NCBI RefSeq assembly: GCF_019933155.2 | Contig: NZ_CP082944.1 | Location: 1,490,001-1,554,000, forward strand | Reading direction: 5' to 3' | Length of the DNA stretch: 64,000 nucleotides | Origin: Metabacillus dongyingensis | GTDB taxonomy: Bacteria > Bacillota > Bacilli > Bacillales > Bacillaceae | The notes under the pieces: generated by a model | What the model was told of the DNA's origin: nothing | The model's input: only the letters and a program-made list of their open reading frames with translations | Databases searched by the model: none | Part shown: piece after piece, positions 1 through 64,000 of the stretch | Position numbering within the stretch: position 1 is the stretch's first letter | How the letters are laid out: each line of letters opens with the position of its first letter | Translations under genes and position numbers: made by a program

Positions 1-510
1 TTATCATTGGAACAAAATATATTAAATAGAAGTAATTACATAAAAATTGCCAATAACATACAGGCTGATTATTACTATTACTTCAATACTTTTGAAACTA
101 GAGGAAAATTAATAGCTTCTTTAGTAAGTGTCTATATGGATAATACTAAGAAAATACCTAATGAAAGCGCTTTACAGCTGAGGGTTATCTTCGAAAATGA
201 GTTATCAAATGACTCATTTGGTATTTTGTTTTTTAGAGAAATTATGAATGCAATTAATTATGAAGGTCTTTTTTCAATTAACGTTATGCGCTCAAGATTC
301 AGGTTAAGTGTTTCAAAGAAATTGGACAATCCAATTGAAAGATTCAACGTAATTTTGATTAAACTTATAGAGCATAAAATAGTTCAGATTACAAAGATTG
401 GTAGTAAAGAATATGGGCAATTTTCAAAAGTATTTTATGAAGAGTCTAATATTCACGAGGAGCTAAACATTATATATGCATATCTAAAAAAACGTATAAA
501 GGAGAGTTAG
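1..510 (+). CDS. Uncharacterised protein, C-terminal part; first visible gene of the restriction operon
   Basis: The frame is open to the first base of the window, so the true start probably lies upstream. A TTG at 7 could be read as a start, but no ribosome site can be seen before it. About 168 residues are visible: mixed helical, rich in Asn/Ile/Lys, with no signal peptide, membrane segment or nucleotide-binding motif that I recognise. It is followed 3 bp later by the DptF-like ATPase gene, so the two are almost certainly co-transcribed. Position suggests an accessory or dnd-associated subunit of the phosphorothioate-linked restriction module, but that is inference from context only. Confidence 0.6.
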   Translation, partial: LSLEQNILNRSNYIKIANNIQADYYYYFNTFETRGKLIASLVSVYMDNTKKIPNESALQLRVIFENELSNDSFGILFFREIMNAINYEGLFSINVMRSRFRLSVSKKLDNPIERFNVILIKLIEHKIVQITKIGSKEYGQFSKVFYEESNIHEELNIIYAYLKKRIKES

Positions 511-513
511 CTT

Positions 514-2202
514 TTGAACGGTAATCCATTTGTAGACTATTTAGATCAATTTAACGTATTGTCTCCTAATCATTCAAAGATTTATGATGAATACTCATAT
601 GATAAAGGTGAAAAATCATATACTTTTAAAATTGAAACAAAAGTAGAAGATTATTTAATTAATATTCTAAAAAAATCTGGACAAAGTTTTATTTTAACTG
701 GTAATGCAGGCGATGGAAAGACCCGCCTATGTCGATCTATTTTTAATTACTTTAGTAGTGAAGATTTAAAAAATTGGCCTAATTCAGGTATTCGCGAGGT
801 TTCAACGGAACATGGCACATTGAGAATTGTGAAAGACCTTTCTGAACTAAAAGAGGATAAGATCTTTGAGGAATTGTTAAGACTACAAGAGTATATTATG
901 AATGATCATAAAGATCGCGTTTATTATTTAATTGCTGCAAACGAGGGAAAGCTAACAAAGTTTTTATCGCAAAAAAGTGAATTATCACACCTAAAAGAAC
1001 AAGTTAAATTACGTTTTAAAGATAGTATTAATAACAATAATGTATTTAATATCATTAACCTTATTGATGTCACTTCTTCAATTTATGTAGAAAAGGTCCT
1101 CGAAGAGTGGAATAAAGAAAAGAATTGGGTGCCATGTAATTCTTGTCCTAAAATAAATACATGTATTATTAATTTAAACCATAAAAAAACTTCTAAAATT
1201 GATGTCAAAAATAGACTAGTTGAACAATATAGATTGTTAGATTTTTTAAGTACACATATAACAATGCGTGAAATGTTGATTCATATCAGCTATATTCTAA
1301 CAGGCGGCTATAAGTGTACTGATATAATCAATGGAAATTATAATGAACTGAAACTTCAAATTAACAAACCGTATTACCAAAATTTTTACGGACATGAGAT
1401 TGAACACGAAGCATTTTCAGAGATGAGAGCATTAAAACTTTTCAGAGAATTAGATCCTGGATCAAACTCGAATTCAAATATTGATGATTTTATACTTAAT
1501 GGTGATATTAGTGGGAACGAAATACTTGAAGAATATCATTTAAATCTTTTCAATAATGATCTTGATCTTTACTTAGGTTACTTCAAAAAACGTTTGGAAA
1601 TTTATAGAGACCATAACAAAGAAAGTAATGACAAATTAATTGAAGAGTGGATATCAAAGCTTAGAAGGAAATTTTATTTCGAATTTCCTCAAGAAGATTT
1701 GTTTAATAGAAAAAGTTTAATTCCTTTTCAATATTTTGAAGAGTATAGCTTACTATTTGAAAGTGGTTTAAAACAAGCCCAAGTTAAAAAAGATCTAATA
1801 AATGGTCTTAATCGAGCATTTTCCAAAAGGCTAGTATTAGCGAACTCTCCTCTTTATGCAACATCAGAAAATTTAATGATTCATTCATCTTATTCAGCAA
1901 ATCAAGTGAAATTAATTGAAGATAAAAACAGAGAAGACGTAGATCATATACCATCAAAATTCAGTCTAATTGTGAATGACAATAATGTATTACCTATGGA
2001 TTTACATGTATTTGAATATTTAAAGCGTTTAAGTTCTGGTGATACTCATAATATTTTAAGGGAAGATGTTGAAATATTATTAGATACTTTTAAAAATGAA
2101 ATAATAAAGACTAGTAAACCAGACCAATATATTCTTAACGTTTTGCGTGCAGATAAAGACAGAGGATTATATGTCCAAGATGAGATTGAAATCTTTGATT
2201 GA
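514..2202 (+). CDS. dptF: DptF/SspF-like P-loop ATPase of phosphorothioation-dependent restriction
   Basis: This 562-residue protein has a Walker A motif, GNAGDGKT, with the Lys near residue 69. A cysteine cluster CNSCPKINTC near residues 208-217 looks like a zinc knuckle. Length, Walker A and position as the first of three genes ending in a giant FtsK-type protein match DptF of DptFGH restriction modules (SspF in SspFGH). Members of these modules attack DNA lacking phosphorothioate marks. The start is TTG with AAAGGAG about 9 bp upstream, 3 bp after the previous stop. The next gene starts 14 bp downstream. Assignment rests on architecture and synteny; the exact family letter is less certain than the system type. 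Confidence 0.65.
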   Translation: MNGNPFVDYLDQFNVLSPNHSKIYDEYSYDKGEKSYTFKIETKVEDYLINILKKSGQSFILTGNAGDGKTRLCRSIFNYFSSEDLKNWPNSGIREVSTEHGTLRIVKDLSELKEDKIFEELLRLQEYIMNDHKDRVYYLIAANEGKLTKFLSQKSELSHLKEQVKLRFKDSINNNNVFNIINLIDVTSSIYVEKVLEEWNKEKNWVPCNSCPKINTCIINLNHKKTSKIDVKNRLVEQYRLLDFLSTHITMREMLIHISYILTGGYKCTDIINGNYNELKLQINKPYYQNFYGHEIEHEAFSEMRALKLFRELDPGSNSNSNIDDFILNGDISGNEILEEYHLNLFNNDLDLYLGYFKKRLEIYRDHNKESNDKLIEEWISKLRRKFYFEFPQEDLFNRKSLIPFQYFEEYSLLFESGLKQAQVKKDLINGLNRAFSKRLVLANSPLYATSENLMIHSSYSANQVKLIEDKNREDVDHIPSKFSLIVNDNNVLPMDLHVFEYLKRLSSGDTHNILREDVEILLDTFKNEIIKTSKPDQYILNVLRADKDRGLYVQDEIEIFD

Positions 2203-2216
2203 GGGAGAGGAATAAA

Positions 2217-3776
2217 GTGAAAAATTTGGATGATTTTTCTTCAAAACTTTCTGCTAAAATATGGGGACATCGTTTTAAAGACGGTCAACGTGGTCCTGAG
2301 TATGTTTTAGAGTTTCTAAATGTGCTATTTGGTACTAACTATGCTTTAGATGCAGATGGTTATAACAGAAATAAGGCGGAAAATTTAAGAAAGTTTATTT
2401 TTGAAGGAGTTAAAGAAGGTAGCAAGAGAGACACTGCTAAATTAAAAGATGAACAAAAAAGGATATTATATGAAAAAATTTCCAACGAGAATAAGGTAGA
2501 AGTTATAAGAGAATTCTTTAGGAATTTAGAAGTACCATTAGTAGACGGTAGAGGTAAGGAAGCAGATCGTTCTTGGTATGCTCGTTCACTATACCCATTA
2601 CACGAAAGCTTATTATTTTTTGAATTACGTGTGAAAAGTGGTAGTCCGGCATCTTATGAAAGAAATTTCTTTGCACGAGGTGGAGAACTATATTACTTAA
2701 TGATTTCATATGGAACTGAAAAAAATCCAAAATTAAGAAATGAAATTGAAAGTCGTTTCAAAGAATTATTAACAAAGAATAACTCAATTGGGAAAATAGT
2801 TGATTCTATTCAAAGTGCGTTAGGCGATTCAAAAAATACTGATGTTACATATCCATTAAAACAATCAATAAATAGCAAAGAATACCCCCACCTTCCACTG
2901 ACAGAATCTGATCTTTTTGACTCATTTGCAATAGAACTTAATGATGTTTTATCACTAGATATTGATACGTATGACATGTTTAAATTACTTATTAGTTTAA
3001 CTTGTTTTCAATTAATGAGATATATGTACGAACAATCTAAAATTGAAGAAAGTTATCAAATTCAATACTTTTTCGATTGCTTAGATGGTAAAAACGAACA
3101 AATTCAAAAACTATCATCAAAAACATTTAAAAACAATGAGTTATTAGTAAAAAATAAATTTGAACATTACTTTAATGAGCAATTCCATGAACTCATTGGA
3201 AATGAGAAAAATGTAAAAACAAATCTTTCTATGTGGAAAGAAAATCCAGAAGAGTTCGTTAATATAATGAATTTACAAAAGCTCCAATCAAGGAAAAAAA
3301 GAGTAATTAATACTTTAGCAAAATGTAATACTTATGAAGATGTAACATCAAAACTATTTAACGTAGTAAACGAAGTGATATCAGATTCTCTAAAACGTCA
3401 TCAATTATCTATAATACGAACTTTAGCGAGAGATGGGGGAATAGGTAATTTTAAGTCCGGATCTAATTATCGTTACATTATGACAGATGATTTTCTACAA
3501 ACTCTAGTATTTATAAATGTTAGGCCTAATGAATCAATAGAATTTAGTGATTTTATTTCACGATTATATAATAGTTATGGGTTTGTAATAGGGGAAGTTC
3601 AAGCACGAAAAAGTGGGCTTTATAAGGAATCTAAGTTAAACATTAGTTATTATCAAAAAAATGAGCTAGCACTTAGAGAAAAACTTAGGAAAAATGGTTT
3701 GTTAGTAGAATATTCAGACGCGACTGCAATGATTCATAATCCATACGATTTAGCGGAAGGTGTGGCTATAGTATGA
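2217..3776 (+). CDS. dptG: DptG/SspG-like protein of the restriction module
   Basis: A soluble protein of about 519 residues with no obvious P-loop, signal peptide or membrane span. I place it as the DptG/SspG counterpart mainly because it sits between the DptF-like ATPase and the FtsK-type DptH-like protein. I cannot name a catalytic motif. A stretch around residues 115-165 is rich in aromatic and charged residues (DRSWYARSLYPLHESLLFFELR begins it in part; RNFFARGGE follows) and looks like a conserved core. The start is chosen as GTG at 2217, because GGGAGAGG lies just upstream; a TTG at 2199 overlaps the previous stop and has no ribosome site. Its stop overlaps the next ATG (ATGA), indicating translational coupling. 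Confidence 0.5.
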   Translation: MKNLDDFSSKLSAKIWGHRFKDGQRGPEYVLEFLNVLFGTNYALDADGYNRNKAENLRKFIFEGVKEGSKRDTAKLKDEQKRILYEKISNENKVEVIREFFRNLEVPLVDGRGKEADRSWYARSLYPLHESLLFFELRVKSGSPASYERNFFARGGELYYLMISYGTEKNPKLRNEIESRFKELLTKNNSIGKIVDSIQSALGDSKNTDVTYPLKQSINSKEYPHLPLTESDLFDSFAIELNDVLSLDIDTYDMFKLLISLTCFQLMRYMYEQSKIEESYQIQYFFDCLDGKNEQIQKLSSKTFKNNELLVKNKFEHYFNEQFHELIGNEKNVKTNLSMWKENPEEFVNIMNLQKLQSRKKRVINTLAKCNTYEDVTSKLFNVVNEVISDSLKRHQLSIIRTLARDGGIGNFKSGSNYRYIMTDDFLQTLVFINVRPNESIEFSDFISRLYNSYGFVIGEVQARKSGLYKESKLNISYYQKNELALREKLRKNGLLVEYSDATAMIHNPYDLAEGVAIV

Positions 3777-6700
3777 AAAGTGATAAACTTTTAGCTTTAT
3801 GGATTAACAGATTAATAGTTGATCATTTTAAAGCTCAGAAAAAAGATTTTACTGAAAAACTATTTATTAAAATTACAGGCTTAACAAATAATAATATAGA
3901 AGAACTACTCATTCAAACAAGAAAAAATATGACAACTTTTAAGGAATATTACGATCCCATTATAAGAACTGTTAAAAATATAGAGGGTTTTGAAGAATTC
4001 TCTTTTAGAGACTATGAAACAAGTACTTGGTTAAGAAATAACACTAAATATAACCAAGCTTTTATCCTAATAATTAATGATCTTACACCGGAAGGTCAGA
4101 GTCTTGAAAATCTTTTTACTATTGATGAGTCTTCCTTATTAACAGGGTTAGGATTAAGTTCATTATATAATGTACTATCTGAAAGCAGCAAAGTTGCAGC
4201 GGATGAAATTGAGCATATTGAAACTTTTATGGAGATGTATAAAAGTATTTCTGAACCGCAATTAATGAGTATTCTAAATTTTATTACTCATATATTAAAT
4301 GATCAGGGACCTTCTGTAGTAGAAAAAATTCAAAAAAATCTTCCTTATTTGAACTTGTTTTCAGACAGTAAACTAAAAATTAATATATTGGAAAGTTCTC
4401 GTTTGAAAAGGAATTATCTATTAGCTAATTTACAAATAAAAGATTCAGATCAAGAAAAAATACAAAATAACTTATATTCATTTATTGATAAGGAAGAGTT
4501 AAATCAATGGCCTGATGAGATATGGCAAACAAAATCAGTTGATGAGTTAACTAATGAAATAATAGGATTCTTAAATCAAAATTCTACTTCTTTTTTATTT
4601 AACGATTTTGATTTTGTTCAGAAGATTACAGAATTTAAAAATGGACCATCTACAATAAAAAGTGAGATTGAAGAGGTATATATTAATAACCAGTCTACAT
4701 TTGATGAAAATGGTAAGCGTGAGTTTGAGGAAGGGCTAAATGAAGTAGTTTGTGGAAATAACCCTGAAGCAATACAAGATTTCGTTGAAGAATTTGAAGA
4801 TTTATTAAATCAGAAAAAAGGTTTGGTAAAAAAACTTAATCGTTTAATTGAAAAACTAAGAAATCCATCAATTTATGAAGATATTAATCACGCTTTAATG
4901 AGAGAGGTTTTTTCTCTTATCGAAGAAGAGAGCAATAACTCAAAGATTTCTGATTCAACCTTTGAATTAGAAATTGTTACCCCGAAATCACCAGAGAACG
5001 TTGTAAGTATACTGAAAGTTTATTTAACGAATATAAAAAGCGTTATACCAAGAATAAACTTTATTATTGATTCGTTACCTGAAGTTGATAATTCAGTAAA
5101 GGATACTGATGTGAATTTTAAATTAACGCATAAGATTGAAGATGCCGATGTATCAAATAAGAAATTTAAGGTTACAACTTTTAACAACTTGAACTTATAT
5201 TCCTTCAGCCAGTTAGTAAAAGATAATAAAGTACCATACTTAGTTAATTATGCTGAAAATGAAATAGAGTTAATAGATATCATGACAAATGTTCAAGATA
5301 GAGTTAAGCATTATTTAAGTTCAGGTACACCTAATATAAAAGAGAATTTAGATAAATTCAAACTTTTTTTAGAGCAGTACACTGAAATACTACACTCTAT
5401 ATTTGAAAACGGAGTCTTTTCCATTGATTATAAAAGCTTAGAAATAATCTTAGAAAAAATCCTGGAAAATTTATATTCATCATCTATTGTTTCACAACAA
5501 ATCTTACAATGTATAAATTTAATTGGGGCTACAGATTTCTATGATAATAAAAAAGGAGAATCTGGAATACCAGTTTCCAGAATCTTAACAATTTTAAATC
5601 CTATAAGGTTATTAGCTTATATTAAAAGATATGAAGAAATCTCTTTAATTATTGATGAATGGCTAATAAATGCTAGTAAGAACATATTAGAAGTAGAAAA
5701 ACTAGATGAGTACCTTGAATTTATGTTAGGAAAATCAAAACATTTAGCTCCTAGATACTTTTCAAGCTACGGAGATGAATCTTTCTTAATTGAAAAATCT
5801 GAAGTTTTAGGTGAAGGCTCATTTATTTTAAATACTAAACCGGCTAATAATACAGATTACATTTCGAATGAATTATCTGAAGAACTAGTTAAAACTACAA
5901 AAAATTATTTAGAAGTTTATCCTTACGCAAAAGATGGGATGGATATTCTTCTTCTTCATTGCCATAGCAGTGATGTAATTATTAAATGTGTAGACTCCTT
6001 ATTCTCCAAAACTAAGATTAAGAAGTTGAGATTGACAGTACACAGTGAATCTGCAGCTAAATTACACAATCAACTAAATAAGTGGCTGCAACAAAAGGAA
6101 GAGTACACCAAACCTGATATCGGAAGTAAGTTCCCTAAATTGGAAATCGGTGTAATATCGGGCCGTAGTGCAAGTGAGATATTTACCCAGATAGATAAAA
6201 AAATGTCTGACTCTGATTTAGTTATTTTAGCAGACTACTTTGGACAAAGTAATCAGATAAGATATAACTTTGAACGAATAAAACCTAAACTATCTTTAAA
6301 TTGGTTTGAGACTTTATATAAAGAACCACTTAAAGATGACGAAGCTGTAAAAAGAATTAGTTATGTTAGTGAACACTTACCTAAAGTTTTGCAATTATAT
6401 TATCAAATGCAATATATAGTTCAAACTAATGCAATGCCAGATAAAGATGAAATTAACGTGCTTAAAAACATTATTTCTATTACAAATATTAATCATAGTT
6501 CTTTAATTGATTTTATGCACAGGAAATTTAATTGGGTAATGATCTTAGATAGGTATTTAGACAAGACCCTTTTAACTAAAACTTCTTCAGAGGCTAATAT
6601 TATTCAATATAAACCTAAAGCTGCTGGCCAAAATAGTGAGTTTAAATTAATTGTTTCTTCATCGAAATATATTAAAAAAATCAGTGAGAAAACTTCAGAT

Positions 6701-8869
6701 TTTGCATATTATGATCGACTTCATCGGAAATTAGTATCTATTTTAAAGAATGAGAATATTTCTAGAGATATTGTTATTGATTCTGTAAATAAAGTAAAAG
6801 ATATTTCAGGTTCATTAGTGTTAAAGGTAATAGGTAGAGGGAAATATGCACATGAGATGTTAGCAACATACTTATCAACAATAAAAAGATCCAATCAATC
6901 AGTCGATAAATTGCAAATTTGGTCTATTTGTGATGATTTACCTTGGTTTGCAAATAATAAAAGACGCCCTGATTTGGTATTAACCACGATTTGCAAAGAG
7001 CAAAATAATATAAAAATAAATTTTGAATTGATTGAATTGAAATTTATTAACCACAATATTTTTGATAAAGAAAGATTCGACGCATTAAAACAAGTTAAGA
7101 GTGGATTAAATCTATATAATAAATTGTTTTCTTTATCAAAGACACAACTTGACACAAATTATTGGAGATCTGAACTAGTTCAATATCTTGTTGAAAGAAG
7201 TGCATATCCTCCAAATCATGTTCATTTAATCAAAGATTTGCAACATACAGATCTGGAGAATATTGAAGTTACAATTAGCGGCAGTGTTGATGCTTATTGT
7301 TATACTTCTAATTTAACAAACTATAATTTTGAAAAAGTAGACGATGGAATATTTAAAGAAGAACTAGAACCTAGTATAAACAATTATATGTATGCAAGGT
7401 CTTACATTCTTAAGGAATTACAAACAGATGAGGCAGTAATCCCGAATTATGAAGATGTTGACACTTTATACTCATTACAAGAATCTCTTAAACAATCTAT
7501 AGGAACTATCTCAAGAAATGATGAAACTGAAACAGAAGAAGTTGATAAGGCAGTAGATTTTTCTAATGAACAGAAAATAAGTACCGATGATTTTTCAGAG
7601 ATAAATAATATTGAAGATTCTAAGAATATTGGTGATTTTGACAATGTAGTTAGTAAATCTAATGAAGAGAATATAGGTGAACTTTATACACTTGAAGAAA
7701 ATAATATGGATTTCCCAGAAGCAATCGCTCTTGCAGGTTTAAGCTTCAATTACGAAGATATACAAGGTAATAGTGAAGAGCTGAAAGATATGTATATTAG
7801 AAAATTAAAATATAGTTTTAATCAAAATGGTATACATATTTCTATCAAAGATTCAATAATAGGATCAAGTGTAATCCGATTAATAATTTCTTTACCGCAT
7901 GACTTATCCGCAAATAAAATATTATCTAAAACTAAGGATATACAATTATGGTTAGGTCTTAATTCAGAACCGCATATTTTTATTAATAAACAAGGTATGA
8001 ATATTGACATCATTCGAGAGACACCAGAAACTATTTATTTTGAAAAGTTCATGCAATTAACTAGAAACCAAATTCAAAATGAAGTTTCTAATGTAAATTT
8101 AATAGCTCCACTAGGTCTAGACCCTCTAAATAACGTGATATATATGGATTTTTCAAGTTCAATGTCACCTCATCTATTAACTGGAGGTACTACTGGAAGC
8201 GGTAAAAGTGTAACGTTAAATTCAATTATTTTAGGTATGATGTGCTTATATTCACCTGAGCAATTACAATTTATCTTTATAGATCCTAAAAAGGTAGAAT
8301 TTACTATATATCAAGAAAAAAAACATACAATGAATGTTATTACAGAACTAAATGAATCAGTGAATATTTTAAATGAATTAGTAAATGAGATGGAATCAAG
8401 ATATACAAAATTCGCAAAAGAAGGGGTGACTAATCTAGAAGAATATATTACAGAAGTAAAAATACAATTGCCTAGGTTAGTACTAGTATTTGATGAATTT
8501 GCAGATTTTATGACTCAAGATGGGGACATGAAAAAACAAGTGGAAAATTCAATCTTAAGATTAGGTCAAAAAGCTCGAGCAGCTGGTATCCATTTGATTA
8601 TTTGTACACAAAATCCTCGTGCGGACATAATAAATACAAACATTAGAAATAATTTAGGAGCACGCTTGGCTTTAAGAGCAGCAGATGCTAATGCTTCTAA
8701 TATTATACTAGATGAATCAGGAGCAGAAAATTTGGCAGGAAAAGGAGATTTCCTTGCTAAAATACACGGCAACATTGATAGAGGAAAAAGTCCATTTCTT
8801 ACCACTCAAGTTAGAAGAGCTTTATTAAATTATTTTAAAAAAGTTGAACAACATTCACATCAAAATTAG
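3773..8869 (+). CDS. dptH: DptH/SspH-like giant protein with C-terminal FtsK/HerA-type ATPase
   Basis: At 1698 residues this is the largest protein in the window. The C-terminal part holds an FtsK/SpoIIIE-like ATPase: Walker A GGTTGSGKS with Lys near residue 1478, and Walker B LVFDEFADF near 1573, followed by RLGQKARAAGIHLI, typical of DNA-pumping motors. The N-terminal 1200 residues are unfamiliar, and an acidic linker (about 1220-1320) joins the halves. DptH of DNA phosphorothioation-dependent restriction has this size and layout and acts with DptF and DptG. The ATG overlaps the stop of the previous gene. A hairpin follows the stop, so this is the last gene of the restriction operon. Confidence 0.7.
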   Translation: MKSDKLLALWINRLIVDHFKAQKKDFTEKLFIKITGLTNNNIEELLIQTRKNMTTFKEYYDPIIRTVKNIEGFEEFSFRDYETSTWLRNNTKYNQAFILIINDLTPEGQSLENLFTIDESSLLTGLGLSSLYNVLSESSKVAADEIEHIETFMEMYKSISEPQLMSILNFITHILNDQGPSVVEKIQKNLPYLNLFSDSKLKINILESSRLKRNYLLANLQIKDSDQEKIQNNLYSFIDKEELNQWPDEIWQTKSVDELTNEIIGFLNQNSTSFLFNDFDFVQKITEFKNGPSTIKSEIEEVYINNQSTFDENGKREFEEGLNEVVCGNNPEAIQDFVEEFEDLLNQKKGLVKKLNRLIEKLRNPSIYEDINHALMREVFSLIEEESNNSKISDSTFELEIVTPKSPENVVSILKVYLTNIKSVIPRINFIIDSLPEVDNSVKDTDVNFKLTHKIEDADVSNKKFKVTTFNNLNLYSFSQLVKDNKVPYLVNYAENEIELIDIMTNVQDRVKHYLSSGTPNIKENLDKFKLFLEQYTEILHSIFENGVFSIDYKSLEIILEKILENLYSSSIVSQQILQCINLIGATDFYDNKKGESGIPVSRILTILNPIRLLAYIKRYEEISLIIDEWLINASKNILEVEKLDEYLEFMLGKSKHLAPRYFSSYGDESFLIEKSEVLGEGSFILNTKPANNTDYISNELSEELVKTTKNYLEVYPYAKDGMDILLLHCHSSDVIIKCVDSLFSKTKIKKLRLTVHSESAAKLHNQLNKWLQQKEEYTKPDIGSKFPKLEIGVISGRSASEIFTQIDKKMSDSDLVILADYFGQSNQIRYNFERIKPKLSLNWFETLYKEPLKDDEAVKRISYVSEHLPKVLQLYYQMQYIVQTNAMPDKDEINVLKNIISITNINHSSLIDFMHRKFNWVMILDRYLDKTLLTKTSSEANIIQYKPKAAGQNSEFKLIVSSSKYIKKISEKTSDFAYYDRLHRKLVSILKNENISRDIVIDSVNKVKDISGSLVLKVIGRGKYAHEMLATYLSTIKRSNQSVDKLQIWSICDDLPWFANNKRRPDLVLTTICKEQNNIKINFELIELKFINHNIFDKERFDALKQVKSGLNLYNKLFSLSKTQLDTNYWRSELVQYLVERSAYPPNHVHLIKDLQHTDLENIEVTISGSVDAYCYTSNLTNYNFEKVDDGIFKEELEPSINNYMYARSYILKELQTDEAVIPNYEDVDTLYSLQESLKQSIGTISRNDETETEEVDKAVDFSNEQKISTDDFSEINNIEDSKNIGDFDNVVSKSNEENIGELYTLEENNMDFPEAIALAGLSFNYEDIQGNSEELKDMYIRKLKYSFNQNGIHISIKDSIIGSSVIRLIISLPHDLSANKILSKTKDIQLWLGLNSEPHIFINKQGMNIDIIRETPETIYFEKFMQLTRNQIQNEVSNVNLIAPLGLDPLNNVIYMDFSSSMSPHLLTGGTTGSGKSVTLNSIILGMMCLYSPEQLQFIFIDPKKVEFTIYQEKKHTMNVITELNESVNILNELVNEMESRYTKFAKEGVTNLEEYITEVKIQLPRLVLVFDEFADFMTQDGDMKKQVENSILRLGQKARAAGIHLIICTQNPRADIINTNIRNNLGARLALRAADANASNIILDESGAENLAGKGDFLAKIHGNIDRGKSPFLTTQVRRALLNYFKKVEQHSHQN

Positions 8870-8885
8870 CATCATATATGATATT

Positions 8886-8915
8886 GCATCTAGAATTTGT
8901 CTAGATGCCTTCTTT
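8886..8915 (+). terminator. Hairpin between restriction and modification operons
   Basis: GCATCTAGA at 8886-8894 pairs perfectly with TCTAGATGC at 8900-8908 across a 5-base loop, followed by CTTCTTTT. It lies 17 bp after the dptH-like stop. The T-run is imperfect, so it may be a partial terminator rather than a full one. Confidence 0.6.
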
Positions 8916-8974
8916 TGCAATTAATTTTTCACTGGATATAAACTACCAGTAGAAATAGAAGGGTGTAATTACCT

Positions 8975-9850
8975 ATGGGATACGGTCAACATCAAAGTTT
9001 CTATCTAAGAGATAGATGGCTCAATAAGGCAATAAAACATTTAAAAGATAATGAAAGATTATTTTATGACAAAGATGCTTTTGAGGAAATGGGATTAGGT
9101 AAAAATATGGTTCAATCTCTACGATATTGGGTAGTTGCTACAGGTGTAGTTCATGAGAAACTAAATATTGAAAGAAAAAAAATACATCATATAACACCAC
9201 TAGGGCAACTAATTTTTAAATATGACAAGTTCTTGAAATATAATGATACGGCTTCAATTTTACACTATGAAATGGTTAATAAAAGAGAGCCGAGCACTTC
9301 TTGGTTTTGGTTTTTCAATATTTTAAACGAAACATTAATCAGTAGAGATAATCTTCAAGACGAATTAATTGAATGGGTTAGTAAAAATGAAAATAAAGGT
9401 ATCTCTGATCGTTCATTAAAAAGAGATATAGATTGTTTAATAAAGTTGTATACAGCTGGACAAAATTCTAATGACCCTGAGGAAGTAATACAAAGTCCTC
9501 TAAATAAATTAGGATTATTGGAAGAAAAAAGAGGCTTAATAATTAAACGAAGCTTATCCGAGGATGATATAGGTTTATCGGCACTCATGTATATTCTTTT
9601 AGATTTTAAAAGTAAATTTGATACAGAAAATATTAGCGTTGATGATCTAGTACAAAAAAGCGGGCTTTGGGGAAAAGTATTTAATATGAGTAGAACATCA
9701 ATAGTAAATGCTTTAAACAAATTAAATAACCATAATAAATTTCCTTTAAAATTCATTAGAACTAATAATTTGGATTTAATTAGAATTCCTGATGTTTCTC
9801 CATTAGAGTTTTTAGAGTATGAGTATCTTTTAAAAAATGGGGTTAAATAG
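8975..9850 (+). CDS. sspB: SspB: DUF4007 protein of single-strand DNA phosphorothioation
   Basis: A 291-residue protein with the N-terminal pattern of DUF4007 proteins (GYGQHQSFYLRDRWLNK, then LGLGKNM-like spacing and SLRYWVVATG). In the SspABCD pathway SspB is the DUF4007 component, reported as a nickase that opens the strand for sulfur insertion. Here it is the first gene of a tight operon with a large P-loop ATPase and a PAPS-reductase-like protein, exactly the B-C-D order. ATG at 8975 has AGAAGGGTG about 10 bp upstream. The stop TAG is directly followed by the ATG of the next gene. High confidence in family; the precise enzymatic role is from published homologues. Confidence 0.85.
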   Translation: MGYGQHQSFYLRDRWLNKAIKHLKDNERLFYDKDAFEEMGLGKNMVQSLRYWVVATGVVHEKLNIERKKIHHITPLGQLIFKYDKFLKYNDTASILHYEMVNKREPSTSWFWFFNILNETLISRDNLQDELIEWVSKNENKGISDRSLKRDIDCLIKLYTAGQNSNDPEEVIQSPLNKLGLLEEKRGLIIKRSLSEDDIGLSALMYILLDFKSKFDTENISVDDLVQKSGLWGKVFNMSRTSIVNALNKLNNHNKFPLKFIRTNNLDLIRIPDVSPLEFLEYEYLLKNGVK

Positions 9851-12800
9851 ATGAAGGTTTTAGATAGTAATTTTAAAACAAGTGTAAATGTTAAGTTTGA
9901 CTTAGGTAAAAAAGAATTCGTAAAGAGGTACCTGCCTACACCATCCCATGCGGAATCACTGCTTGGTTTATTACAAGGATTTAACTCTAAAAAATCTTTA
10001 AAATCACATATGATCATAGGCCCATATGGAACCGGAAAGTCTCTTATAGCAACAATAGTAGGAGGCCTCGTCTCTAAGAAAATCGATAACTCTACTTTCA
10101 ATGTCTTAGTGAGAAAGTATGAAAAAGTTCATGAAGGTATCTATACAGAACTAAATAAAATAAAAGATAATGATATAACGTATTTAACTGTTGCTTTAAA
10201 TGGGAATGAAGGTCGTTTTAGATATGCAATCTTAGATTCAATAATTCGTACATTAAATGAAAATAAAGTAGATATAATTTTACCAGGCCAATACGGTAAG
10301 ATCATACAAACGATTGATTTATGGAAACAGGAATTTCCTCAAACCTATAGAGAATTTAAAAAGAAATTAAAAGAAGAAAAGAAAGATTTGCAACTTTGGA
10401 GATTAGAAATACTAAATAGAAATAAAGATGAAATAGAATGGTTTATGCAGGTATATCCAACTCTTTCAGCAGGTGCTGAATTTTTCATTGACTTTAAGGA
10501 AGATTTTATAGGACAGCTGTCATTTGTCTTACAAGAATTAAAAAAACTAAATATTGGACTTTTCATTGTATATGATGAATTCGGAAGAATGCTTCAAACA
10601 TTAGATTCTCTACAAGTACATGAAACAATGCAAGACATACAGGATATGGCTGAGTTAATTGATCACACATCACTTAATCTGCATTTTTTATTAATTACTC
10701 ATAAAAATCTGTCTCAATATTTTAACCTGTTAAATGATGAGTATAAGAAAGAATTTAATCGTATAGAAAAAAGATTTAGAAGTTACTATGTAGAAAGTGA
10801 TAGTTCAACTTTTTTAAGGATTGCAGAAAGCTTTATTCAGGATGGCTATCCAACAAAAGTAGTGAATAATGGTATCGAGAAAATTGTAAATAGTTTGCGT
10901 AAATACCCTTTGTTTCCTGAATTAAACCAGCAGGAAATAGAAAAAATCGTAATTGAAGGAACTTATCCAATTCATCCAGTAACTCTTTTTTTGTTGCCAT
11001 ATTTATCAAGCGCATTTGGGCAAAATCAGAGAACACTTTTTACATTCTTAGAAAGTAACGAGACAAGTGGGCTTCAAAATCATATGAATAAAACAGGTAA
11101 ATACTATCTTCCCTCCGAATTATTTGAGTATTTTTTTCCTGCTATTCACAATATTGATACTAGTAATGAAGATTTTAGAGAGTTGAAAATTTATAAGAAG
11201 ATAATAAATAAAACTCCAGAAATAAATAATGATAAGGAGAAATCTTCAATATTAAAATTAATTACTCTCTGGCAGTTAGCAGGTTTAAATTCTAAGTTTA
11301 AACTTGATTCTGAGTTTCTTGAATTTTCATTAGGAATACGTAATAAAGTATTAGGACAACTATTACTAGATTTATCTATGATTAAAGCAATTAGATATAA
11401 TCGTGTTTTGGGATATTGGGAATTAATGGAGGGGAGTTCATTCTTCCTTGATGAATTAATAAAAGATAAACTTCCTACTATTTCATATAACAATCGCAAT
11501 AAAATTGTTGTATTAGATAAATGTCTAGCTAAAAAGTTTTACTTGTCAAATGATTATAATGACACTAAAAGCATGACTAGATATGCAGAAGTTCAATTCA
11601 TATTTAGCTCTGAGATATTAGATACTACTATCGATTATGAAGAATTACGAAATAGTAAAAACTCAGATATGATTGTATTCTATATATTATTAGAGTCTCA
11701 ACAAGACTATGAAAAATTATTAAGTAACCCACACCTAATGAATAATGATTATTGTCTGTTTTGTATATCAAATAATTTATTCACGTCAATAGAACTCCAA
11801 ACACTTGAATATTTAGCGATTGAAAATCTATTACTAGATCAAGAATTAATGAGCCAGGATAAGAACTTAAAAGATGAGTTGAATTTAAAGAAAGAGGATT
11901 TAGTTTTTATTTTTAATGATTTCTTAAACACATATTATTCTTATGATAATAAAACTACTTGGCTTTATAAAAATAGAGTTATTAACATAGAAAGTGAAAT
12001 TGGATTAGAAAAGATTTTAAGTCAAACTATGTTTGAAAAATACCCTAATACAATTGAAGTAAGGAATGATTCTTTTAATAGAAGAAAAATCAACAATACT
12101 CAGAGAAATGCTGGATATAAAGTATTAGATCATATTATTAATGATTACTCAAAACAAGACATTGGTATTGAAGGGCAAGGTCCTGATTATCTTATCTATG
12201 CAACGATTTTTAAGAATAATAAGTTTTATCCAAACTCATTAGATAAAATTCAATCTGATGATATAAAAAAGTTAAGAAAAGAACTAATAAATTACTTAGA
12301 GCAAAACAACTCAGGAAATTTAATAGACTTTGTAAAGATTATGAGTAATGAGCCTTTTGGGATAAGAGAACCACTAATTCCAATCTTTTTAGTGTCTCTT
12401 TTAAGAGACAAGTGGGATCAACTAATGTTTTATAGAAACGATATGTACGTATCTGGAATTAATGGCGAGAAACTATACAAAATGGTTGAAGAAGCTAGTG
12501 AATATTCATTTGTTTATTATAATTTCAAAGAAGAATTTGAAGAATTTTTTGTCGGAATAGAAAGAATGTTTAATGAGTTTGAAAATGGTTTAGTGAAAAA
12601 TAAACCTAGAATAATTAGAATTAATAATGCTATCTTGACTTGGTTAAGGAATTTACCTAGAGTAACTCAAATCACAGACAACCTAAATAGTGATTTGCTC
12701 TGGTTAAAAAATAACATTAAGAAAAGTGAAATTAATCCGCAGGAAAGCTTAACTGAACTTTACTCAAGATACTCTAATAATTTGTCAGAATTAAAAAATC

Positions 12801-13294
12801 ATAGACTACAATTAGAAAGTTATTTTAATGAGTTTAAATTAGATTTGAAGAAATTCATTTTAACTTTATTTAATGTGAATAGTTTTGAAGAACTTTATAA
12901 ACGGGTTAAAGAGCAAACTCCAGAAATAAAAAAGAAAAATAAACTAGCCAATTCAATTATAAAAATAAATGATAAACATAAATGGATAGATGCTTTTGCA
13001 ATAAGTTTTTTAGGCATTGAAATTGAAGCGTGGTCAGACACAACTACAGAAATGTTTAAAAGGCAATTAAAAGTAGAATTCGATTCTATTAAGCAAACAG
13101 ATCAAATAAATGATAAAAATATCCAAATTATATATAATGGTAATGTAAAATATATTAATACAGTTGAACTATCAACAAAGTCCCAGACTATTTACAATAA
13201 TGTTTCAAGAATGATAAATAATGCTGGAAGAAATGTACCTAAAGAAGAAGTTGAATATATGATATATAAATTAATGGAAGATTTTGTAGAGTAA
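9851..13294 (+). CDS. sspC: SspC: large P-loop ATPase of DNA phosphorothioation
   Basis: A 1147-residue ATPase. Walker A is GPYGTGKSL with Lys near residue 63, and a Walker B-like IVYDEFGRML lies near 240. The rest is helical with coiled-coil-like stretches toward the C-terminus. In SspBCD modules the middle gene encodes the ATPase SspC, which works with SspB and SspD in single-strand phosphorothioate modification. The gene abuts sspB with no intergenic bases, and sspD starts 14 bp after it. BREX-type and other phage-defence ATPases of similar size share this Walker layout, so the assignment relies on its neighbours. Confidence 0.8.
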   Translation: MKVLDSNFKTSVNVKFDLGKKEFVKRYLPTPSHAESLLGLLQGFNSKKSLKSHMIIGPYGTGKSLIATIVGGLVSKKIDNSTFNVLVRKYEKVHEGIYTELNKIKDNDITYLTVALNGNEGRFRYAILDSIIRTLNENKVDIILPGQYGKIIQTIDLWKQEFPQTYREFKKKLKEEKKDLQLWRLEILNRNKDEIEWFMQVYPTLSAGAEFFIDFKEDFIGQLSFVLQELKKLNIGLFIVYDEFGRMLQTLDSLQVHETMQDIQDMAELIDHTSLNLHFLLITHKNLSQYFNLLNDEYKKEFNRIEKRFRSYYVESDSSTFLRIAESFIQDGYPTKVVNNGIEKIVNSLRKYPLFPELNQQEIEKIVIEGTYPIHPVTLFLLPYLSSAFGQNQRTLFTFLESNETSGLQNHMNKTGKYYLPSELFEYFFPAIHNIDTSNEDFRELKIYKKIINKTPEINNDKEKSSILKLITLWQLAGLNSKFKLDSEFLEFSLGIRNKVLGQLLLDLSMIKAIRYNRVLGYWELMEGSSFFLDELIKDKLPTISYNNRNKIVVLDKCLAKKFYLSNDYNDTKSMTRYAEVQFIFSSEILDTTIDYEELRNSKNSDMIVFYILLESQQDYEKLLSNPHLMNNDYCLFCISNNLFTSIELQTLEYLAIENLLLDQELMSQDKNLKDELNLKKEDLVFIFNDFLNTYYSYDNKTTWLYKNRVINIESEIGLEKILSQTMFEKYPNTIEVRNDSFNRRKINNTQRNAGYKVLDHIINDYSKQDIGIEGQGPDYLIYATIFKNNKFYPNSLDKIQSDDIKKLRKELINYLEQNNSGNLIDFVKIMSNEPFGIREPLIPIFLVSLLRDKWDQLMFYRNDMYVSGINGEKLYKMVEEASEYSFVYYNFKEEFEEFFVGIERMFNEFENGLVKNKPRIIRINNAILTWLRNLPRVTQITDNLNSDLLWLKNNIKKSEINPQESLTELYSRYSNNLSELKNHRLQLESYFNEFKLDLKKFILTLFNVNSFEELYKRVKEQTPEIKKKNKLANSIIKINDKHKWIDAFAISFLGIEIEAWSDTTTEMFKRQLKVEFDSIKQTDQINDKNIQIIYNGNVKYINTVELSTKSQTIYNNVSRMINNAGRNVPKEEVEYMIYKLMEDFVE

Positions 13295-13308
13295 GGCGGT
13301 GTTTTCTT

Positions 13309-14109
13309 ATGGAAAGAAAACAAGTACATGTAGCAATGTTTAGTGGTGGAGCAGCGAGTGCTTATGTTGCATATCAAATGGTGCAAACTCATGGAAAAGA
13401 GAACTGTATTTTATTTTTCACAAACACAATGTGGGAAGATGAAGATAACTATAGATTTATGGATGAAGTCGCAGATTATATAGGGTTAGAGATTACCGAG
13501 AGAGTAGATGGTCGTACCCCTGAAGAAGTGTTTTATGACTATCGTTTTCTGGGAAATTCTCGTTTAGCCAAATGTTCAGAAGAACTTAAAGTGTATCAAA
13601 CAATTGTATTTTTAGAAGAATTAAGAGACGTTCACAACTTAGAACCAATTCTTTATTTTGGAATAGGTCCTCATGAAACACACAGGTCTGACAATTTAAA
13701 GGAGTTTTATCTACATAGACCTGTAGAGCCAATTGAAACTAGATTTCCTATGATCGAAACATTTAGAGAAGACATTGATGCAAAAGCAATAATACAGAAT
13801 GAATGGGGTATTAAACTTCCAAGGATGTATGAATTAGGTTTTTCACATGCTAATTGTGGTGGCAGATGCGTGAGAGGCGGATTTCAGCATTACGCTCAGT
13901 TATACAAAATATGGCCTGATAGATATGCTTTACAAGAAGAGATGGAAGAAAACTTTCGTAAGCACTTTGAAAAGAATGTTTCAATACTTAAAAAAGAGGG
14001 TGGTCCCTTTACATTGAAACAATACAGACTTCAAATGGATGCTGAAGGTGTAGATAAATTTTTAAAAACCCAAGATGAAACTGTTCCTTGTGTATGTTCA
14101 TTTTCATAA
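13309..14109 (+). CDS. sspD: SspD: PAPS-reductase-like ATP pyrophosphatase of DNA phosphorothioation
   Basis: A 266-residue protein with a PP-loop ATP pyrophosphatase motif SGGAASA at residues 12-18, typical of PAPS reductases and of DndC/SspD, which activate DNA for sulfur transfer. Cysteines that could carry sulfur or a cluster occur at C-N-C-G-G-R-C near residues 183-188 and in the C-terminal VPCVCSFS. ATG at 13309 follows AAGGCGGTG. It is the last gene of the sspBCD operon and is followed by a strong terminator. No cysteine desulfurase gene (sspA) is nearby, so sulfur is presumably supplied by a desulfurase encoded elsewhere. Confidence 0.85.
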   Translation: MERKQVHVAMFSGGAASAYVAYQMVQTHGKENCILFFTNTMWEDEDNYRFMDEVADYIGLEITERVDGRTPEEVFYDYRFLGNSRLAKCSEELKVYQTIVFLEELRDVHNLEPILYFGIGPHETHRSDNLKEFYLHRPVEPIETRFPMIETFREDIDAKAIIQNEWGIKLPRMYELGFSHANCGGRCVRGGFQHYAQLYKIWPDRYALQEEMEENFRKHFEKNVSILKKEGGPFTLKQYRLQMDAEGVDKFLKTQDETVPCVCSFS

Positions 14110-14132
14110 AAGCTTTGATTTAGAGTCAAAAG

Positions 14133-14170
14133 ACTACTTTTAGAATTATTCTAAAAGTAGTTTTTTGTTT
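14133..14170 (+). terminator. Rho-independent terminator of sspBCD
   Basis: A perfect 13-bp stem (ACTACTTTTAGAA with its complement at 14149-14161) around a 3-base loop, followed by TTTTTTGTTT. It closes the modification operon. Confidence 0.9.
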
Positions 14171-14245
14171 ATAACAGAAATAAATAATACTTTCATTAAT
14201 TGGACAGAATATGTGGACAAGCTAAAAAAGATGAAGGTGTTATAA

Positions 14246-14656
14246 ATGTTAAATTTAAAAGCAGGTTTCTCATTAGTTCCTGGACAAAAGATAAGAATAT
14301 ATAGGAATTTACATAAAAATATTTTTTCAATACAAGACATTAAATTAAATAAGGTAATTGGATATGGAGAAGGTATTCTAGTATCTAATGTAAAAATGGT
14401 TGTCAGAAAAAGCGGTAGAGAATTGACACTGAAAACCGGAAATAAAAATGTACATGCCTTTATTGTAGGGGAGTTTAAAGGTCTTCACTATGATCCTATT
14501 CGTCATTCTAAACAAATTTATTATAATCCTTATGTTACTGATAATTTTATCTTACAAGATACCAATGAAGTAATAACTGAAGCTGAAAATTGCTTGTGCC
14601 TAAATATGAAGTGTTATGTATTTCAATATAACCATTACAGTAAGAGCATTATATAG
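14246..14656 (+). CDS. Small uncharacterised protein at the end of the defence island
   Basis: 136 residues with no membrane span. It opens with a beta-rich stretch containing KIRIYRNLHKNIFSI, then GRELTLKTGNKNVHAF and a tyrosine-rich NPYVTDNF segment. I recall similar YRNLHK...KNVHA small proteins from phages and mobile elements, but cannot name the family. GAAGGTG precedes the ATG. It stands alone between two terminators, with its own short upstream region. AT-rich composition matches the sspBCD island rather than the genes after 15.2 kb. Function unknown; a defence accessory is only a guess. Confidence 0.7.
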   Translation: MLNLKAGFSLVPGQKIRIYRNLHKNIFSIQDIKLNKVIGYGEGILVSNVKMVVRKSGRELTLKTGNKNVHAFIVGEFKGLHYDPIRHSKQIYYNPYVTDNFILQDTNEVITEAENCLCLNMKCYVFQYNHYSKSII

Positions 14657-14668
14657 GAAACAATATAT

Positions 14669-14697
14669 ACCGTTCATATTTGGACGGTCTTTTTATT
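14669..14697 (+). terminator. Terminator after the 136-aa gene
   Basis: ACCGTTC at 14669-14675 pairs with GGACGGT at 14682-14688 (one G-T pair), followed by CTTTTTATTT. Confidence 0.8.
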
Positions 14698-14773
14698 TCA
14701 AATAGCTATTAATGAAATTTCCAGTTACTATTAAATTAGTGATAAGTAGTTTCAAAAATGAAAGGGGTTTATA

Positions 14774-15067
14774 ATGCTTTCAGTCTCAGAAAAACTATCA
14801 ATCTTTAAAAGTTATTCATTACTAATTGAAAGAAAACACAAAGATAACATTAGGCTCTCATACAAACATCCCACTGCTACAAAACGTCAGAAAACTGTAA
14901 TCTCTGAATTTTCTACTAAAACAGGAAATGGTTATGTATGTGGAAAGTATCTTTCAGATGTTCATTCTTATTTAGTAGATAAAAGAGGATGGATTAATAT
15001 TAAGAATTTTAATGAAGAAAATTTAAGAAAAATAATTGAAGAGTCTATGAAGTCATTAGAAAAATGA
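14774..15067 (+). CDS. Small basic protein of unknown function
   Basis: 97 residues, rich in Lys, Ser and Glu, with no membrane span or recognised motif. AAAGGGG lies about 6 bp before the ATG, giving a credible start. The N-terminal half contains a run of basic residues (KHPTATKRQK) that could contact nucleic acid; the C-terminal half is predicted helical. It is the last gene with island-like AT-rich composition. I do not recognise the family. Confidence 0.6.
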   Translation: MLSVSEKLSIFKSYSLLIERKHKDNIRLSYKHPTATKRQKTVISEFSTKTGNGYVCGKYLSDVHSYLVDKRGWINIKNFNEENLRKIIEESMKSLEK

Positions 15068-15182
15068 AATTTGTACAAAAAGATAGGATGGTGAAATTGA
15101 ATAATACAATCATATTTCCACACAATATCAGGGGGTAGAAGTATTCACTATTAAGTAATCCCGCCTGTTTGTTTTGAATAGG

Positions 15183-15218
15183 AAAAAGAGACTGCTTATA
15201 AGTACGAAACAGTCTCTT
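15183..15218 (-). terminator. Terminator of the yjcK-like gene
   Basis: AGAGACTG at 15187-15194 pairs with CAGTCTCT at 15210-15217. Read on the minus strand it ends in CTCTTTTTCC, 9 bp after the GNAT stop. Confidence 0.85.
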
Positions 15219-15226
15219 CCCAATTA

Positions 15227-15766
15227 TCAATCATCCGGATTCAAAATCGCCAAAACCTCATGATCCTCCCACTTCCCATTAATCTTCACATTCTTTCTCG
15301 CAAGTCCTTCTTTATGAAAGCCTGCTTTCTCGAGTACTCGAATAGAACCGATGTTGTGAGGCATAACGCCGGCTTCTATACGGTGCAGTTTGAGTTCTTC
15401 AAAGGCATACTTAATAATCAGTTTGACTGCATGGGTTGTGTAGCCTTTTCCGTTGTGAGCCTTGTCCAGAAAATAGCCTAGGACAGCATTTTGGAGTGAA
15501 CTCCGCATGACTTGGAAGAGGCTGATGGTGCCGAGTAAACGATTGTCCTCATTCAGGAAGATGCCGAATTGATACTCGGTGTCTTCTTTGCTTTTTTGTT
15601 CGTATTCTTGGATCATGGTGCGCTGAGTTTCCAGGGTGTAGAAATCTGGTGTGCGGATCATGGAGAATTGTTCAAAGAACTCGCGGTTATTGAGCTGAAG
15701 CTGAAGTCTTGCTTCTGCATCCTCCACTGTAAAAGGTCTTATATGTATGGTTTCATTTTTTAACAT
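15227..15766 (-). CDS. GNAT N-acetyltransferase, RimJ/RimL-like (YjcK type)
   Basis: A 179-residue single-domain GNAT protein. The acetyl-CoA region is seen as YFLDKAHNGKGYTTHAVKLII, followed by the characteristic LHRIEAGVMPHNIGSIRVLEKAGF segment of ribosomal-protein-alanine acetyltransferases of the RimJ/RimL/YjcK group. Length matches that group. The ATG at 15766 is preferred over the TTG one codon upstream; GAGGGG lies about 9 bp upstream. It is a single-gene unit with its own terminator and marks the return to normal chromosome composition. Confidence 0.85.
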   Translation of the reverse strand: MLKNETIHIRPFTVEDAEARLQLQLNNREFFEQFSMIRTPDFYTLETQRTMIQEYEQKSKEDTEYQFGIFLNEDNRLLGTISLFQVMRSSLQNAVLGYFLDKAHNGKGYTTHAVKLIIKYAFEELKLHRIEAGVMPHNIGSIRVLEKAGFHKEGLARKNVKINGKWEDHEVLAILNPDD

Positions 15767-15865
15767 CAAATCATCCCCTCTCTCTTAATTGTACCGAATT
15801 TAAAAGGATAAACAAGATAGTAGATGGAATATAGTGGATGGAATTGTTTTAATAGTCAGGGAGTG

Positions 15866-16426
15866 ATGGTCATAAGTCTTGAGATAAGAAGACCAAGAAT
15901 GGAAGATATGGAAGAGCTGAATCAATTTTTCAGTATAGTCATTAGGGATACATTTAATAAAGAAGGTATATCGGAACTGCTTGATGATATGAAAGAGGAA
16001 ATTGAAAGTAAGAAACGATATTTGAAAACCGACTTGGAAAGCAATGGGGAGAAACGATATTTTTTAATCGCTTTAGATGAAAATGAGATTGTCGGTTCAA
16101 TTGAATATGGTCCTGTTAGTGAGTTGATTGTTACATGCACAGAGGGCGTGTTGAGAGAAGGAGTCGAGGTAGGAACCGTTTTTGTTCATCCGGATTATCA
16201 AAGACGGGGTTTAGGTTCGCTGCTTTTGAATTTAATGCTTCTTACTCTGCAGAATAGAGGAATCAACGAGTTTTGTCTGGATAGTGGATATAAAAATGCA
16301 CAAAAGGTATGGCGGAAGAAGTTTGGTGATCCTGATTATTTGCTTAAAGATTATTGGGGAGAAGAGAGTGATCATATGATTTGGAAAAGAAAAACGAATG
16401 ATATGTCCTTACTTTTTCATTTATAA
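15866..16426 (+). CDS. GNAT family N-acetyltransferase
   Basis: About 186 residues. The N-terminus LEIRRPRMEDMEELNQFF and the acetyl-CoA pyrophosphate loop (VFVHPDYQRRGLGSLLL, with Q-R-R-G-L-G) define a GNAT acetyltransferase of unknown substrate. The ATG at 15866 is chosen because it directly begins the domain; AGGGAG is just upstream, closer than usual. A GTG one codon earlier and an ATG at 15824 are alternatives, the latter lacking a ribosome site. The C-terminal end (DHMIWKR) resembles the tail of YhbS-like relatives. Confidence 0.8.
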   Translation: MVISLEIRRPRMEDMEELNQFFSIVIRDTFNKEGISELLDDMKEEIESKKRYLKTDLESNGEKRYFLIALDENEIVGSIEYGPVSELIVTCTEGVLREGVEVGTVFVHPDYQRRGLGSLLLNLMLLTLQNRGINEFCLDSGYKNAQKVWRKKFGDPDYLLKDYWGEESDHMIWKRKTNDMSLLFHL

Positions 16427-16499
16427 ATGGAATATTTAATGAATCTTAACAAGGAAAACGTTTGGTAAGGAAGAATAGTACGTAGTGGAGGCGGCATCC

Positions 16500-17399
16500 A
16501 TGGATTTTTATTTTGAGGCGGAGGAACGGTCTGAGATTCTTGAGGATTTAACAGTTGATCAGCGGTCGTATTTACTTGAACGGTTAAAGCGCGGAAAACG
16601 GACTCTTTTTTCAAATGAACTGGCGAGAAGCAAGGGGACTTATAGTGGTTCAGATCAGGAGCTTGACCGGGAAATTAACGACTGGGAGTTTATTGAGCTG
16701 CTTGATGGCGGTCTTGGAAATCGCCCGTTTCGCTGTGAGTGCGGCATGCCGCTTAGGTATCAGTATATTGTGAAGAATACAGAGACAGGCGAAATCAAGA
16801 AATTTGGAAAAGATCATTTTGAATTTCACACCGGGATTCCGGCATCCGTTGTGAAGGATATCATTAAAGGGTTTACCCAGATTGATTTTGAACTGGATGA
16901 AATGCTTTATAAAGTGATGAATGGCTGGGACAGGAAAGTTCTTACGGAGGCTAAAGCGGTTAATATTGAACTTCCTGAAGAGATTCAGGAACTCATTAAG
17001 CTCGACCTGCCTTTGTTAAATCGACAGATTAATAGACTTTATCGAATGGTTCAAAAGGAGAAAGGTGCTCGCCGTAAGGCACTGCGTCAGCCTGAAGCCG
17101 CAAAGGCGATTACAAGAGCTGCTCCAAAGAAGTTAAACGTGATTCCTAAGGTAAGTTCTCCTTTAGGGGTGGAAATTCATCAAGCAATCATTCGTTTAAT
17201 TGAAAACACCGGAACGACAAGTGTGCTGGAGGTGTGCAGCGAGATTAATCAGTTCAATCATCCTTTTAAAGGATTTTATGATTCTGGAAAACCGAAGTCG
17301 TTTGTCTATGTGGCAATGGTGCTGGATCAATTGGTGGATCAGGGAGTCTGTCAATTAGATAGTAAGACGTTTGATGACCGGTGGTATTCAGTGAAATGA
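16500..17399 (+). CDS. Hypothetical protein, DUF3895-like
   Basis: 299 residues, soluble. The N-terminal part has a region ending in RCECGMPLRYQY, a C-x-C pair that might bind metal, followed by a segment on reading target text (KKFGKDHFEFHTGI) seen in Bacillus hypothetical proteins. The C-terminal 80 residues look like a small winged-helix-type domain (ALREGV-like GTTSVLEVCSEIN). I tentatively recall such proteins as DUF3895-containing; that is not certain. GTGGAGGCGG just upstream supports the ATG at 16500 rather than the GTG inside the ribosome site. Confidence 0.55.
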   Translation: MDFYFEAEERSEILEDLTVDQRSYLLERLKRGKRTLFSNELARSKGTYSGSDQELDREINDWEFIELLDGGLGNRPFRCECGMPLRYQYIVKNTETGEIKKFGKDHFEFHTGIPASVVKDIIKGFTQIDFELDEMLYKVMNGWDRKVLTEAKAVNIELPEEIQELIKLDLPLLNRQINRLYRMVQKEKGARRKALRQPEAAKAITRAAPKKLNVIPKVSSPLGVEIHQAIIRLIENTGTTSVLEVCSEINQFNHPFKGFYDSGKPKSFVYVAMVLDQLVDQGVCQLDSKTFDDRWYSVK

Positions 17400-17537
17400 G
17401 ATCTGCTTAGTATGAAGGCATTTTCTTTTTGTGCCGAAGATTTTTTAGGTAACTGCTTATTAGATAAGTTTACTTGTTAATATTAACGCAATCTGAACTC
17501 ATAAAAGATAGGACACATCAATATAGGGGTGAATGAG

Positions 17538-18872
17538 ATGTACCTGCCAAAAGCATTCGGAACGTTTCTAAAAAAGAAGAATCACATTTTCCGCCAGTCA
17601 GCTTACCTTCAATGGGGAGTGAGTGAAAAATCGATCGGCAGTTTTCTGCTGCTGAACCCTGGAAGTGCAAGTCACGATGCTGTAAGGGATTTGCAGGATG
17701 GGGAAAGTGTTTTCGCACAGGTTTCCCTGGATCCCACGATGAAGCAAGTGGTGAAATTGGTTGAAGCATTCTACCATCTTGAGCCTCTAAATGGAAGAAT
17801 TCATTTGTATAATTTGTTCACGCTGCAGAACCCGAAGGACAGTGAGGCCATTGCCTATAACGAATATTTGGGCGGGAGAGGGATGGTACTTCCATCCGAT
17901 ATGCAAGTGCCCGTGAGTGAGCTGAAAAAGAATCCATGGATTTGCATCGGGTGGGGAGTAAACAATAAGAGTACATACACATTTTTAAAGCAGCTGAAAA
18001 GCCACTGGCTGGAGCAAATAGAACTGGCAGGCATTCCTTCATTCGGCAAGAAAAATCAAAATGGAGATTATTATCACGTTTGCCCGCTCCTAATGACAAA
18101 AAAGCATGCAATGGTCGAAGAGCTCAGGCACTTGTATGTGCAAAATGTTAATCCACAAGATCTATCAGATATCATTGAATTTACGGTCGCTGCCACTCGA
18201 CCTAATCTTTATCTTGGTCCTTTTACTTCTTATTATCATGAAAATGAAGGATGGGCGGTTTCAAGAGATAATCCTGAACGTGTCATTGAAAGTTTTTCAC
18301 AGCTGCGAATACGAAAGAATTACAAATTAAGAGCCTATCAATATACGGCTGGCGGAAACGGAAATTCAGCCGTGTGGGCTATTCCTCATGATCGGGAGCT
18401 GCCTTCGCCTGAAGAATGCATGTATTCAGACGAGCATAGCTTGGAGCATCCGAAACCGGATTTTGCGTATGATCACTTCATGAAGGCAGTGGACGGGGAT
18501 TATTCTCCGCTATCCTACTTGCAGGCAGCCATTGCTTATCATGAAATCGGGGAATTTGGCGCGCTGTGGCACGGGTGCTATTGGAGTGCAGGCGATATTT
18601 TGCCTATAGATGAGGCCGAATACAGAGTGGCAAACAGCGTAGTAGATTACTTGTATACACTAGGTGATTGGAATGAATTTAAAACCATTCCTCCTTCACT
18701 CAGACCGGTTTTTTTCTATGAAAATGAAAGGCCGACTGTTGTCTTCTACACGAAGAACGATGTAGGCATGGTTAAACTGAGCCGGTATACACATACTTTT
18801 GAAAAAGACAGTTATGTTCAGAAAGTAGAGTGTGAGGATTTGGCTTTTGCCGGATTGGGGGTTATTTTTTGA
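17538..18872 (+). CDS. Hypothetical protein with DUF1643-like N-terminal domain
   Basis: 444 residues. The first 200 resemble DUF1643: a LLLNPGSAS segment, then HLYNLFTL and ICIGWGVNN, which match the spacing of the LNPSTAD / NLFALR / WG blocks of that family. The remainder (about 215-444) is unfamiliar and rich in aromatic residues. No membrane span or signal peptide. ATG at 17538 is preferred: AGGGG lies 8 bp upstream, while the GTG at 17529 overlaps it. A terminator begins at the stop codon. Function unknown. Confidence 0.6.
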   Translation: MYLPKAFGTFLKKKNHIFRQSAYLQWGVSEKSIGSFLLLNPGSASHDAVRDLQDGESVFAQVSLDPTMKQVVKLVEAFYHLEPLNGRIHLYNLFTLQNPKDSEAIAYNEYLGGRGMVLPSDMQVPVSELKKNPWICIGWGVNNKSTYTFLKQLKSHWLEQIELAGIPSFGKKNQNGDYYHVCPLLMTKKHAMVEELRHLYVQNVNPQDLSDIIEFTVAATRPNLYLGPFTSYYHENEGWAVSRDNPERVIESFSQLRIRKNYKLRAYQYTAGGNGNSAVWAIPHDRELPSPEECMYSDEHSLEHPKPDFAYDHFMKAVDGDYSPLSYLQAAIAYHEIGEFGALWHGCYWSAGDILPIDEAEYRVANSVVDYLYTLGDWNEFKTIPPSLRPVFFYENERPTVVFYTKNDVGMVKLSRYTHTFEKDSYVQKVECEDLAFAGLGVIF

Positions 18873-18901
18873 AAAGACATGATGAAGCTCATGTCTTTTT
18901 T
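18872..18901 (+). terminator. Terminator after the DUF1643-like gene
   Basis: AAAAGACATGA at 18872-18882 pairs with TCATGTCTTTT at 18889-18899, with extra T residues after. The stem begins within the stop codon. Confidence 0.85.
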
Positions 18902-18982
18902 CTATTCCCAATTTTAGTCCTTAAATTCCTTGTTCTCATCTATAAGTAAGGAATGGTATAATCATCCAGAAAGGAGCTGTAT

Positions 18983-19975
18983 ATGATAAAAAAAGAAAGA
19001 AAACTCCCCATAATTATTCTCCAATATGAAGCTTTGCTTAGGAGAATTCCCGCAAATCATCCCAAGCGTCCTCACATCCTTGAGGAATTGGCAAAAAGCA
19101 AGGCAGGTTTCAACGGAGAGAAGTCTTTGGATTATCAATTATCAAGTATTGATCAAAAAAAGTATCACATATTCCACGATCTCCGTCTTTCCTCCGAAGA
19201 CCGCAATTTTCAGATTGATTCACTGATTGCCTCAAAGAATCTTTTCATTGTATTAGAAGTTAAAAACCTTTCCGGCACCCTCTATTTTGATGAAAAATTC
19301 AGTCAGCTCATTCGGACAAAAAACGGCGAAGAAACAGGTTTTGCAGACCCTTATTTGCAAGTCGGCCGTCAAGAAGCCCTTCTGAAAAATTTCATCCTCC
19401 AGCATAAAATCACGTGCGCTCCAATTAAAGGTTTCATTGTCATCAGCAATCCATCAACTATTATTAAACCCACGTCCAAAATGATTAGAAATGGCACCAA
19501 AATTATTCATAGTGCTGCGCTTCCGCTTGAATTGAAAAACCTCGAGACCAATCATCAAACTCCCATACTATCTGATAAGGAATTGAAAAAGCTTTCCAGT
19601 ATTCTTATGAAGAAAAATATTCTTTTGATCAGAGAAATTTTGACCAAATTCAAGATTAAAGAATCTGATCTTATTAAGGGAGTTTATTGTACGAAATGCA
19701 TGCAGCTGCCCATAAGTAGAGTCCATTACTCGTGGGTTTGTCCAAAGTGCAGCGGTACCTCACGCAAAGCGTACGTCCATTCATTAATTGATTATGCTCT
19801 TTTGATTTCTTCAGACATTTCTAATAAACAGATGCGAGAATTTTTACAAATCTCTTCAGATACATCTGCTTTAAACTTATTAAGAATCTTGAATATTGAT
19901 CACTCCGGAGAAACCAAGGGAAGACGATATCATTTGACCTCGCTGATTGAACGATACAGGGATGGTTTGTTGTAG
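18983..19975 (+). CDS. NERD-domain (nuclease-related) protein with C-terminal zinc ribbon
   Basis: 330 residues. Residues about 35-160 form a NERD domain: GFNGEKSLDYQL, then FHDLRL and NFQIDSLI, with the nuclease-like FIVLEVKNLSGT (E-x-K). A C-x-x-C pair at YCTKC (about 234) and another at WVCPKC form a zinc ribbon. Many Bacillus genomes carry such proteins; the NERD fold suggests DNA processing but no substrate is established. GAAAGGAG precedes the ATG. It is a single gene, followed by a long non-coding repeat block. Confidence 0.85.
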   Translation: MIKKERKLPIIILQYEALLRRIPANHPKRPHILEELAKSKAGFNGEKSLDYQLSSIDQKKYHIFHDLRLSSEDRNFQIDSLIASKNLFIVLEVKNLSGTLYFDEKFSQLIRTKNGEETGFADPYLQVGRQEALLKNFILQHKITCAPIKGFIVISNPSTIIKPTSKMIRNGTKIIHSAALPLELKNLETNHQTPILSDKELKKLSSILMKKNILLIREILTKFKIKESDLIKGVYCTKCMQLPISRVHYSWVCPKCSGTSRKAYVHSLIDYALLISSDISNKQMREFLQISSDTSALNLLRILNIDHSGETKGRRYHLTSLIERYRDGLL

Positions 19976-20003
19976 GCATGTAGAGAAGCTGTTTACAATT
20001 AAA

Positions 20004-20735
20004 CGGAATTATTTTCAAAAGTCTCGGGAAAAAACCGCAAAGTCTAGGAATTCCTTCAAAAAGTCTTGGAAAAAAGGTTCAAAGTCTCGGAATTAAAAGA
20101 AATGGTCACTCTAGTGTCGAGGAGGAATAGTCTTTTTCTAGAAAAGATCACTTTAAACAGTAAATGAGCACCAATTGGAGAGGGGACTGCGCTAAAAATA
20201 GCCTACATGCTTTCGATTAGCCAATTTTTGATGTGCCGTTCACATTTATACGGAATTATTTTCAAAAGTCTCGGAAAAAAACCGCAAAGTCTAGGAATTC
20301 TTTCAAAAAGTCTTGGAAAAAAGGTTCAAAGTCTTGGAATTAAAAGAAATGGTCACTCTAGTGTCGAGGAGAAATAGTCTTTTTCTAGAAAAGATCACTT
20401 TAAACAGTAAATAAGCACCAATTGAAGAGGGGACCACGCTAAAAATAGCCTACATGCTTTCGATTAGCCAATTTTTGATGGGCGTTCACATTTATACGGA
20501 ATTATTTACTAAAGTCTCGGAAAAAACCCGCAAAGTCTAGGAATTCATTCAAAAAGTCTTGGAATAAAGGTTGAAAGTCTCGGAATTAATAGAAATGCTC
20601 ATTCTGGTGTCCAGGAGAAATAGTCTTTTTCTAGAAAAAGATCACTTTATACAGTAAACGGGCGCTAATTTGAGAGTTGCCGCGCTAGAAATAGCCTGCC
20701 TACTTGCAAATAGCAGAATTTAAAGTGGCGTTCAA
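20004..20735. repeat. Three tandem 247-bp repeats with an internal 21-nt-phased motif
   Basis: Copies start at 20004, 20251 and 20497 (each at CGGAATTATT), so the unit is 246-247 bp; the third is more diverged and ends near 20735. Each copy contains AGTCTNGG four times: 20020, 20041, 20062, 20083; 20267, 20288, 20309, 20330; 20513, 20534, 20555, 20576. The spacing is exactly 21 nt in every case. The second half of each unit has TAGTCTTTTTCTAGAAAAGATCA and a GCTAAAAATAGCC hairpin-like piece. No convincing coding frame crosses it. Confidence 0.9.
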
Positions 20736-20775
20736 AAGGGAGAACCAGGCCAACAGCCGGGTTCTCCCTTAATAT
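20736..20775. terminator. Strong hairpin between the repeat block and pulA
   Basis: AAGGGAGAACC at 20736-20746 pairs with GGTTCTCCCTT at 20760-20770, with an inner GGC/GCC pair. AT-rich bases follow. It insulates pulA from upstream transcription. Confidence 0.75.
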
Positions 20776-20803
20776 ATATTTTGTAGAATTTTCAAAATTA
20801 TTA

Positions 20804-20865
20804 TTGACACAAAGCATATTTTTCCTTTTAATTATAAATGTAAACGCTTTATGAAATCGTTTGCA
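20804..20865 (+). promoter_or_regulatory. pulA promoter with tandem cre/LacI-family operators
   Basis: TTGACA at 20804-20809 has a TTTAAT 17 bp downstream. Two half-conserved catabolite-type operators follow back to back: TGTAAACGCTTTAT at 20839-20852 and TGAAATCGTTTGCA at 20852-20865. Each deviates from the cre consensus TGWAANCGNTNWCA at one or two positions. CcpA or a MalR-like LacI regulator is expected to act here. Confidence 0.6.
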
Positions 20866-20951
20866 CACCGTGCAAGAACTATCCGCGTACACACTTTCTT
20901 ACCAGTTTCAAAGTTTCATTTAGTACAAGCTAATAATAGGGAGGTTGAAAG

Positions 20952-23753
20952 ATGCCAAGATTATTGAAAAGTGCACTTGTTTTTATTTTATTTATTTCAA
21001 TGGTAATTCCAGCATTACAGCTGCCAGAAGCAAACGCAGCTGAAAAGGACCCTGATCTGCCTGAAAATACGGTCAGAATTCACTATGTTAAGGACGATAA
21101 AAACTACAAAGATCTTGGATTGTGGTTATGGGAGGATGTAGCGGAAGCGCCAAAAGAGTGGCCTAAAGATGCTGTGCCGTTTACTGAAGAGCAAACCGAC
21201 GAGCATGGACGCTACATCGATGTGAAAGTGAAAGAAGGCGCGAAGAAACTTGGTTTCCTTGTTGTCAATCGCGTGACTGGCGAGAAAACAGGCGGAGACA
21301 AAGTTTTCACGATGCTTGAGGACTACAATCACCTCTGGATTAAAAATGCAGATGACACGGTTTACACATCATCTGAATGGGAAAATCCGATTGGTATAGT
21401 CAGTGCAGAAATTGTTTCAAAACAAAAGCTTCTGATTGGATTGACAAGAACAGAAGGGTTAACGGAAGAGGAACTGTTTTCTTCTATAAAAATTCAGGAT
21501 GAAAACGGCACAGATATTCCAGTTGAAAGTGTGAAAATAATATCCGGTTCTACAGTGGAAGTAAGTACTTCTGCTGAACTGACGAATGATTCTTACACCG
21601 TTACATACGGCGGTAAATCAATTACGGCAACTAAAGGCTGGAGAATGATTGATGAGCTTTATTCGTATGATGGCGATGATCTGGGAGCTGTCTATCAATC
21701 TGGCAAAGCAGTGCTGAAACTATGGGCACCTAAAGCAAGCAAGGTTACAGCGGTTTTTTATGATAAAAAGAATGCAGCAAAAGAGATTGGCAGGCTCAAT
21801 TTAGCTATGGGAGAAAAAGGAGTCTGGTCAGTTGAAGCGAAGCCAAAGAATCTTGGAATCTCTGATTTAAAAGGATACTATTATCAATACGAAGTAACAA
21901 ATGGCGGGGAAACAAAGAAAGTTCTCGACCCTTATGCAAAATCTATGGCTCCTTTCACTGTAAATACAAAAGGTGAAGCAGGTCCAGATGGTGATATGGT
22001 GGGGAAAGCAGCCATTGTTGACCTTGCAAAAACAAATCCGAAGGGACTTGATTTTGCGAAGATTGACGGCTATGAAAAAAGAGAGGATGCTGTAATCTGG
22101 GAAGTGCACGTCAGAGATTTTACATCAGATCCTTCCATTAAAGAAGATTTAAAATCTGACTGGGGTACGTATGACGCGTTTAAAGATAAGCTTGAATATA
22201 TCAAATCTCTTGGTGTGACTCACGTTCAATTGTTGCCGGTGATGGCCTGGTATTATGGCGATGAAACGAATATGAGAGAACGCGAGCTTGAGTATTCTGC
22301 GGCAAACAATGAATATAACTGGGGCTATGATCCTCACAGTTATTTTTCACCCGACGGAGCTTATTCAATGAATCCGAAAGATCCTGAGCTTAGAATCAAA
22401 GAATTAAAGGGGCTCATTGATGCGGTGCATGATTCAGGAATGGGTGTTGTGCTTGATGTTGTGTATACCCATATGGCAAAATCAAGCATGCTGAATGATA
22501 TTGTCCCGAACTACTATGCTTTCCAGGATGCTAATGGAAACTTTATCGGCGGATTCGGAAACAACCTTGCAACAAACCACGTTATGGCTGAAAAGCTGAT
22601 GGTTGATTCCGTTAAATATTGGTTTGAAGAATACAAAATTGACGGCATGCGTTTTGATATGATGGGTGATGCTACGTATGATTCCATTCAGAATGCCTAC
22701 AATGCTGCTGCAGAAATTAATGAAAATGCCTTATTCATCGGCGAAGGCTGGAGAACGTTCGGCGGCCATCTTTCAGATCCATCTCTTGCAGGCAAGGGTG
22801 CCGATCAGGACTGGATGAACAAAACAGATGATGTCGGAGTTTTCTCAGATGAAATCCGCAATGAACTGAAGTCTGGTTTCGGATCAGAAGGAGAACCGCG
22901 ATTCCTGACAGGCGGAGCAAGAAGCCTTGATCTTATTATGAAAAATATTAAAGGGCAGCCTACCAATACTGCCGCAGATGATTCTGGTGATATGGTTCAG
23001 TATATTGAAGCGCATGACAACCTGCCATTGTATGATGTCATCGCTCAATCAATCAAGAAAGATCCGGCCATTCCTGCAAACAATGAAGAAATTCATGACA
23101 GAATCCGTTTAGGAAACTCCATGATTCTCACTTCGCAGGGCACAGCCTTCCTGCATGCTGGCCAGGAATATGGAAGAACAAAACAGTGGCTTGGAGAAGG
23201 AGTGCCTGAACAGAAATTCCACGCTCTTCAAGATGATTCTGGAAAAGTGTTTGGCTATTTCATTCACGATTCATACGATTCATCAGATGCCATCAATAAA
23301 TTCGACTGGAAAAAGGCCACAGATGATAGGGCGTATCCAATCAATAACACGACTCGCGAATACACGGCAGGTCTAATTGAACTGAGAAAATCAACAGATG
23401 CTTTCAGGTTAGGAAGCAAGGAGTTAGTTGATTCCAATGTTACGATGATTGATGCTCCTGAAATGAATGATTCAGATTTAGTCATCGGCTATAAAAACGT
23501 ATCTTCCAATGGAAAAGAAGCTTACTCTGTATTTGTAAATGCAGATACGAAAGCAAGAACGCTTACTCTTTCCGAGGATTTAAGAAAAGGCGTAATTGTA
23601 GTCGATAATGACGAAGCAGGCGCAAAAAAAGTTAAAAAAGCATCCGGATTTAAGCTGAAAAAAAATTCCATTACAATCGAACCTTTAACGACGGTTGTCA
23701 TAAAAGTAAGCAATAAAAAACCGGTTGGCCCTAAACATCCATCTTGCCGTTAA
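20952..23753 (+). CDS. pulA: Secreted type I pullulanase (GH13)
   Basis: 933 residues. A signal peptide (KSALVFILFISMVIPAL, cleavage after ANA near 30) directs secretion. Residues about 40-115 form a pullulanase-associated starch-binding domain (PUD), then a CBM48-like region, then the GH13 barrel. The type I signature YNWGYDP is near 455, catalytic Asp in GMRFD near 569, Glu in GEGW near 598 and Asp in EAHDN near 689. It cleaves alpha-1,6 links of pullulan and branched starch. GGGAGGTTG precedes the ATG. The C-terminus ends in an unusual KKPVGPKHPSCR; I cannot tell whether a longer tail was lost. Confidence 0.92.
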   Translation: MPRLLKSALVFILFISMVIPALQLPEANAAEKDPDLPENTVRIHYVKDDKNYKDLGLWLWEDVAEAPKEWPKDAVPFTEEQTDEHGRYIDVKVKEGAKKLGFLVVNRVTGEKTGGDKVFTMLEDYNHLWIKNADDTVYTSSEWENPIGIVSAEIVSKQKLLIGLTRTEGLTEEELFSSIKIQDENGTDIPVESVKIISGSTVEVSTSAELTNDSYTVTYGGKSITATKGWRMIDELYSYDGDDLGAVYQSGKAVLKLWAPKASKVTAVFYDKKNAAKEIGRLNLAMGEKGVWSVEAKPKNLGISDLKGYYYQYEVTNGGETKKVLDPYAKSMAPFTVNTKGEAGPDGDMVGKAAIVDLAKTNPKGLDFAKIDGYEKREDAVIWEVHVRDFTSDPSIKEDLKSDWGTYDAFKDKLEYIKSLGVTHVQLLPVMAWYYGDETNMRERELEYSAANNEYNWGYDPHSYFSPDGAYSMNPKDPELRIKELKGLIDAVHDSGMGVVLDVVYTHMAKSSMLNDIVPNYYAFQDANGNFIGGFGNNLATNHVMAEKLMVDSVKYWFEEYKIDGMRFDMMGDATYDSIQNAYNAAAEINENALFIGEGWRTFGGHLSDPSLAGKGADQDWMNKTDDVGVFSDEIRNELKSGFGSEGEPRFLTGGARSLDLIMKNIKGQPTNTAADDSGDMVQYIEAHDNLPLYDVIAQSIKKDPAIPANNEEIHDRIRLGNSMILTSQGTAFLHAGQEYGRTKQWLGEGVPEQKFHALQDDSGKVFGYFIHDSYDSSDAINKFDWKKATDDRAYPINNTTREYTAGLIELRKSTDAFRLGSKELVDSNVTMIDAPEMNDSDLVIGYKNVSSNGKEAYSVFVNADTKARTLTLSEDLRKGVIVVDNDEAGAKKVKKASGFKLKKNSITIEPLTTVVIKVSNKKPVGPKHPSCR

Positions 23754-23813
23754 CCGCGTAGATGCTACGATCGGCTTGGTGGCTTGCTAAGATATATATA
23801 AGATAATAAAAGA

Positions 23814-23842
23814 CCAAATGGCCAAGCCATTTGGCCTTTTTA
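23814..23842. terminator. Bidirectional terminator between pulA and yozQ
   Basis: CCAAATGGC at 23814-23822 and GCCATTTGG at 23826-23834 form a 9-bp stem. CCTTTTTAT follows on the plus strand and TCTTTTATTAT on the minus strand. Confidence 0.85.
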
Positions 23843-23843
23843 T

Positions 23844-24014
23844 TTATTCATCCCCTTTAACTTGCTGGTCAATGGTTCCCTCGTAATAATCATCACTGAC
23901 TTGCTCATGAGTCTCGGCCAGTCCTTTTTCCAATTGTGTTTCACCTTCATAATTAGAAACATCAAATTGTTTTCCTGCAATTTCTGATGATTGTGTGTTT
24001 TTCTTTTTCATCAT
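23844..24014 (-). CDS. yozQ: YozQ-like small protein (DUF4025)
   Basis: A 56-residue acidic protein, MMKKKNTQSSEIAGKQFDVS at the start, with a later YEGETQLEKGLAETHEQVSDDYY-like region. This is the pattern of the Bacillus YozQ/DUF4025 family, whose function is unknown. GAGGTG lies 5 bp before the first of two adjacent ATG codons. It converges on pulA and shares its terminator. Confidence 0.7.
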   Translation of the reverse strand: MMKKKNTQSSEIAGKQFDVSNYEGETQLEKGLAETHEQVSDDYYEGTIDQQVKGDE

Positions 24015-24169
24015 TCATGCACCTCATTCATGTGTATTTATTTATAGAATGCTCTTATGTCAGTAAAACATTCCAAATCATTAAAATAGCCGGTTTGTAC
24101 ATACTTAAGAGTACGAGGAAAATACTAAGAAAGGTCTGATCTAATCCTAACAAGCAGGAGGTCAAAGAT

Positions 24170-25414
24170 TTGGGTGCATCCATGGTCAGTGAGGAGAACA
24201 AACTAAGCAAGTGGTGCATAGTAAGTATGGCTTCTATTCCACTCGTTATGACACTCGGCAATTCAATGCTTATCCCTGTTTTGCCGATTTTTGAAAAAGA
24301 GGTTGGGATTACTCCTTTTCAGTCAAGTATGGTAATTACCAGTTATTCGATTGCGTCCATTATCCTTATCCCATTTGCAGGATACTTATCTGATCGAATT
24401 GGAAGAAAAGCAGTGATATTACCCAGTCTGTTTATTGCTCTCATCGGCGGATTAGTGGCAGGATTTGCTTCTTGGAAGTTAAGTGATCCATATACAATGA
24501 TCATTCTTGGGCGTATTCTTCAGGGGATAGGAGCAGCAGGTGCCTCTCCCATCATCCTGCCTTTAGTTGGGGATTTGTATAAAAACGATGATGAAAAGGC
24601 AAGTTCATGCCTGGGTGTAGTGGAAACATCCAATACATTTGGAAAAGTGCTCAGTCCAATTATCGGATCATTATTCGCTTCCATACTATGGTTTGTTCCG
24701 TTTTTTTCCATTTCTTTTTTTAGTTTAATTTCCATTCTTCTTGTTTTCTTTTTTATAAAGGTTCCTAAAAGGAAAGAAAAACCGGCTGCTTTTAAAGAAT
24801 TTCTTTCAAAAACAAAAAAGACCTTTCATCAAGAGGGAAAATGGCTCTACCTTTTGTTCGCCCTTGGAGCATTTGTTATGCTTATTTTATTCGCTGTATT
24901 ATTCTTCTTATCAAACCATCTTGAAAAAGTATATTTACTAAAAGGAATCAAAAAAGGATTTTTGTTAGCCATTCCCCTTATGGTTTTATGCACTTCAGCA
25001 TTTATAACAGGTAAATGTATAAAGGGTGATATGAAAATAATGAGAATCATCACGATTTTCTGCCTTTTAATTTTATCTTTAAGTGTTCCGTTTATAGGCT
25101 ACGTTAAAAATGATTTTTTTTGGCTTTTTTTTGTTACCAGTATCATTGGTATGGCTATTGGGGCCATGCTTCCTACCTTGGATGCAATTGTAACAGAAAA
25201 TATCGAGAAGGAAGAACGGGGCACGATTACCTCATTTTACAGTTCTGCAAGGTTCATCGGTGTTGCCTTAGGACCGCCAATTATGACTGCGGTGACAAAA
25301 AATTATTTGAACCTGAGTTTTATAACAGCTGGTATTACAGGCATTCTCCTGTTGTGGTTGGTGATAAAAAATTTCAAAGCAAAGCCTGAAAAAAGGAAAA
25401 TGATTTACTTTTGA
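24170..25414 (+). CDS. MFS transporter, DHA1-type drug exporter
   Basis: 414 residues with 12 predicted membrane helices. The MFS signature loop GYLSDRIGRKAVIL lies between helices 2 and 3, and motif C-like GRILQGIGAAGASPIILPL in helix 5 points to a proton-coupled drug/metabolite exporter. Substrate unknown. The TTG start at 24170 is supported by AGGAGGTC 8 bp upstream. Single gene with its own terminator. Confidence 0.85.
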   Translation: MGASMVSEENKLSKWCIVSMASIPLVMTLGNSMLIPVLPIFEKEVGITPFQSSMVITSYSIASIILIPFAGYLSDRIGRKAVILPSLFIALIGGLVAGFASWKLSDPYTMIILGRILQGIGAAGASPIILPLVGDLYKNDDEKASSCLGVVETSNTFGKVLSPIIGSLFASILWFVPFFSISFFSLISILLVFFFIKVPKRKEKPAAFKEFLSKTKKTFHQEGKWLYLLFALGAFVMLILFAVLFFLSNHLEKVYLLKGIKKGFLLAIPLMVLCTSAFITGKCIKGDMKIMRIITIFCLLILSLSVPFIGYVKNDFFWLFFVTSIIGMAIGAMLPTLDAIVTENIEKEERGTITSFYSSARFIGVALGPPIMTAVTKNYLNLSFITAGITGILLLWLVIKNFKAKPEKRKMIYF

Positions 25415-25415
25415 C

Positions 25416-25450
25416 TTGCATCTGGTTAAATGCCGGATGCAATTTATTTT
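25416..25450 (+). terminator. Terminator of the MFS gene
   Basis: TTGCATCTGG at 25416-25425 pairs with CCGGATGCAA at 25433-25442 (one G-T), followed by TTTATTTT. Confidence 0.85.
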
Positions 25451-25454
25451 CAAG

Positions 25455-25488
25455 TAAAAAAGAAAGAACTCGAAATAGAGTTCTTTCT
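25455..25488 (-). terminator. Terminator of the permease-gvpU operon
   Basis: AGAAAGAACTC at 25461-25471 pairs with GAGTTCTTTCT at 25478-25488. On the minus strand it is followed by TTTTTTACTT. Confidence 0.85.
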
Positions 25489-25492
25489 GCAC

Positions 25493-25909
25493 TTAAATCA
25501 GTGAATCAAATGAAAACGAGTCAATGGATGAAATTTTTCCTCTCCACCAGGACGCAGAAGCAGTCATTGCCGGCTGATTATATTTTGCGTTTTTCAGGTG
25601 AATATAGGTTGCGGCAGCTTCCTCATCGTCTTTTTTATCCCCTTGTTCCTGCTTTTGTTTTAAGTATTCATCTCTTAAGTCACCAAATCGTTTGGCAATA
25701 ATCTTGGACATTGTATCGTCTTTTAAATGAAGGGAGGATTCCGTAATCCCGTCATAATAAGCTCTGGAACCAATTAATATGCCTGTAACGATGGCTCCCT
25801 GAATGTTCAGGGTAATCGCTACTTCTATGCCGTCATTTTCGGCAAGGGACAGGAACATCAGCAAGACTGCATCTTCTGTAGGAGTCTGTTCTTTTTTTGA
25901 ATTCCCCAT
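25493..25909 (-). CDS. gvpU: GvpU-like gas vesicle accessory protein (solitary)
   Basis: 138 residues. The blocks EVAITLNIQGAIVTGILI, SRAYYDGITE, YIHLKNAKY and WWRGKISSIDSF match GvpU of Bacillus megaterium, an accessory factor linked to gas vesicle clustering. No other gvp gene is present in the window, so its role here is probably different. ATG at 25909 is chosen with GGAG 8 bp upstream; the GTG at 25918 overlaps that site. It lies 12 bp downstream of the permease gene and is likely co-transcribed with it. Confidence 0.75.
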   Translation of the reverse strand: MGNSKKEQTPTEDAVLLMFLSLAENDGIEVAITLNIQGAIVTGILIGSRAYYDGITESSLHLKDDTMSKIIAKRFGDLRDEYLKQKQEQGDKKDDEEAAATYIHLKNAKYNQPAMTASASWWRGKISSIDSFSFDSLI

Positions 25910-25921
25910 TTTAGTCACTCC

Positions 25922-27286
25922 TTAATAATATCTAATTTTTATTTTTTCTTGTTTCCAATATTTTTTCATCTTTAAGCAAATTAAAAAGATAATGAGCACA
26001 AATAACAGACTAATGTAAAAACCTGGTCTGACGGCCTTGTCCATTAACGTTCCGCTTACAGCAGCAAAAATCAATACAATTCCAAGATATGAAGATAGTT
26101 TAGTGATCCACTTCGTTTTCAGCAGTTTTAAGGAAGATATAATAATGAAAAACCAATTGTACAGAAGAAGTATTCCTGCTGCAGTGGTTATATACTCGTA
26201 TATTTTTCCAGGCAGAATTAAGGCTGTTATGATGGATGCAACAAGACCTATTGATGCTAATGCAAGGGAAGGGACAGGAAGCTGTTTGAATCTCTTGCTT
26301 TTTTTAGAAAAAAGGGCTGGAGCATCTCCATCTTTGGACAACGTAACAAGAAGGTTCGTTACACCGAAAAGGGAAGCAGTCATAGTAGAAAATCCAGCGA
26401 TAATAATCGCTGCATTAAATACATGTGGAAAAAACACAAGGTTATATCCAGTTAATGCCGTTACAAATGGGCTTTCTTTTTCATGAAAAGAATCAGAGGA
26501 CACCAACAATACTGCAAGTGCCAAAGAAATGACATAAACGGCGGTCAGACAGAAGAGCATCACCTTTCCAGCCTTTGGCGCATCTTCCTTCTTTTTAAGC
26601 TGTATGGCCATAAGACCAATTACTTCAATTCCTCCATAGGCATAAAAAGCATATGTCAATGAAGCCCAAAATCCTTTCCATCCATCCTTGAAAAGATCAA
26701 ATGCTCCAGCAAACACTTCCGGTTTTTGGGGGCCTTTTATGAATCCCATAAGTGCCAGAACTGCCAGAATAATAAACATGATTATCGCAGCAAACTTTAA
26801 TATGGCAAGAAGGTTTTCTGTCTTATCGAACCCTTTGGTGCCTGTAATAACAACCAGGATGGAAAGAATCGCATAGCAAACGGCAAAAATCCATAAAGCT
26901 ATATTTGGGAACCAAAATTGAGAGAGTATAGACAGGGCAATAAGCTGACTGCCCATAATTAAGATATTGGAGGCCCAGTAATTCCACCCGCAGCTGAATC
27001 CTGCCCATTTGCCGAATGCTTTCCCTGCATAATAACAGAAGGATCCTTCCTGCGGGTCTTTTGCTGTCATTTTTGCCAGAACATTAAAGACAATATATGT
27101 ACCTATTGATGCCAGGAAAAAAGAAATGACAATGGAGGGACCAGTAATCATAATTCCAATGCTTGATCCAAGGAAATATCCGGTTCCAATGGTGCAGCCG
27201 ACTCCGATTAAAGATAACTGCCACCATTTTAAATCTCCGCTGCTTGAGCTGCTTTTATTAGAACTGCCTGGAGTGCAGCTGCTCAT
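25922..27286 (-). CDS. APC-family amino acid permease
   Basis: 454 residues, about 12 membrane helices. The first helix carries GVGCTIGTGYFLGSS, the G-x-G-x-G substrate-binding stretch of the APC superfamily; KDPQEGSFCYYAGKAFG after helix 2 is typical of bacterial amino acid permeases (YbxG/RocE group). The N-terminus has a Ser/Cys-rich tail. AAGGAGGGG lies before ATG at 27286. First gene of a two-gene operon with the GvpU-like gene. Substrate not predictable. Confidence 0.85.
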   Translation of the reverse strand: MSSCTPGSSNKSSSSSGDLKWWQLSLIGVGCTIGTGYFLGSSIGIMITGPSIVISFFLASIGTYIVFNVLAKMTAKDPQEGSFCYYAGKAFGKWAGFSCGWNYWASNILIMGSQLIALSILSQFWFPNIALWIFAVCYAILSILVVITGTKGFDKTENLLAILKFAAIIMFIILAVLALMGFIKGPQKPEVFAGAFDLFKDGWKGFWASLTYAFYAYGGIEVIGLMAIQLKKKEDAPKAGKVMLFCLTAVYVISLALAVLLVSSDSFHEKESPFVTALTGYNLVFFPHVFNAAIIIAGFSTMTASLFGVTNLLVTLSKDGDAPALFSKKSKRFKQLPVPSLALASIGLVASIITALILPGKIYEYITTAAGILLLYNWFFIIISSLKLLKTKWITKLSSYLGIVLIFAAVSGTLMDKAVRPGFYISLLFVLIIFLICLKMKKYWKQEKIKIRYY

Positions 27287-27407
27287 GTAACCCCTCCTTC
27301 ACAGTTTTATTGTTCGATTTAAAGTCATTGAATATGTATTTTAATTTGGAAGGGATATATGTATTTTTTCCGTTAAGCTTAAGCGAGCTTTTAGTTCTTT
27401 TACAAAT

Positions 27408-27436
27408 TAAAACAAGCCAGAATTCTGGCTTGTTAA
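27408..27436 (-). terminator. Terminator of the manganese catalase gene
   Basis: A perfect 24-bp palindrome, AACAAGCCAGAA with its exact complement, at 27411-27434, followed on the minus strand by TTTAATTTG. Confidence 0.8.
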
Positions 27437-27463
27437 GGAAGGAAAAATAAAAGTGTCTTATTA

Positions 27464-28303
27464 TTAATTTTTTACTAGGTGTTTTCCTAAATCATGATGC
27501 AAATGATCGGCAGGTATTTTAGGTTTCGGCACTTGTCCTTTAGGTTCAGGATCGGAAACATACACAAAATCACCGGTTCCATCGGGAGCGCTGCCATTAG
27601 CCCATGGGCCCTTGCCTGATTCTTCTCCTTCTGATAAGCTCCAGAATTTGTATGCTTCTTCCTGGGACTCTAATTCTGCTTCAGGAGGGAACGAAGCAGG
27701 TACGACGACACCATTCTTTTCTTCTAGTTCCTGAATGGCGGCCATCCACTGATATTGATGATACCGATCACGGGCAAGCATTTTACGGAATGTTGCACGT
27801 ACACCTTCATCTTTTGTCATGTGGTATAACCTGGATACTTGAAGTCTGCCTTGAGTCTCAGCATGCAAGTTAGATCGCATATCAGCCAAGAGATTTCCGC
27901 TTGCCACTATATATGACCCGTTCCATGGTACACCATTAGAGTTTGACGGCAAGCCGCCAAGACCGCTTACAAGCAGATGCTGCGGATTTATTCCTCCCAT
28001 GATGGCAGCCATTGCAGGATCCTCGGCTGCTTTTGCCTGATCTTCAGGGGAGGCACCATCCAATAATTGACTTATCAATGAGCAAAGCATTTCTACATGA
28101 CCGATTTCTTCTGTTCCAATATCCATCAGCATGTCTTTATATTTCTCTTCACCGCGGCAGTTAAATCCTTGAAAGAGGTACTGCATCATAACGGTCATTT
28201 CTCCAAACTGTCCACCTAATACTTCTTGAATTTGACGGGCCAGCATTGGGTCAGGGTTGTCTACTTTCACTTCAAATTGCAAATTTTTCTGATGTCGGAA
28301 CAT
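27464..28303 (-). CDS. Manganese catalase (dimanganese)
   Basis: 279 residues, matching the family length. Dimanganese ligands are visible as E35, E66, H69, E149 and H182, in the motifs GGQFGEMTVMMQY, TEEIGHVEM, NLHAETQGR and ARDRYHQYQW. It breaks down hydrogen peroxide without heme and in Bacilli is a general-stress or spore-coat protein. A sigma-B promoter lies 46 bp upstream of the ATG. AGGAGGAG precedes the start. Single gene with its own terminator. Confidence 0.93.
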   Translation of the reverse strand: MFRHQKNLQFEVKVDNPDPMLARQIQEVLGGQFGEMTVMMQYLFQGFNCRGEEKYKDMLMDIGTEEIGHVEMLCSLISQLLDGASPEDQAKAAEDPAMAAIMGGINPQHLLVSGLGGLPSNSNGVPWNGSYIVASGNLLADMRSNLHAETQGRLQVSRLYHMTKDEGVRATFRKMLARDRYHQYQWMAAIQELEEKNGVVVPASFPPEAELESQEEAYKFWSLSEGEESGKGPWANGSAPDGTGDFVYVSDPEPKGQVPKPKIPADHLHHDLGKHLVKN

Positions 28304-28348
28304 TTAAATTTCTCCTCCTAATATATTGATTATATTTACAATATCTAC

Positions 28349-28373
28349 ATACCCGGTAATTCTTTTACAAAAC
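28349..28373 (-). promoter_or_regulatory. Sigma-B promoter of the manganese catalase gene
   Basis: On the minus strand GTTTTG (28373-28368), a 13-bp spacer and GGGTAT (28354-28349) match the general-stress sigma-B consensus GTTTaa-N12-14-GGGTAT. The start codon is 46 bp downstream of the -10. Confidence 0.8.
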
Positions 28374-28549
28374 GTTGGAAGAGTAAAAAGATGAATTAAC
28401 CAGCAGTCATACTTCTGGTCAATTAGGTAAAAGAGGGAGTATAAAGTGAAAATGAGTTTTACCTGACTTTAAAAGTGGCATACTTTATATGGATAAGGCC
28501 GTTTTTGTGTGGAAAAATATTCGTAAATAATCTAAAAGCAGGTGAGGAA

Positions 28550-28690
28550 TTGATTGAAACAAATTCAACAAGATATTGTGAAAACTGCAAAAAAGAAACA
28601 CTCCACACAATAACTGAAGATGCTTTAGAAATAAATTATCTTTGTTCTGCATGTGAGAGAGATGAACATTTAATAAAAACCTTTTTTTAA
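28550..28690 (+). CDS. Small zinc-ribbon protein
   Basis: 46 residues from a TTG start, with two C-x-x-C pairs (YCENC and LCSAC) spaced as in a small zinc ribbon. AGGTGAGG lies just upstream of the TTG at 28550. An ATG at 28475 gives a 71-residue reading but has no ribosome site and adds an unfamiliar hydrophobic lead. Function unknown; a hairpin terminator follows. Confidence 0.6.
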   Translation: MIETNSTRYCENCKKETLHTITEDALEINYLCSACERDEHLIKTFF

Positions 28691-28744
28691 ATTAATTGTT
28701 CTTCTAAATAAAAACAACTTTCTCAAACCTGATTTTCTTAACAT

Positions 28745-28785
28745 TTAAAAAGACTTCTATCGTAAAGATAGAAGTCTTTTTAAAA
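28745..28785. terminator. Bidirectional terminator between zinc-ribbon and RNase J genes
   Basis: AAAAAGACTTCTATC and GATAGAAGTCTTTTT form a 15-bp stem with a 5-base loop and T-runs on both strands. Confidence 0.9.
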
Positions 28786-28855
28786 AAGGTAGATGTACTT
28801 TTGTTCATTTCTGTTAAACCAGGGCATTTAAAAAGAGCAGATCATTCCTGTTTTA

Positions 28856-30523
28856 TTAAACTTCGATAATGATGGGAAGGATCATAGGTCTTCTCTTAGT
28901 TTGAACAAATAAAAAATGCCCAAGTTTTTCTTTTATCTCTTTTTTGATTGCGTTCCATTGGTGGTTTTTCTTTGTTAATAGTGAATTTACAGTTGTTTTT
29001 GTAAGCTGATTAACCTCTCGCAACAGCGCTTCAGAATCACGTGCATAAACAAAACCTCGAGATATAGCATCTGGACCGGAAATGATTTTTGCTTCCGTTT
29101 TGCTTAAAGTGATTACGATAACAAGCATCCCATCTTCTGAAAGCTGTTTCCTGTCTCTTAAAACGATATTGCCAATATCGCCAATACCTAAACCATCAAC
29201 ATATACATTGCCTGCTTGTATTGAACGAGTTTGAACGGCTGTCTGATTCGAAATGTCTACAATATCCCCATTTTTCATAACAAACATATTGTCAGCTGCG
29301 ACACCCACGGATTCAGCCAGTAAACAGTGATGGTGGAGCATTCTGTATTCTCCATGAATAGGGATGAAATATTTAGGTTTCATCAAAGTCAGCATCAGCT
29401 TGAGTTCTTCCTGATAGGCATGGCCTGAAACATGCATTCCAGTTGAACTGCCAGACCCGTATATGACAGTTGCTCCTAAGTTAAACAAGTTATCTATAAT
29501 ACGGGAGACATTTCTTTCATTACCTGGGATTGGGGAAGCTGAAAAAATCACCGTATCTTCAGGCAATACTTCGACATTCCGATAACTGGAGTTTGAAAGT
29601 CTGGCGAGAGCAGCCATTGGTTCACCTTGACTTCCAGTACAAAGGATCGCTACCCGCTCAGGAGGCAATTGATTGATTTCATGTGCTTCAATCAGCATGC
29701 CATCGGGTATTTGAAGGTATCCTTGATCGATAGCCACGGATACCACATTAACCATACTTCGTCCGAGTAAGGCTAATTTTCGATTCGTTATTTTTGCAGC
29801 ATTCACGATCTGCTGAACACGATTTACATTTGAAGCAAAAGTAGAGATGAAAATTTTTCGATTAGCTTTTATGAAAGCTTCTTCTATATGTTCTCCTACG
29901 ATTTGTTCGGAAGGAGTAAATCCTGGCCTTTCAGCATTTGTGCTTTCTGATAAGAGCATCAAAACGCCTTCACTGCCTATTTTGGCCATTTTATGTATGT
30001 CAGTATGCTGATTATTTACCGGGGTCAAATCAAATTTAAAATCCCCGGTATGGACAACAGTTCCTTCAGGGGTATTAAAAACTACGCCAAGACAATCAGG
30101 GATGCTGTGATTTGTTTTAAAGAAACTTAATTTTAGAAATTCAAAATCAATTTTTGATTCTGAGTCAATTCTTATCAGTTGTGTTTCAGCCAAAAGGTTA
30201 TGTTCTTTTAACTTAATCTCGATTAATCCTAAAGTAAGCCTACTCGCATAAATTGGGAGGTTCAGCTGTTTTAAAAGATAGGGGATACCGCCGATGTGAT
30301 CTTCATGTCCATGAGTAACCACTAAACCTTTGATTTTGTCTTTGTTCTCCTGCAGGTAAGCAATATCAGGAATGATCAAATCAATTCCCAATAGACTTTC
30401 ATCGGGAAATTTTGATCCGCAGTCAATGACTACTATTTCATTATCGTACTGTAAGGCATACATGTTTTTACCGATTTCATTTAATCCGCCAAGTGCAAAT
30501 ATTGAAAGCTTTTCACTAGTCAT
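28856..30523 (-). CDS. Ribonuclease J family protein (paralogue)
   Basis: 555 residues, the normal RNase J length. The metallo-beta-lactamase core shows THGHEDHIGG near residue 74, HTGDFKFDLTP and the beta-CASP region with SGSSTGMHVSGHA and PIHGEYRML. It is a 5'-3' exonuclease/endonuclease acting in RNA decay. The usual rnjA neighbour, the small RNA-polymerase gene rpoY, is absent, and instead the gene sits third in an operon with an amidinohydrolase and a small protein, so it is probably an additional paralogue. ATG at 30523 is used with AGGAGG about 12 bp upstream. Confidence 0.9.
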   Translation of the reverse strand: MTSEKLSIFALGGLNEIGKNMYALQYDNEIVVIDCGSKFPDESLLGIDLIIPDIAYLQENKDKIKGLVVTHGHEDHIGGIPYLLKQLNLPIYASRLTLGLIEIKLKEHNLLAETQLIRIDSESKIDFEFLKLSFFKTNHSIPDCLGVVFNTPEGTVVHTGDFKFDLTPVNNQHTDIHKMAKIGSEGVLMLLSESTNAERPGFTPSEQIVGEHIEEAFIKANRKIFISTFASNVNRVQQIVNAAKITNRKLALLGRSMVNVVSVAIDQGYLQIPDGMLIEAHEINQLPPERVAILCTGSQGEPMAALARLSNSSYRNVEVLPEDTVIFSASPIPGNERNVSRIIDNLFNLGATVIYGSGSSTGMHVSGHAYQEELKLMLTLMKPKYFIPIHGEYRMLHHHCLLAESVGVAADNMFVMKNGDIVDISNQTAVQTRSIQAGNVYVDGLGIGDIGNIVLRDRKQLSEDGMLVIVITLSKTEAKIISGPDAISRGFVYARDSEALLREVNQLTKTTVNSLLTKKNHQWNAIKKEIKEKLGHFLFVQTKRRPMILPIIIEV

Positions 30524-30568
30524 CAAAACAAAAATCCTCCTATGTATCTAAACTTTTTTGAGAGTGAA

Positions 30569-31420
30569 TTACGGAATTCGTTTAATTGGCAGCGTGCAGC
30601 AGCGGAATGATCCGCCTGACTTTATAATTTCACTAAAATCAATTTTAATCACATCATACCCGCGCTTGCTTAATTGCTGATTGACTTCTGCGTTTTGAGG
30701 CAAACTGATGATTTTTCTATTTCCTATTGAAAGTACGTTAACACCCATAGAAAACTGTTCTTCTTTAGAAACCTCAATTAAATCAAATCGATTGGCTAAA
30801 AGGTTATATTCACTTTCATTGAGGCCATCTTTATAAATAAGGGCCTCTGTATCTGAAATAATATTGAAGATACAATCTAAATGTAAAATTTCTTTTTTTA
30901 TAGGGATAGGAATGACCGTATAATCTATTAGATGTGATTGGATTTTCTCAATGGCACCGGCTGTTGTCCTTTCACTTAAACCAATATAGACTGTTTTACG
31001 GTCAATAATAACATCGCCGCCTTCAGTCTGATCTTCGACAAGGTCTATGTACTTTATTCCAATGGTATTAAGCCATTCTTTTAGAATTCCTTCTTCTCCC
31101 TGTCTGATTGGCATTTTCATATCTGAAATAAATAAAACCTCTCCTACAGCAAATCCGATATCTCTAGTAAAAACCTGTTCTGGATATTTTTCTTTTGAAG
31201 GAAGGATATGAGTCTCGATTCCGTTATTTTTAAGAGCATTAACAAAAGATTGATGTTGAATGATTGCTTTTTCCACTTGAATATTTTCTTTATGATATCT
31301 TCTTTGAGTCTCATTAATGACCTGACTGATCCTCATAAATCTTGGTTCGCACAGGATTACATTCTTTAAAGAATCATATTCGGAAAAGCAGCTTACTTCT
31401 GATTTATCTTCTTGATGCAT
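30569..31420 (-). CDS. Amidinotransferase/dimethylarginine-hydrolase-like protein (YkgA type)
   Basis: 283 residues of the pentein fold that includes arginine deiminase and dimethylarginine dimethylaminohydrolase. Visible motifs are the N-terminal VILCEPR, VFTRDIGF, EGGDVII, the His region LHLDCIFNII and the C-terminal catalytic-Cys segment GGSFRCCTLP. B. subtilis YkgA has this layout. Substrate is probably a guanidino compound, not proven. ATG at 31420 has GGAGG 8 bp upstream; a TTG at 31435 is an inferior start. Lies between the 84-aa gene (21 bp) and the RNase J gene (45 bp). Confidence 0.85.
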   Translation of the reverse strand: MHQEDKSEVSCFSEYDSLKNVILCEPRFMRISQVINETQRRYHKENIQVEKAIIQHQSFVNALKNNGIETHILPSKEKYPEQVFTRDIGFAVGEVLFISDMKMPIRQGEEGILKEWLNTIGIKYIDLVEDQTEGGDVIIDRKTVYIGLSERTTAGAIEKIQSHLIDYTVIPIPIKKEILHLDCIFNIISDTEALIYKDGLNESEYNLLANRFDLIEVSKEEQFSMGVNVLSIGNRKIISLPQNAEVNQQLSKRGYDVIKIDFSEIIKSGGSFRCCTLPIKRIP

Positions 31421-31441
31421 TCCATTATCCTCCAAATTGTT

Positions 31442-31696
31442 TTAATTGATGCTCTGCAGGGCAACTAGTGTTTCATTTAAATGCATTAAATGTTCTTTAG
31501 CATGATGAACCATCGTTGCCTGTTCTTCATTTTGCAACTCCTGGTGCATAACAGTGCTTAATTGGTCTTTAGCTAACTTTAAAGCTCTTAAGGCTCTTTG
31601 GTATTCATCGGAGTTAAAATTCATTTGGGCGTGAATCACCGCATTTCTTGCTTGTTCTACAAGCTCGAGCATTTCATCAAAATCAGTATGTTCCAT
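31442..31696 (-). CDS. Small helical protein, DUF2564-like
   Basis: 84 residues, almost entirely helical, with two related helical halves (VEQARNAVIHAQMNF and ALRALKLAKDQLS). It resembles small cytosolic Bacillus proteins classed as DUF2564, though I am not certain. GGAGGAAAG precedes ATG. First gene of the operon leading into the amidinohydrolase-like and RNase J genes. Confidence 0.6.
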   Translation of the reverse strand: MEHTDFDEMLELVEQARNAVIHAQMNFNSDEYQRALRALKLAKDQLSTVMHQELQNEEQATMVHHAKEHLMHLNETLVALQSIN

Positions 31697-32004
31697 TATC
31701 TTTCCTCCAAGAGACGCATGATCATAATTTTGTTTTTCACTTTCATAAAACCAGATTATCGTTGAACTAGTTTAACTGCTTCAAATTGATAAGGTGATTG
31801 AATGCATGATTTTCTGCTGGGGCTTTTGCTTGCAGCACGTTTTCTTTATATTGTGCTCAGGTAACATAAGACTCATACAGATAAATGAAATCCCTGTTAA
31901 GATAAACTTTGGTCTGTGTTAAGGGCAAATTTTCCACTCAAGATTAAATCATGCTTTCATAGCTGGTTTATAAAAGCTTTCATTTCTATCGCATTTTGTC
32001 GTAA
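31697..32004. other. Intergenic region without a recognisable gene
   Basis: About 300 bp upstream of the three-gene minus-strand operon and downstream of the MOSC gene. I see no open frame with a ribosome site, no clear sigma-B promoter and no strong hairpin. The promoter of the RNase J operon must lie here. Confidence 0.5.
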
Positions 32005-32723
32005 TCAGCCATCATGTAATGTGATCATGTCACCGGTTTTGACAGATCCTTCTTTTAATACAGCAGCATACACACCAAAAATATTATGATTTTCTTTAAA
32101 GACCGTTTTTAGCACCGTTCGATCAATGATGCCGGAGGAAGGATCAATATTAATGATGGAACAGCGTTCACAGCCTTTTTTAATAACAACTTCCACATCC
32201 CCAATTTTCAATCGTTTACCAGCCCAGGTTTGCTCTGAAAAAGGTTTTTTATTATATAAATCTATGACGATATTTGGCCGAAAACGGAGGTGATTTACTT
32301 CATTGTCTAAGACGTGAGAGATGTATTTTATTGAGGCATCAGTCACCAGAAGAATGTTTTCAACTTCGATTGCACCAAAGGGTGTATAAGCGGGATGATG
32401 TTTTATGCGGGTTAGCCTCTTTTTAGATAATTTCTCAAGCCTTTCAAGGAGGGCTGTATCCTCAAAAGCAAATACTGTTCCCTCTGCTGAAATAACTTCC
32501 ACAGGCGGATAGTTTTCTGGTTTTTCATCACCTTTAAAACGTGCTTTAAAAGTTGTCATCTCAGGCAGTTGTGTTTGAGTTAAATATTTCCCGTCCCCAG
32601 TCTTGAATCCGTGACTTCGATCTCCATATAATCCATGTCCCAATACATTTACTTGATTAATTTTTTCCCCGTGAATGATTTTACCGGATACCTTATTATT
32701 TCTTTCACATTACCAATTATCAT
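32005..32723 (-). pseudogene. MOSC-domain protein, frameshifted near the N-terminus
   Basis: The domain body (212 residues from 32643) shows GDRSHGF, RFRPNIVIDL and the cysteine-bearing GCERCSIINIDP of MOSC proteins, which bind sulfur-activated or molybdenum-cofactor substrates. The family N-terminus, IRYPVKSF, is encoded upstream from ATG 32723 (with GGAAGGTG before it) but in a different frame. The switch occurs at a run of four C on the plus strand (32667-32670); five would restore one continuous reading frame. In the present sequence the upstream frame stops at a TAA soon after. It is either a recent frameshift or an error in the sequence. Confidence 0.75.
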
Positions 32724-32812
32724 AAGATTTTCACCTTCCTTTTAGCTTTCTCATCTTATACGCGCACCCTTTCCCGTTCCCAAAAATAAATTGGGTGGAG
32801 GAGGGATAATAC

Positions 32813-33592
32813 GTGAAGCTCATATATGATAAAATCAGCCTTGATAAAAACGAAGCTATACTTGGCGACTGGGAAAGAAAAGCATTTCATTTATTCTCAG
32901 AAAAAATACAAAACAAGGAGCTTAAATTTCCTTGCATACCAGCGACACAAGGGTTTGCTATGAATCACTTTAGATATGCGTTCATAGATGATCCGCTTGA
33001 CATGAACTCTCTCTCTGATTTTGCCGGCAAGTTCACCTATTATTCCGAAATCTCTAAAACGACTGGAACATACTCTTCACTTATTGTTTTCTTTAAAAAC
33101 ATACCTGAAACTGAAAGATATACGCCGGAGAATTATGAGGCTCTTTTTTGGAAGATATTATCAAGCATAAAGCAGTTCGATGAGGAGCAATGGCCAATAG
33201 ACATACCAACAGATCCGGAAAATAAACTCTGGGAGTACTGTTTCGCTGGGGAAAAGTACTTTATGTATTGTGCAACCCCCAGTCATCGTCACAGAAATAG
33301 CCGTTTTTTTCCTTATCTCATGTTAGCAATTACACCACGCTGGGTGTTAAATGAATTCGAAAAGAATAAAATCCTCAGCAGCAAAGTGAAAAAAGAGATA
33401 AGGAGAAGATTAAATCAATATGATACAATTTCCCCTCATCCGGATTTGAATCAGTATGGGAAAGAAGATAATTATGAATGGAAGCAGTATTTCCTGCGGG
33501 ATGATCATTCATCACCCAAGTCCTGTCCATTCTCAGGCTATGGGAAAAATGACATAAACTCTGAGTCTAAGAAAAATAAGAATAATCTTTGA
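32813..33592 (+). CDS. YqcI/YcgG family protein
   Basis: 259 residues. FPCIPATQGFAMNHFRYAF at about 39-57 and the central EYCFAGEKYFMYCATPSHRHRNSR-type block with SRFFPYLMLAITPRW are the family signature; a proposed heme/guanidino chemistry exists for related proteins, but the role in Bacillus is unknown. The C-terminus ends DDHSSPKSCPF. GTG at 32813 is supported by GGAGGAGGG 7 bp upstream. Transcribed away from the MOSC gene and towards the LysE gene. Confidence 0.8.
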   Translation: MKLIYDKISLDKNEAILGDWERKAFHLFSEKIQNKELKFPCIPATQGFAMNHFRYAFIDDPLDMNSLSDFAGKFTYYSEISKTTGTYSSLIVFFKNIPETERYTPENYEALFWKILSSIKQFDEEQWPIDIPTDPENKLWEYCFAGEKYFMYCATPSHRHRNSRFFPYLMLAITPRWVLNEFEKNKILSSKVKKEIRRRLNQYDTISPHPDLNQYGKEDNYEWKQYFLRDDHSSPKSCPFSGYGKNDINSESKKNKNNL

Positions 33593-33595
33593 GTT

Positions 33596-34222
33596 TTAAA
33601 ATAAAATCACCCATGCATGATAGCCAAAATAGATTCCAAATCCAATCATCGATAATGATGAGAGGAATGAGATTGCGATCAATATTTTAGAGTGAAGGAA
33701 CTTTCTTGCATAGCTTGAGACTGCGGCCATTGTAAAATCCCAGATTAAAATTCCGCAGATGATAGCAGTACTGTATAATAGAAGCTGATTGACACTGGAA
33801 CTGGAAACAGTTTTAGCTAAAACTGATCCATAAATGCCTAACCAGAACATAATAGTCAGCGGATTTGAAACAGACATGACAAATCCTGATAAAAATGAGC
33901 TTAAGCCCGAATTTTTCATAGAAGCATCATTCCTGATATGTATTTCTCTTATGCTCAAAAGACTTTCGATCCCTGAGTAAATAAGGACAAAGAAACCAAA
34001 AATCCAAAGAAACGTTTTCATAAATGAAGAGTCAATAAAGTGAATCACACCAAAATATACAAGCATCATATAAAGAAGATCAGCGAGCAGCGCTCCTATC
34101 CCAAAAATCCATGCATGAAAAAATCCCTTTTTTATACCGCGATTAAGCTGAGCTGCATTTACAGGACCAATAGGTGCTGCCAGAGAAATACCAAGGATCA
34201 TATAGGTTAAGAAAATGTTCAA
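33596..34222 (-). CDS. LysE/RhtB-family amino acid exporter
   Basis: 208 residues, about six membrane helices. The LysE signature GISLAAPIGPVNAAQLNRGIKKGF is in the first 40 residues, and SNPLTIMFWLGIYG in the middle is also typical. It exports amino acids or related molecules. TTG at 34222 is taken as start since GGAGGG lies 8 bp upstream and the length then equals the family's; an ATG at 34276 would add an 18-residue unsupported lead. Confidence 0.85.
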   Translation of the reverse strand: MNIFLTYMILGISLAAPIGPVNAAQLNRGIKKGFFHAWIFGIGALLADLLYMMLVYFGVIHFIDSSFMKTFLWIFGFFVLIYSGIESLLSIREIHIRNDASMKNSGLSSFLSGFVMSVSNPLTIMFWLGIYGSVLAKTVSSSSVNQLLLYSTAIICGILIWDFTMAAVSSYARKFLHSKILIAISFLSSLSMIGFGIYFGYHAWVILF

Positions 34223-34702
34223 AGCGGTGCCCTCCAAATTATTTTTATATGTAAGCATATTCCTAAGGATAGGCATGTACCACTTTTTATTAAAGAAATA
34301 GCTTTACTTTTATTCAAATGAGGACGAGGTATTACTTAAGGAGAAACATAAAATGCTCAGAATAACTTTAAGGGGTTCCGTTTAAGGAGAGAAAACAGTA
34401 AATAGCATTAAAACAGCAGGGTAATTCGCATATGAATTAGACCTGCTGTTTTTGTTGATATAACAAGGATTTCAACCGTTTTTGAGTAGAAATAGTTACA
34501 TAATCAGCACCCTTATAATATGAAAGGGCAGGATTGTGGAGGATTCAATTTTCTTTCTACTTTTGTTAAAGGGCCATATTGTCGAATAAGAAAATCCAGA
34601 TAGTCCGGAATTAATATCTCTTTCCTTTTAAAGAATTTGTTAAAATAAATAAAGTAATCATTCATTAACATTGTTAGTCAGACACCAGGAAGAGGTAATA
34701 CC
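34223..34702. other. Intergenic region with terminator-like hairpin and a dispersed-repeat copy
   Basis: Contains a strong hairpin at 34411-34454 (AAACAGCAGG / CCTGCTGTTTTT with an inner TAATTC/GAATTA stem) and, at about 34520-34600, pieces of the dispersed repeat family seen through to 48.6 kb (AAAGGGCAGGATTG; GGGCCATATTGTCGAATAAG). No gene seen. Confidence 0.7.
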
Positions 34703-35602
34703 ATGGTAAGATTCATGTACATATTTTGTTTGATTGTATGGGGACTTAATTTTATTGCGGTAAAAATTCAAGGAACACCAGTAAGCTTGGAATTATCCTT
34801 AACTTATCGTTTAGTTATAACATCCTTTTTATTTTTGGTTCTTGTTTGGTTCCTTCGCCCAAAGGGGAGACCAACAAGAAAAGATATTCCATTTGTAATG
34901 GTGTTTGGTATATGTAACTTTGCATTAAGCTATTTGTGCCTTTATTACGCCACAATTTTGAGTACGGCAGCAATCGTAACACTGGTTTTTTCGTTAAAAG
35001 TGATTTTGACTCCGATAGCTCTCCGAATTTTTTTAAAAGAAAAATTACATTCACGGGTTTTAATTGGGGGAACTCTAGGTGTATTGGGCGTATGTATTCT
35101 TATCTATCCGACTTTGGAAAATTTTCAAGGGTTCAATGACATAAAAGGAATTATGATTGCTTTCCTAGGTACACTTCTGACGTCAGTTGGTGACGCCAGC
35201 TCGGCAAGAAATGCTAATCGAAAGGTTGATCCAATTTATGCAAATGCAATTGGATTTACAGTGGGCAGTATATTGATGGGGGCAATTGTATTGTTCCAAG
35301 GTCAAGAATTTATAATTCCAAGATCTGTTTCATACTTATCTGCGTTGTTATATTTAACTCTGGTTGCTTCATTTGCGGCATGGTTATTTTATTTGAAGCT
35401 TGTAGAAAGAATTGGAGGAGCTCAAAGCGGCTATATGGTCGCTCTTTTCCCAGCTATTGGTGGAGTGGCCTCTGTTTTTATCGGTGAGTCAGATCCATCA
35501 GTGTATTTATTTGCTGGTTGCCTATTTAGCTGTATTGGCGCTGCAATTGCTTTAGGATTTGGAATAAGAAATCAGAATGTGAAGCTGCCTTTCAGGATTT
35601 AG
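34703..35602 (+). CDS. EamA/DMT-family transporter
   Basis: 299 residues with ten predicted membrane helices in two EamA repeats. The first begins FCLIVWGLNFIAVKIQG, and the end of the first repeat shows SLKVILTPIALRIFLKEKL, typical of the drug/metabolite transporter superfamily. Likely an exporter of amino acids or metabolites. AGGAAGAGG precedes ATG 34703. Single gene flanked by repeat-bearing spacers. Confidence 0.85.
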   Translation: MVRFMYIFCLIVWGLNFIAVKIQGTPVSLELSLTYRLVITSFLFLVLVWFLRPKGRPTRKDIPFVMVFGICNFALSYLCLYYATILSTAAIVTLVFSLKVILTPIALRIFLKEKLHSRVLIGGTLGVLGVCILIYPTLENFQGFNDIKGIMIAFLGTLLTSVGDASSARNANRKVDPIYANAIGFTVGSILMGAIVLFQGQEFIIPRSVSYLSALLYLTLVASFAAWLFYLKLVERIGGAQSGYMVALFPAIGGVASVFIGESDPSVYLFAGCLFSCIGAAIALGFGIRNQNVKLPFRI

Positions 35603-36036
35603 TAAGAAGGAATTTACTTATTAATTTAATAATTGCACTCATTTAATGAATGGAATCTCAGGTTATTGACAAAGAATCCAGAAGAAAATCTAGCTATTTA
35701 ACTTAATAGGCTTATTGAGCTAACCAGCTTAAATAGTAATCTTCAACCAATCGGGGGCGATTGCTTAACAAAGTGTCGTCTCTTCTTATTGAAGGAAAGG
35801 GCAGTTTAACGGAGTAAGCGGATTCAGAAGTTCTTCTGTATAATGGCCAATTAATTGAATAAAGAAGAAGTTTTTTAACAGTCAATCTAAGGGTTGTTTT
35901 GTTAAAATTTACTGGAATTAAAGATATAGCAAAATTTTATAGCGATTTTACAATACATCCTTTGCAATAAGATTGCATAATGATCTATTGTAAAGGATGC
36001 CTATTTCATATACTTACCTAAAGGAGAGTGTAACTT
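35603..36036. other. Intergenic spacer carrying dispersed repeat
   Basis: Region 35738-35870 is a composite repeat copy: CAATCGGGGGCGATTGCTTA, AAGTGTCGTCTCTTCTTATTG, AGGGCAGTTTAACGGAGTAA, GCGGATTCAGAAGTT. The GGCGA...TCGCC parts can pair. The last 100 bp holds the likely hxlR promoter region. No gene seen. Confidence 0.7.
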
Positions 36037-36399
36037 ATGCGACGCAAAACCTGTGTTCCGACTGGCGTTGAACGAAAAGACACTGGTTTTGGATATACGT
36101 TGTCCTTAATAGGCGGTAAATATAAAATGATCATTATATATTGGCTGTCTGAAAATAAGGTTATGCGGCATAATGAGCTGAAGCGAAGTATCGGTATCAT
36201 TTCTTTTAAAACGCTAAGCATCATGTTAAAAGAGCTTGAGGCAGATGGTCTTATCATACGCAAGGAATTTCCCCAAGTGCCTCCAAAAGTTGAATATTCA
36301 TTATCTGACCGTGGTCTTTCTCTCGTTCCATTGTTAAATATGATGTGCGAATGGGGAGAGAAAAACCGTTTGCCAATTCTGGAGGATGTACAGAGGTAG
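36037..36399 (+). CDS. HxlR-family transcriptional regulator
   Basis: 120 residues, a winged-helix protein. Cys6 in RRKTCVPTG sits where redox-sensing HxlR/YodB-type regulators carry their conserved N-terminal Cys. LIGGKYKMIIIYWL, HNELKRSIGIISFKTLS and GLIIRKEFPQVPPKVEYSLSD follow the family order. AAAGGAG precedes ATG. It converges on a flavodoxin-fold oxidoreductase gene, and related regulators control quinone- and electrophile-detoxifying genes; that target is inferred from position. Confidence 0.88.
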   Translation: MRRKTCVPTGVERKDTGFGYTLSLIGGKYKMIIIYWLSENKVMRHNELKRSIGIISFKTLSIMLKELEADGLIIRKEFPQVPPKVEYSLSDRGLSLVPLLNMMCEWGEKNRLPILEDVQR

Positions 36400-36419
36400 G
36401 CGTAGCTATTTTGTTTAAA

Positions 36420-36462
36420 TCAAAAGAAGTATTTCCTCAATAAAAATACTTCTTTTTTATAG
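36420..36462. terminator. Terminator between hxlR-like and oxidoreductase genes
   Basis: AAAAGAAGTATTT at 36422-36434 pairs with AAATACTTCTTTT at 36444-36456, with T-rich flank. It can serve both convergent genes. Confidence 0.85.
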
Positions 36463-36480
36463 CTTTAATTAAGCTGCCTA

Positions 36481-37041
36481 TTACAGGTTGTCAACAAAAT
36501 TCAAATAATCCTGAGCGCTTTTTTCCAATTCGCTTGCACCCGACTCATTTTCTTCTTGTTCGTTTCCACCCGGCTCATTTTCTTTGCCATAAAACGCAAA
36601 GAACGAACGATAATCTGCACTGCAATATAGGAAGGTCGTTTCAAATGGAACTAATAGTTGTTCAAGTGTATACTGATATCTTCCATTTTTACTATAATCC
36701 TCTTTTTTGATTCCTGCAGATACACCTAAAGCAATTTTACGATTCTTTAATTTATCTCCGCCATTTGAACCATAAGCCCATCCATAAGCTAAAACATCGT
36801 CAAACCATTTTTTAAGGAGAGGCGGACAATTAAACCAATATATAGGGAACTGCAAAACAAGATTACCATGTGATTCAACCAATTTTTGTTCTTTTTCCAC
36901 GTCTATGTTTCCATCAGGGTAAACTTTAGTCAATTCGTGAACAGTAAACTTTTCCGGATACTTTTTCAGTTCTTCTACCCATCGCTTATTAATAACGGAT
37001 GTTTCTATGCTGGGATGTGTTACGATAACAAGAGTTTTCAA
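36481..37041 (-). CDS. NAD(P)H oxidoreductase, flavodoxin-like fold (quinone reductase type)
   Basis: 186 residues. VIVTHPSIETSVINKRW at the N-terminus, VLQFPIYWFNCPPLLKKWFDDVLAYGWAYG in the middle and the flavin-binding layout are those of NAD(P)H dehydrogenase (quinone)/YwrO/KefF-type enzymes. A short Glu/Asn-rich repeat (EPGGNEQEENESG) near residue 155 is unusual for the family. TTG start at 37041 with AGGAGG 8 bp upstream. Upstream lies an inverted repeat suited to an HxlR dimer. Confidence 0.85.
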   Translation of the reverse strand: MKTLVIVTHPSIETSVINKRWVEELKKYPEKFTVHELTKVYPDGNIDVEKEQKLVESHGNLVLQFPIYWFNCPPLLKKWFDDVLAYGWAYGSNGGDKLKNRKIALGVSAGIKKEDYSKNGRYQYTLEQLLVPFETTFLYCSADYRSFFAFYGKENEPGGNEQEENESGASELEKSAQDYLNFVDNL

Positions 37042-37097
37042 AGAATTGTCCTCCTAAAGTATTATTTATATCTTGATAATAAAGTGCAAACTGCAAA

Positions 37098-37134
37098 TAT
37101 GTAAGTATGCACTTTTAGTACAGGTACTTACATA
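37098..37134. promoter_or_regulatory. Inverted repeat, candidate HxlR operator
   Basis: TATGTAAGTA at 37098-37107 and TACTTACATA at 37125-37134 form a perfect 10-bp inverted repeat, with TTAGTACAG between. It lies about 60 bp upstream of the oxidoreductase start, where HxlR/YodB-type operators with TACT/AGTA cores are found. Confidence 0.5.
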
Positions 37135-37139
37135 AAGGT

Positions 37140-37747
37140 GAGCGTCAAATCAGTCATAAAAATATTTTTTCTATAAGGAGGACCTGCGAACCTATTACCC
37201 GCAAAGTAGAATAGCTGCATTCTCGGGGTAACCGTACGTTGTTAGAAAAAATCGTGTACTAAGTCATTTTTTAGTTATTCAAGAATCGGGCGCTTATCCA
37301 GTACAAGGATGGCGCCTTATTTAATGGAATAAAGTATTGAGTAAATTGCTTGATTTTGAAATAATTGGTATTAAGCAATAGGGCAGTTTAACGGAGTAAG
37401 CGGATTCTAAAGTTATTCTACATAAGGGCCATTTAATGGAGTAGAGGGCAGGAATATTTTGTGGGGAAGTCGAAGTTGTTTTATCGAATAGCAACTACGG
37501 TATCGAATTTTTGAAACTATTGAACATGGTGGCATTCACGAAATAAGGTTCGCGAATATTCAAATAGTAGAGGGTTTACGAAGTGTTGTTCGTTAACAAG
37601 ATGTTATATGACATACTCGAAAACCCAATTTCACATTTTCCTATACTGTGACAAGGTGTTTTTGTTTGGAAGGGATTTGTAACTTTTTAATAGCATAATT
37701 ATTAAGATAATCAGATAATAAATTTTTACACATAAGGAGATAAAACT
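37140..37747. other. Repeat-bearing spacer upstream of the VOC gene
   Basis: Copies of the dispersed repeats occur at about 37285-37330 (AATCGGGCGCTTATCC ... GGCGCC) and 37380-37450 (AGGGCAGTTTAACGGAGTAA; GGGCCATTTAATGGAGTAGA). No gene frame with a ribosome site seen. Confidence 0.65.
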
Positions 37748-38200
37748 ATGGCAAAAAACAAATTACTAAGAATGGACAATGTCGGCATCGTTGTAGAATC
37801 CCTTGATGACGCAATCTCTTTCTTCGAGGAGATTGGCTTGAACCTCGAAGGGCGAGCCACTGTCGAAGGTGAATGGGCTGGTCGCGTAACCGGATTGGGT
37901 TCTCAGTGCGCAGAGATTGCTATGATGGTTACCCCAGATGGCCACAGCCGACTTGAACTTTCGCGATTTCTCACCCCACCTACTATATCAGATCACCGGA
38001 CTGCTCCTGTAAACGCCCTCGGTTATCTACGCGTCATGTTCACCGTTGAAGACATTGACGAAATGGTATCCAGACTCACTAAGTATGGTGCTCAGCTCGT
38101 TGGCGAAGTGGTTCAGTACGAGGACTCGTATCGGCTCTGCTACATTCGCGGAACCGAAGGACTTCTAATCGGTTTGGCGGAACAACTCGGTAACAAATAA
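37748..38200 (+). CDS. VOC-superfamily (glyoxalase-like) protein
   Basis: 150 residues, a single vicinal-oxygen-chelate domain: MDNVGIVVESLDDAISFFEE at the N-terminus, HSRLELSRF in the centre and LRVMFTVEDIDEMVSRL and CYIRGTEGLLIGLAEQL at the end. Metal-ligand candidates are His and Glu in those blocks. Substrate unknown; lactoylglutathione-lyase-like annotation is common. AAGGAG precedes ATG. Codon use is richer in G/C at third positions than its neighbours (CTCGGTAAC, CGCGGAACC), hinting at transfer. Confidence 0.85.
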   Translation: MAKNKLLRMDNVGIVVESLDDAISFFEEIGLNLEGRATVEGEWAGRVTGLGSQCAEIAMMVTPDGHSRLELSRFLTPPTISDHRTAPVNALGYLRVMFTVEDIDEMVSRLTKYGAQLVGEVVQYEDSYRLCYIRGTEGLLIGLAEQLGNK

Positions 38201-38802
38201 GTCTGTGACGTTTTATAAAAAGCCTTTACTGCTTTATTCAGCAATCGGGTGCGTTTCTCCAAGAAGAAGGAGCGCTTTTTAAATTATTTGCTTTAAAGAT
38301 TTTACACATTAAATATAATTAAGAATTTTGTGGAGCATAACCTTTGATGCAATATCAAAGGAGTATGATTCAACTGAATAAATTTCCAGCGGGTAGCGTT
38401 TGTTTAAGAAGAATAGTGAATTGAGTGAACAATTTTAGGACTGAATCCAAGTTGTTATTATTCCATTAAAGGGGGGCGATTGCTTTACAAAGTGTCGCAT
38501 CTTATTATTGAAGTAAAGGGCAGTTTAACGGAGTAAGCGGATTCAGAAGTTATTCCACATAAGGGCCATAATGTTGAATAAGAGGTTACATAAAACTCCA
38601 CATTTTTATGCAGCAACCAGGCTTCTTCAGAAGCCAAAAACGTTGATGTAAAAAAGTTGTATAAAATCATGCATAAATGATAAAAAACGAACAGATGCCA
38701 AACCCTTTAACTGTATGGGTTTGGCGTTTTGGGCATCTTCCTAAATTAAGTGATTGTGTTAACTGGAAATGTATAGGATACACATTACTTTGTTTACTGG
38801 AT
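38201..38802. other. Repeat-bearing spacer with hairpins
   Basis: Dispersed repeat pieces at 38237-38280 (CAATCGGGTGCGTTTCTCC) and 38395-38585 (GTTTAAGAAGAATAGTGAATT; GGGGGGCGATTGCTTTACAA; AGGGCAGTTTAACGGAGTAA; GGGCCATAATGTTGAATAAG). A hairpin GCCAAACCC (38697-38705) / GGGTTTGGC (38717-38725) followed by GTTTT looks like a plus-strand terminator. No gene seen. Confidence 0.65.
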
Positions 38803-38834
38803 ATAAAAAAGCCACCCTCAAAATAGGTGGCTTG
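38803..38834 (-). terminator. Terminator of the vanZ-like gene
   Basis: AAGCCACC at 38809-38816 pairs with GGTGGCTT at 38826-38833; on the minus strand TTTTTTATATCC follows. It lies 100 bp after the vanZ-like stop. Confidence 0.8.
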
Positions 38835-38932
38835 TGATATTTGTCATTCTTGTTTTATAAATAAACCTGCTGTATCAAAGTCATTGATGGTATACCCTCT
38901 GTTAATTTTCATGAACAGCAATTCTCCAATTA

Positions 38933-39457
38933 CTAAAATTTAAACCTAATAACACCACTAATTAATAACAGCACTAATGCAACAAGGAATATCACTCCGA
39001 TTGAAGTTAAAACATTAAGGATTTTATTTGCTTTTGTACTAAACAGCTTACAAAATACAATATAAAATCCAACTCCAATAATTCCACCTAATGTATTTCC
39101 CATGAAGTCAGTTATATCGCTAGCTCCTATAGCAAAGATGAATTGCAATACTTCAAATAACAAACTAACTCCTGCTATTACTGCAATCTTTTTCAAGAAA
39201 GACCAATTTGGTTTTAGCATACTGATATAAATTCCAAATGGGATAAATGCAAGTACATTATAGATTATTTCATTAAAATCTATTTGATTATTAACATTAG
39301 CTGAACCAGCAAAAGGGATTAAATTGATTTCCCTAAAATCCGGCAAGCCTTGAAATGAAAATTGCATTTTAAAGACTATAATCCATGTTAATGCAAATAA
39401 ATATACGGCCAACAAGCCAGCAGTTATTTTATTTTGATTATTTTTTGATTTTTCCAT
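38933..39457 (-). CDS. VanZ-like membrane protein
   Basis: 174 residues with five predicted membrane helices. FREINLIPFAG, NEIIYNVLAFIPFGIYIS and the DITDFMGNTLGGIIGV motif are characteristic of VanZ-family proteins, some of which modulate teicoplanin resistance or phospholipid handling. TTGAGGATT precedes ATG 39457, which is preferred to the TTG four codons earlier. It follows a broken vanY-like gene in the same orientation, so it once belonged to a van-type cell-wall operon. Confidence 0.85.
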   Translation of the reverse strand: MEKSKNNQNKITAGLLAVYLFALTWIIVFKMQFSFQGLPDFREINLIPFAGSANVNNQIDFNEIIYNVLAFIPFGIYISMLKPNWSFLKKIAVIAGVSLLFEVLQFIFAIGASDITDFMGNTLGGIIGVGFYIVFCKLFSTKANKILNVLTSIGVIFLVALVLLLISGVIRFKF

Positions 39458-39522
39458 ATAAATCCTCAATTTCTAATTCTTTTTCAAACTTATAATCTAA
39501 GCTTTTATCCGACTTTACACTA

Positions 39523-39858
39523 TGCTATCATCTCCGAAAAATTTTCAGCTATTTCTTCTGATCATTTTATTTCACTATTAAGTAACTGGTATCCGGTTGT
39601 TAATTCTTTATGTGTAAATAAATTTATGATATCCGATTTTATACCAGCTTGTTGAACAGCATATTCACTGTTAACTAAAAGCAGATTCCCTTGATAGATC
39701 TGCTCTTCTGTAATCTCAATCTTTTGGGTATTTTCAGTAGCTATATTATCATTTTGTTCATATATTTGATCCTCTACTTTATCTTGGGATATCGGTAATA
39801 TATTAAAAATAAAAACTAGAAATAATGCAAAAACCAATAAAAATCCCCACTTTTTCAT
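39523..39858 (-). pseudogene. Truncated VanY-like D,D-carboxypeptidase gene
   Basis: The open part encodes 98 residues: an N-terminal membrane/signal segment (WGFLLVFALFLVFIFNIL), a linker, then NLLLVNSEYAVQQ and SDIINLFTHKELTTGYQLLN, which is the start of Bacillus YodJ/VanY-type M15 peptidases. A TGA at 39562 interrupts the reading frame, and the next 13 codons (SEEIAENFSEMIA) continue the family sequence before another stop. The catalytic domain that should follow is missing. AAGGAGGAG precedes the ATG. Confidence 0.75.
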
Positions 39859-40980
39859 TTTTAGTCTCCTCCTTGATGTAACTTGTTTATAGGATAGGAA
39901 AAACTTTTAAAATAAAAAGTGGGATAAATATTAAATTTTTCTTAAATTTTTACTTGGATTTTATTATTAATCTTCTTAGGAATCCGCCATTGGTAATTAA
40001 TTGCGATGTTTGTAAGAAAGATGCGAAGTTTTGAATAAAGTTGTGATACTTTATCTTTTCAATCAAAGATTTCTAAATGAGTTTTGATTAAACTTTTTTA
40101 GAAAACGGAGAGTCCATTCAAAAAGAAAGGAAACCATTTTGATTAATCTTTTTTCAAAATGGTTTCCTTTTATTAGCCATAGCTTGTGGGTTTACAGAAA
40201 ATTTTTAATCAAACTTTATTCAAAACCAACATAAAAGTGGATTAGGGAATTGTTGAGTGACAATAGAGTTGTTCCGCAATCGGGCCATATTCTGGAGTGA
40301 AAAAAGACAATTAGGTGGTTCATCTCGAAATGTATGTTATTCCATTAAAGGGCAGGATTGTTGAAGAGTGGTTTCAAGAGTTTGATCAACAATCGGGCCA
40401 TTTTCTTGAACAAAAGTTTTTAAAAAAATTGGTAGGTTCAATCTCTAAAGAAAGATCAATGATTCATAAGTCTGATAAAAATATTCAGGAGTTTTTTACC
40501 TTATATTCCATATTTCTCCTGTGTAAACTGATACTGAGTTGATAAATAAATTTTTTAGTGAGGGAAAGGAGAAAAATGAATTTATTCCTCAAGGAATGAT
40601 AAGAGCTGTTACTGTTTTTTTATGCTCTTAAATGCTTTTGTATTTTCGCCACAGTCTAAGGACCAAAAAGCATCATCCCTTGAACATTTTATATAAACGG
40701 TGGGGAGCGAAACGGGGTCCATTCATTGGTTTACAGTTCGAAAATAGATTGGGGCAAAGATTTATTGATGTTCGGTAAATTTAAGTGTCATTCTGGCTCG
40801 AAAATTTTTGTAAAATTCAAATATCTTTTGATAAAGACAACAAGTTCTATTAAAAAATAATACTTGTAAGGGAGTTGATCTAATGACATGATTTCAAGGA
40901 TTTTGACAATATTTCTTCGGTTGGGAACCACGATAACGTCAATAGGTTAAATAAATATTTTAATAGAGGAGATTATCACG
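39859..40980. other. Long spacer upstream of the DUF3289-type gene
   Basis: A 17-bp hairpin at 40126-40170 (AAAGGAAACCATTTTGA / TCAAAATGGTTTCCTTT, T-rich flank) and dispersed-repeat copies at about 40270-40400 (CAATCGGGCCATATTCTGGAG; AAAGGGCAGGATTGTTGAAG; GTTTCAAGAGTTTGATCAACA). A small open frame at 40315-40542 is made mainly of repeat sequence and is not credited. The last 400 bp has a possible TTGACA near 40900 and no other gene. Confidence 0.6.
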
Positions 40981-43701
40981 GTGGGAAAAAAATTAAAAAG
41001 GATGTTGAGTTTTTTATTGATCTTTGCAATGATTTTTAGCGGATTTGGGCAAGCGGTCGTTGCCAAGAGCAATAACCAAGCTAATCAAGGAAAAAATAAG
41101 ATTTCTAGTGAGCAAAATGTAAAACAGTGGTTAAGTGAATATGAATTCTATGAGGACACAAGAATTGCAAAAATCTATGATCAGATTGCAATAAAAGAAT
41201 TAAAGCGTTTTGCCACAGTCATAAAAGAAACGAATGCGAAGTTTGATTCTAAACTGCTAGCGGAAATGGATGAAACTGGAGACTTTAAACAAAAAGAGAT
41301 AAATGAACCTGATGTACTTCAACAATTGATTAACGAATATGAACAAGCTGTTGAAGAGGAATACATAAAAGAGGTGGTTCTTAAAAGTGATCGGCTCTTG
41401 AAAATCAAACATAAGTTAACCATAGGTCTATGGGGGTATGTAAAAGAAAACGATTTTAATGAACCAACTGAAGTATTAATTTCAGATATACTCTTTAATT
41501 TTTATTTATCGGATAAAATTGTCAATAAAAATGCTATCGGCATTTTAAAGGATATCTCTGATCAAACGGATCACAAAGGAAATAAAATAAAAGCTCATTT
41601 GAATAACGCTGTGAAAATGTCTGAAAAAGCGAATGGGTTTCTAGAAAAAGATCTAGCTATCCCTGCATCAAAATCCTATCAAAATGTATATAAACAAGTA
41701 TTATTCGGACTTGAAAAAGCAGGCTATCAATTTAACACAGAATTCTTTGAATCTACTTCTGACACGGATGGTGACACGATAACCGATGGAATAGAATTCC
41801 TAGAGGGAATGAATCCATTTGAAAAGGATACAGATGGTGATGGATTAAAGGACAATATTGAATATGAGATGAAATCCTCTATTTCCCCTATAAAATATGA
41901 TACAGATGATAATGGCATAAGTGATGCAGATGAAGATAGCGATGAAGACGGCCTGAAAAATAATGATGAGCAGGCTTATCAAACAAATTTGATGAAGAAA
42001 GATTCAGACCAAGATGGTTTAACTGACGGATTTGAAGTTCAACAGTTTGATTCATTACCTAATAAGGATGATACAGATAGCGATGGATTAAGTGATGGAG
42101 ATGAACATGCTTTAAAGACAAACCCGAATGCTGCAGACAGTGATAATGACGAGACCACGGATTCACAAGAACTCCATCAACAATCTATTCGTCAATCATT
42201 GAAACCGTCTGGTAAATCAGAAATTACAAGTGTAGAAGTTAGTTTTAGTGCAAAGGATAATATTAATAAAACGACTAGAATTAGCACAAACAAAGGCAAT
42301 ATGAAAACAACTAATTTACACGGTATTATTGGTTCTCCTATTAGGATCAATACGCAATCAGAATTTGAGAAAGCAAGCATTACATTTACTTATGATGAAT
42401 CAAAGCTAGGAGACACGTTGGAAGATGATCTAGCCATCGTTTGGTATAATGAAGAGGAAGAAATGTTTGAAAGCCTTAACGCTGTGTTAGATACAAGTAA
42501 GAATACAATAAGTGTGGAAACGACTCAGCTTAGTGAATATATGGTTGTTGATAAGAAAAAATGGTTGGAGCTTTGGAGTAAGGAAATAGACTACTTAAGC
42601 AGAGATAAGAATATAGTATCTAGTAGCGATGATTCAAGTGGTGGAGAGACAGATCCAAAAGATTCAGATGGGGATGGCTTATACGATACCTATGAAACTG
42701 AAGGAATGAAAACACCATACGGTATCATCTACTCAGATCCTAACAAGAAAGATAGTGACGGAGATGGATTAACCGATGGGCAAGAAATGGGTCCATTCAA
42801 AACATTCACGGTGGAATTTTTTGGAATTACTATTCATTTTGAAGGTTTCTTTCCAACCAGTTTTCCTGACCAAAAAGATAGTGATGGAGATGGAATTTTT
42901 GATAAAGAGGATGAAAGACCGTTGTTGTACGCTGATTTATCCAATTTAGTAATTTATCAATCAGATAGACCAGAAGGCTATGATGAAAATGGAAATGTAG
43001 CGAATGATATGAAAACAAATGATTATACTGGAGATGAAATGACTGACATTAGCTGGATGTTCAACTTCCAATTATGGGAATCTGATTGGCCAGATATTCT
43101 CTTTGATGAGTTCGAGTGGATGTCAACAAGCTTATTTTCTACGGGAGAAATGGAAGATGTTATTTTAGATATGATTGATCACTTTGAGGAAGGAAATGGT
43201 ACTGATTATCGCAATCAGACTTTAACGAAAAAAGCGAGGGAGCATGAGACAACAAAAGCCTATATTGAATTCCTCAAAAACGCTTTAGTTGATGAGTTAA
43301 AGAAAAATGGAGGTAATTTGTCAGCACTTCAGTTTGATAAAAGTACAAAGGATACAGATAAATTTTATCAATATATACAGGATAATGCTGTTTACCCGAC
43401 GTTTAGCACTTGGGACGATAGAATAGGCGGACTTACAATTTCAGTAAATGATACTTGGGGGAATACCGTATCCGTCAAAGACTTTTCAGTAGAGAACAAT
43501 CACTTTAAAGGTGTTATGCATGTTCGTTTATATGATCATTTTGGGTTAGATCAGCCAGATGTGGAGAAGGAGTATGTCAACTTAGCAGGATTTCGTGCCT
43601 GGTTTGTCTTACAGCATTATGATGAATATAATGGGAAATATAAGCCCTTTGTTTCTGTAATGGAAATGGATATACCATTTGAGGGGAAATTGAGTGATTA
43701 A
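40981..43701 (+). CDS. Secreted protein with Ca-binding (TSP3-type) repeats and DUF3289-like C-terminal domain
   Basis: 906 residues. A signal peptide (KRMLSFLLIFAMIFSGFG, to about residue 28) is followed by a helical region (30-255). Residues about 258-405 and 560-645 contain multiple D-x-D-x-D-G-L-x-D Ca-binding repeats (DTDGDGLKD, DSDQDGLTD, DSDGDGLYD, DSDGDGIFD). The C-terminal 110 residues (VNDTWGN, HFKGVMHVRLYDHFGLD, FRAWFVLQHYD, KPFVSVMEM) match DUF3289, found at the end of bacterial polymorphic-toxin-like proteins. GTG at 40981 has AGAGGAG upstream. The downstream lipoprotein gene overlaps it. Toxin role is inferred. Confidence 0.75.
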   Translation: MGKKLKRMLSFLLIFAMIFSGFGQAVVAKSNNQANQGKNKISSEQNVKQWLSEYEFYEDTRIAKIYDQIAIKELKRFATVIKETNAKFDSKLLAEMDETGDFKQKEINEPDVLQQLINEYEQAVEEEYIKEVVLKSDRLLKIKHKLTIGLWGYVKENDFNEPTEVLISDILFNFYLSDKIVNKNAIGILKDISDQTDHKGNKIKAHLNNAVKMSEKANGFLEKDLAIPASKSYQNVYKQVLFGLEKAGYQFNTEFFESTSDTDGDTITDGIEFLEGMNPFEKDTDGDGLKDNIEYEMKSSISPIKYDTDDNGISDADEDSDEDGLKNNDEQAYQTNLMKKDSDQDGLTDGFEVQQFDSLPNKDDTDSDGLSDGDEHALKTNPNAADSDNDETTDSQELHQQSIRQSLKPSGKSEITSVEVSFSAKDNINKTTRISTNKGNMKTTNLHGIIGSPIRINTQSEFEKASITFTYDESKLGDTLEDDLAIVWYNEEEEMFESLNAVLDTSKNTISVETTQLSEYMVVDKKKWLELWSKEIDYLSRDKNIVSSSDDSSGGETDPKDSDGDGLYDTYETEGMKTPYGIIYSDPNKKDSDGDGLTDGQEMGPFKTFTVEFFGITIHFEGFFPTSFPDQKDSDGDGIFDKEDERPLLYADLSNLVIYQSDRPEGYDENGNVANDMKTNDYTGDEMTDISWMFNFQLWESDWPDILFDEFEWMSTSLFSTGEMEDVILDMIDHFEEGNGTDYRNQTLTKKAREHETTKAYIEFLKNALVDELKKNGGNLSALQFDKSTKDTDKFYQYIQDNAVYPTFSTWDDRIGGLTISVNDTWGNTVSVKDFSVENNHFKGVMHVRLYDHFGLDQPDVEKEYVNLAGFRAWFVLQHYDEYNGKYKPFVSVMEMDIPFEGKLSD

Positions 43702-44215
43702 AATTAATGTAAAAATTATCGTTTTAATGATTGGTATAGTTTTAATTCCATTAAACGTAATTGGATGTACAAAGAATGAGGAATCAAGCGGGGAAACAAA
43801 GATTTTCGAAATTGCCAATACAGAACAGATCGTTGGTAAAAAGGATGAAGAAGAGGTGACTCTTAGAAAGCATTATATGATTCTGAATCCACCAACAGAT
43901 TTAATAGATTTAAAAGAATTAGTTGAAAAATACATTAAGAATCATCCAGTTGAAGAAGACATGAAAGTAATAGAAGGAAAAAACAGGATTTTTTATATGT
44001 CCTTCTACAGGGAAAGTGACGATTTGCCAAGAGACTGGCAGCCTGATGAAAGTTACATGAATACGGATCGGATGGAACATCATAAGCATGATCTCATTGC
44101 ATCGATCATTTGGTCAGATGCTGAACCACAAAAAGAATACAATGTTTATGATAAAAGTAAGGAAGGAGAAATAATTAAGTGGTTGCGTTTTATTGAGGAT
44201 CAGCTTGTTGAGTGA
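43694..44215 (+). CDS. Lipoprotein coupled to the DUF3289-type gene (candidate immunity protein)
   Basis: 173 residues. The N-terminal hydrophobic segment ends in a lipobox, LNVIGC, so the mature protein should be membrane-anchored outside the cell. The rest is acidic and has no domain I know. The GTG start at 43694 overlaps the end of the previous gene by 8 bp, with GAGGGG upstream, which implies coupled translation. Surface location and coupling fit an immunity or accessory partner for the secreted protein. That role is inference. Confidence 0.65.
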   Translation: MIKINVKIIVLMIGIVLIPLNVIGCTKNEESSGETKIFEIANTEQIVGKKDEEEVTLRKHYMILNPPTDLIDLKELVEKYIKNHPVEEDMKVIEGKNRIFYMSFYRESDDLPRDWQPDESYMNTDRMEHHKHDLIASIIWSDAEPQKEYNVYDKSKEGEIIKWLRFIEDQLVE

Positions 44216-44500
44216 TTAGACTGGGGATCACTATTCCCATATGACCCTCATTACTCGAATCGTTTCCATGTTCCGTTAAAGGGCGCTTTTCTTCTATAAG
44301 ACAACATAGATGATATTCAACAACCGGGGGCGATTGCTTAACAAAGTGTCGCCTCTTCTTATTGTAGTAAAGGGCAGTATAGTTGAAGAGTGGTTTCAAG
44401 AGTTTGATCAACAATCGGGCCATATTCTGGAGTAAGGCTAATTGAACTCACGGTGCAGAGTAGTGGAAAAATGGTGCTAATTAGATAAGAGGTGAGGTGC
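44216..44500. other. Spacer made of dispersed repeats
   Basis: 44270-44440 holds a full composite copy: CCGTTAAAGGGCGCTTTTCT, CAACCGGGGGCGATTGCTTA, AAGTGTCGCCTCTTCTTATTG, GTTTCAAGAGTTTGATCAACA, CAATCGGGCCATATTCTGGAG. GGCGA/TCGCC pairs into a hairpin. No gene. Confidence 0.7.
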
Positions 44501-44662
44501 ATGGGTCTTGTTCTTTTTGCTTTCATTCACATACTAATTGGATTAGCACTAATATACTTTTATGGTAAATTACCAAAAGCCTTAACGACATTTGTGTTTG
44601 TTTTTTTTACTATGAGTTTTCTTTACTGGGGAGTCGTTTTAACAGATTTATTCTTGAACTAA
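44501..44662 (+). CDS. Small membrane protein, two helices
   Basis: 53 residues with two hydrophobic helices (LVLFAFIHILIGLALIYF and FVFVFFTMSFLYWGVVL) joined by a short basic turn. AGAGGTGAGGTG lies directly upstream of ATG, and it ends 15 bp before the MBL-fold hydrolase gene, so they are probably co-transcribed. Function unknown. Confidence 0.65.
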   Translation: MGLVLFAFIHILIGLALIYFYGKLPKALTTFVFVFFTMSFLYWGVVLTDLFLN

Positions 44663-44677
44663 TATGGAGGAAGAAAA

Positions 44678-45364
44678 ATGAAGATAATAGAACTACCAAT
44701 TGAATTTGAATTTAATGGACAAAAAAATTATATTTATCCTAGCTTAATTATATTGAATAATGAACTAACCTTGGTCGATACAGGCTATATAAATTTTTTA
44801 ACTTTAATCGAAAAAGAAATTTTTAAAAATGGATATGAAATGAAGAATTTAAAGAATATAATCATTACTCATTATGATGTTGATCATATAGGTTCCTTAT
44901 ATGATTTTAAAGAAAAGTATCCTTGGATTAACATTATAGCTAGTGAAATTGAATCAAAATATATTTGTGGTGAAATAAAGTCAGAAAGATTGGTTCAAGC
45001 CGAAGAAATGCTAGAAAATATGCCAAATGAAGAAATGGAATTTGGTAAATGGTTTATACAGCAATTAAAGAATTTGAAGCATGTTTCAATTGATGAAAAG
45101 GTACATGATGGTGATATGATTTTAGATAACAAATGTAGAGTAGTAGCAACACCAGGGCATACCTCAGGGCATATTTCATTATATTTTCCAAGTTTAAAAA
45201 GTGTAATTACAGGCGATGCAGCTGTTAATGAAAATCATGAATTAGTTATTGCTAATCCACACTTTTGTTTAAATGTTGAGAAAGCAGAACAGTCTTTGAA
45301 TAAAATTAAAAATCTTAAAGCTGAAAATTACTATTGTTATCATGGTGGAAAATTCATTTTATAA
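44678..45364 (+). CDS. MBL-fold metallo-hydrolase
   Basis: 228 residues. The metal site is seen as THYDVDHIGS (His/Asp/His) near residue 64, PGHTSGHISLYF near 156 and the Asp of ITGDAAV, ending in a C-terminal YCYHGG His. The YoaX/YobT-like type hydrolases share this layout; substrate unknown. TATGGAGGAAG precedes ATG. Confidence 0.85.
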   Translation: MKIIELPIEFEFNGQKNYIYPSLIILNNELTLVDTGYINFLTLIEKEIFKNGYEMKNLKNIIITHYDVDHIGSLYDFKEKYPWINIIASEIESKYICGEIKSERLVQAEEMLENMPNEEMEFGKWFIQQLKNLKHVSIDEKVHDGDMILDNKCRVVATPGHTSGHISLYFPSLKSVITGDAAVNENHELVIANPHFCLNVEKAEQSLNKIKNLKAENYYCYHGGKFIL

Positions 45365-45557
45365 TTGGGGCCTAAACGCTAATATTCGGCTCTCAAATTA
45401 AATAACTTTATTATCTCTACACATAAGACTGGTTTAACAAGTTTTTATAATACAATAGATCTTCCGCAATCAGGCGCGTTAATTTAACAAGCAGCAAAAA
45501 GGATCTTCGATTGGTCTTACCCCCGTCAAGTAGACAATGAAAAAAAGGGTATACTAA

Positions 45558-46439
45558 TTAAGCAGCCGTAGCCCTAAATTCAGTAGGGCTGAGGTTGTTT
45601 AATTTCTTTTGAAAACGTTTATTATTATAAAACTTGATATATTTTCTTACTGCTGTTGTTACTTCTTTTGAAGTCTTGAATCGAGAACGGTAAAAACATT
45701 CTGTTTTAAAGTGGCTAAAAAAACTCTCTATACAAGCATTATCAAAACAATTTCCCTTTCGGGACATACTTACGTTTATATTGCTTCTTTTTAATAGTTG
45801 GTTATATCTTATTGAGGTGTACTGAAATCCTTGATCGCTATGCAATAGGAGTCCTTTGACATCTCTTTTTTTTATGGCTGATTTTAAAGTGTCAGTTACT
45901 AGTTTAAGATCATTTCTTTCACTTATCTTATACGAAACAACCTCATTATTGTAAAGGTCCAATATTGTAGATAAATAGATTTTCTTTCCATTAAATTTGA
46001 GACAGGTTATATCTGTCACCCATTTTTCATTTGGGCGTGTAGCTGAAAATTCTCTGTTTAAATAGTTATCAGAGACGACACATTTTTCTTTACGTCCAAA
46101 GTGCCTCCACTTCTTTTTTCGTATCTTTGCTTGAATTCCATATCTCTTCATTAAACGATAAATTCTTTTATGATTAACTCTTAGACCGTAGGTCTTTTTT
46201 AACCAAGTTTTGATTCTTGGATAACCATAACTCCAATTAATATCAGGATCTTGTTGGCATTTAATAATTTTTGTTACAATTGATTGATCTTCCAGCTCTT
46301 TTTTTGAAGGGTTATTTTGGCGTTTAAACCATTTATAATAACCACTCTTTGAAACACCTGCTATTTTACATAAGGTGATGATACTAAATTGTTTTTTAAG
46401 TTCATGGATTATTTTATATACTAACGATTTTTCTTTTCT
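45558..46439 (-). CDS. IS3-family transposase OrfB (DDE, rve domain), made by -1 frameshift
   Basis: The frame is open from 46439 to its stop at 45558, about 293 codons, with no good start of its own; the ATG at 46151 is internal. The DDE residues lie in KWVTDITCL (Asp), LLHSDQGFQYTS (Asp) and FDNACIESFFSHFKTE (Glu), and it ends with the IS3-type NNKRFQKKLNNLSPTEFR. Upstream the frame carries the HTH_21-like SIITLCKIAGVSKSGYYKW region. It is expressed as an OrfAB fusion by slippage at the A-rich stretch near 46432-46440. Confidence 0.88.
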   Translation of the reverse strand, partial: RKEKSLVYKIIHELKKQFSIITLCKIAGVSKSGYYKWFKRQNNPSKKELEDQSIVTKIIKCQQDPDINWSYGYPRIKTWLKKTYGLRVNHKRIYRLMKRYGIQAKIRKKKWRHFGRKEKCVVSDNYLNREFSATRPNEKWVTDITCLKFNGKKIYLSTILDLYNNEVVSYKISERNDLKLVTDTLKSAIKKRDVKGLLLHSDQGFQYTSIRYNQLLKRSNINVSMSRKGNCFDNACIESFFSHFKTECFYRSRFKTSKEVTTAVRKYIKFYNNKRFQKKLNNLSPTEFRATAA

Positions 46440-46747
46440 TTTAACATCCCCCTTTTCGCAGCTAAGAGCTTTTTTAGAAAGGCATTTTCTGCTTCTAATC
46501 GATTTATTTTTTCTGCCTCACTTTCATAATCTTTATTAGGTCTACCTTTAAACTGGCTACGTGATGTTCCTCTTTTTTCCTCTAAGCCTTGGACTCCTTC
46601 ACTTTTATAATGAGATATCCATCTTTGGATAGTTGTATATCCTATACCCAACTCTTTAGAAATTGATCTAATCCCCATATCATTTATGTACAAATTAATT
46701 GCTTTTAATTTAATCTCTTTTGTATAAGTCTTTCTAATTTTCCCCAT
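46421..46747 (-). CDS. IS3-family transposase OrfA (helix-turn-helix)
   Basis: 108 residues. YTKEIKLKAINLYINDMGIRSI and LGIGYTTIQRWISHYK form the helix-turn-helix, followed by a leucine-zipper-like coil (INRLEAENAFLKKLLAA) used in OrfA/OrfAB multimerisation. It overlaps the 3' OrfB frame. AGGGGATTTTATC upstream supplies the ribosome site for ATG 46747. Confidence 0.88.
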   Translation of the reverse strand: MGKIRKTYTKEIKLKAINLYINDMGIRSISKELGIGYTTIQRWISHYKSEGVQGLEEKRGTSRSQFKGRPNKDYESEAEKINRLEAENAFLKKLLAAKRGMLKEKKNR

Positions 46748-46950
46748 GATAAAATCCCCTCCAAAATAAACAGTACAAACCTTTCTTTTTACTGTCTACT
46801 ATAAGGGGATAATATCAATCGAAGATCCTTTTTTTCATACCGATAACAATCAATTATGTTTATGTTAACTAAGAATGTATAAAATATACAAAAGAAAAGA
46901 CCTGTTTTATTAGACTGGTTTTTTTATCTCAATGTAACACTTTGTTAAAT

Positions 46951-47421
46951 TCAGTTTTTAACACTTACTTGTTCAATCATACGCTTCATTGCCTGAATTT
47001 GCCCCATATGAGCAGCTTCATGCATTAATGTTAAACCTGCAAGTTCTCCAACAGTCTTACACCCAAAGAATGGTGTATCCAAATCTTGATCTAGCTGTTT
47101 AGTAGGAATTTGCTTTAAACGAGTTAATTGATCTTTCAACTGTACAATAAGCTGATCCATAGCAGGTATATTCCCTGTCCAATCAGCTGGTTTTGTGCCA
47201 TTTCCAAACAATTCCATATAATTCGTGGGAAGGTGAGTTGTTACATTAGGGAAACCAAACATAGTTTGTTCAGTAATTGTCAAAACGTGACCTGTATGCC
47301 AATGAATTGTGTTATTAAAACCATCTGGCTGCACATCAGTTTGTTCCTTAGAAACGGACTCTACAATCTTAATGAAGTATTCTCTTGTCATCTCAAATTG
47401 CTTAAATACAAGTTGATCCAT
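46951..47421 (-). CDS. DinB-family protein
   Basis: 156 residues, a four-helix bundle. The metal-binding His residues are visible in HWHTGHVLTI (near 47-51) and in the C-terminal HEAAHMGQIQAM. DinB/YfiT-like proteins in Bacilli include thiol (bacillithiol)-dependent enzymes. ATG 47421 has GAGGGGAG upstream; the longer reading to 47589 has an unsupported hydrophobic lead. Function undetermined. Confidence 0.85.
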   Translation of the reverse strand: MDQLVFKQFEMTREYFIKIVESVSKEQTDVQPDGFNNTIHWHTGHVLTITEQTMFGFPNVTTHLPTNYMELFGNGTKPADWTGNIPAMDQLIVQLKDQLTRLKQIPTKQLDQDLDTPFFGCKTVGELAGLTLMHEAAHMGQIQAMKRMIEQVSVKN

Positions 47422-47849
47422 CTTTTTCTCCCCTCTCATTAACAAAATCAACCATATTATACCAGTAAAAATTGGAAAAGAATATAGTTGAAACTTCCTA
47501 TAAGAAGCTTTAAGTAAAATAGGCAGACAAAGAAATATGTTGTTCATATTTCGCAATTTGTCGCAATTGATTATGAATACGATTGGCATGTGTTTTCAGT
47601 AAACAAAGACTTTTAGATTTCCTGCAACATATTTGAGTAAAAATAGATAGCAAAATATCAAAAAAACTGGAACTTTGGTAGAAAATGTTTTCTATAAGGG
47701 GAAGTTATAAAGTTCTCAAAAGTATTTGTAGGATAATTGGTTATTTAGAGATTATTCTTTTTTGCCGGAAATTGGACTTGTATTCTAGAATGTAATAATG
47801 ATGACAATAATTAAACAAGTATTTACTCAGAGAATAGGAGAGCGCATAT
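47422..47849. other. Intergenic region without a recognised gene
   Basis: Divergent spacer between dinB-like and DUF1801 genes. TTGGAC near 47772 followed by TAATAAT may be the promoter of the latter. No repeat copy or hairpin of note. Confidence 0.45.
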
Positions 47850-48272
47850 ATGAATGAACCGAAGATGAAAGAAACCGACAATAGTGTAATTGAATTTATT
47901 GAAAGTGTGGAAAATGAGAAGAAGAAGGCAGATGCCTATCAGTTATTAGAAATTTTTGAAGAGGTAACTGGTTACGACGCAAAAATGTGGGGTCCCAGTA
48001 TTATAGGCTTTGGTAGCTATCACTATAAGTATGCATCAGGACATGAAGGGGATGCGCCTTTAGTGGGGTTTTCACCAAGAAAGGCGAAAATTAGTCTTTA
48101 TTTGTCCTATGAAAGTGAGGAAAGAGAAAAATTATTAGAAAGCTTTGGTAAACACACGAAGAGTAAGGCTTGTATTTATGTTAATAAATTGACTGATATC
48201 GATACCAATGTTTTAAAGGATTTAATTAAACATACAGTAGAAACATATCAGAATCTTTATCCGAACGAATAA
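47850..48272 (+). CDS. DUF1801 (YdhG-like) protein
   Basis: 140 residues. KKADAYQLLEIFEEVTGYDAKMWGPSIIGFGSYHYKYASG is the hallmark block of DUF1801 (residues about 28-68), followed by the beta-rich VGFSPRKAKISLYL. It may bind metal or small molecules; function unknown. AGGAGAG precedes ATG. Single gene. Confidence 0.85.
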   Translation: MNEPKMKETDNSVIEFIESVENEKKKADAYQLLEIFEEVTGYDAKMWGPSIIGFGSYHYKYASGHEGDAPLVGFSPRKAKISLYLSYESEEREKLLESFGKHTKSKACIYVNKLTDIDTNVLKDLIKHTVETYQNLYPNE

Positions 48273-48288
48273 AGTTATTGCCATAGTT

Positions 48289-48500
48289 CTAAATCCATGT
48301 CCTCTTTTTTGTAACTGTAATTGCTTGTTTCCCCATCTGTATCCATGCCTCGCGAAAATCGTTTATTGGTGTTTTTTTCACTTCAACAGTCATAGGGTTG
48401 TTAAAGGAGATATAGTTTTCATCATAACCGGTAACTAAAACCGAGTGTTCCTTCTTTGTGATATCTATAGCACCTTGTTCTGTATAAAGTTTGTGAAATT
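48289..48500 (-). pseudogene. Remnant of a C39-like peptidase gene (3' end)
   Basis: The minus strand encodes about 67 residues ending in TAG: the blocks EQGAIDITKKEHSVLVTGYD, NYISFNNP and FREAWIQMGKQAITV match the C-terminal half of C39-like (YvpB-type) cysteine peptidases, including the catalytic-His strand EHSVLVTGYD. No start codon, signal peptide or Cys half is present; the frame is cut at about 48500, next to a dispersed repeat. Confidence 0.65.
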
Positions 48501-48763
48501 ATGTACTTAAACTATAGGGTACGTTAGTTTAAGAAGAATTGTAAGTTGAGTAAGCAATTTTAGAACTGAGTCCATTTTGTAGTTATTCCATTAAAGGGGG
48601 CGATTGCTGAATTAGTGTCGCCTTTTCTTGTTGGGGTAAAAGAACGACGTAGGTTAGTTATTAATAAAATATGGACTATTATTGAACTGTAGTCCGAGGT
48701 TCCTATAAAGTTGCTTGATTTATTAATTTTAAATTAATTGCAAAGTAAGGAGAATTTTTTAGT
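48501..48763. other. Dispersed-repeat copy upstream of the UlaG-like gene
   Basis: 48510-48650 closely resembles 38395-38500: GTTTAAGAAGAATTGTAAGT, GCAATTTTAGAACTGAGTCC, ATTCCATTAAAGGGGGCGAT and GTGTCGCCTTTTCTTGTTG. GGCGA/TCGCC forms a hairpin. No gene. Confidence 0.65.
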
Positions 48764-49408
48764 ATGAAAATAAAATGGTTTGGTCATTCTGCTTTTTTAC
48801 TGACATCTGAAGGAGGAACTAGGATTCTCATTGATCCATATTTTCGCTTCATCCGCTACCGTATGCCGATTGTTGAATCAGATATAGTTGCCGTTACACA
48901 TAACCATTTTGATCACAGTAGAATTCAAGCTGCAACAGGTGATTACTTGCTTGTTAATGAGCCGAAGGAATACATCGGCGATGATGTAAGAATTAGTGGA
49001 TTTAAGACATTTCACGACAAGGTTAATGGTGAGAAAAGAGGCCTCAATATTTTATATCGTTTTCAAATGGATAGTCTAACTATCTGTCATTGTGGAGATT
49101 TAGGGCATCTAATTTCAGGTGAACAAGTAAATGAAATTGGAAAAGTTGATATTCTCATCATTCCCGTAGGAGGTACATTTACGATTAATGCACTAGAAGC
49201 TACTCAAGTAATGCGCCAATTGAAACCTACTATAACAATTCCTATGCATTATAGAACAAAGGCATTGTCGGTAGTTGGCTTGATGTTTTCAAAGGTAGAT
49301 AAGTTTCTTCAGCTTTCCGGACAACGAACAACCGAAGTTAAGACATTGGATATTTCCAAAGAAAATTTGTCAGAATATGCTGGAGTCGTAACTATGCTGT
49401 ATGAATAA
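48764..49408 (+). CDS. MBL-fold metallo-hydrolase, UlaG/YtkL-like
   Basis: 214 residues. KIKWFGHSAFLLT at the N-terminus and THNHFDHSR (His/Asp metal site) near residue 45, CHCGDLGHL and IPMHYRT near the end mark the UPF0173/UlaG-like group of MBL hydrolases. TAAGGAGAA lies about 10 bp before ATG. Single gene; substrate unknown. Confidence 0.85.
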   Translation: MKIKWFGHSAFLLTSEGGTRILIDPYFRFIRYRMPIVESDIVAVTHNHFDHSRIQAATGDYLLVNEPKEYIGDDVRISGFKTFHDKVNGEKRGLNILYRFQMDSLTICHCGDLGHLISGEQVNEIGKVDILIIPVGGTFTINALEATQVMRQLKPTITIPMHYRTKALSVVGLMFSKVDKFLQLSGQRTTEVKTLDISKENLSEYAGVVTMLYE

Positions 49409-49767
49409 ATATATAGCTGGGCCTTCTCCTGAATAGACATTATTGATTTGTTAAGCATTTTAGATGGAAATAAAATATTTTAATATTTAATTTATTAAAG
49501 AATAACTTATGATCAAGGAGTGGGGGTGCAGGAGCAATGGTACTAGGTCCGGATATATGGAATAACTTATTAACTCAGTTCAACAATGAACTGAGTTTTA
49601 TTATGCAAAAAAACACCGCTAAAAGCGGTGCGAATTTAGTGTACTAATCCTAATGCTATTCCCGGTGCTAAATACCGTGTGATTTCAGGTTTTCCCTCCC
49701 AAAACGGTACCCCTTAGAATAACTTCTAAGCGTTTTATTAGTGATTTCTACGGCTATTCAATACAGT
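49409..49767. other. Intergenic spacer with two hairpins
   Basis: A terminator-like stem AACTCAGTTCA (49572-49582) / TGAACTGAGTT (49587-49597) followed by TTATT, and a second stem CACCGCTAAAAGCGGTG at about 49614-49630. The rest holds no gene I can support. Confidence 0.6.
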
Positions 49768-49914
49768 TCAAGCAAAACAAGGATCATTAAAGTAAACAAT
49801 TTCAGATAGAAACTTGCTGCCTTTTAACTTTTTGAAAGCATCTCTGGCTTCTTTTTCTGTGCTGAATTCGTACATTTTAATCGATCCCTTTAAAAAGAGC
49901 GTGATCACCCACAT
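49768..49914 (-). CDS. Small conserved-looking protein, 48 residues
   Basis: 48 residues beginning MWVITLFLKGSIKMYEFSTE and ending FLSEIVYFNDPCFA. The compact alternation of strand, helix and strand, and a very good AGGAGGAG 6 bp before ATG, make it a credible gene. I recall similar small Bacillus proteins without known function. It is transcribed in the same direction as the PrpF gene, which ends 88 bp upstream of it, and could be its operon partner. Confidence 0.65.
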   Translation of the reverse strand: MWVITLFLKGSIKMYEFSTEKEARDAFKKLKGSKFLSEIVYFNDPCFA

Positions 49915-50001
49915 GATATCTCCTCCTTGTTCAGCCGATTTAGTCTTCTTATTAAAACCTATTTCGAGATGGACATATTATGACTAAAAATCGACATGTG
50001 G

Positions 50002-51129
50002 TCAGGCAAGCATTCCGGTAACAGCATAGTTTTTCTTTGTGTACACGTACCCATCCAAGATAATTCTTGCTGTTCGAACAACTTTGATGGCACGGATATG
50101 GCCAGCGATTATATCTGTCTTTGTCTGCATAATTCCTGCCGGGTGACCTAGGCGAAAAACTTCATTTTGGACAGTTATAAAATCTGATAAGATCGTATCT
50201 TTCAGATATGCGCAAGAGGTTGTACAAATGGCTCCGGTAATGGCAAGGGCCTGATGCGGCTTCTGCATCGACATCATTCTGATTGTGCAATCCATTTCAG
50301 AAGCTGATCTTGGCGTTCCAGTTACATCGATGTAATCCAATGGGGGAGCAATAAGGGTCATTTTTGGCACCGCAGGAGATTGTTTTGTTGCCGTTTCTTT
50401 GTTTGCAAAACCGCATAACTCAGCTGCCGCTGCTCTGATTTCCTCAAGTTCTGCCAAATTCTCCGGTGTAAATTCGTGGGGAAGCTCAGTTCCGTTAAGA
50501 CCCACATCTTTAGCATTTACGAAAACGAGCGGATTGGCCACATCAACTATTGAAACCTCAATTGGACCTCTCGGTGTTTGAATAACATCTTTTTCGTTTC
50601 CAGTCGGAAAAAGCTTTCCAGTTACAGCGCCATCTGCATTTGTGAAAGAAAGATAAATAGGGGAACCAGTTCCCGGCACACCTGGAATGGAGCACATTCC
50701 CTCTGTTTTTACCCGGCCATTTTCTACCTCTACCTCCGCGATGATGATTTTTTGAGTATTGGTATTGAAAATTCTCACCCTGGTAATTGGTTCGATTGCT
50801 GGTACAAGTCCCTGCTCAATCGCGTAAGGACCAACTGCCGATGAAATGTTTCCGCAATTTCCTTTAAAATCAACCAATTGATTTTCAATGCTGATTTGGG
50901 CAAAGGTGTATTCTACATCAATCTCTTCTAAATTTGCCTTTTTGATGATTGCCGCTTTACTGGTTAATGAATTTGCTCCCCCAAGTCCGTCAATTTGCCT
51001 GCGGTCAGGGCTTCCCATAATGTCGAGTAAAAACTCATCCCAAAGCAATTGATCAGCCGGCATATCTTCAAAGTTCAGAAAAACTCCTTTACTTGTTCCT
51101 CCGCGCATCAGGACAACAGGCACTTTCAT
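50002..51129 (-). CDS. PrpF-family isomerase (methylaconitate/oxalomesaconate type)
   Basis: 375 residues. VVLMRGGTSKGVFL at the N-terminus, DGLGGANSLTSKAA, FKGNCGNISSAVGPYA (catalytic Cys) and DYIDVTGTPRSASEMD define the PrpF family, which isomerises double bonds in aconitate-like tricarboxylates. GGTGG lies 9 bp before ATG 51129; an upstream TTG/ATG adds an unsupported 11 residues. Divergent from a LysR gene, with a CitMHS carrier beyond it: the substrate is probably a tricarboxylate. Confidence 0.88.
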   Translation of the reverse strand: MKVPVVLMRGGTSKGVFLNFEDMPADQLLWDEFLLDIMGSPDRRQIDGLGGANSLTSKAAIIKKANLEEIDVEYTFAQISIENQLVDFKGNCGNISSAVGPYAIEQGLVPAIEPITRVRIFNTNTQKIIIAEVEVENGRVKTEGMCSIPGVPGTGSPIYLSFTNADGAVTGKLFPTGNEKDVIQTPRGPIEVSIVDVANPLVFVNAKDVGLNGTELPHEFTPENLAELEEIRAAAAELCGFANKETATKQSPAVPKMTLIAPPLDYIDVTGTPRSASEMDCTIRMMSMQKPHQALAITGAICTTSCAYLKDTILSDFITVQNEVFRLGHPAGIMQTKTDIIAGHIRAIKVVRTARIILDGYVYTKKNYAVTGMLA

Positions 51130-51276
51130 CCCGCATAACCACCTTTTCCTATTCATTTTCAAAAAGTACCGGTGCTTTTAAAAATATAGTATGATAGAGA
51201 TAATCATAAGTAAAATAGATAATTTATTAGTAGAATATATAAAAAAACTTATAATCAAAGATCGGAGCTGAATGGA

Positions 51277-52140
51277 ATGGATGAAAAAGACTGGATCGCT
51301 TTACGGATTTTAAGCGAAGAAAAAAATATCAGCCGGGCATCAGAACGTCTGTATATTTCTCAGCCTGCGCTGACATATAGACTGAAAAACCTGGAAGAAG
51401 AATTCGGAACTCGTTTGTTTTTTAAAATTAAAGGGGGAATAGAGTTCACATCAGAAGGACTGCACTTAGCAGCGTACGCTGAAGAAATGATCAAAAATCT
51501 GCAGAAAACGAAAGATTACATGCTGAACATGCAAAATGAAGTAAGGGGAACTCTCAGGCTTGGTGTTTCAAGCAACTTTGCACAATATAAGCTTCCCAAA
51601 CTATTAAAAGGCTTTTCTACCGAGCATCCTCATGTGCAATTCAGCGTGAACACTGGATGGAGTACGGAGATTATGAGCCTTCTGGATTCTTCAAGTGTTC
51701 AGCTGGGCATTTTGCGCGGAAATTATGATTGGTATGGGACGAAAACGCTTCTCCATAAGGAAAGGCTGTGTCTGATTTCGAAAAAAGAAATCAATATGGA
51801 CCGGCTGCCACAGCTGCCGTTTATTCAATATAAAACAGATAGTTCCCTTAAAAATCTAATAAACGGGTGGTGGAATGACCGTTTTTCAGAGCCGCCATTT
51901 GTGACGATGGAAACAGACAGGCAGGAAACGTGCAAGGAGATGGTGAAAAATGATTTAGGAATTGCCATTCTGCCTGAAATTTGCCTGCAGCCATCTGATA
52001 ATCTATATACATATGGTTTGTCCTATAAAAAAGGGGAACCTGTCTTAAGAAATACATGGCTTATGTATAATCAGGATTCCTTGCAGCTGTCTACTGTTAA
52101 GCATTTTGTTGACTTTTTAAATAATCATCCTGATATTTGA
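51277..52140 (+). CDS. LysR-family regulator of the tricarboxylate cluster
   Basis: 287 residues. An N-terminal helix-turn-helix (NISRASERLYISQPALTYRLKNLEEEFG) is followed by the two-lobed effector domain. It is divergent from the PrpF gene by 147 bp and precedes the CitMHS gene, so it probably controls both in response to a tricarboxylate. It is clearly paralogous to the LysR gene at 55.7 kb. CGGAG precedes ATG; a hairpin terminator starts at its stop. Confidence 0.9.
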   Translation: MDEKDWIALRILSEEKNISRASERLYISQPALTYRLKNLEEEFGTRLFFKIKGGIEFTSEGLHLAAYAEEMIKNLQKTKDYMLNMQNEVRGTLRLGVSSNFAQYKLPKLLKGFSTEHPHVQFSVNTGWSTEIMSLLDSSSVQLGILRGNYDWYGTKTLLHKERLCLISKKEINMDRLPQLPFIQYKTDSSLKNLINGWWNDRFSEPPFVTMETDRQETCKEMVKNDLGIAILPEICLQPSDNLYTYGLSYKKGEPVLRNTWLMYNQDSLQLSTVKHFVDFLNNHPDI

Positions 52141-52164
52141 GGAAAGGAGAACTTTCCTCTTTCT
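52139..52164 (+). terminator. Terminator of the first lysR gene
   Basis: GAGGAAAG at 52139-52146 pairs with CTTTCCTC at 52152-52159, followed by TTTCTT. Confidence 0.7.
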
Positions 52165-52434
52165 TACTGAGATAAAAAATATAAAGAGTTGCGCATTAAG
52201 GTCTAGCTCCATCCCAACTCCCTCAAAATAAAAACCTGTCTTTTCTGCCGGATTCTTATCTGTCTGCAGGAACTAAACGATTGTATCCGTTTTTCTCATT
52301 ATAAGATTTTTTTAAAGAATACTTAAAAAAATATATATTTTACTTATTTCCTTGTTTCTAATAATCTTAAAATATGCAATATTGCGAATGATAATAAGAG
52401 TTATTTGAAAGCGGTTACTTACTACAAGGAGGGG

Positions 52435-53751
52435 ATGAAGATACTTACTTTTTTAGGAATTTCAATGGTGGCGGTCTTTACCTATTTGATTATGGCAAAG
52501 CGGTTATCTCCTGTTACGGCCCTGGTCATTGTGCCAATTGTTTTTGCAATGATTGGCGGTTTCGGGTTAGAGCTTGGGGAGATGATGATGGAAGGCTTGA
52601 AGGTAGTAGCCCCTTCAGCAGCTTTACTCCTGTTTGCAATCTTGTTTTTTGGTATCTTAATAGACGCGGGATTGTTTGATCCCCTTATCCATAAAATGAT
52701 GAAATTGGTTAAAGGCGATCCAGTGAAAATAGCGATAGGAACCGCTGTGATCGCGATGATTGTTGCGCTTGATGGAGACGGAACTACGACACACATGATT
52801 ACCATTTCGGCTATGCTTGCGCTCTACCTCCGAATAGGCATGAATACACTTATTCTCGCTACGATTTCGATGCTGTCTGTCAGTATCATGAGCGGCATGA
52901 CGCCGTGGGGAGGGCCTGCGACAAGAGCAGTTGCTTCTTTAGGCTTGGATGCAAATGAATTCTTTCTGCCTATGCTTCCGACAATGCTTTCAGGGATGGG
53001 ATGTATTCTATTTATCGCCTTTGTTCTTGGGAAAAAGGAGAGGGCGCGAATAGGAATTATTCAAATGGAAGAAGTGTCGAAGGAGTCAATGGCGCTGAGT
53101 GAGGCTGCAGCCGCTTATACGATGCAGGATGATATCAAACGGCCAAAACTAAGATGGGTAAACCTGGTATTAACTCTCACGGTGATGGTGATCCTGGTCA
53201 TGGGCATTCTCCCGGTTCCAATTCTGTTTTTAATCGGTACAGTGCTTGCCGCAATGATTAACTATCCGAATTTAGAGCAGCAGAAGGAACGAATTATTTC
53301 ACATGCAGGAAATGCTTTAACAGTTGTCATCCTTGTATTCGCGGCGGGTATCTTTTCAGGGATTTTTTCGGGAACAAAAATGGTCGATGCCATTTCAAAT
53401 TCATTGGTAGCCATCATTCCGGAATCTGTTGGTTCATTTTTCCCGCTGGTTGTGGCGCTGACAAGTATGCCGTTTACATTCGTGCTTTCAAATGATGCTT
53501 ATTACTTTGGTGTATTGCCGATTCTTGCTGAAGCAGGAGCTGCTTATGGAGTAAGTCCTTTGGAGATTGCGAGAGCTTCTGTTTTAGGCCAGCCCGTACA
53601 TTTTCTGAGTCCGCTTGTTGCTTCAACACTTTTGCTAGTTGGTATGGTCAAAACCGATCTTGGCGAATTTCAGCGCTATGCCTTTAAGTGGACTCTTCTA
53701 TGCTCACTTGTCATCATTATTGCTGCTTTTATAACAGGTGCTATTTCTTAA
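52435..53751 (+). CDS. CitMHS-family citrate/tricarboxylate transporter
   Basis: 438 residues, about 12 membrane helices. YLIMAKRLSPVTALVIVPIVFA at the N-terminus, VALDGDGTTTHMIT, MSGMTPWGGPATRA and VLGQPVHFLSPLV are the CitM/CitH signatures; those proteins carry metal-citrate complexes. ATG 52435 is taken as start because family members begin there; AAGGAGGGG abuts it closely. A TTG at 52405 has no ribosome site. Upstream AT-rich DNA may bind the LysR regulator. Confidence 0.9.
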   Translation: MKILTFLGISMVAVFTYLIMAKRLSPVTALVIVPIVFAMIGGFGLELGEMMMEGLKVVAPSAALLLFAILFFGILIDAGLFDPLIHKMMKLVKGDPVKIAIGTAVIAMIVALDGDGTTTHMITISAMLALYLRIGMNTLILATISMLSVSIMSGMTPWGGPATRAVASLGLDANEFFLPMLPTMLSGMGCILFIAFVLGKKERARIGIIQMEEVSKESMALSEAAAAYTMQDDIKRPKLRWVNLVLTLTVMVILVMGILPVPILFLIGTVLAAMINYPNLEQQKERIISHAGNALTVVILVFAAGIFSGIFSGTKMVDAISNSLVAIIPESVGSFFPLVVALTSMPFTFVLSNDAYYFGVLPILAEAGAAYGVSPLEIARASVLGQPVHFLSPLVASTLLLVGMVKTDLGEFQRYAFKWTLLCSLVIIIAAFITGAIS

Positions 53752-53766
53752 TAGGGGAGGAGCCTG

Positions 53767-54357
53767 CTAAATACCAGGCTCCGTTTCTTTTTGCGCGGCG
53801 ACTGAAATGATCCTGACAATGATCTTCGCCAGGTTCATGATTGTATAAAGACGTGTATCATTTAAAAATTGTGAAGCCGGCAGCGGATCGATATAATTCA
53901 CGAACCCTTTGAAATGGTAGTCCCCTACCTCCGGAAGCATTTTTTCAAGAGCTTTTCCCGGCGCAAGGGGGCCCTTATTAAAACTAACAGAACCGACTTG
54001 ATCCTGATCGCCGAGGCATGCATCCATGCTGATGATGAGAGGTTTCTTTGGTTTTTGAATCTTTTTAAGGATTCCTTTCAAATTAAACGCATGAACCGGT
54101 TCTTCCAAAGTTCCGTATACACGATAGGGTATTTCATGTTCCAACAGCATTGTTCCGACTAATGGTCCTAATGAATCGCCGACATAACGGTCTGAACCAA
54201 TGCATAAGAATACAATCTCCTGATTCTCCCGTTCAGCATGCTGGAAAATTTCATTTAATTTCAGGGCTGCACATTCAATTTCTTTTTCTTCTGTTTTACT
54301 CTTGGACTTAACATAAAAAGCAGGTTCTTCTGTCATTTCATTATAAAATAGATTCAC
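53767..54357 (-). CDS. yyaC: YyaC-type spore protease-like protein
   Basis: 196 residues. IVFLCIGSDRYVGDSLGPLVGTML is the YyaC/GPR-like N-terminal strand-loop, with catalytic-type Asp residues in SDR...GDS, and SMDACLGDQDQVGSV follows; both are typical of YyaC, a sporulation protein related to the germination protease. GTG at 54357 has GGGGGG 7 bp upstream. It is 42 bp downstream of the AbrB-like gene and likely co-transcribed. Its presence supports a spore-forming host. Confidence 0.85.
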   Translation of the reverse strand: MNLFYNEMTEEPAFYVKSKSKTEEKEIECAALKLNEIFQHAERENQEIVFLCIGSDRYVGDSLGPLVGTMLLEHEIPYRVYGTLEEPVHAFNLKGILKKIQKPKKPLIISMDACLGDQDQVGSVSFNKGPLAPGKALEKMLPEVGDYHFKGFVNYIDPLPASQFLNDTRLYTIMNLAKIIVRIISVAAQKETEPGI

Positions 54358-54398
54358 TGTTGTCCCCCCAATCGGCTCTGTTCATTATAACCTGAACA

Positions 54399-55514
54399 TT
54401 ATGCAGAAGCCCGCGATTGCTTCTTCTTCTTACATTCTAAAACATGTAAGAATCGAAAGAAAGGAGGGAGAATCATACAGACAGCTACTACCCTCAGCAC
54501 TTGAACCGCGGCGACAAAGGCAGAGTCGGCATGAAACACGACTGCAGCCGTTGTCATTTCTGCAATGCCGCCCGGGGCAAATGCAAGCACCGAGGTGATG
54601 AATGGCAAATCGGTTGCAGCTGAAACAAGATAAGCACATAAAAACATAGAGAGCACAAGCCCAGTTGTACTTAAGAATGAAACAAACAAGGTTTCCTTCA
54701 ACCCGATGAACATTTTCTTATGAAAACGGGAGCCGATGCTTGCCCCGATAAAGATTTGCGAAAGAATTATGAATTCAGGCGGCCACCAGGCTGTGAGATC
54801 ATACCCGGCTGTAAAACTGAAAGACTTTGCCATGGCAACGCATATCATTGTCCCGATCAGCCATGGAGCAGGAAATTTCAATAATTTAAATAAGTAAGAG
54901 CCGAACCATGCGGCCAGTACTAAGATAACAGTCCCTGACAACTCTTTGAATTCAAAAGTTGATACAGCAGGAGAAACCGTGTGCTCAACCGGGTTGCCTA
55001 TCCACATAAAGAGCAGAATTGGGATGGAGAGAACGACAATGAATATGCGCATGGTCTGAATGATGCTTACCATTCCTGTATTCGCGCCTGCTTCTTCTGC
55101 CATACCCGGCATGGCGGACAAGCCCCCGGGCGCAGAGGCGAAAAAACTGGTAAGCATATCAAGTCTGCTGTATTTCCATAAAATTAGGCCTGAGAGCAAG
55201 GCAAAGAAAAGAGAAAGAAGCAGCATCATCATGACAGTCAGCCAATTCTCTTTAAAAATATAAAAAACAGAATCATTTAATTTCATGCCCAGTTCAATCC
55301 CTAAAATACCTTGCCCAATTAATAGCCAGTGCACCGGAATACCTGTTTGGGGCATTTTCAGCCATTTCGGACTCATGATGGAGAGGAAAGCAGCCATCAG
55401 CAGTGTTCCAATCATCCAGCCGACTGGAACGCCTGTAAGAGAAATAAGAAATCCACAAGCCCCGCAAACTGCCATAAAGAAGACACATTGAAAAAAAACG
55501 CTGTTTTCTTTCAT
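54399..55514 (-). CDS. AbrB-family membrane protein (putative transporter)
   Basis: 371 residues with about ten helices in two AbrB-type duplications. The repeats carry GVPVGWMIGTLLMAAFLS and PAPWLIGTMICVAMAKS, and each has a PGGLSAMP / PGGIAEMT loop. Also annotated as 'ammonia monooxygenase' relatives, these are likely transporters. AAGGAGC precedes ATG. Divergent from the second lysR gene with a 150-bp spacer, parallel to the prpF-lysR arrangement; AbrB proteins often accompany tricarboxylate gene sets. Confidence 0.88.
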   Translation of the reverse strand: MKENSVFFQCVFFMAVCGACGFLISLTGVPVGWMIGTLLMAAFLSIMSPKWLKMPQTGIPVHWLLIGQGILGIELGMKLNDSVFYIFKENWLTVMMMLLLSLFFALLSGLILWKYSRLDMLTSFFASAPGGLSAMPGMAEEAGANTGMVSIIQTMRIFIVVLSIPILLFMWIGNPVEHTVSPAVSTFEFKELSGTVILVLAAWFGSYLFKLLKFPAPWLIGTMICVAMAKSFSFTAGYDLTAWWPPEFIILSQIFIGASIGSRFHKKMFIGLKETLFVSFLSTTGLVLSMFLCAYLVSAATDLPFITSVLAFAPGGIAEMTTAAVVFHADSAFVAAVQVLRVVAVCMILPPFFRFLHVLECKKKKQSRASA

Positions 55515-55665
55515 TCAAGCTCCTTCTTTCCATGATTTAAAGCTGTGAACGGATACATCACCAACTTATTAACCCAAATATAGTATACTTTTAGATATAA
55601 ATAAAATATTAAATTTTTATTCTTATCCATAAATAAAATTGATGTTCAATAGGGAGGAAATGAGG

Positions 55666-56538
55666 GTGGATGAACGGGATTGGCTGGTTTTACAAACGCT
55701 TTACAGCGAAAAAAACATCACAAAGGCTGCGCAGCATTTATATATTTCACAGCCGGCATTGACGAATCGCCTGCAGCAGCTGGAAAAGGAATTCGGTGTG
55801 ACCATTGTGCACAGAGGAAGGCGCGGCGTTCAATTTACTCCACAAGGAGAATATTTGGCGAAATGTGCACATGATATGCTGTCAGCCATTCAAAAAATAA
55901 AAGAAAATGTCCTGAATATGGAGGATAACACAGTTGGAACTTTAAGGCTTGGCGTATCTAACTTTTTCACAGATTACAAGCTTCCCAATCTATTAAAATT
56001 ATTTAAAGAGCAGTATCCGAAAGTGGAATTCAAGGTAACGACCGCATTCAGCAGCGAAATTGCCCATTTAATTTACGGCGGGGATGTTCACATCGGGTTT
56101 GTCAGGGGAGATTACAGCTGGAAAGGGCAAAAGCGTCCGTTGTTTGAAGAAACCTTGTGCATTGCTTCAAAAGAAGAAATAGATATCTCGAAACTCCCTG
56201 AACTGCCGAGAATTGATTATCATACAGATCCTCTTCTGAAAACAGCTGTCGATCATTGGTGGTCTGAACATTTCACTCAGCCACCATTAATAAGTATAGA
56301 AGTGGATAAAGCCGATACGTGCAAAAAAATGGTTGTAAACGGATTAGGCTATGCCATCTTGCCGAGTATGATCTTAAGTGATGTTGATGACCTGCACAAA
56401 ATTGTGATCGAAACAGTTGATGGAAAGCCTATCATGCGTAAAACATGGATGTTTTTTCACGAGGAATCTCTGCAGCTGAATATTGTGAAGGCGTTTGTGG
56501 ATTTTATCGAGAATTTGGATTTAGAGAATGGGATTTAG
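55666..56538 (+). CDS. LysR-family regulator, paralogue of the one at 51.3 kb
   Basis: 290 residues. HTH NITKAAQHLYISQPALTNRLQQLEKEFG and a two-lobed effector domain that aligns nearly along its whole length with the other LysR here (SQPALTxRL, TLRLGVS, KLPxLLK, ETLCxxSKxEI, ETxxDCKKMV-like blocks). GTG at 55666 is chosen: its V-D-E-R-D-W aligns with the paralogue's M-D-E-K-D-W and AGGGAGG is 8 bp upstream. Divergent from the AbrB gene, its likely target. Confidence 0.9.
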   Translation: MDERDWLVLQTLYSEKNITKAAQHLYISQPALTNRLQQLEKEFGVTIVHRGRRGVQFTPQGEYLAKCAHDMLSAIQKIKENVLNMEDNTVGTLRLGVSNFFTDYKLPNLLKLFKEQYPKVEFKVTTAFSSEIAHLIYGGDVHIGFVRGDYSWKGQKRPLFEETLCIASKEEIDISKLPELPRIDYHTDPLLKTAVDHWWSEHFTQPPLISIEVDKADTCKKMVVNGLGYAILPSMILSDVDDLHKIVIETVDGKPIMRKTWMFFHEESLQLNIVKAFVDFIENLDLENGI

Positions 56539-56608
56539 GCGGAAAGGAATAAGAAAAGCGCAAAACATCAATGCACAAAATTTTATCCTTTCTTATCTAT
56601 AAAAAATA

Positions 56609-56637
56609 TGCTGATGTGGATTCACATCAGCCTTTTT
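56609..56637. terminator. Bidirectional terminator between lysR2 and the YebE gene
   Basis: GCTGATGTG at 56610-56618 pairs with CACATCAGC at 56623-56631, with CTTTTT on the plus strand and ATATTTTTT on the minus strand. The minus-strand gene's stop codon lies inside it. Confidence 0.85.
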
Positions 56638-57205
56638 CAGTATAGGACTCAGCATGTCCTTTTATTTTTTTCTTGTTAAACATACTCTGTCTTTTTTTCA
56701 TCGACTTCGTCAAATAACCGCCTTTAAACGAACGGATTTCATAGGACATCATGAAAGCAGCCGGTTCTCTTTCCTGAATAATTTCGAGCAATTCCTCTTC
56801 GCGTGACCGCTTTGAAACGATGTCTAAACGATAGCGGGTGGAATTGATGCCCTGTCCTTCAAACGAAGTAACGCCGAAACCTGCATTTCTTAAATCATTC
56901 ACAAGCTCCGAATTTCTCTCCGGAATATTTACTTGATACGTTATATAGCCAATGGCCAGCTTCTTCTCCAATAATCCGCCGAGGAGCAAACCAATACTGA
57001 ATCCAACGACGTAAGCGATAATGTTATAAAAATTTGAAAGATCCTGAAAAACAATCCCTAAGCTGATGATGTAGATAATCGCTTCCAATAACCCGACACC
57101 AGCTGCTGATTTTGTTTGATTTTTTACAAGAAGGATGGTTCTCATCGTGAGGACCGGAACAAAAATCAGCTGCAGTAAAAAGATCAACAACGCTTGAAGC
57201 ATCAT
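56627..57205 (-). CDS. UPF0316 (YebE/DUF2179) membrane protein
   Basis: 192 residues. Three or four N-terminal helices ([53 protein letters not shown]), then a DUF2179 cytosolic domain ([50 protein letters not shown]). This is the YebE group; function unknown. AAGGAG precedes the first of two ATG codons. Confidence 0.88.
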
Positions 57206-57865
57206 GTATAAAACTCCTTCTTCCTGACATAGGGAAAGCTTAACATATTTCGTAAATCTTTTCAGTTATTCGTAATTATTCATGAAATTACCATTTGGTT
57301 GATTTAAATCAATCAATAAATATTATGGATGTGAGCCTATTAAAATAGTAAATACTTATAGAGAAAAAAAGGAAATAAGACCCAATTATAAATATTAGAA
57401 AATTTAGAAAATAGTAACAATTAGCCATTTAATAAATCATTGCTTCATGTGATAATGTAGTTGAATTTAACTTAATAAAAGCATTGGAAAAAGTAAGTGT
57501 CAAATTGTTTCATTTCCCTCACCAAGATAGGAACTATCATCCTGCGTCTATTCACCAAGATAGGCTATCCATCCTGCGTCTATTCACCAAGATAGGAACT
57601 ATCCATCCTGCGTCTATTCACCAAGATAGGAACTAACAATCCTGCGTCTATTCACCAAGATAGGAACTATCGATCCTTCATCAATCCACCAAGATTGGAA
57701 CTAACAATCCTGCATCTATTCACCATGAGTTTTCATCACAAATTCAACCAAGAACTTTCACATAATATACCATTATTATCGATAATTATTAACTTAGTTA
57801 TCATCCTCACAATCTTATTAAAGTCATTGGAAAAAGTAAGTTGTTTATTGGGGGTGTTTGCCTAA
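57206..57865. other. Spacer upstream of the sugar operon, with minisatellite
   Basis: About 660 bp without a gene. It includes the 34-bp tandem repeats (57521-57735) and two copies of CATTGGAAAAAGTAAGT (57482-57499 and 57825-57842) that flank them. The second flank lies directly upstream of the ROK gene. Confidence 0.7.
57521..57735. repeat. Tandem 34-bp minisatellite, six copies
   Basis: ACCAAGATAGGAACTATC followed by CATCCTGCGTCTATTC recurs with starts at 57521, 57554, 57586, 57620, 57654 and 57688, with a partial copy at 57722. Spacing is 32-34 bp and the copies are 85-100% alike by eye. No dyad symmetry like a CRISPR repeat is present, and there are no spacers. Confidence 0.9.
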
Positions 57866-59083
57866 ATGCGAAGAACTGGGGATTTGAAACTAATTCAAGA
57901 ACTCAATCGCTCTATTATTCTTGACATGATCCGTAAAGAAGCTCCAATCTCCAGGAGTGAAATCGCCAAACGAATTAATATTAGTCCAACAACTGTGACC
58001 TCTGCTGTAAACGAGTTGATGAATGAAGGATTTGTCAGGGAGGATGGCATTGGTGTTTCGAATGGAGGGAGAAAACCTGTTTTGCTGAGGTTTGATCCAA
58101 ATAGTCATTTTATTATAGGTGTTTCCATTTCAAATTCCTATATAAAGGTTGCTGAGATGAATTTGGAAGCGGAAATACGGCGCAAGGCAGTTTACTCTAC
58201 AAATCTGCATTTCGGGCAAGCTGTGATTGATCATATTTTAGAGATTATTAAACAGTTCCTTCAAAATACAGATAACATGGAGAGATGTGTTGGCATTTCA
58301 GTTATTACACCGGGAATCGTCGATGCGGATAAAGGCATCATCTCATATAACACAAAATTAAATTTAAATCATGTTCCCCTGAAGAAATTAATCGAGCAGC
58401 AATTTGGTCTAAAGACCTATTTGGACAATGACACGAATTCCTTTGTTCTTGCCGAAAAGCATTTTGGTTCTTACAGCCATTATAAAGACGTGATTTATAT
58501 TACGGTCGGGGATGGCGTTGGATCGGGCCTAATGATCAATGGTTCCATTCACCGTGGGTATAGGGGAAGTTCCGGTGAGCTTGGACATACAACCGTCAAT
58601 AGAGGAAGCGGAGTAAAATGTGAATGCGGCAATATCGGATGCTTGGAAAGCTATGTGAATTGGCCTGCGATATATTCGAAAATTCTCACCGCAATTCTGA
58701 CAAGAGGCCAGCAGACGAAAATCCAAGAGCTTGTGCCTGAGGAGCTCAGCCAAATAACTCCAGAAATTTTCATAAAAGCAATAAACATGGGAGACTTGAT
58801 CTGCTTAAAAATTATGGATGAAGTCGTCTCTTATTTATCTGCAGGCATCGTTAATTATATCCATTTATTTAATCCGGAAGTTATTATACTTGGAGGCAAT
58901 ATGTTCCAAGATAATCCATTGTTTATAGAAGCTATTCAAGAGGAGGTGTCAAGACACGTCATCCCATCCTTAAAGGATGATATTCGTATTCTCCCAACGA
59001 CACTCGGGCCTGAATTTGAAATGATGGGTGCTGCTGCTGTGCTTTTACAGGAAAAGTTTCGTTCACCGGGTTTTTTTAGCTGA
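57866..59083 (+). CDS. ROK-family transcriptional regulator
   Basis: 405 residues. An N-terminal winged helix (APISRSEIAKRINISPTTVTSAVNELM) is followed by the ROK sugar-kinase-like domain (VISVITPG..., YLDNDTNSFVLAE, GVGSGLMINGSIHRGYRGSSGELGH) and a zinc-binding C-E-C-G-N-x-G-C-L-E. It is a XylR/NagC-type repressor that probably senses the sugar processed by the downstream genes. GGGGGTG precedes ATG. The gene ends 38 bp before the isomerase gene. Confidence 0.92.
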   Translation: MRRTGDLKLIQELNRSIILDMIRKEAPISRSEIAKRINISPTTVTSAVNELMNEGFVREDGIGVSNGGRKPVLLRFDPNSHFIIGVSISNSYIKVAEMNLEAEIRRKAVYSTNLHFGQAVIDHILEIIKQFLQNTDNMERCVGISVITPGIVDADKGIISYNTKLNLNHVPLKKLIEQQFGLKTYLDNDTNSFVLAEKHFGSYSHYKDVIYITVGDGVGSGLMINGSIHRGYRGSSGELGHTTVNRGSGVKCECGNIGCLESYVNWPAIYSKILTAILTRGQQTKIQELVPEELSQITPEIFIKAINMGDLICLKIMDEVVSYLSAGIVNYIHLFNPEVIILGGNMFQDNPLFIEAIQEEVSRHVIPSLKDDIRILPTTLGPEFEMMGAAAVLLQEKFRSPGFFS

Positions 59084-59121
59084 TTAGATTTCTGAATATT
59101 TAAAAAACAGGAGGGCTCAAA

Positions 59122-59964
59122 ATGCTGAAAGGTATTAATCAATGGTGTTATCCGGATGGAACATCACTTGAAAAGATTTTTGAATATAGTTATGAAGCTG
59201 GCTTTGAAGCAGTAGAACTGAATGTTTATGAAGAAGGAGGAATAGGGCTGACAATGGAAACGGCTGCTCAGGAAGCGGCCGCTATTGTAAAAATGGCAGA
59301 GAAATATGGCCTGAAGCTGCCGAGTCTTTCGACGGGATTATTATGGAAAGCACCTCTATCCTCACCTGATGAGAATGTAAGAGAAAAAGGCAGGAGCATT
59401 GTGAAAAAACAAATCGAGCTTGCTGAAGCCATGGGAATCGGTACGGTCTTGGTTGTTCCTGGGGTTGTCAATGAAGAAACCTCTTATGCAGAGTGTTATG
59501 AGCGAAGTCAGATAGAACTTCGCAAGCTGGCTGCTTTTGCTGAAGAAAAAAAAGTGCATATTGGGATCGAAAATGTCTGGAATAAATTCCTGTTAAGCCC
59601 CCTGGAAATGGCAAGATACATTGATGAGATTGAATCTCAATATGCAGGAGCTTATTTTGACGTCGGGAATGTCCTTCAATTCGGTTACCCTGAACAATGG
59701 ATCCGGATCTTGAATGACAGGATTCGAAAAGTGCATGTGAAAGATTTTCGGACAAGCATAGGAAATATAACCGGTTTTGTCTCATTGTTGGCAGGAGATG
59801 TAAATTGGGCTGCAGTGATGAAGGCTCTGAAGGAAATTAAGTATGACGATGTATTAACAGCAGAACTATCACCATATTTGATTGCTCCACAAGAGCTTGC
59901 AAATGACACAGCTCGACAAATGGATGTTATTTTATCAAGCTGTACAATCACACAAAAAGTATAG
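59122..59964 (+). CDS. Sugar phosphate isomerase/epimerase-like TIM-barrel protein
   Basis: 280 residues of the xylose-isomerase-like AP-endonuclease-2 fold. YEAGFEAVELNVYEEGG, ELAEAMGIGTVLVVPG, VHIGIENVWNKFLLSP, AYFDVGNVLQFGYPEQWI (metal ligands Asp/His/Glu) and VHVKDFR mark the IolE/IolH/hydroxypyruvate-isomerase-like group. Substrate is probably an inositol-like or keto-sugar compound. AGGAGGG precedes ATG; 13 bp before the dehydrogenase gene. Confidence 0.88.
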   Translation: MLKGINQWCYPDGTSLEKIFEYSYEAGFEAVELNVYEEGGIGLTMETAAQEAAAIVKMAEKYGLKLPSLSTGLLWKAPLSSPDENVREKGRSIVKKQIELAEAMGIGTVLVVPGVVNEETSYAECYERSQIELRKLAAFAEEKKVHIGIENVWNKFLLSPLEMARYIDEIESQYAGAYFDVGNVLQFGYPEQWIRILNDRIRKVHVKDFRTSIGNITGFVSLLAGDVNWAAVMKALKEIKYDDVLTAELSPYLIAPQELANDTARQMDVILSSCTITQKV

Positions 59965-59977
59965 GAGGGAATAAAAG

Positions 59978-60973
59978 ATGACAAAGGTCAAGGTTGGGTT
60001 TATTGGAGTAGGCGGCATTGCATCGGTGCATTTAAAGAATTTGAGTTTGAATGAATATGCCGAGATTGCGTCCGTATGTGATCTATCAGCAGAGAGAGTA
60101 AAAGAGGCAAGCCGATTGTATGGAGCAAAAGGATATACAGATATAGATTTAATGCTTGAAAAGGAAACACTGGATGCGCTGTTTATTTGTGTTCCTCCAT
60201 TCGCACACGGGTTTATTGAAGAGAAAGCAGCAGCAAAGGGGATACATTTGATGGTTGAAAAACCGCTGGGACTTGAGCTGGAAGGTGTTGCCGCGAAAGC
60301 AAAAGCGATTGAGCAAGCAGGGATTATCTGCGCAACCGGCTATTGTTTGCGCTATCTGGACACTGTGCAAAAGGCAAGGGAATATTTGCAGGATAAGGAA
60401 ATTGCAATGGTGCGAGGACATTATCTGACTTCTTTTGTTTTAACGCCATGGTATCGAAGCATAAATAAATCCGGCGGACAATTAGTCGAGCAATCAACAC
60501 ATACCCTGGATCTCATCCGTTACTTGGCTGGAGATGTAAGCACGGTTTATGCAAACATGTCGCTGCAGGTGATGAATGATATCCCGGAAATTGATATTCC
60601 GGATGTAACTTCTGTCAGCTTTACGCTTGAAACAGGCGCAGTAGGCCATCTTGCCAGTTCGTTTATCCAGGCCGATCACAGTTCAGGAGTTGCGCTTTAT
60701 GGGCGTGACTTCAGAGTAGTTATTGATAACACAACCCTTCACATTATTGAAAAAAACAAAACGGTCACTTACAAATCGAGCATTGATTTCTATGCTGAGC
60801 AGGATCGGGCATTTATTGAAGCGATTCGATTAAAGAATAAAGCCTTAATTCTTGCACCATATGAAGAAGCGTATAAAACATTGGGTGTAACGCTTGCCGC
60901 CAATGAATCAAACAAATCGGGAAAGGCTATTCATTTAAAAGAATTTATGTCTGCTGCTGCGGGGGTTCACTAA
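59978..60973 (+). CDS. Gfo/Idh/MocA-family oxidoreductase
   Basis: 331 residues. The Rossmann NAD(P) motif is GFIGVGGIASVHLKNL at 6-21. CVPPFAHGFIEEKAAAKGIHLMVEKPLG is the EKP motif with catalytic Lys, followed by the GFO_IDH_MocA C-terminal domain. It is a dehydrogenase of a sugar or inositol derivative. AGGAGGG precedes ATG. The operon continues with a broken second Gfo gene and an ABC transporter. Confidence 0.9.
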   Translation: MTKVKVGFIGVGGIASVHLKNLSLNEYAEIASVCDLSAERVKEASRLYGAKGYTDIDLMLEKETLDALFICVPPFAHGFIEEKAAAKGIHLMVEKPLGLELEGVAAKAKAIEQAGIICATGYCLRYLDTVQKAREYLQDKEIAMVRGHYLTSFVLTPWYRSINKSGGQLVEQSTHTLDLIRYLAGDVSTVYANMSLQVMNDIPEIDIPDVTSVSFTLETGAVGHLASSFIQADHSSGVALYGRDFRVVIDNTTLHIIEKNKTVTYKSSIDFYAEQDRAFIEAIRLKNKALILAPYEEAYKTLGVTLAANESNKSGKAIHLKEFMSAAAGVH

Positions 60974-61002
60974 ATACAATCTCACCAAAATGAGGCGAGA
61001 AA

Positions 61003-61209
61003 ATGAGGGAAGTAGCGGTTGGTGGGTAGGGAATTATGGGGAAGCTGCACCTTGAAGCATGGTCTAAATTAAACGACTGTGAAATTTCAGCGATTATTGG
61101 AACTGCTGTTCCTTTTCCTGCAGAAGTATTTAATAGAAGGAATTACGTTGAGTGGGGTTTAGCAGGAACCGCATTCGATGCGTTTAGAATACTAAAAGAT
61201 ATTAGATGA
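61003..61209 (+). pseudogene. Remnant of a second Gfo/Idh/MocA dehydrogenase
   Basis: ATG at 61003 has AGGCGAG upstream and reads M-R-E-V-A-V-G-G, then TAG, then G-I-M-G-K-L-H-L-E-A-W-S-K-L: the N-terminal Rossmann pattern of a Gfo/Idh protein with a premature stop. The reading frame then jumps after SAIIGTA to a C-terminal-like segment (EWGLAGTAFDAFRILKDIR) and ends with TGA at 61207. The bulk of the gene has been deleted. It lies in frame order between the working dehydrogenase and the permease. Confidence 0.65.
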
Positions 61210-61248
61210 ATTTAAAGTTGGTTATTTATAGGGAAATGGGGGGATTAT

Positions 61249-62196
61249 GTGCAAACTACAACTCAAACATCTCCAGGAAACTCTAGCAAACTGGTTCTAA
61301 AAAGACGTAAGAAAATTTTTACAAAGCGTGATGCTGCCGGATATCTTTTTTCAGTACCTCTATTATTAGGAATCTTTGGATTTGCTATTTATCCAATGAT
61401 TGGTGCACTTATCTTGAGTTTTAAAAAATCTTCAAGCTCATTTGAAGGAAGCTGGACAGGCTTTAGCAATTACAAATATGTTCTAACGGATTCCATGTTT
61501 TGGAAATCGATCTACAACACTCTCTATATGGGGGCTTTTACGGTTATATTGGGAGTTTCTTCTTCTTTTATTCTGGCAAGTTTGATTCATAATGTCGCTT
61601 CCTCCAAATGGAGAAATTTCTTTAAAGGTGTATACTTTCTTCCCAATGTTGTTTCGCTGGTTGCAACAAGTATCTTATTCTCTTTTCTTTTCAGTCCTGG
61701 AGAAGAAGGGCTTCTAAATTACGTTCTCGGCTTGTTGGGAATGAAGCCGATTGGGTGGTTTACTGATCCCTCTTATTCTCGTTTTAGTATTGTTTTGATG
61801 ACGCTTTGGGGAATGCTCGGCTATAATACGATTATTTTTATTGCTGCTTTGACTAGCGTTCCAAGGGATTTATATGAAGCAGCTGAAGTGGACGGAGCGA
61901 ACTGGTTTCAGAAGTGGCTTTATATCACTGTTCCATATTTAAAGCCAATTATTATTTTTATGGTCATTATTGGCACGATTAATGCAATGAAACGTTTTAC
62001 GGATGTTTGGCTGATCGGGGGAACCGCCGGAAATCCTGCAGGATCTTTGATGACAGCTGTCCTTTATATTTATAGGAATGCCTTTTTGGCTTCTCAAATG
62101 GGAATTGCTACAGCGGCATCCTATATTCTTTTTATGATAATTCTTATCCTCACCATTATCATGCTGTATTCAAATAAAAAAAATAATCTGGATTAA
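61249..62196 (+). CDS. Carbohydrate ABC transporter permease (MalF-type)
   Basis: 315 residues, six membrane helices. YLFSVPLLLGIFGFAIYPMIGALILSFKK at the N-terminus and the binding-protein-dependent transport motif DLYEAAEVDGANWFQKWLYITVPYLKPIIIFM (EAA-G loop) near 210 are typical. It forms the heterodimer with the next permease. GTG at 61249 has GGGGGG upstream. 12 bp before the second permease gene. Confidence 0.92.
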   Translation: MQTTTQTSPGNSSKLVLKRRKKIFTKRDAAGYLFSVPLLLGIFGFAIYPMIGALILSFKKSSSSFEGSWTGFSNYKYVLTDSMFWKSIYNTLYMGAFTVILGVSSSFILASLIHNVASSKWRNFFKGVYFLPNVVSLVATSILFSFLFSPGEEGLLNYVLGLLGMKPIGWFTDPSYSRFSIVLMTLWGMLGYNTIIFIAALTSVPRDLYEAAEVDGANWFQKWLYITVPYLKPIIIFMVIIGTINAMKRFTDVWLIGGTAGNPAGSLMTAVLYIYRNAFLASQMGIATAASYILFMIILILTIIMLYSNKKNNLD

Positions 62197-62208
62197 AGGA
62201 GGAATACC

Positions 62209-63108
62209 ATGAAAATTGTACCTGATCAAATTCATCAGAAACATTCAGGCAGATTAATTCTTAAAGAAAAGGCCCCCAAAAAAAAGATTCGATTTGGAGG
62301 ACATCTGTTAACTGGAATTTTGTTTTTGGGCTCTCTCATCATGATTGTCCCCTTTATCTGGATGGTTACAACAAGCTTTGACTGGGGAGCCAGGCTGAAT
62401 ATTCCTTTTCCACCAAGATTTTGGCCAGAGGAGGCTTCGCTTTTGCCTTATGAGGCAGCATTTACAAATGTCCCAATGATCAAATACATGATTAATTCGC
62501 TTATTGTAGCAATAGGAGTAATTTTAATCAGTTTAATGTCAGCCTTATTTTCCGGATATGCCATTTCCAAGCTTAAATTTAAAGGAGCAGGGATTATTAT
62601 GGTACTTGCACTCAGTACGATGATGATTCCATTTGAGATGACAATGATTCCTCAATATTTGCTTTTCGATAAACTGCAGCTTCTTGATACTTACTGGGCC
62701 TTTTATCTTCCCGCATTAAATTATGCATTCGGAACTTTTTTGGCAAAGGCATTTATTGATCAGCTTCCGGGGAGTCTGCGGGAAGCTGCAATCATAGATG
62801 GAGCGAATGAATTCACCGTTTTTTTGAGAATTTACCTCCCATTGTGCATTCCGATCCTTGCAACGATGGTCATTCTTCAATTTTTGGGTGTCTGGAATGA
62901 TCTATTATGGCCGCTGCTCGCACTGAAAAGTCCCGATAAATATACCATTCAATTAGGGCTTGCCATGTTTACGTACAACAAAGATATTCCTTTGCCTTCT
63001 ATTATATTGGCGGCAACAAGCGTAAGTCTTGTGCCTATCGTTGCTGTTTATTTATTTCTGCAAAAATATATAGTGGAAAGCATTGCTTTATCAGGAATTA
63101 AGCAATAA
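62209..63108 (+). CDS. Carbohydrate ABC transporter permease (MalG-type)
   Basis: 299 residues, six membrane helices. The EAA loop is SLREAAIIDGANEFTVFLRIYLPLCIPILATM near 200; PFIWMVTTSFDWG at the N-terminal side and YFLQKYIVESIALSGIKQ at the C-terminus are as in MalG/LacG-type proteins. AAAGGAGG precedes ATG. No ATP-binding subunit is visible in the window; these transporters often use a shared MsmX-type ATPase. Confidence 0.92.
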   Translation: MKIVPDQIHQKHSGRLILKEKAPKKKIRFGGHLLTGILFLGSLIMIVPFIWMVTTSFDWGARLNIPFPPRFWPEEASLLPYEAAFTNVPMIKYMINSLIVAIGVILISLMSALFSGYAISKLKFKGAGIIMVLALSTMMIPFEMTMIPQYLLFDKLQLLDTYWAFYLPALNYAFGTFLAKAFIDQLPGSLREAAIIDGANEFTVFLRIYLPLCIPILATMVILQFLGVWNDLLWPLLALKSPDKYTIQLGLAMFTYNKDIPLPSIILAATSVSLVPIVAVYLFLQKYIVESIALSGIKQ

Positions 63109-63161
63109 TTGTCCTGTTAAGTCGGGATAAATTGCATAAAAAAGAAAAGAGGGGAACCAGA

Positions 63162-64000
63162 ATGAAAAAACTTATGATCATGTTTCTGGCATTTCTAATG
63201 TTTTTTTCGCTGATCGCTTGCTCTTCAGAATCCAGCAGTACAAGTGAAAACAAAAATATCAAGGTGGTCTCGGAGGTAAAAGGAACGGTAAGGGTGGCCC
63301 TTGCAGGGTGGCAGCTAGAGAATGGACTTGATCCAATCACAGGCACTCTGGCAACGGGATTAAATGAATATGTTGAAAAAGAATTCAAACCGAGATATCC
63401 CAACATTAAATTAGAACTGTATCAAGTTCCATGGGAAAATGCTCAGGCGAAACAGACTGCTCTGCTGCAGTCAAAAGATGTTGATGTTCTTTATACTGGA
63501 GGCGCATTCGCTTCACAGTGGATGGAAAAGGGATTGCTCCGTGGAATCGACGATTTAATGGAAAAGGATGCAGCATTTGATTCAAGCATCTATTTAGATG
63601 GTATTTGGGAGAATTCGTACAGTACAAAATCGTTTAAAGGAGAGAGATACGGTCTTCCTGCAGTCCTTGGAAGAAGGATAACCATCTACGATAAAAAAAT
63701 TTTCGATGAATGGGGCGTAGATTATTTATCTGAAAATCCTACTCCTGAAGAGATCTTAGATAAAGCGAAAGAAATGACAGGTAAAAATCCGAAAACAGGC
63801 AAGCAAAACTACGGGTTATGGTGGAATGGGAATGCATTAAATGCTTCTACTTTTGTTGCATTGGCTCATGCTTATGGTGCTAAAGGGGCAGAAGGAAGCT
63901 TGGATGATACTGCTAATATTAAATGGATGCTTAATACTCCAGAAATGGTAAAGGTTCTTGAATGGCTTGAAAAAGCTGCAAAGTATCCTCCGAAAGCATT
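63162..64000 (+). CDS. Sugar ABC transporter substrate-binding lipoprotein (5' part)
   Basis: About 279 residues before the window ends; the frame is open. A lipoprotein signal with the lipobox SLIAC (Cys20) is followed by a Ser/Thr-rich linker. The family-1 binding-protein pattern (NIKLELYQVPWENAQAKQTALLQSKDVDVLYTGG, then GLPAVLGRRITIYDKKIFDEWGVD) marks an extracellular solute-binding protein. AGAGGGGAACC precedes ATG. Third gene of the transporter block, 53 bp after the MalG-type permease gene. Confidence 0.9.
   Translation, partial: MKKLMIMFLAFLMFFSLIACSSESSSTSENKNIKVVSEVKGTVRVALAGWQLENGLDPITGTLATGLNEYVEKEFKPRYPNIKLELYQVPWENAQAKQTALLQSKDVDVLYTGGAFASQWMEKGLLRGIDDLMEKDAAFDSSIYLDGIWENSYSTKSFKGERYGLPAVLGRRITIYDKKIFDEWGVDYLSENPTPEEILDKAKEMTGKNPKTGKQNYGLWWNGNALNASTFVALAHAYGAKGAEGSLDDTANIKWMLNTPEMVKVLEWLEKAAKYPPKA

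Follow-up and report, generated by a model that had tools for sequence, protein, structure and literature searches.

The first 14 kb of the 64,000-nucleotide stretch analysed here (the window) from Metabacillus dongyingensis raises the question of which phosphorothioate defence system its genes form, where the cutting half of that system belongs, and how its two halves are kept in balance. The preliminary description had proposed an SspBCD plus SspFGH defence island. All six encoded proteins match named Ssp families, the ORF map shows six large co-directional ORFs on the + strand at the coordinates given there, and PADLOC profiles place the adjoining modules sspFGH and sspBCD at 514-8869 and 8975-14109 (Table 1). 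The term island is likewise borne out, the whole cluster being carried by an AT-rich 17.2-kb insertion flanked by mutT and a GNAT gene and missing at the corresponding place in the four congeners compared. The order of restriction genes before modification genes is real and is common to most of the Bacillales loci mapped. We are fairly confident that the cluster belongs to the SspBCD-SspFGH kind of phosphorothioate restriction-modification system and was acquired horizontally; judged from its genes, its probable role is to sulfur-tag host DNA and to cut phage DNA that lacks the tag, a type of system already known. The small Phage_L5_gp82 gene downstream has no relative in the other loci compared and is probably a passenger.

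Table 1. Features of the ssp cluster and its flanks, in window coordinates
Feature	Position	Strand	Basis
u378, 3' part	1..510	+	378-aa orphan; whole gene L002:13374-14510 (window -626 to 510)
sspF	514..2202	+	PADLOC SspF E 1.1e-221; P-loop NTPase with Cys cluster; remote DptF/DndF homologue
sspG	2199..3776	+	PADLOC SspG 5e-113; DndG fold predicted
sspH	3773..8869	+	PADLOC SspH 3.4e-106; Pfam FtsK 1.7e-41; remote DptH/DndH homologue
SspH PD-(D/E)XK catalytic core, D1067 to Q1107	6971..7093	+	motif; alignment to DptH
leader element 1, hairpin GCATCTAGA-loop-TCTAGATGC, T-rich tail, terminator-like	8886..8908	+	hairpin scan after sspH
leader element 2, dyad ACTGG-N10-CCAGT (core TGG-N10-CCA), operator-like	8931..8950	+	dyad counts; leader comparison
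sspB	8975..9850	+	PADLOC SspB 4e-58; Pfam DUF4007 2.5e-69
sspC	9851..13294	+	PADLOC SspC 6.3e-102; BrxC-like ATPase; Walker A GPYGTGKS
sspD	13309..14109	+	PADLOC SspD 2.8e-11; PAPS-reductase/ATP pyrophosphatase
terminator-like hairpin, T tail, 3' of sspD	14133..14161	+	hairpin scan
small gene, Phage_L5_gp82 domain	14246..14656	+	within insertion; domain match

The modification module is complete in one operon, comprising the DUF4007 protein SspB, the ATPase SspC and the PAPS-reductase SspD. By analogy with its published homologues, SspB would be the nickase subunit that binds DNA in single-strand phosphorothioation. SspD scores weakly both with PADLOC (Table 1) and with Pfam (21.0, slightly below the cut-off of 22.5); its SGGxxS motif and the cysteines C183, C187, C261 and C263 are present in 14/14 sequences. 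No sspA is adjacent and no desulfurase gene lies near the cluster. Elsewhere the genome encodes SufS (L113), a NifS-like protein that scores under its cut-offs (L115) and two proteins, L114 and L116, that pass the IscS-subfamily cut-off, and the latter two would provide the desulfurase, SspA or IscS, that the system requires. IscS is able to replace SspA according to the available text of the Vibrio anguillarum FF-93 study (PMC8092258). The cluster shares its SspBCD modification module with SspABCD-SspE systems and differs from them in that the genome lacks an SspE-type DUF262 protein (no PF03235 match in the genome; the control search matches 8 of 14 genomes). DUF4007, PAPS reductase and a BrxC-like ATPase are also parts in common with BREX type 4, as far as the available text of PMC12839542 describes it, but here SspFGH is present and neither PglZ nor BrxL is among the family matches of the cluster.

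In the restriction module, SspF has a Walker A motif (TGNAGDGKT) and the conserved cysteines C208, C211 and C217, and SspG, judged from its structural model, may be the DNA-binding or recognition subunit. The predicted layout of SspH comprises a methyltransferase-like fold (residues about 690-968), a PD-(D/E)XK motif and a C-terminal FtsK/HerA translocase, the Pfam FtsK match being strongest at residues 1438-1615 and the Walker A lysine being K1478. The nuclease motif residues D1067, E1088, K1090 and Q1107 are kept in 98% of 56 sequences, the exception in the alignment shown being L083, which is absent from the set of 52. The Foldseek/VIA matches listed for a model of part of SspH are mostly methyltransferases and include no nuclease structure; neither this model nor that of SspG has a Foldseek match at E 0.001 or better, and PDB sequence searches with the SspH-part and SspG alignments, and with SspC, gave nothing meaningful. 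What supports the nuclease assignment is therefore the motif, together with the secondary-structure prediction and the match between the SspH and DptH profiles.

The restriction module had also been called DptFGH/SspFGH-type. The Dpt half of that label holds at a deeper level: no cluster protein matches the NCBIfam DptF, DptG or DptH families directly, and TIGR03236 has no match in the genome, but profile-profile comparison points to homology of F and H, and structure comparison suggests it for G. SspF matches DptF at 96.7% (hhalign, E 4e-10) and SspH matches DptH at 98.0%, against at most 4.5% for each of 12 mismatched or control profile pairs. The SspG-DptG profile match is only 12.2%, and DndG (structure 7exx) is the best and sole strong PDB match of the SspG model in structure comparison. 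That low SspG score, together with published statements, in the available text of PMC8092258 and PMC10470545, that SspFGH and DndFGH lack sequence homology or significant identity, would fit an independent restriction complex that converged on common parts (P-loop, wHTH, REase and FtsK). We consider such convergence highly improbable, given the structural match of SspG and the alignment of SspH with DptH at similar residue positions, D...ExK...Q included. The order of methyltransferase-like fold, nuclease motif and FtsK domain also equals that described for DndH (PMC10853773, available text). The genes likewise stand in the order F-G-H, with sizes that are roughly alike, in the majority of the DptFGH loci fetched; DptG is shorter than SspG, DptG is split in L131 and DptH is broken in L126. 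SspFGH thus looks like a distant relative of the DndFGH-type cutting part, sharing with it the P-loop F subunit with its Cys cluster, and differing in its low sequence identity and in its partners, which are SspBCD rather than DndBCDE (no DndB-E family is among the cluster matches).

The operon holding sspFGH begins about 1.7 kb upstream of the window start, where three overlapping ORFs of 74, 302 and 378 amino acids (u74, u302 and u378; window -1724 to 510) lead into sspF. The open frame of u378 has 378 codons, whereas none of 2000 simulations exceeded 127, and the protein finds only itself among 5.8 billion proteins and nothing in 398 genomes of the phylum, viral contigs or PDB sequences. 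No relative of u302 was found in the protein collection or in viral contigs, and the single relative of u74 is a 78-aa protein of 88% identity on a 1201-base contig. The DNA of the three genes has no plasmid match, and profile comparison of u302 and u378 with the Ssp and Dpt families gave none (best 1.6%). Whether the three genes are a small defence or toxin-antitoxin operon in their own right, merely placed before sspF, is evenly balanced in our judgement: they have no counterpart in the other loci compared and a G+C content of 0.235 against 0.285 for sspFGH, but they lie within the same insertion, their junctions overlap or span 3 bases, as between the u378 stop and the sspF start, and the probable sspF ribosome-binding site, as we read it, falls within the 3' end of u378.

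Positions 1-15300 contain eight terminator-like hairpins, against 3.6 expected from shuffles. The preliminary description had tentatively given each operon its own terminator, and hairpins do follow both sspH and sspD; the scan reports the latter on the - strand, with a T run behind it on the + strand as well. The hairpin after sspH is more than that operon's terminator. Its stem sequence is kept across genera, it is single-copy in the genome, and the dyad starts 30 nt past the beginning of its 3' arm CTAGATG. A TGG-N10-CCA-type dyad occurs in 21/41 regions upstream of DUF4007 genes. In a 40-region count it occurs in 20, against 0-2 at other spacings and a mean of 0.64 in shuffles that preserve single-base content only, and CTGG-N10-CCAG occurs in 17/40, against 0/40 at each of the remaining spacings in the range 0 to 25. 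The two totals differ because the proper sspB of L029, which has the dyad, entered only the former, L029 being represented in the 40-region count by its second, distant DUF4007 gene. Leader and tree counts omit L019-L024, which are copies of L038, L033, L042, L037, L055 and L062; one L059 fragment is without a start motif. By genome, with identical loci matched by contig, the dyad stands before the main sspB in 16 of 19 with DUF4007 and is lacking in two (G189 and G716), G143 being unreadable; nor was it found in Paenibacillus and Exiguobacterium/Kurthia-type loci. A composite hairpin-dyad pattern has 7 matches in 397 genomes, all 7 beside DUF4007, and none with the reversed control, although it sets the spacing beforehand and 12 of the 19 DUF4007 genomes do not match it. 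In viral contigs it has one match (L183), among phage-like structural ORFs with no sspB among the ORFs listed, which we count as chance.

It could be argued that the CATCTAG hairpin is a plain shared sspH terminator and the dyad the operator of some host regulator, with no tie to defence. The terminator-like shape after sspH fits this, as does the absence of a recurring regulator gene among the upstream neighbours listed. We regard it as improbable: hairpin and dyad precede sspB also in L158, L164 and L165, for which no sspH was found in the 1.5 kb upstream and whose genomes (G194, G009 and G273) contain no match to the SspF model, so that the hairpin cannot be only the sspH terminator. Moreover, the hairpin-to-dyad spacing is 29 or 30 nt in 13/13 (L029, outside this count, has 72 nt with a TATAAT between), and sites of the form ACTGG-N10-CCAGT show no clear excess in the genome (6, against 3 for the reversed control).

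The same two elements might instead be an attenuator read in the transcript rather than a terminator plus a DNA operator. The hairpin helix is 98.6% paired, with an outer pair that is G-C in 10 sequences and A-U in 6, and in L158 and L165 a TATAAT lies upstream of the hairpin, which may therefore be part of a transcribed leader. Against this, the dyad keeps its letters over its pairing: TGG and CCA are present in 20/20 found by that pattern, with A at position 6 in 19 and T at position 15 in 18, and the inner pair is broken in 11/16. Whole-structure covariation is modest (13/500 shuffles reach the score), the window fold z is only -1.92, and the Rfam search of the leader gave chance-level matches only and no family. 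In L033, L034, L036 and L160, a TATAAT-like hexamer starts 9-10 nt before the dyad, as expected for an operator at a promoter. An RNA element is therefore somewhat unlikely in our view, and terminator plus DNA operator is the reading retained. L042 speaks against recognition of the dyad solely by the cognate SspB, since it retains the dyad although its SspB and SspC group with a locus that lacks it. The number of resamplings in the AU tests, 2000, is too few according to the program.

We propose that a housekeeping IscS-type desulfurase would feed sulfur to SspD, which together with SspB (nicking and DNA recognition) and SspC (ATPase) would introduce single-strand phosphorothioate marks into host DNA. 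SspF, SspG and SspH may form a DndFGH-like complex that moves on unmarked DNA, driven by the FtsK motor of SspH, and cuts one strand with the PD-(D/E)XK domain of that subunit, host marks restraining it. DndFGH is described as a translocating nickase of 2:2:1 stoichiometry with an ATPase that marks repress, and FF-93 SspFGH as damaging unmarked DNA, toxic without marks and blocking phage replication (PMC11662687 and PMC8092258, available text). A cutting module that is harmful without marks requires balanced expression. The earlier suggestion that the two operons can be regulated separately is plausible, and the conserved element before sspB strengthens it: the hairpin and the TGG-N10-CCA dyad, mostly 29-30 nt apart, probably put sspBCD under its own control, most simply through a putative protein on the dyad that would stop RNA polymerase, either at the hairpin or at the promoter.

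The published Ssp modification motif is CCA. If it applies here, TGG-N10-CCA would carry the system's own modification site on both strands, and the leader could be an epigenetic feedback switch in which a system protein on the dyad sets the modification level, a speculative and rather unlikely reading. On this reading the dyad might, again tentatively, lie about 12-13 nt ahead of the polymerase stop at the hairpin; with an unmarked site or enough SspB, SspB or SspBC on the dyad could conceivably block polymerase at the terminator, and where the hairpin is absent, the block would perhaps fall at the promoter. If true, mark state or SspB level would set modification relative to the toxic SspFGH encoded upstream in the same direction.

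Among known systems, SspABCD-SspFGH of FF-93, as described in the available text of PMC8092258, is alike in all six genes, in the use of IscS as desulfurase and in the lack of SspE. It differs from the present cluster in that here the restriction operon precedes the modification operon, three extra genes stand upstream of sspF, and a hairpin-dyad element, of which that text makes no mention, precedes sspB. Judging from natural module swaps, different SspFGH and SspBCD may be compatible with each other, in agreement with published cross-acceptance of marks. Two phosphorothioate restriction complexes reported as without significant identity become united, and this union, together with the candidate nuclease and motor residues of SspFGH, makes the published DndFGH mechanisms testable in Ssp. 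With the sspB element, it can be tested concretely and at low cost how a cell holds a harmful cutter behind its protective mark, a question general to restriction-modification systems that move between hosts.

PADLOC profiles name all six ssp genes, and the preliminary description was right to identify an SspBCD single-strand phosphorothioate modification module together with an SspFGH restriction module; judged by its sequence, the cluster belongs to a type already known. Pfam contributes matches to DUF4007 and FtsK, with PAPS-reductase below threshold, and no cluster protein matches DptF, DptG or DptH in NCBIfam. The two modules lie 105 bases apart, and the ORF map reveals an operon already under way at the window start, with three ORFs (u74, u302 and u378; 74, 302 and 378 aa) ahead of sspF. 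No sspA adjoins the cluster, and no DUF262 match, the mark of SspE, occurs anywhere in the genome. Desulfurase candidates elsewhere include SufS (L113), two proteins above the IscS-subfamily cut-off (L114 and L116) and a NifS-like protein under its cut-offs (L115). According to the available text of the founding paper, SspA's work can be done by IscS, and 196 of 2678 strains carry sspFGH along with sspBCD (PMC8092258).

Features of the ssp insertion in M. dongyingensis and its congeners (window coordinates; negative positions lie upstream of the window start)
Feature	Position	Strand	Basis or context
Insertion	-1957 to 15223 (from ~12043 of L002, the own-genome stretch)		between mutT and GNAT gene
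Congener slots (G692, G691, G082, G191)	stretches L144-L147		
u74	-1724 to -1500	+	ORF
u302	-1521 to -613	+	ORF
u378	-626 to 510	+	ORF
sspF	514-2202	+	PADLOC profile
sspG	2199-3776	+	PADLOC profile
sspH	3773-8869	+	PADLOC profile; cluster has Pfam FtsK
Leader hairpin GCATCTAGA-TCTAGATGC, T-rich tail	8886-8908		between sspH and sspB
Leader dyad ACTGG-N10-CCAGT	8931-8950		between sspH and sspB
sspB	8975-9850	+	PADLOC profile; Pfam DUF4007
sspC	9851-13294	+	PADLOC profile
sspD	13309-14109	+	PADLOC profile
Small Phage_L5_gp82-domain gene	14246-14656	+	right end of insertion

The comparison drew on seven genomes of the genus, including our own; in four of the others, mutT and genes on the far side have close orthologues. 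Against the closest congener, G692, DNA homology ends at -1958 and picks up again at 15224, where G692 holds ~1.8 kb. G+C is 0.235 in the three upstream genes, 0.285 in sspFGH, 0.275 in sspBC, 0.348 in sspD and ~0.40 in the flanks; together with the breakpoints, these values indicate that the upstream genes arrived with, or into, the same insertion. Slot cargo varies among the four congeners: G691 and G082 carry a PLD-like/ResIII/helicase protein of ~808 aa (its neighbour, scanned in G691, is MazG-like), G191 has a T5orf172/MUG113 protein, and the single ORF scanned in G692 has no Pfam match. The slot is possibly a defence hotspot; no integrase was noticed at it, and ARAGORN finds no tRNA in the window. 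Beyond mutT and outside the slot, a DUF3427-domain ORF (L002:10802-11443) is found in all four congeners.

The upstream genes are nearly without relatives. Both u302 and u378 matched only themselves in the protein collection, with no relatives in viral contigs and no DNA match in plasmids, and u378 also has no other relatives in 398 phylum genomes or PDB sequences; u74 has a single one (P0004, 88% identity, on a 1201-base contig). The length of its open frame (378 codons, against a maximum of 127 in 2000 simulations) marks u378 as a real gene. The upstream reading frames overlap, and the last bases of u378 contain what reads as a good ribosome-binding site for sspF. Our guess is that the upstream genes sense or regulate SspFGH and evolve quickly.

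The sspB leader combines a hairpin with a dyad located 37-60 nt ahead of the sspB start across loci. A TGG-N10-CCA-type dyad is present in 21 of 41 upstream regions. CTGG-N10-CCAG occurs in 17/40, and any of the remaining spacings between 0 and 25 gives 0/40; TGG-N10-CCA occurs in 20/40, with 0-2 at other spacings and a shuffled mean of 0.64 (maximum 4). The dyad is kept where the cluster opens with sspB (L025-L028, L033) and where the 1.5 kb upstream yielded no sspH (L158, L160, L163, L164, L165). Among 19 DUF4007 genomes it is present in 16, absent in two and unreadable in one; Paenibacillus and Exiguobacterium/Kurthia-type loci lack it. At one locus, L157, a second dyad-like sequence, TCTGGAGACGGTCACCAGA, lies ~100 bases upstream of the first. 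In 13/13 loci, 29 or 30 nt separate the hairpin 3' arm from the dyad, while the 5'-arm distance (42-51) and dyad-to-start distance (39-59) vary; L029, outside those 13, is an exception at 72 nt. A composite pattern, which presets the spacing and thus tests place rather than spacing, has seven matches in seven of 397 genomes of the order, all directly upstream of DUF4007, and its reverse has none in these genomes. In our genome the hairpin pattern is unique and the dyad pattern near chance (6 sites, control 3). Among the papers listed on SspB/DUF4007 and on sspBCD promoters, none showed a report of such an element.

The dyad might instead form an RNA hairpin; its inner pair is broken in 11/16 whereas the leader hairpin helix is 98.6% paired, and these pair counts favour a dyad read as sequence. 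A terminator sets the polymerase pause point through its 3' arm. We propose that a protein on the DNA 12-13 nt in front of the T run would therefore be a roadblock, which would explain why the 3'-arm spacing is nearly fixed and the loop length is free. In loci with a TATAAT-like hexamer starting 9-10 nt ahead of the dyad (L033, L034, L036, L160), it is initiation that this protein would block. The core, TGG/CCA, is identical to the mark of published Ssp systems, C-ps-CA/TGG in the available text (PMC8092258), a motif that may not be the host's; this identity suggests that what is recognised at the dyad involves either SspB or the mark itself. Against this, locus L042 retains the dyad although its SspB-SspC pair groups with a dyad-less locus. 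Autoregulation by DndB, going by a paper's title, is reportedly a precedent. Regarding the restriction module, DndFGH is described in the available text as a 2:2:1 complex whose nicking is coupled to translocation and whose ATPase is repressed by marks (PMC11662687), and by analogy we infer the same for SspFGH.

Of 299 genomes from the order, 15 have a match to SspF (PDLC02796); a scan of GTDB contigs confirmed 275 stretches, the best 80 of which were kept as loci. Most mapped Bacillales loci have the order F-G-H-B-C on a single strand; L033 and L025-L028 have B-C-D-F-G-H, and sspD is on the opposite strand in L021, L024, L057 and L064. FastTree trees of F+G+H and B+C from 39 loci (C partly cut at locus ends) conflict, and AU tests with 2000 resamplings reject, for either data set, the tree built from the other one (p 5.8e-7 and 3.9e-66). 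The FGH of L042 is near L040/L041, yet its B-C is near L059; L034 and L036 have sister FGH with differing B-C, and L028 has almost the B-C of L025 with more distant FGH. Different SspFGH and SspBCD thus pair in nature, in line with published cross-acceptance of marks. In L029, a further SspC-like/DUF4007-like pair, distant in sequence, lies between sspB-sspC-sspD and sspH (5944-11041). In several phyla, distant SspF-like domains sit at the end of long ORFs (L079-L111), many of them 1200-1570 codons in length and many without detected SspG or SspH in the locus, and these proteins possibly belong to other DndF-type systems. What the cluster adds to the known system is a new link by homology, a nuclease motif that is now defined, a regulatory element conserved before sspB, and the unusual trio of genes upstream.
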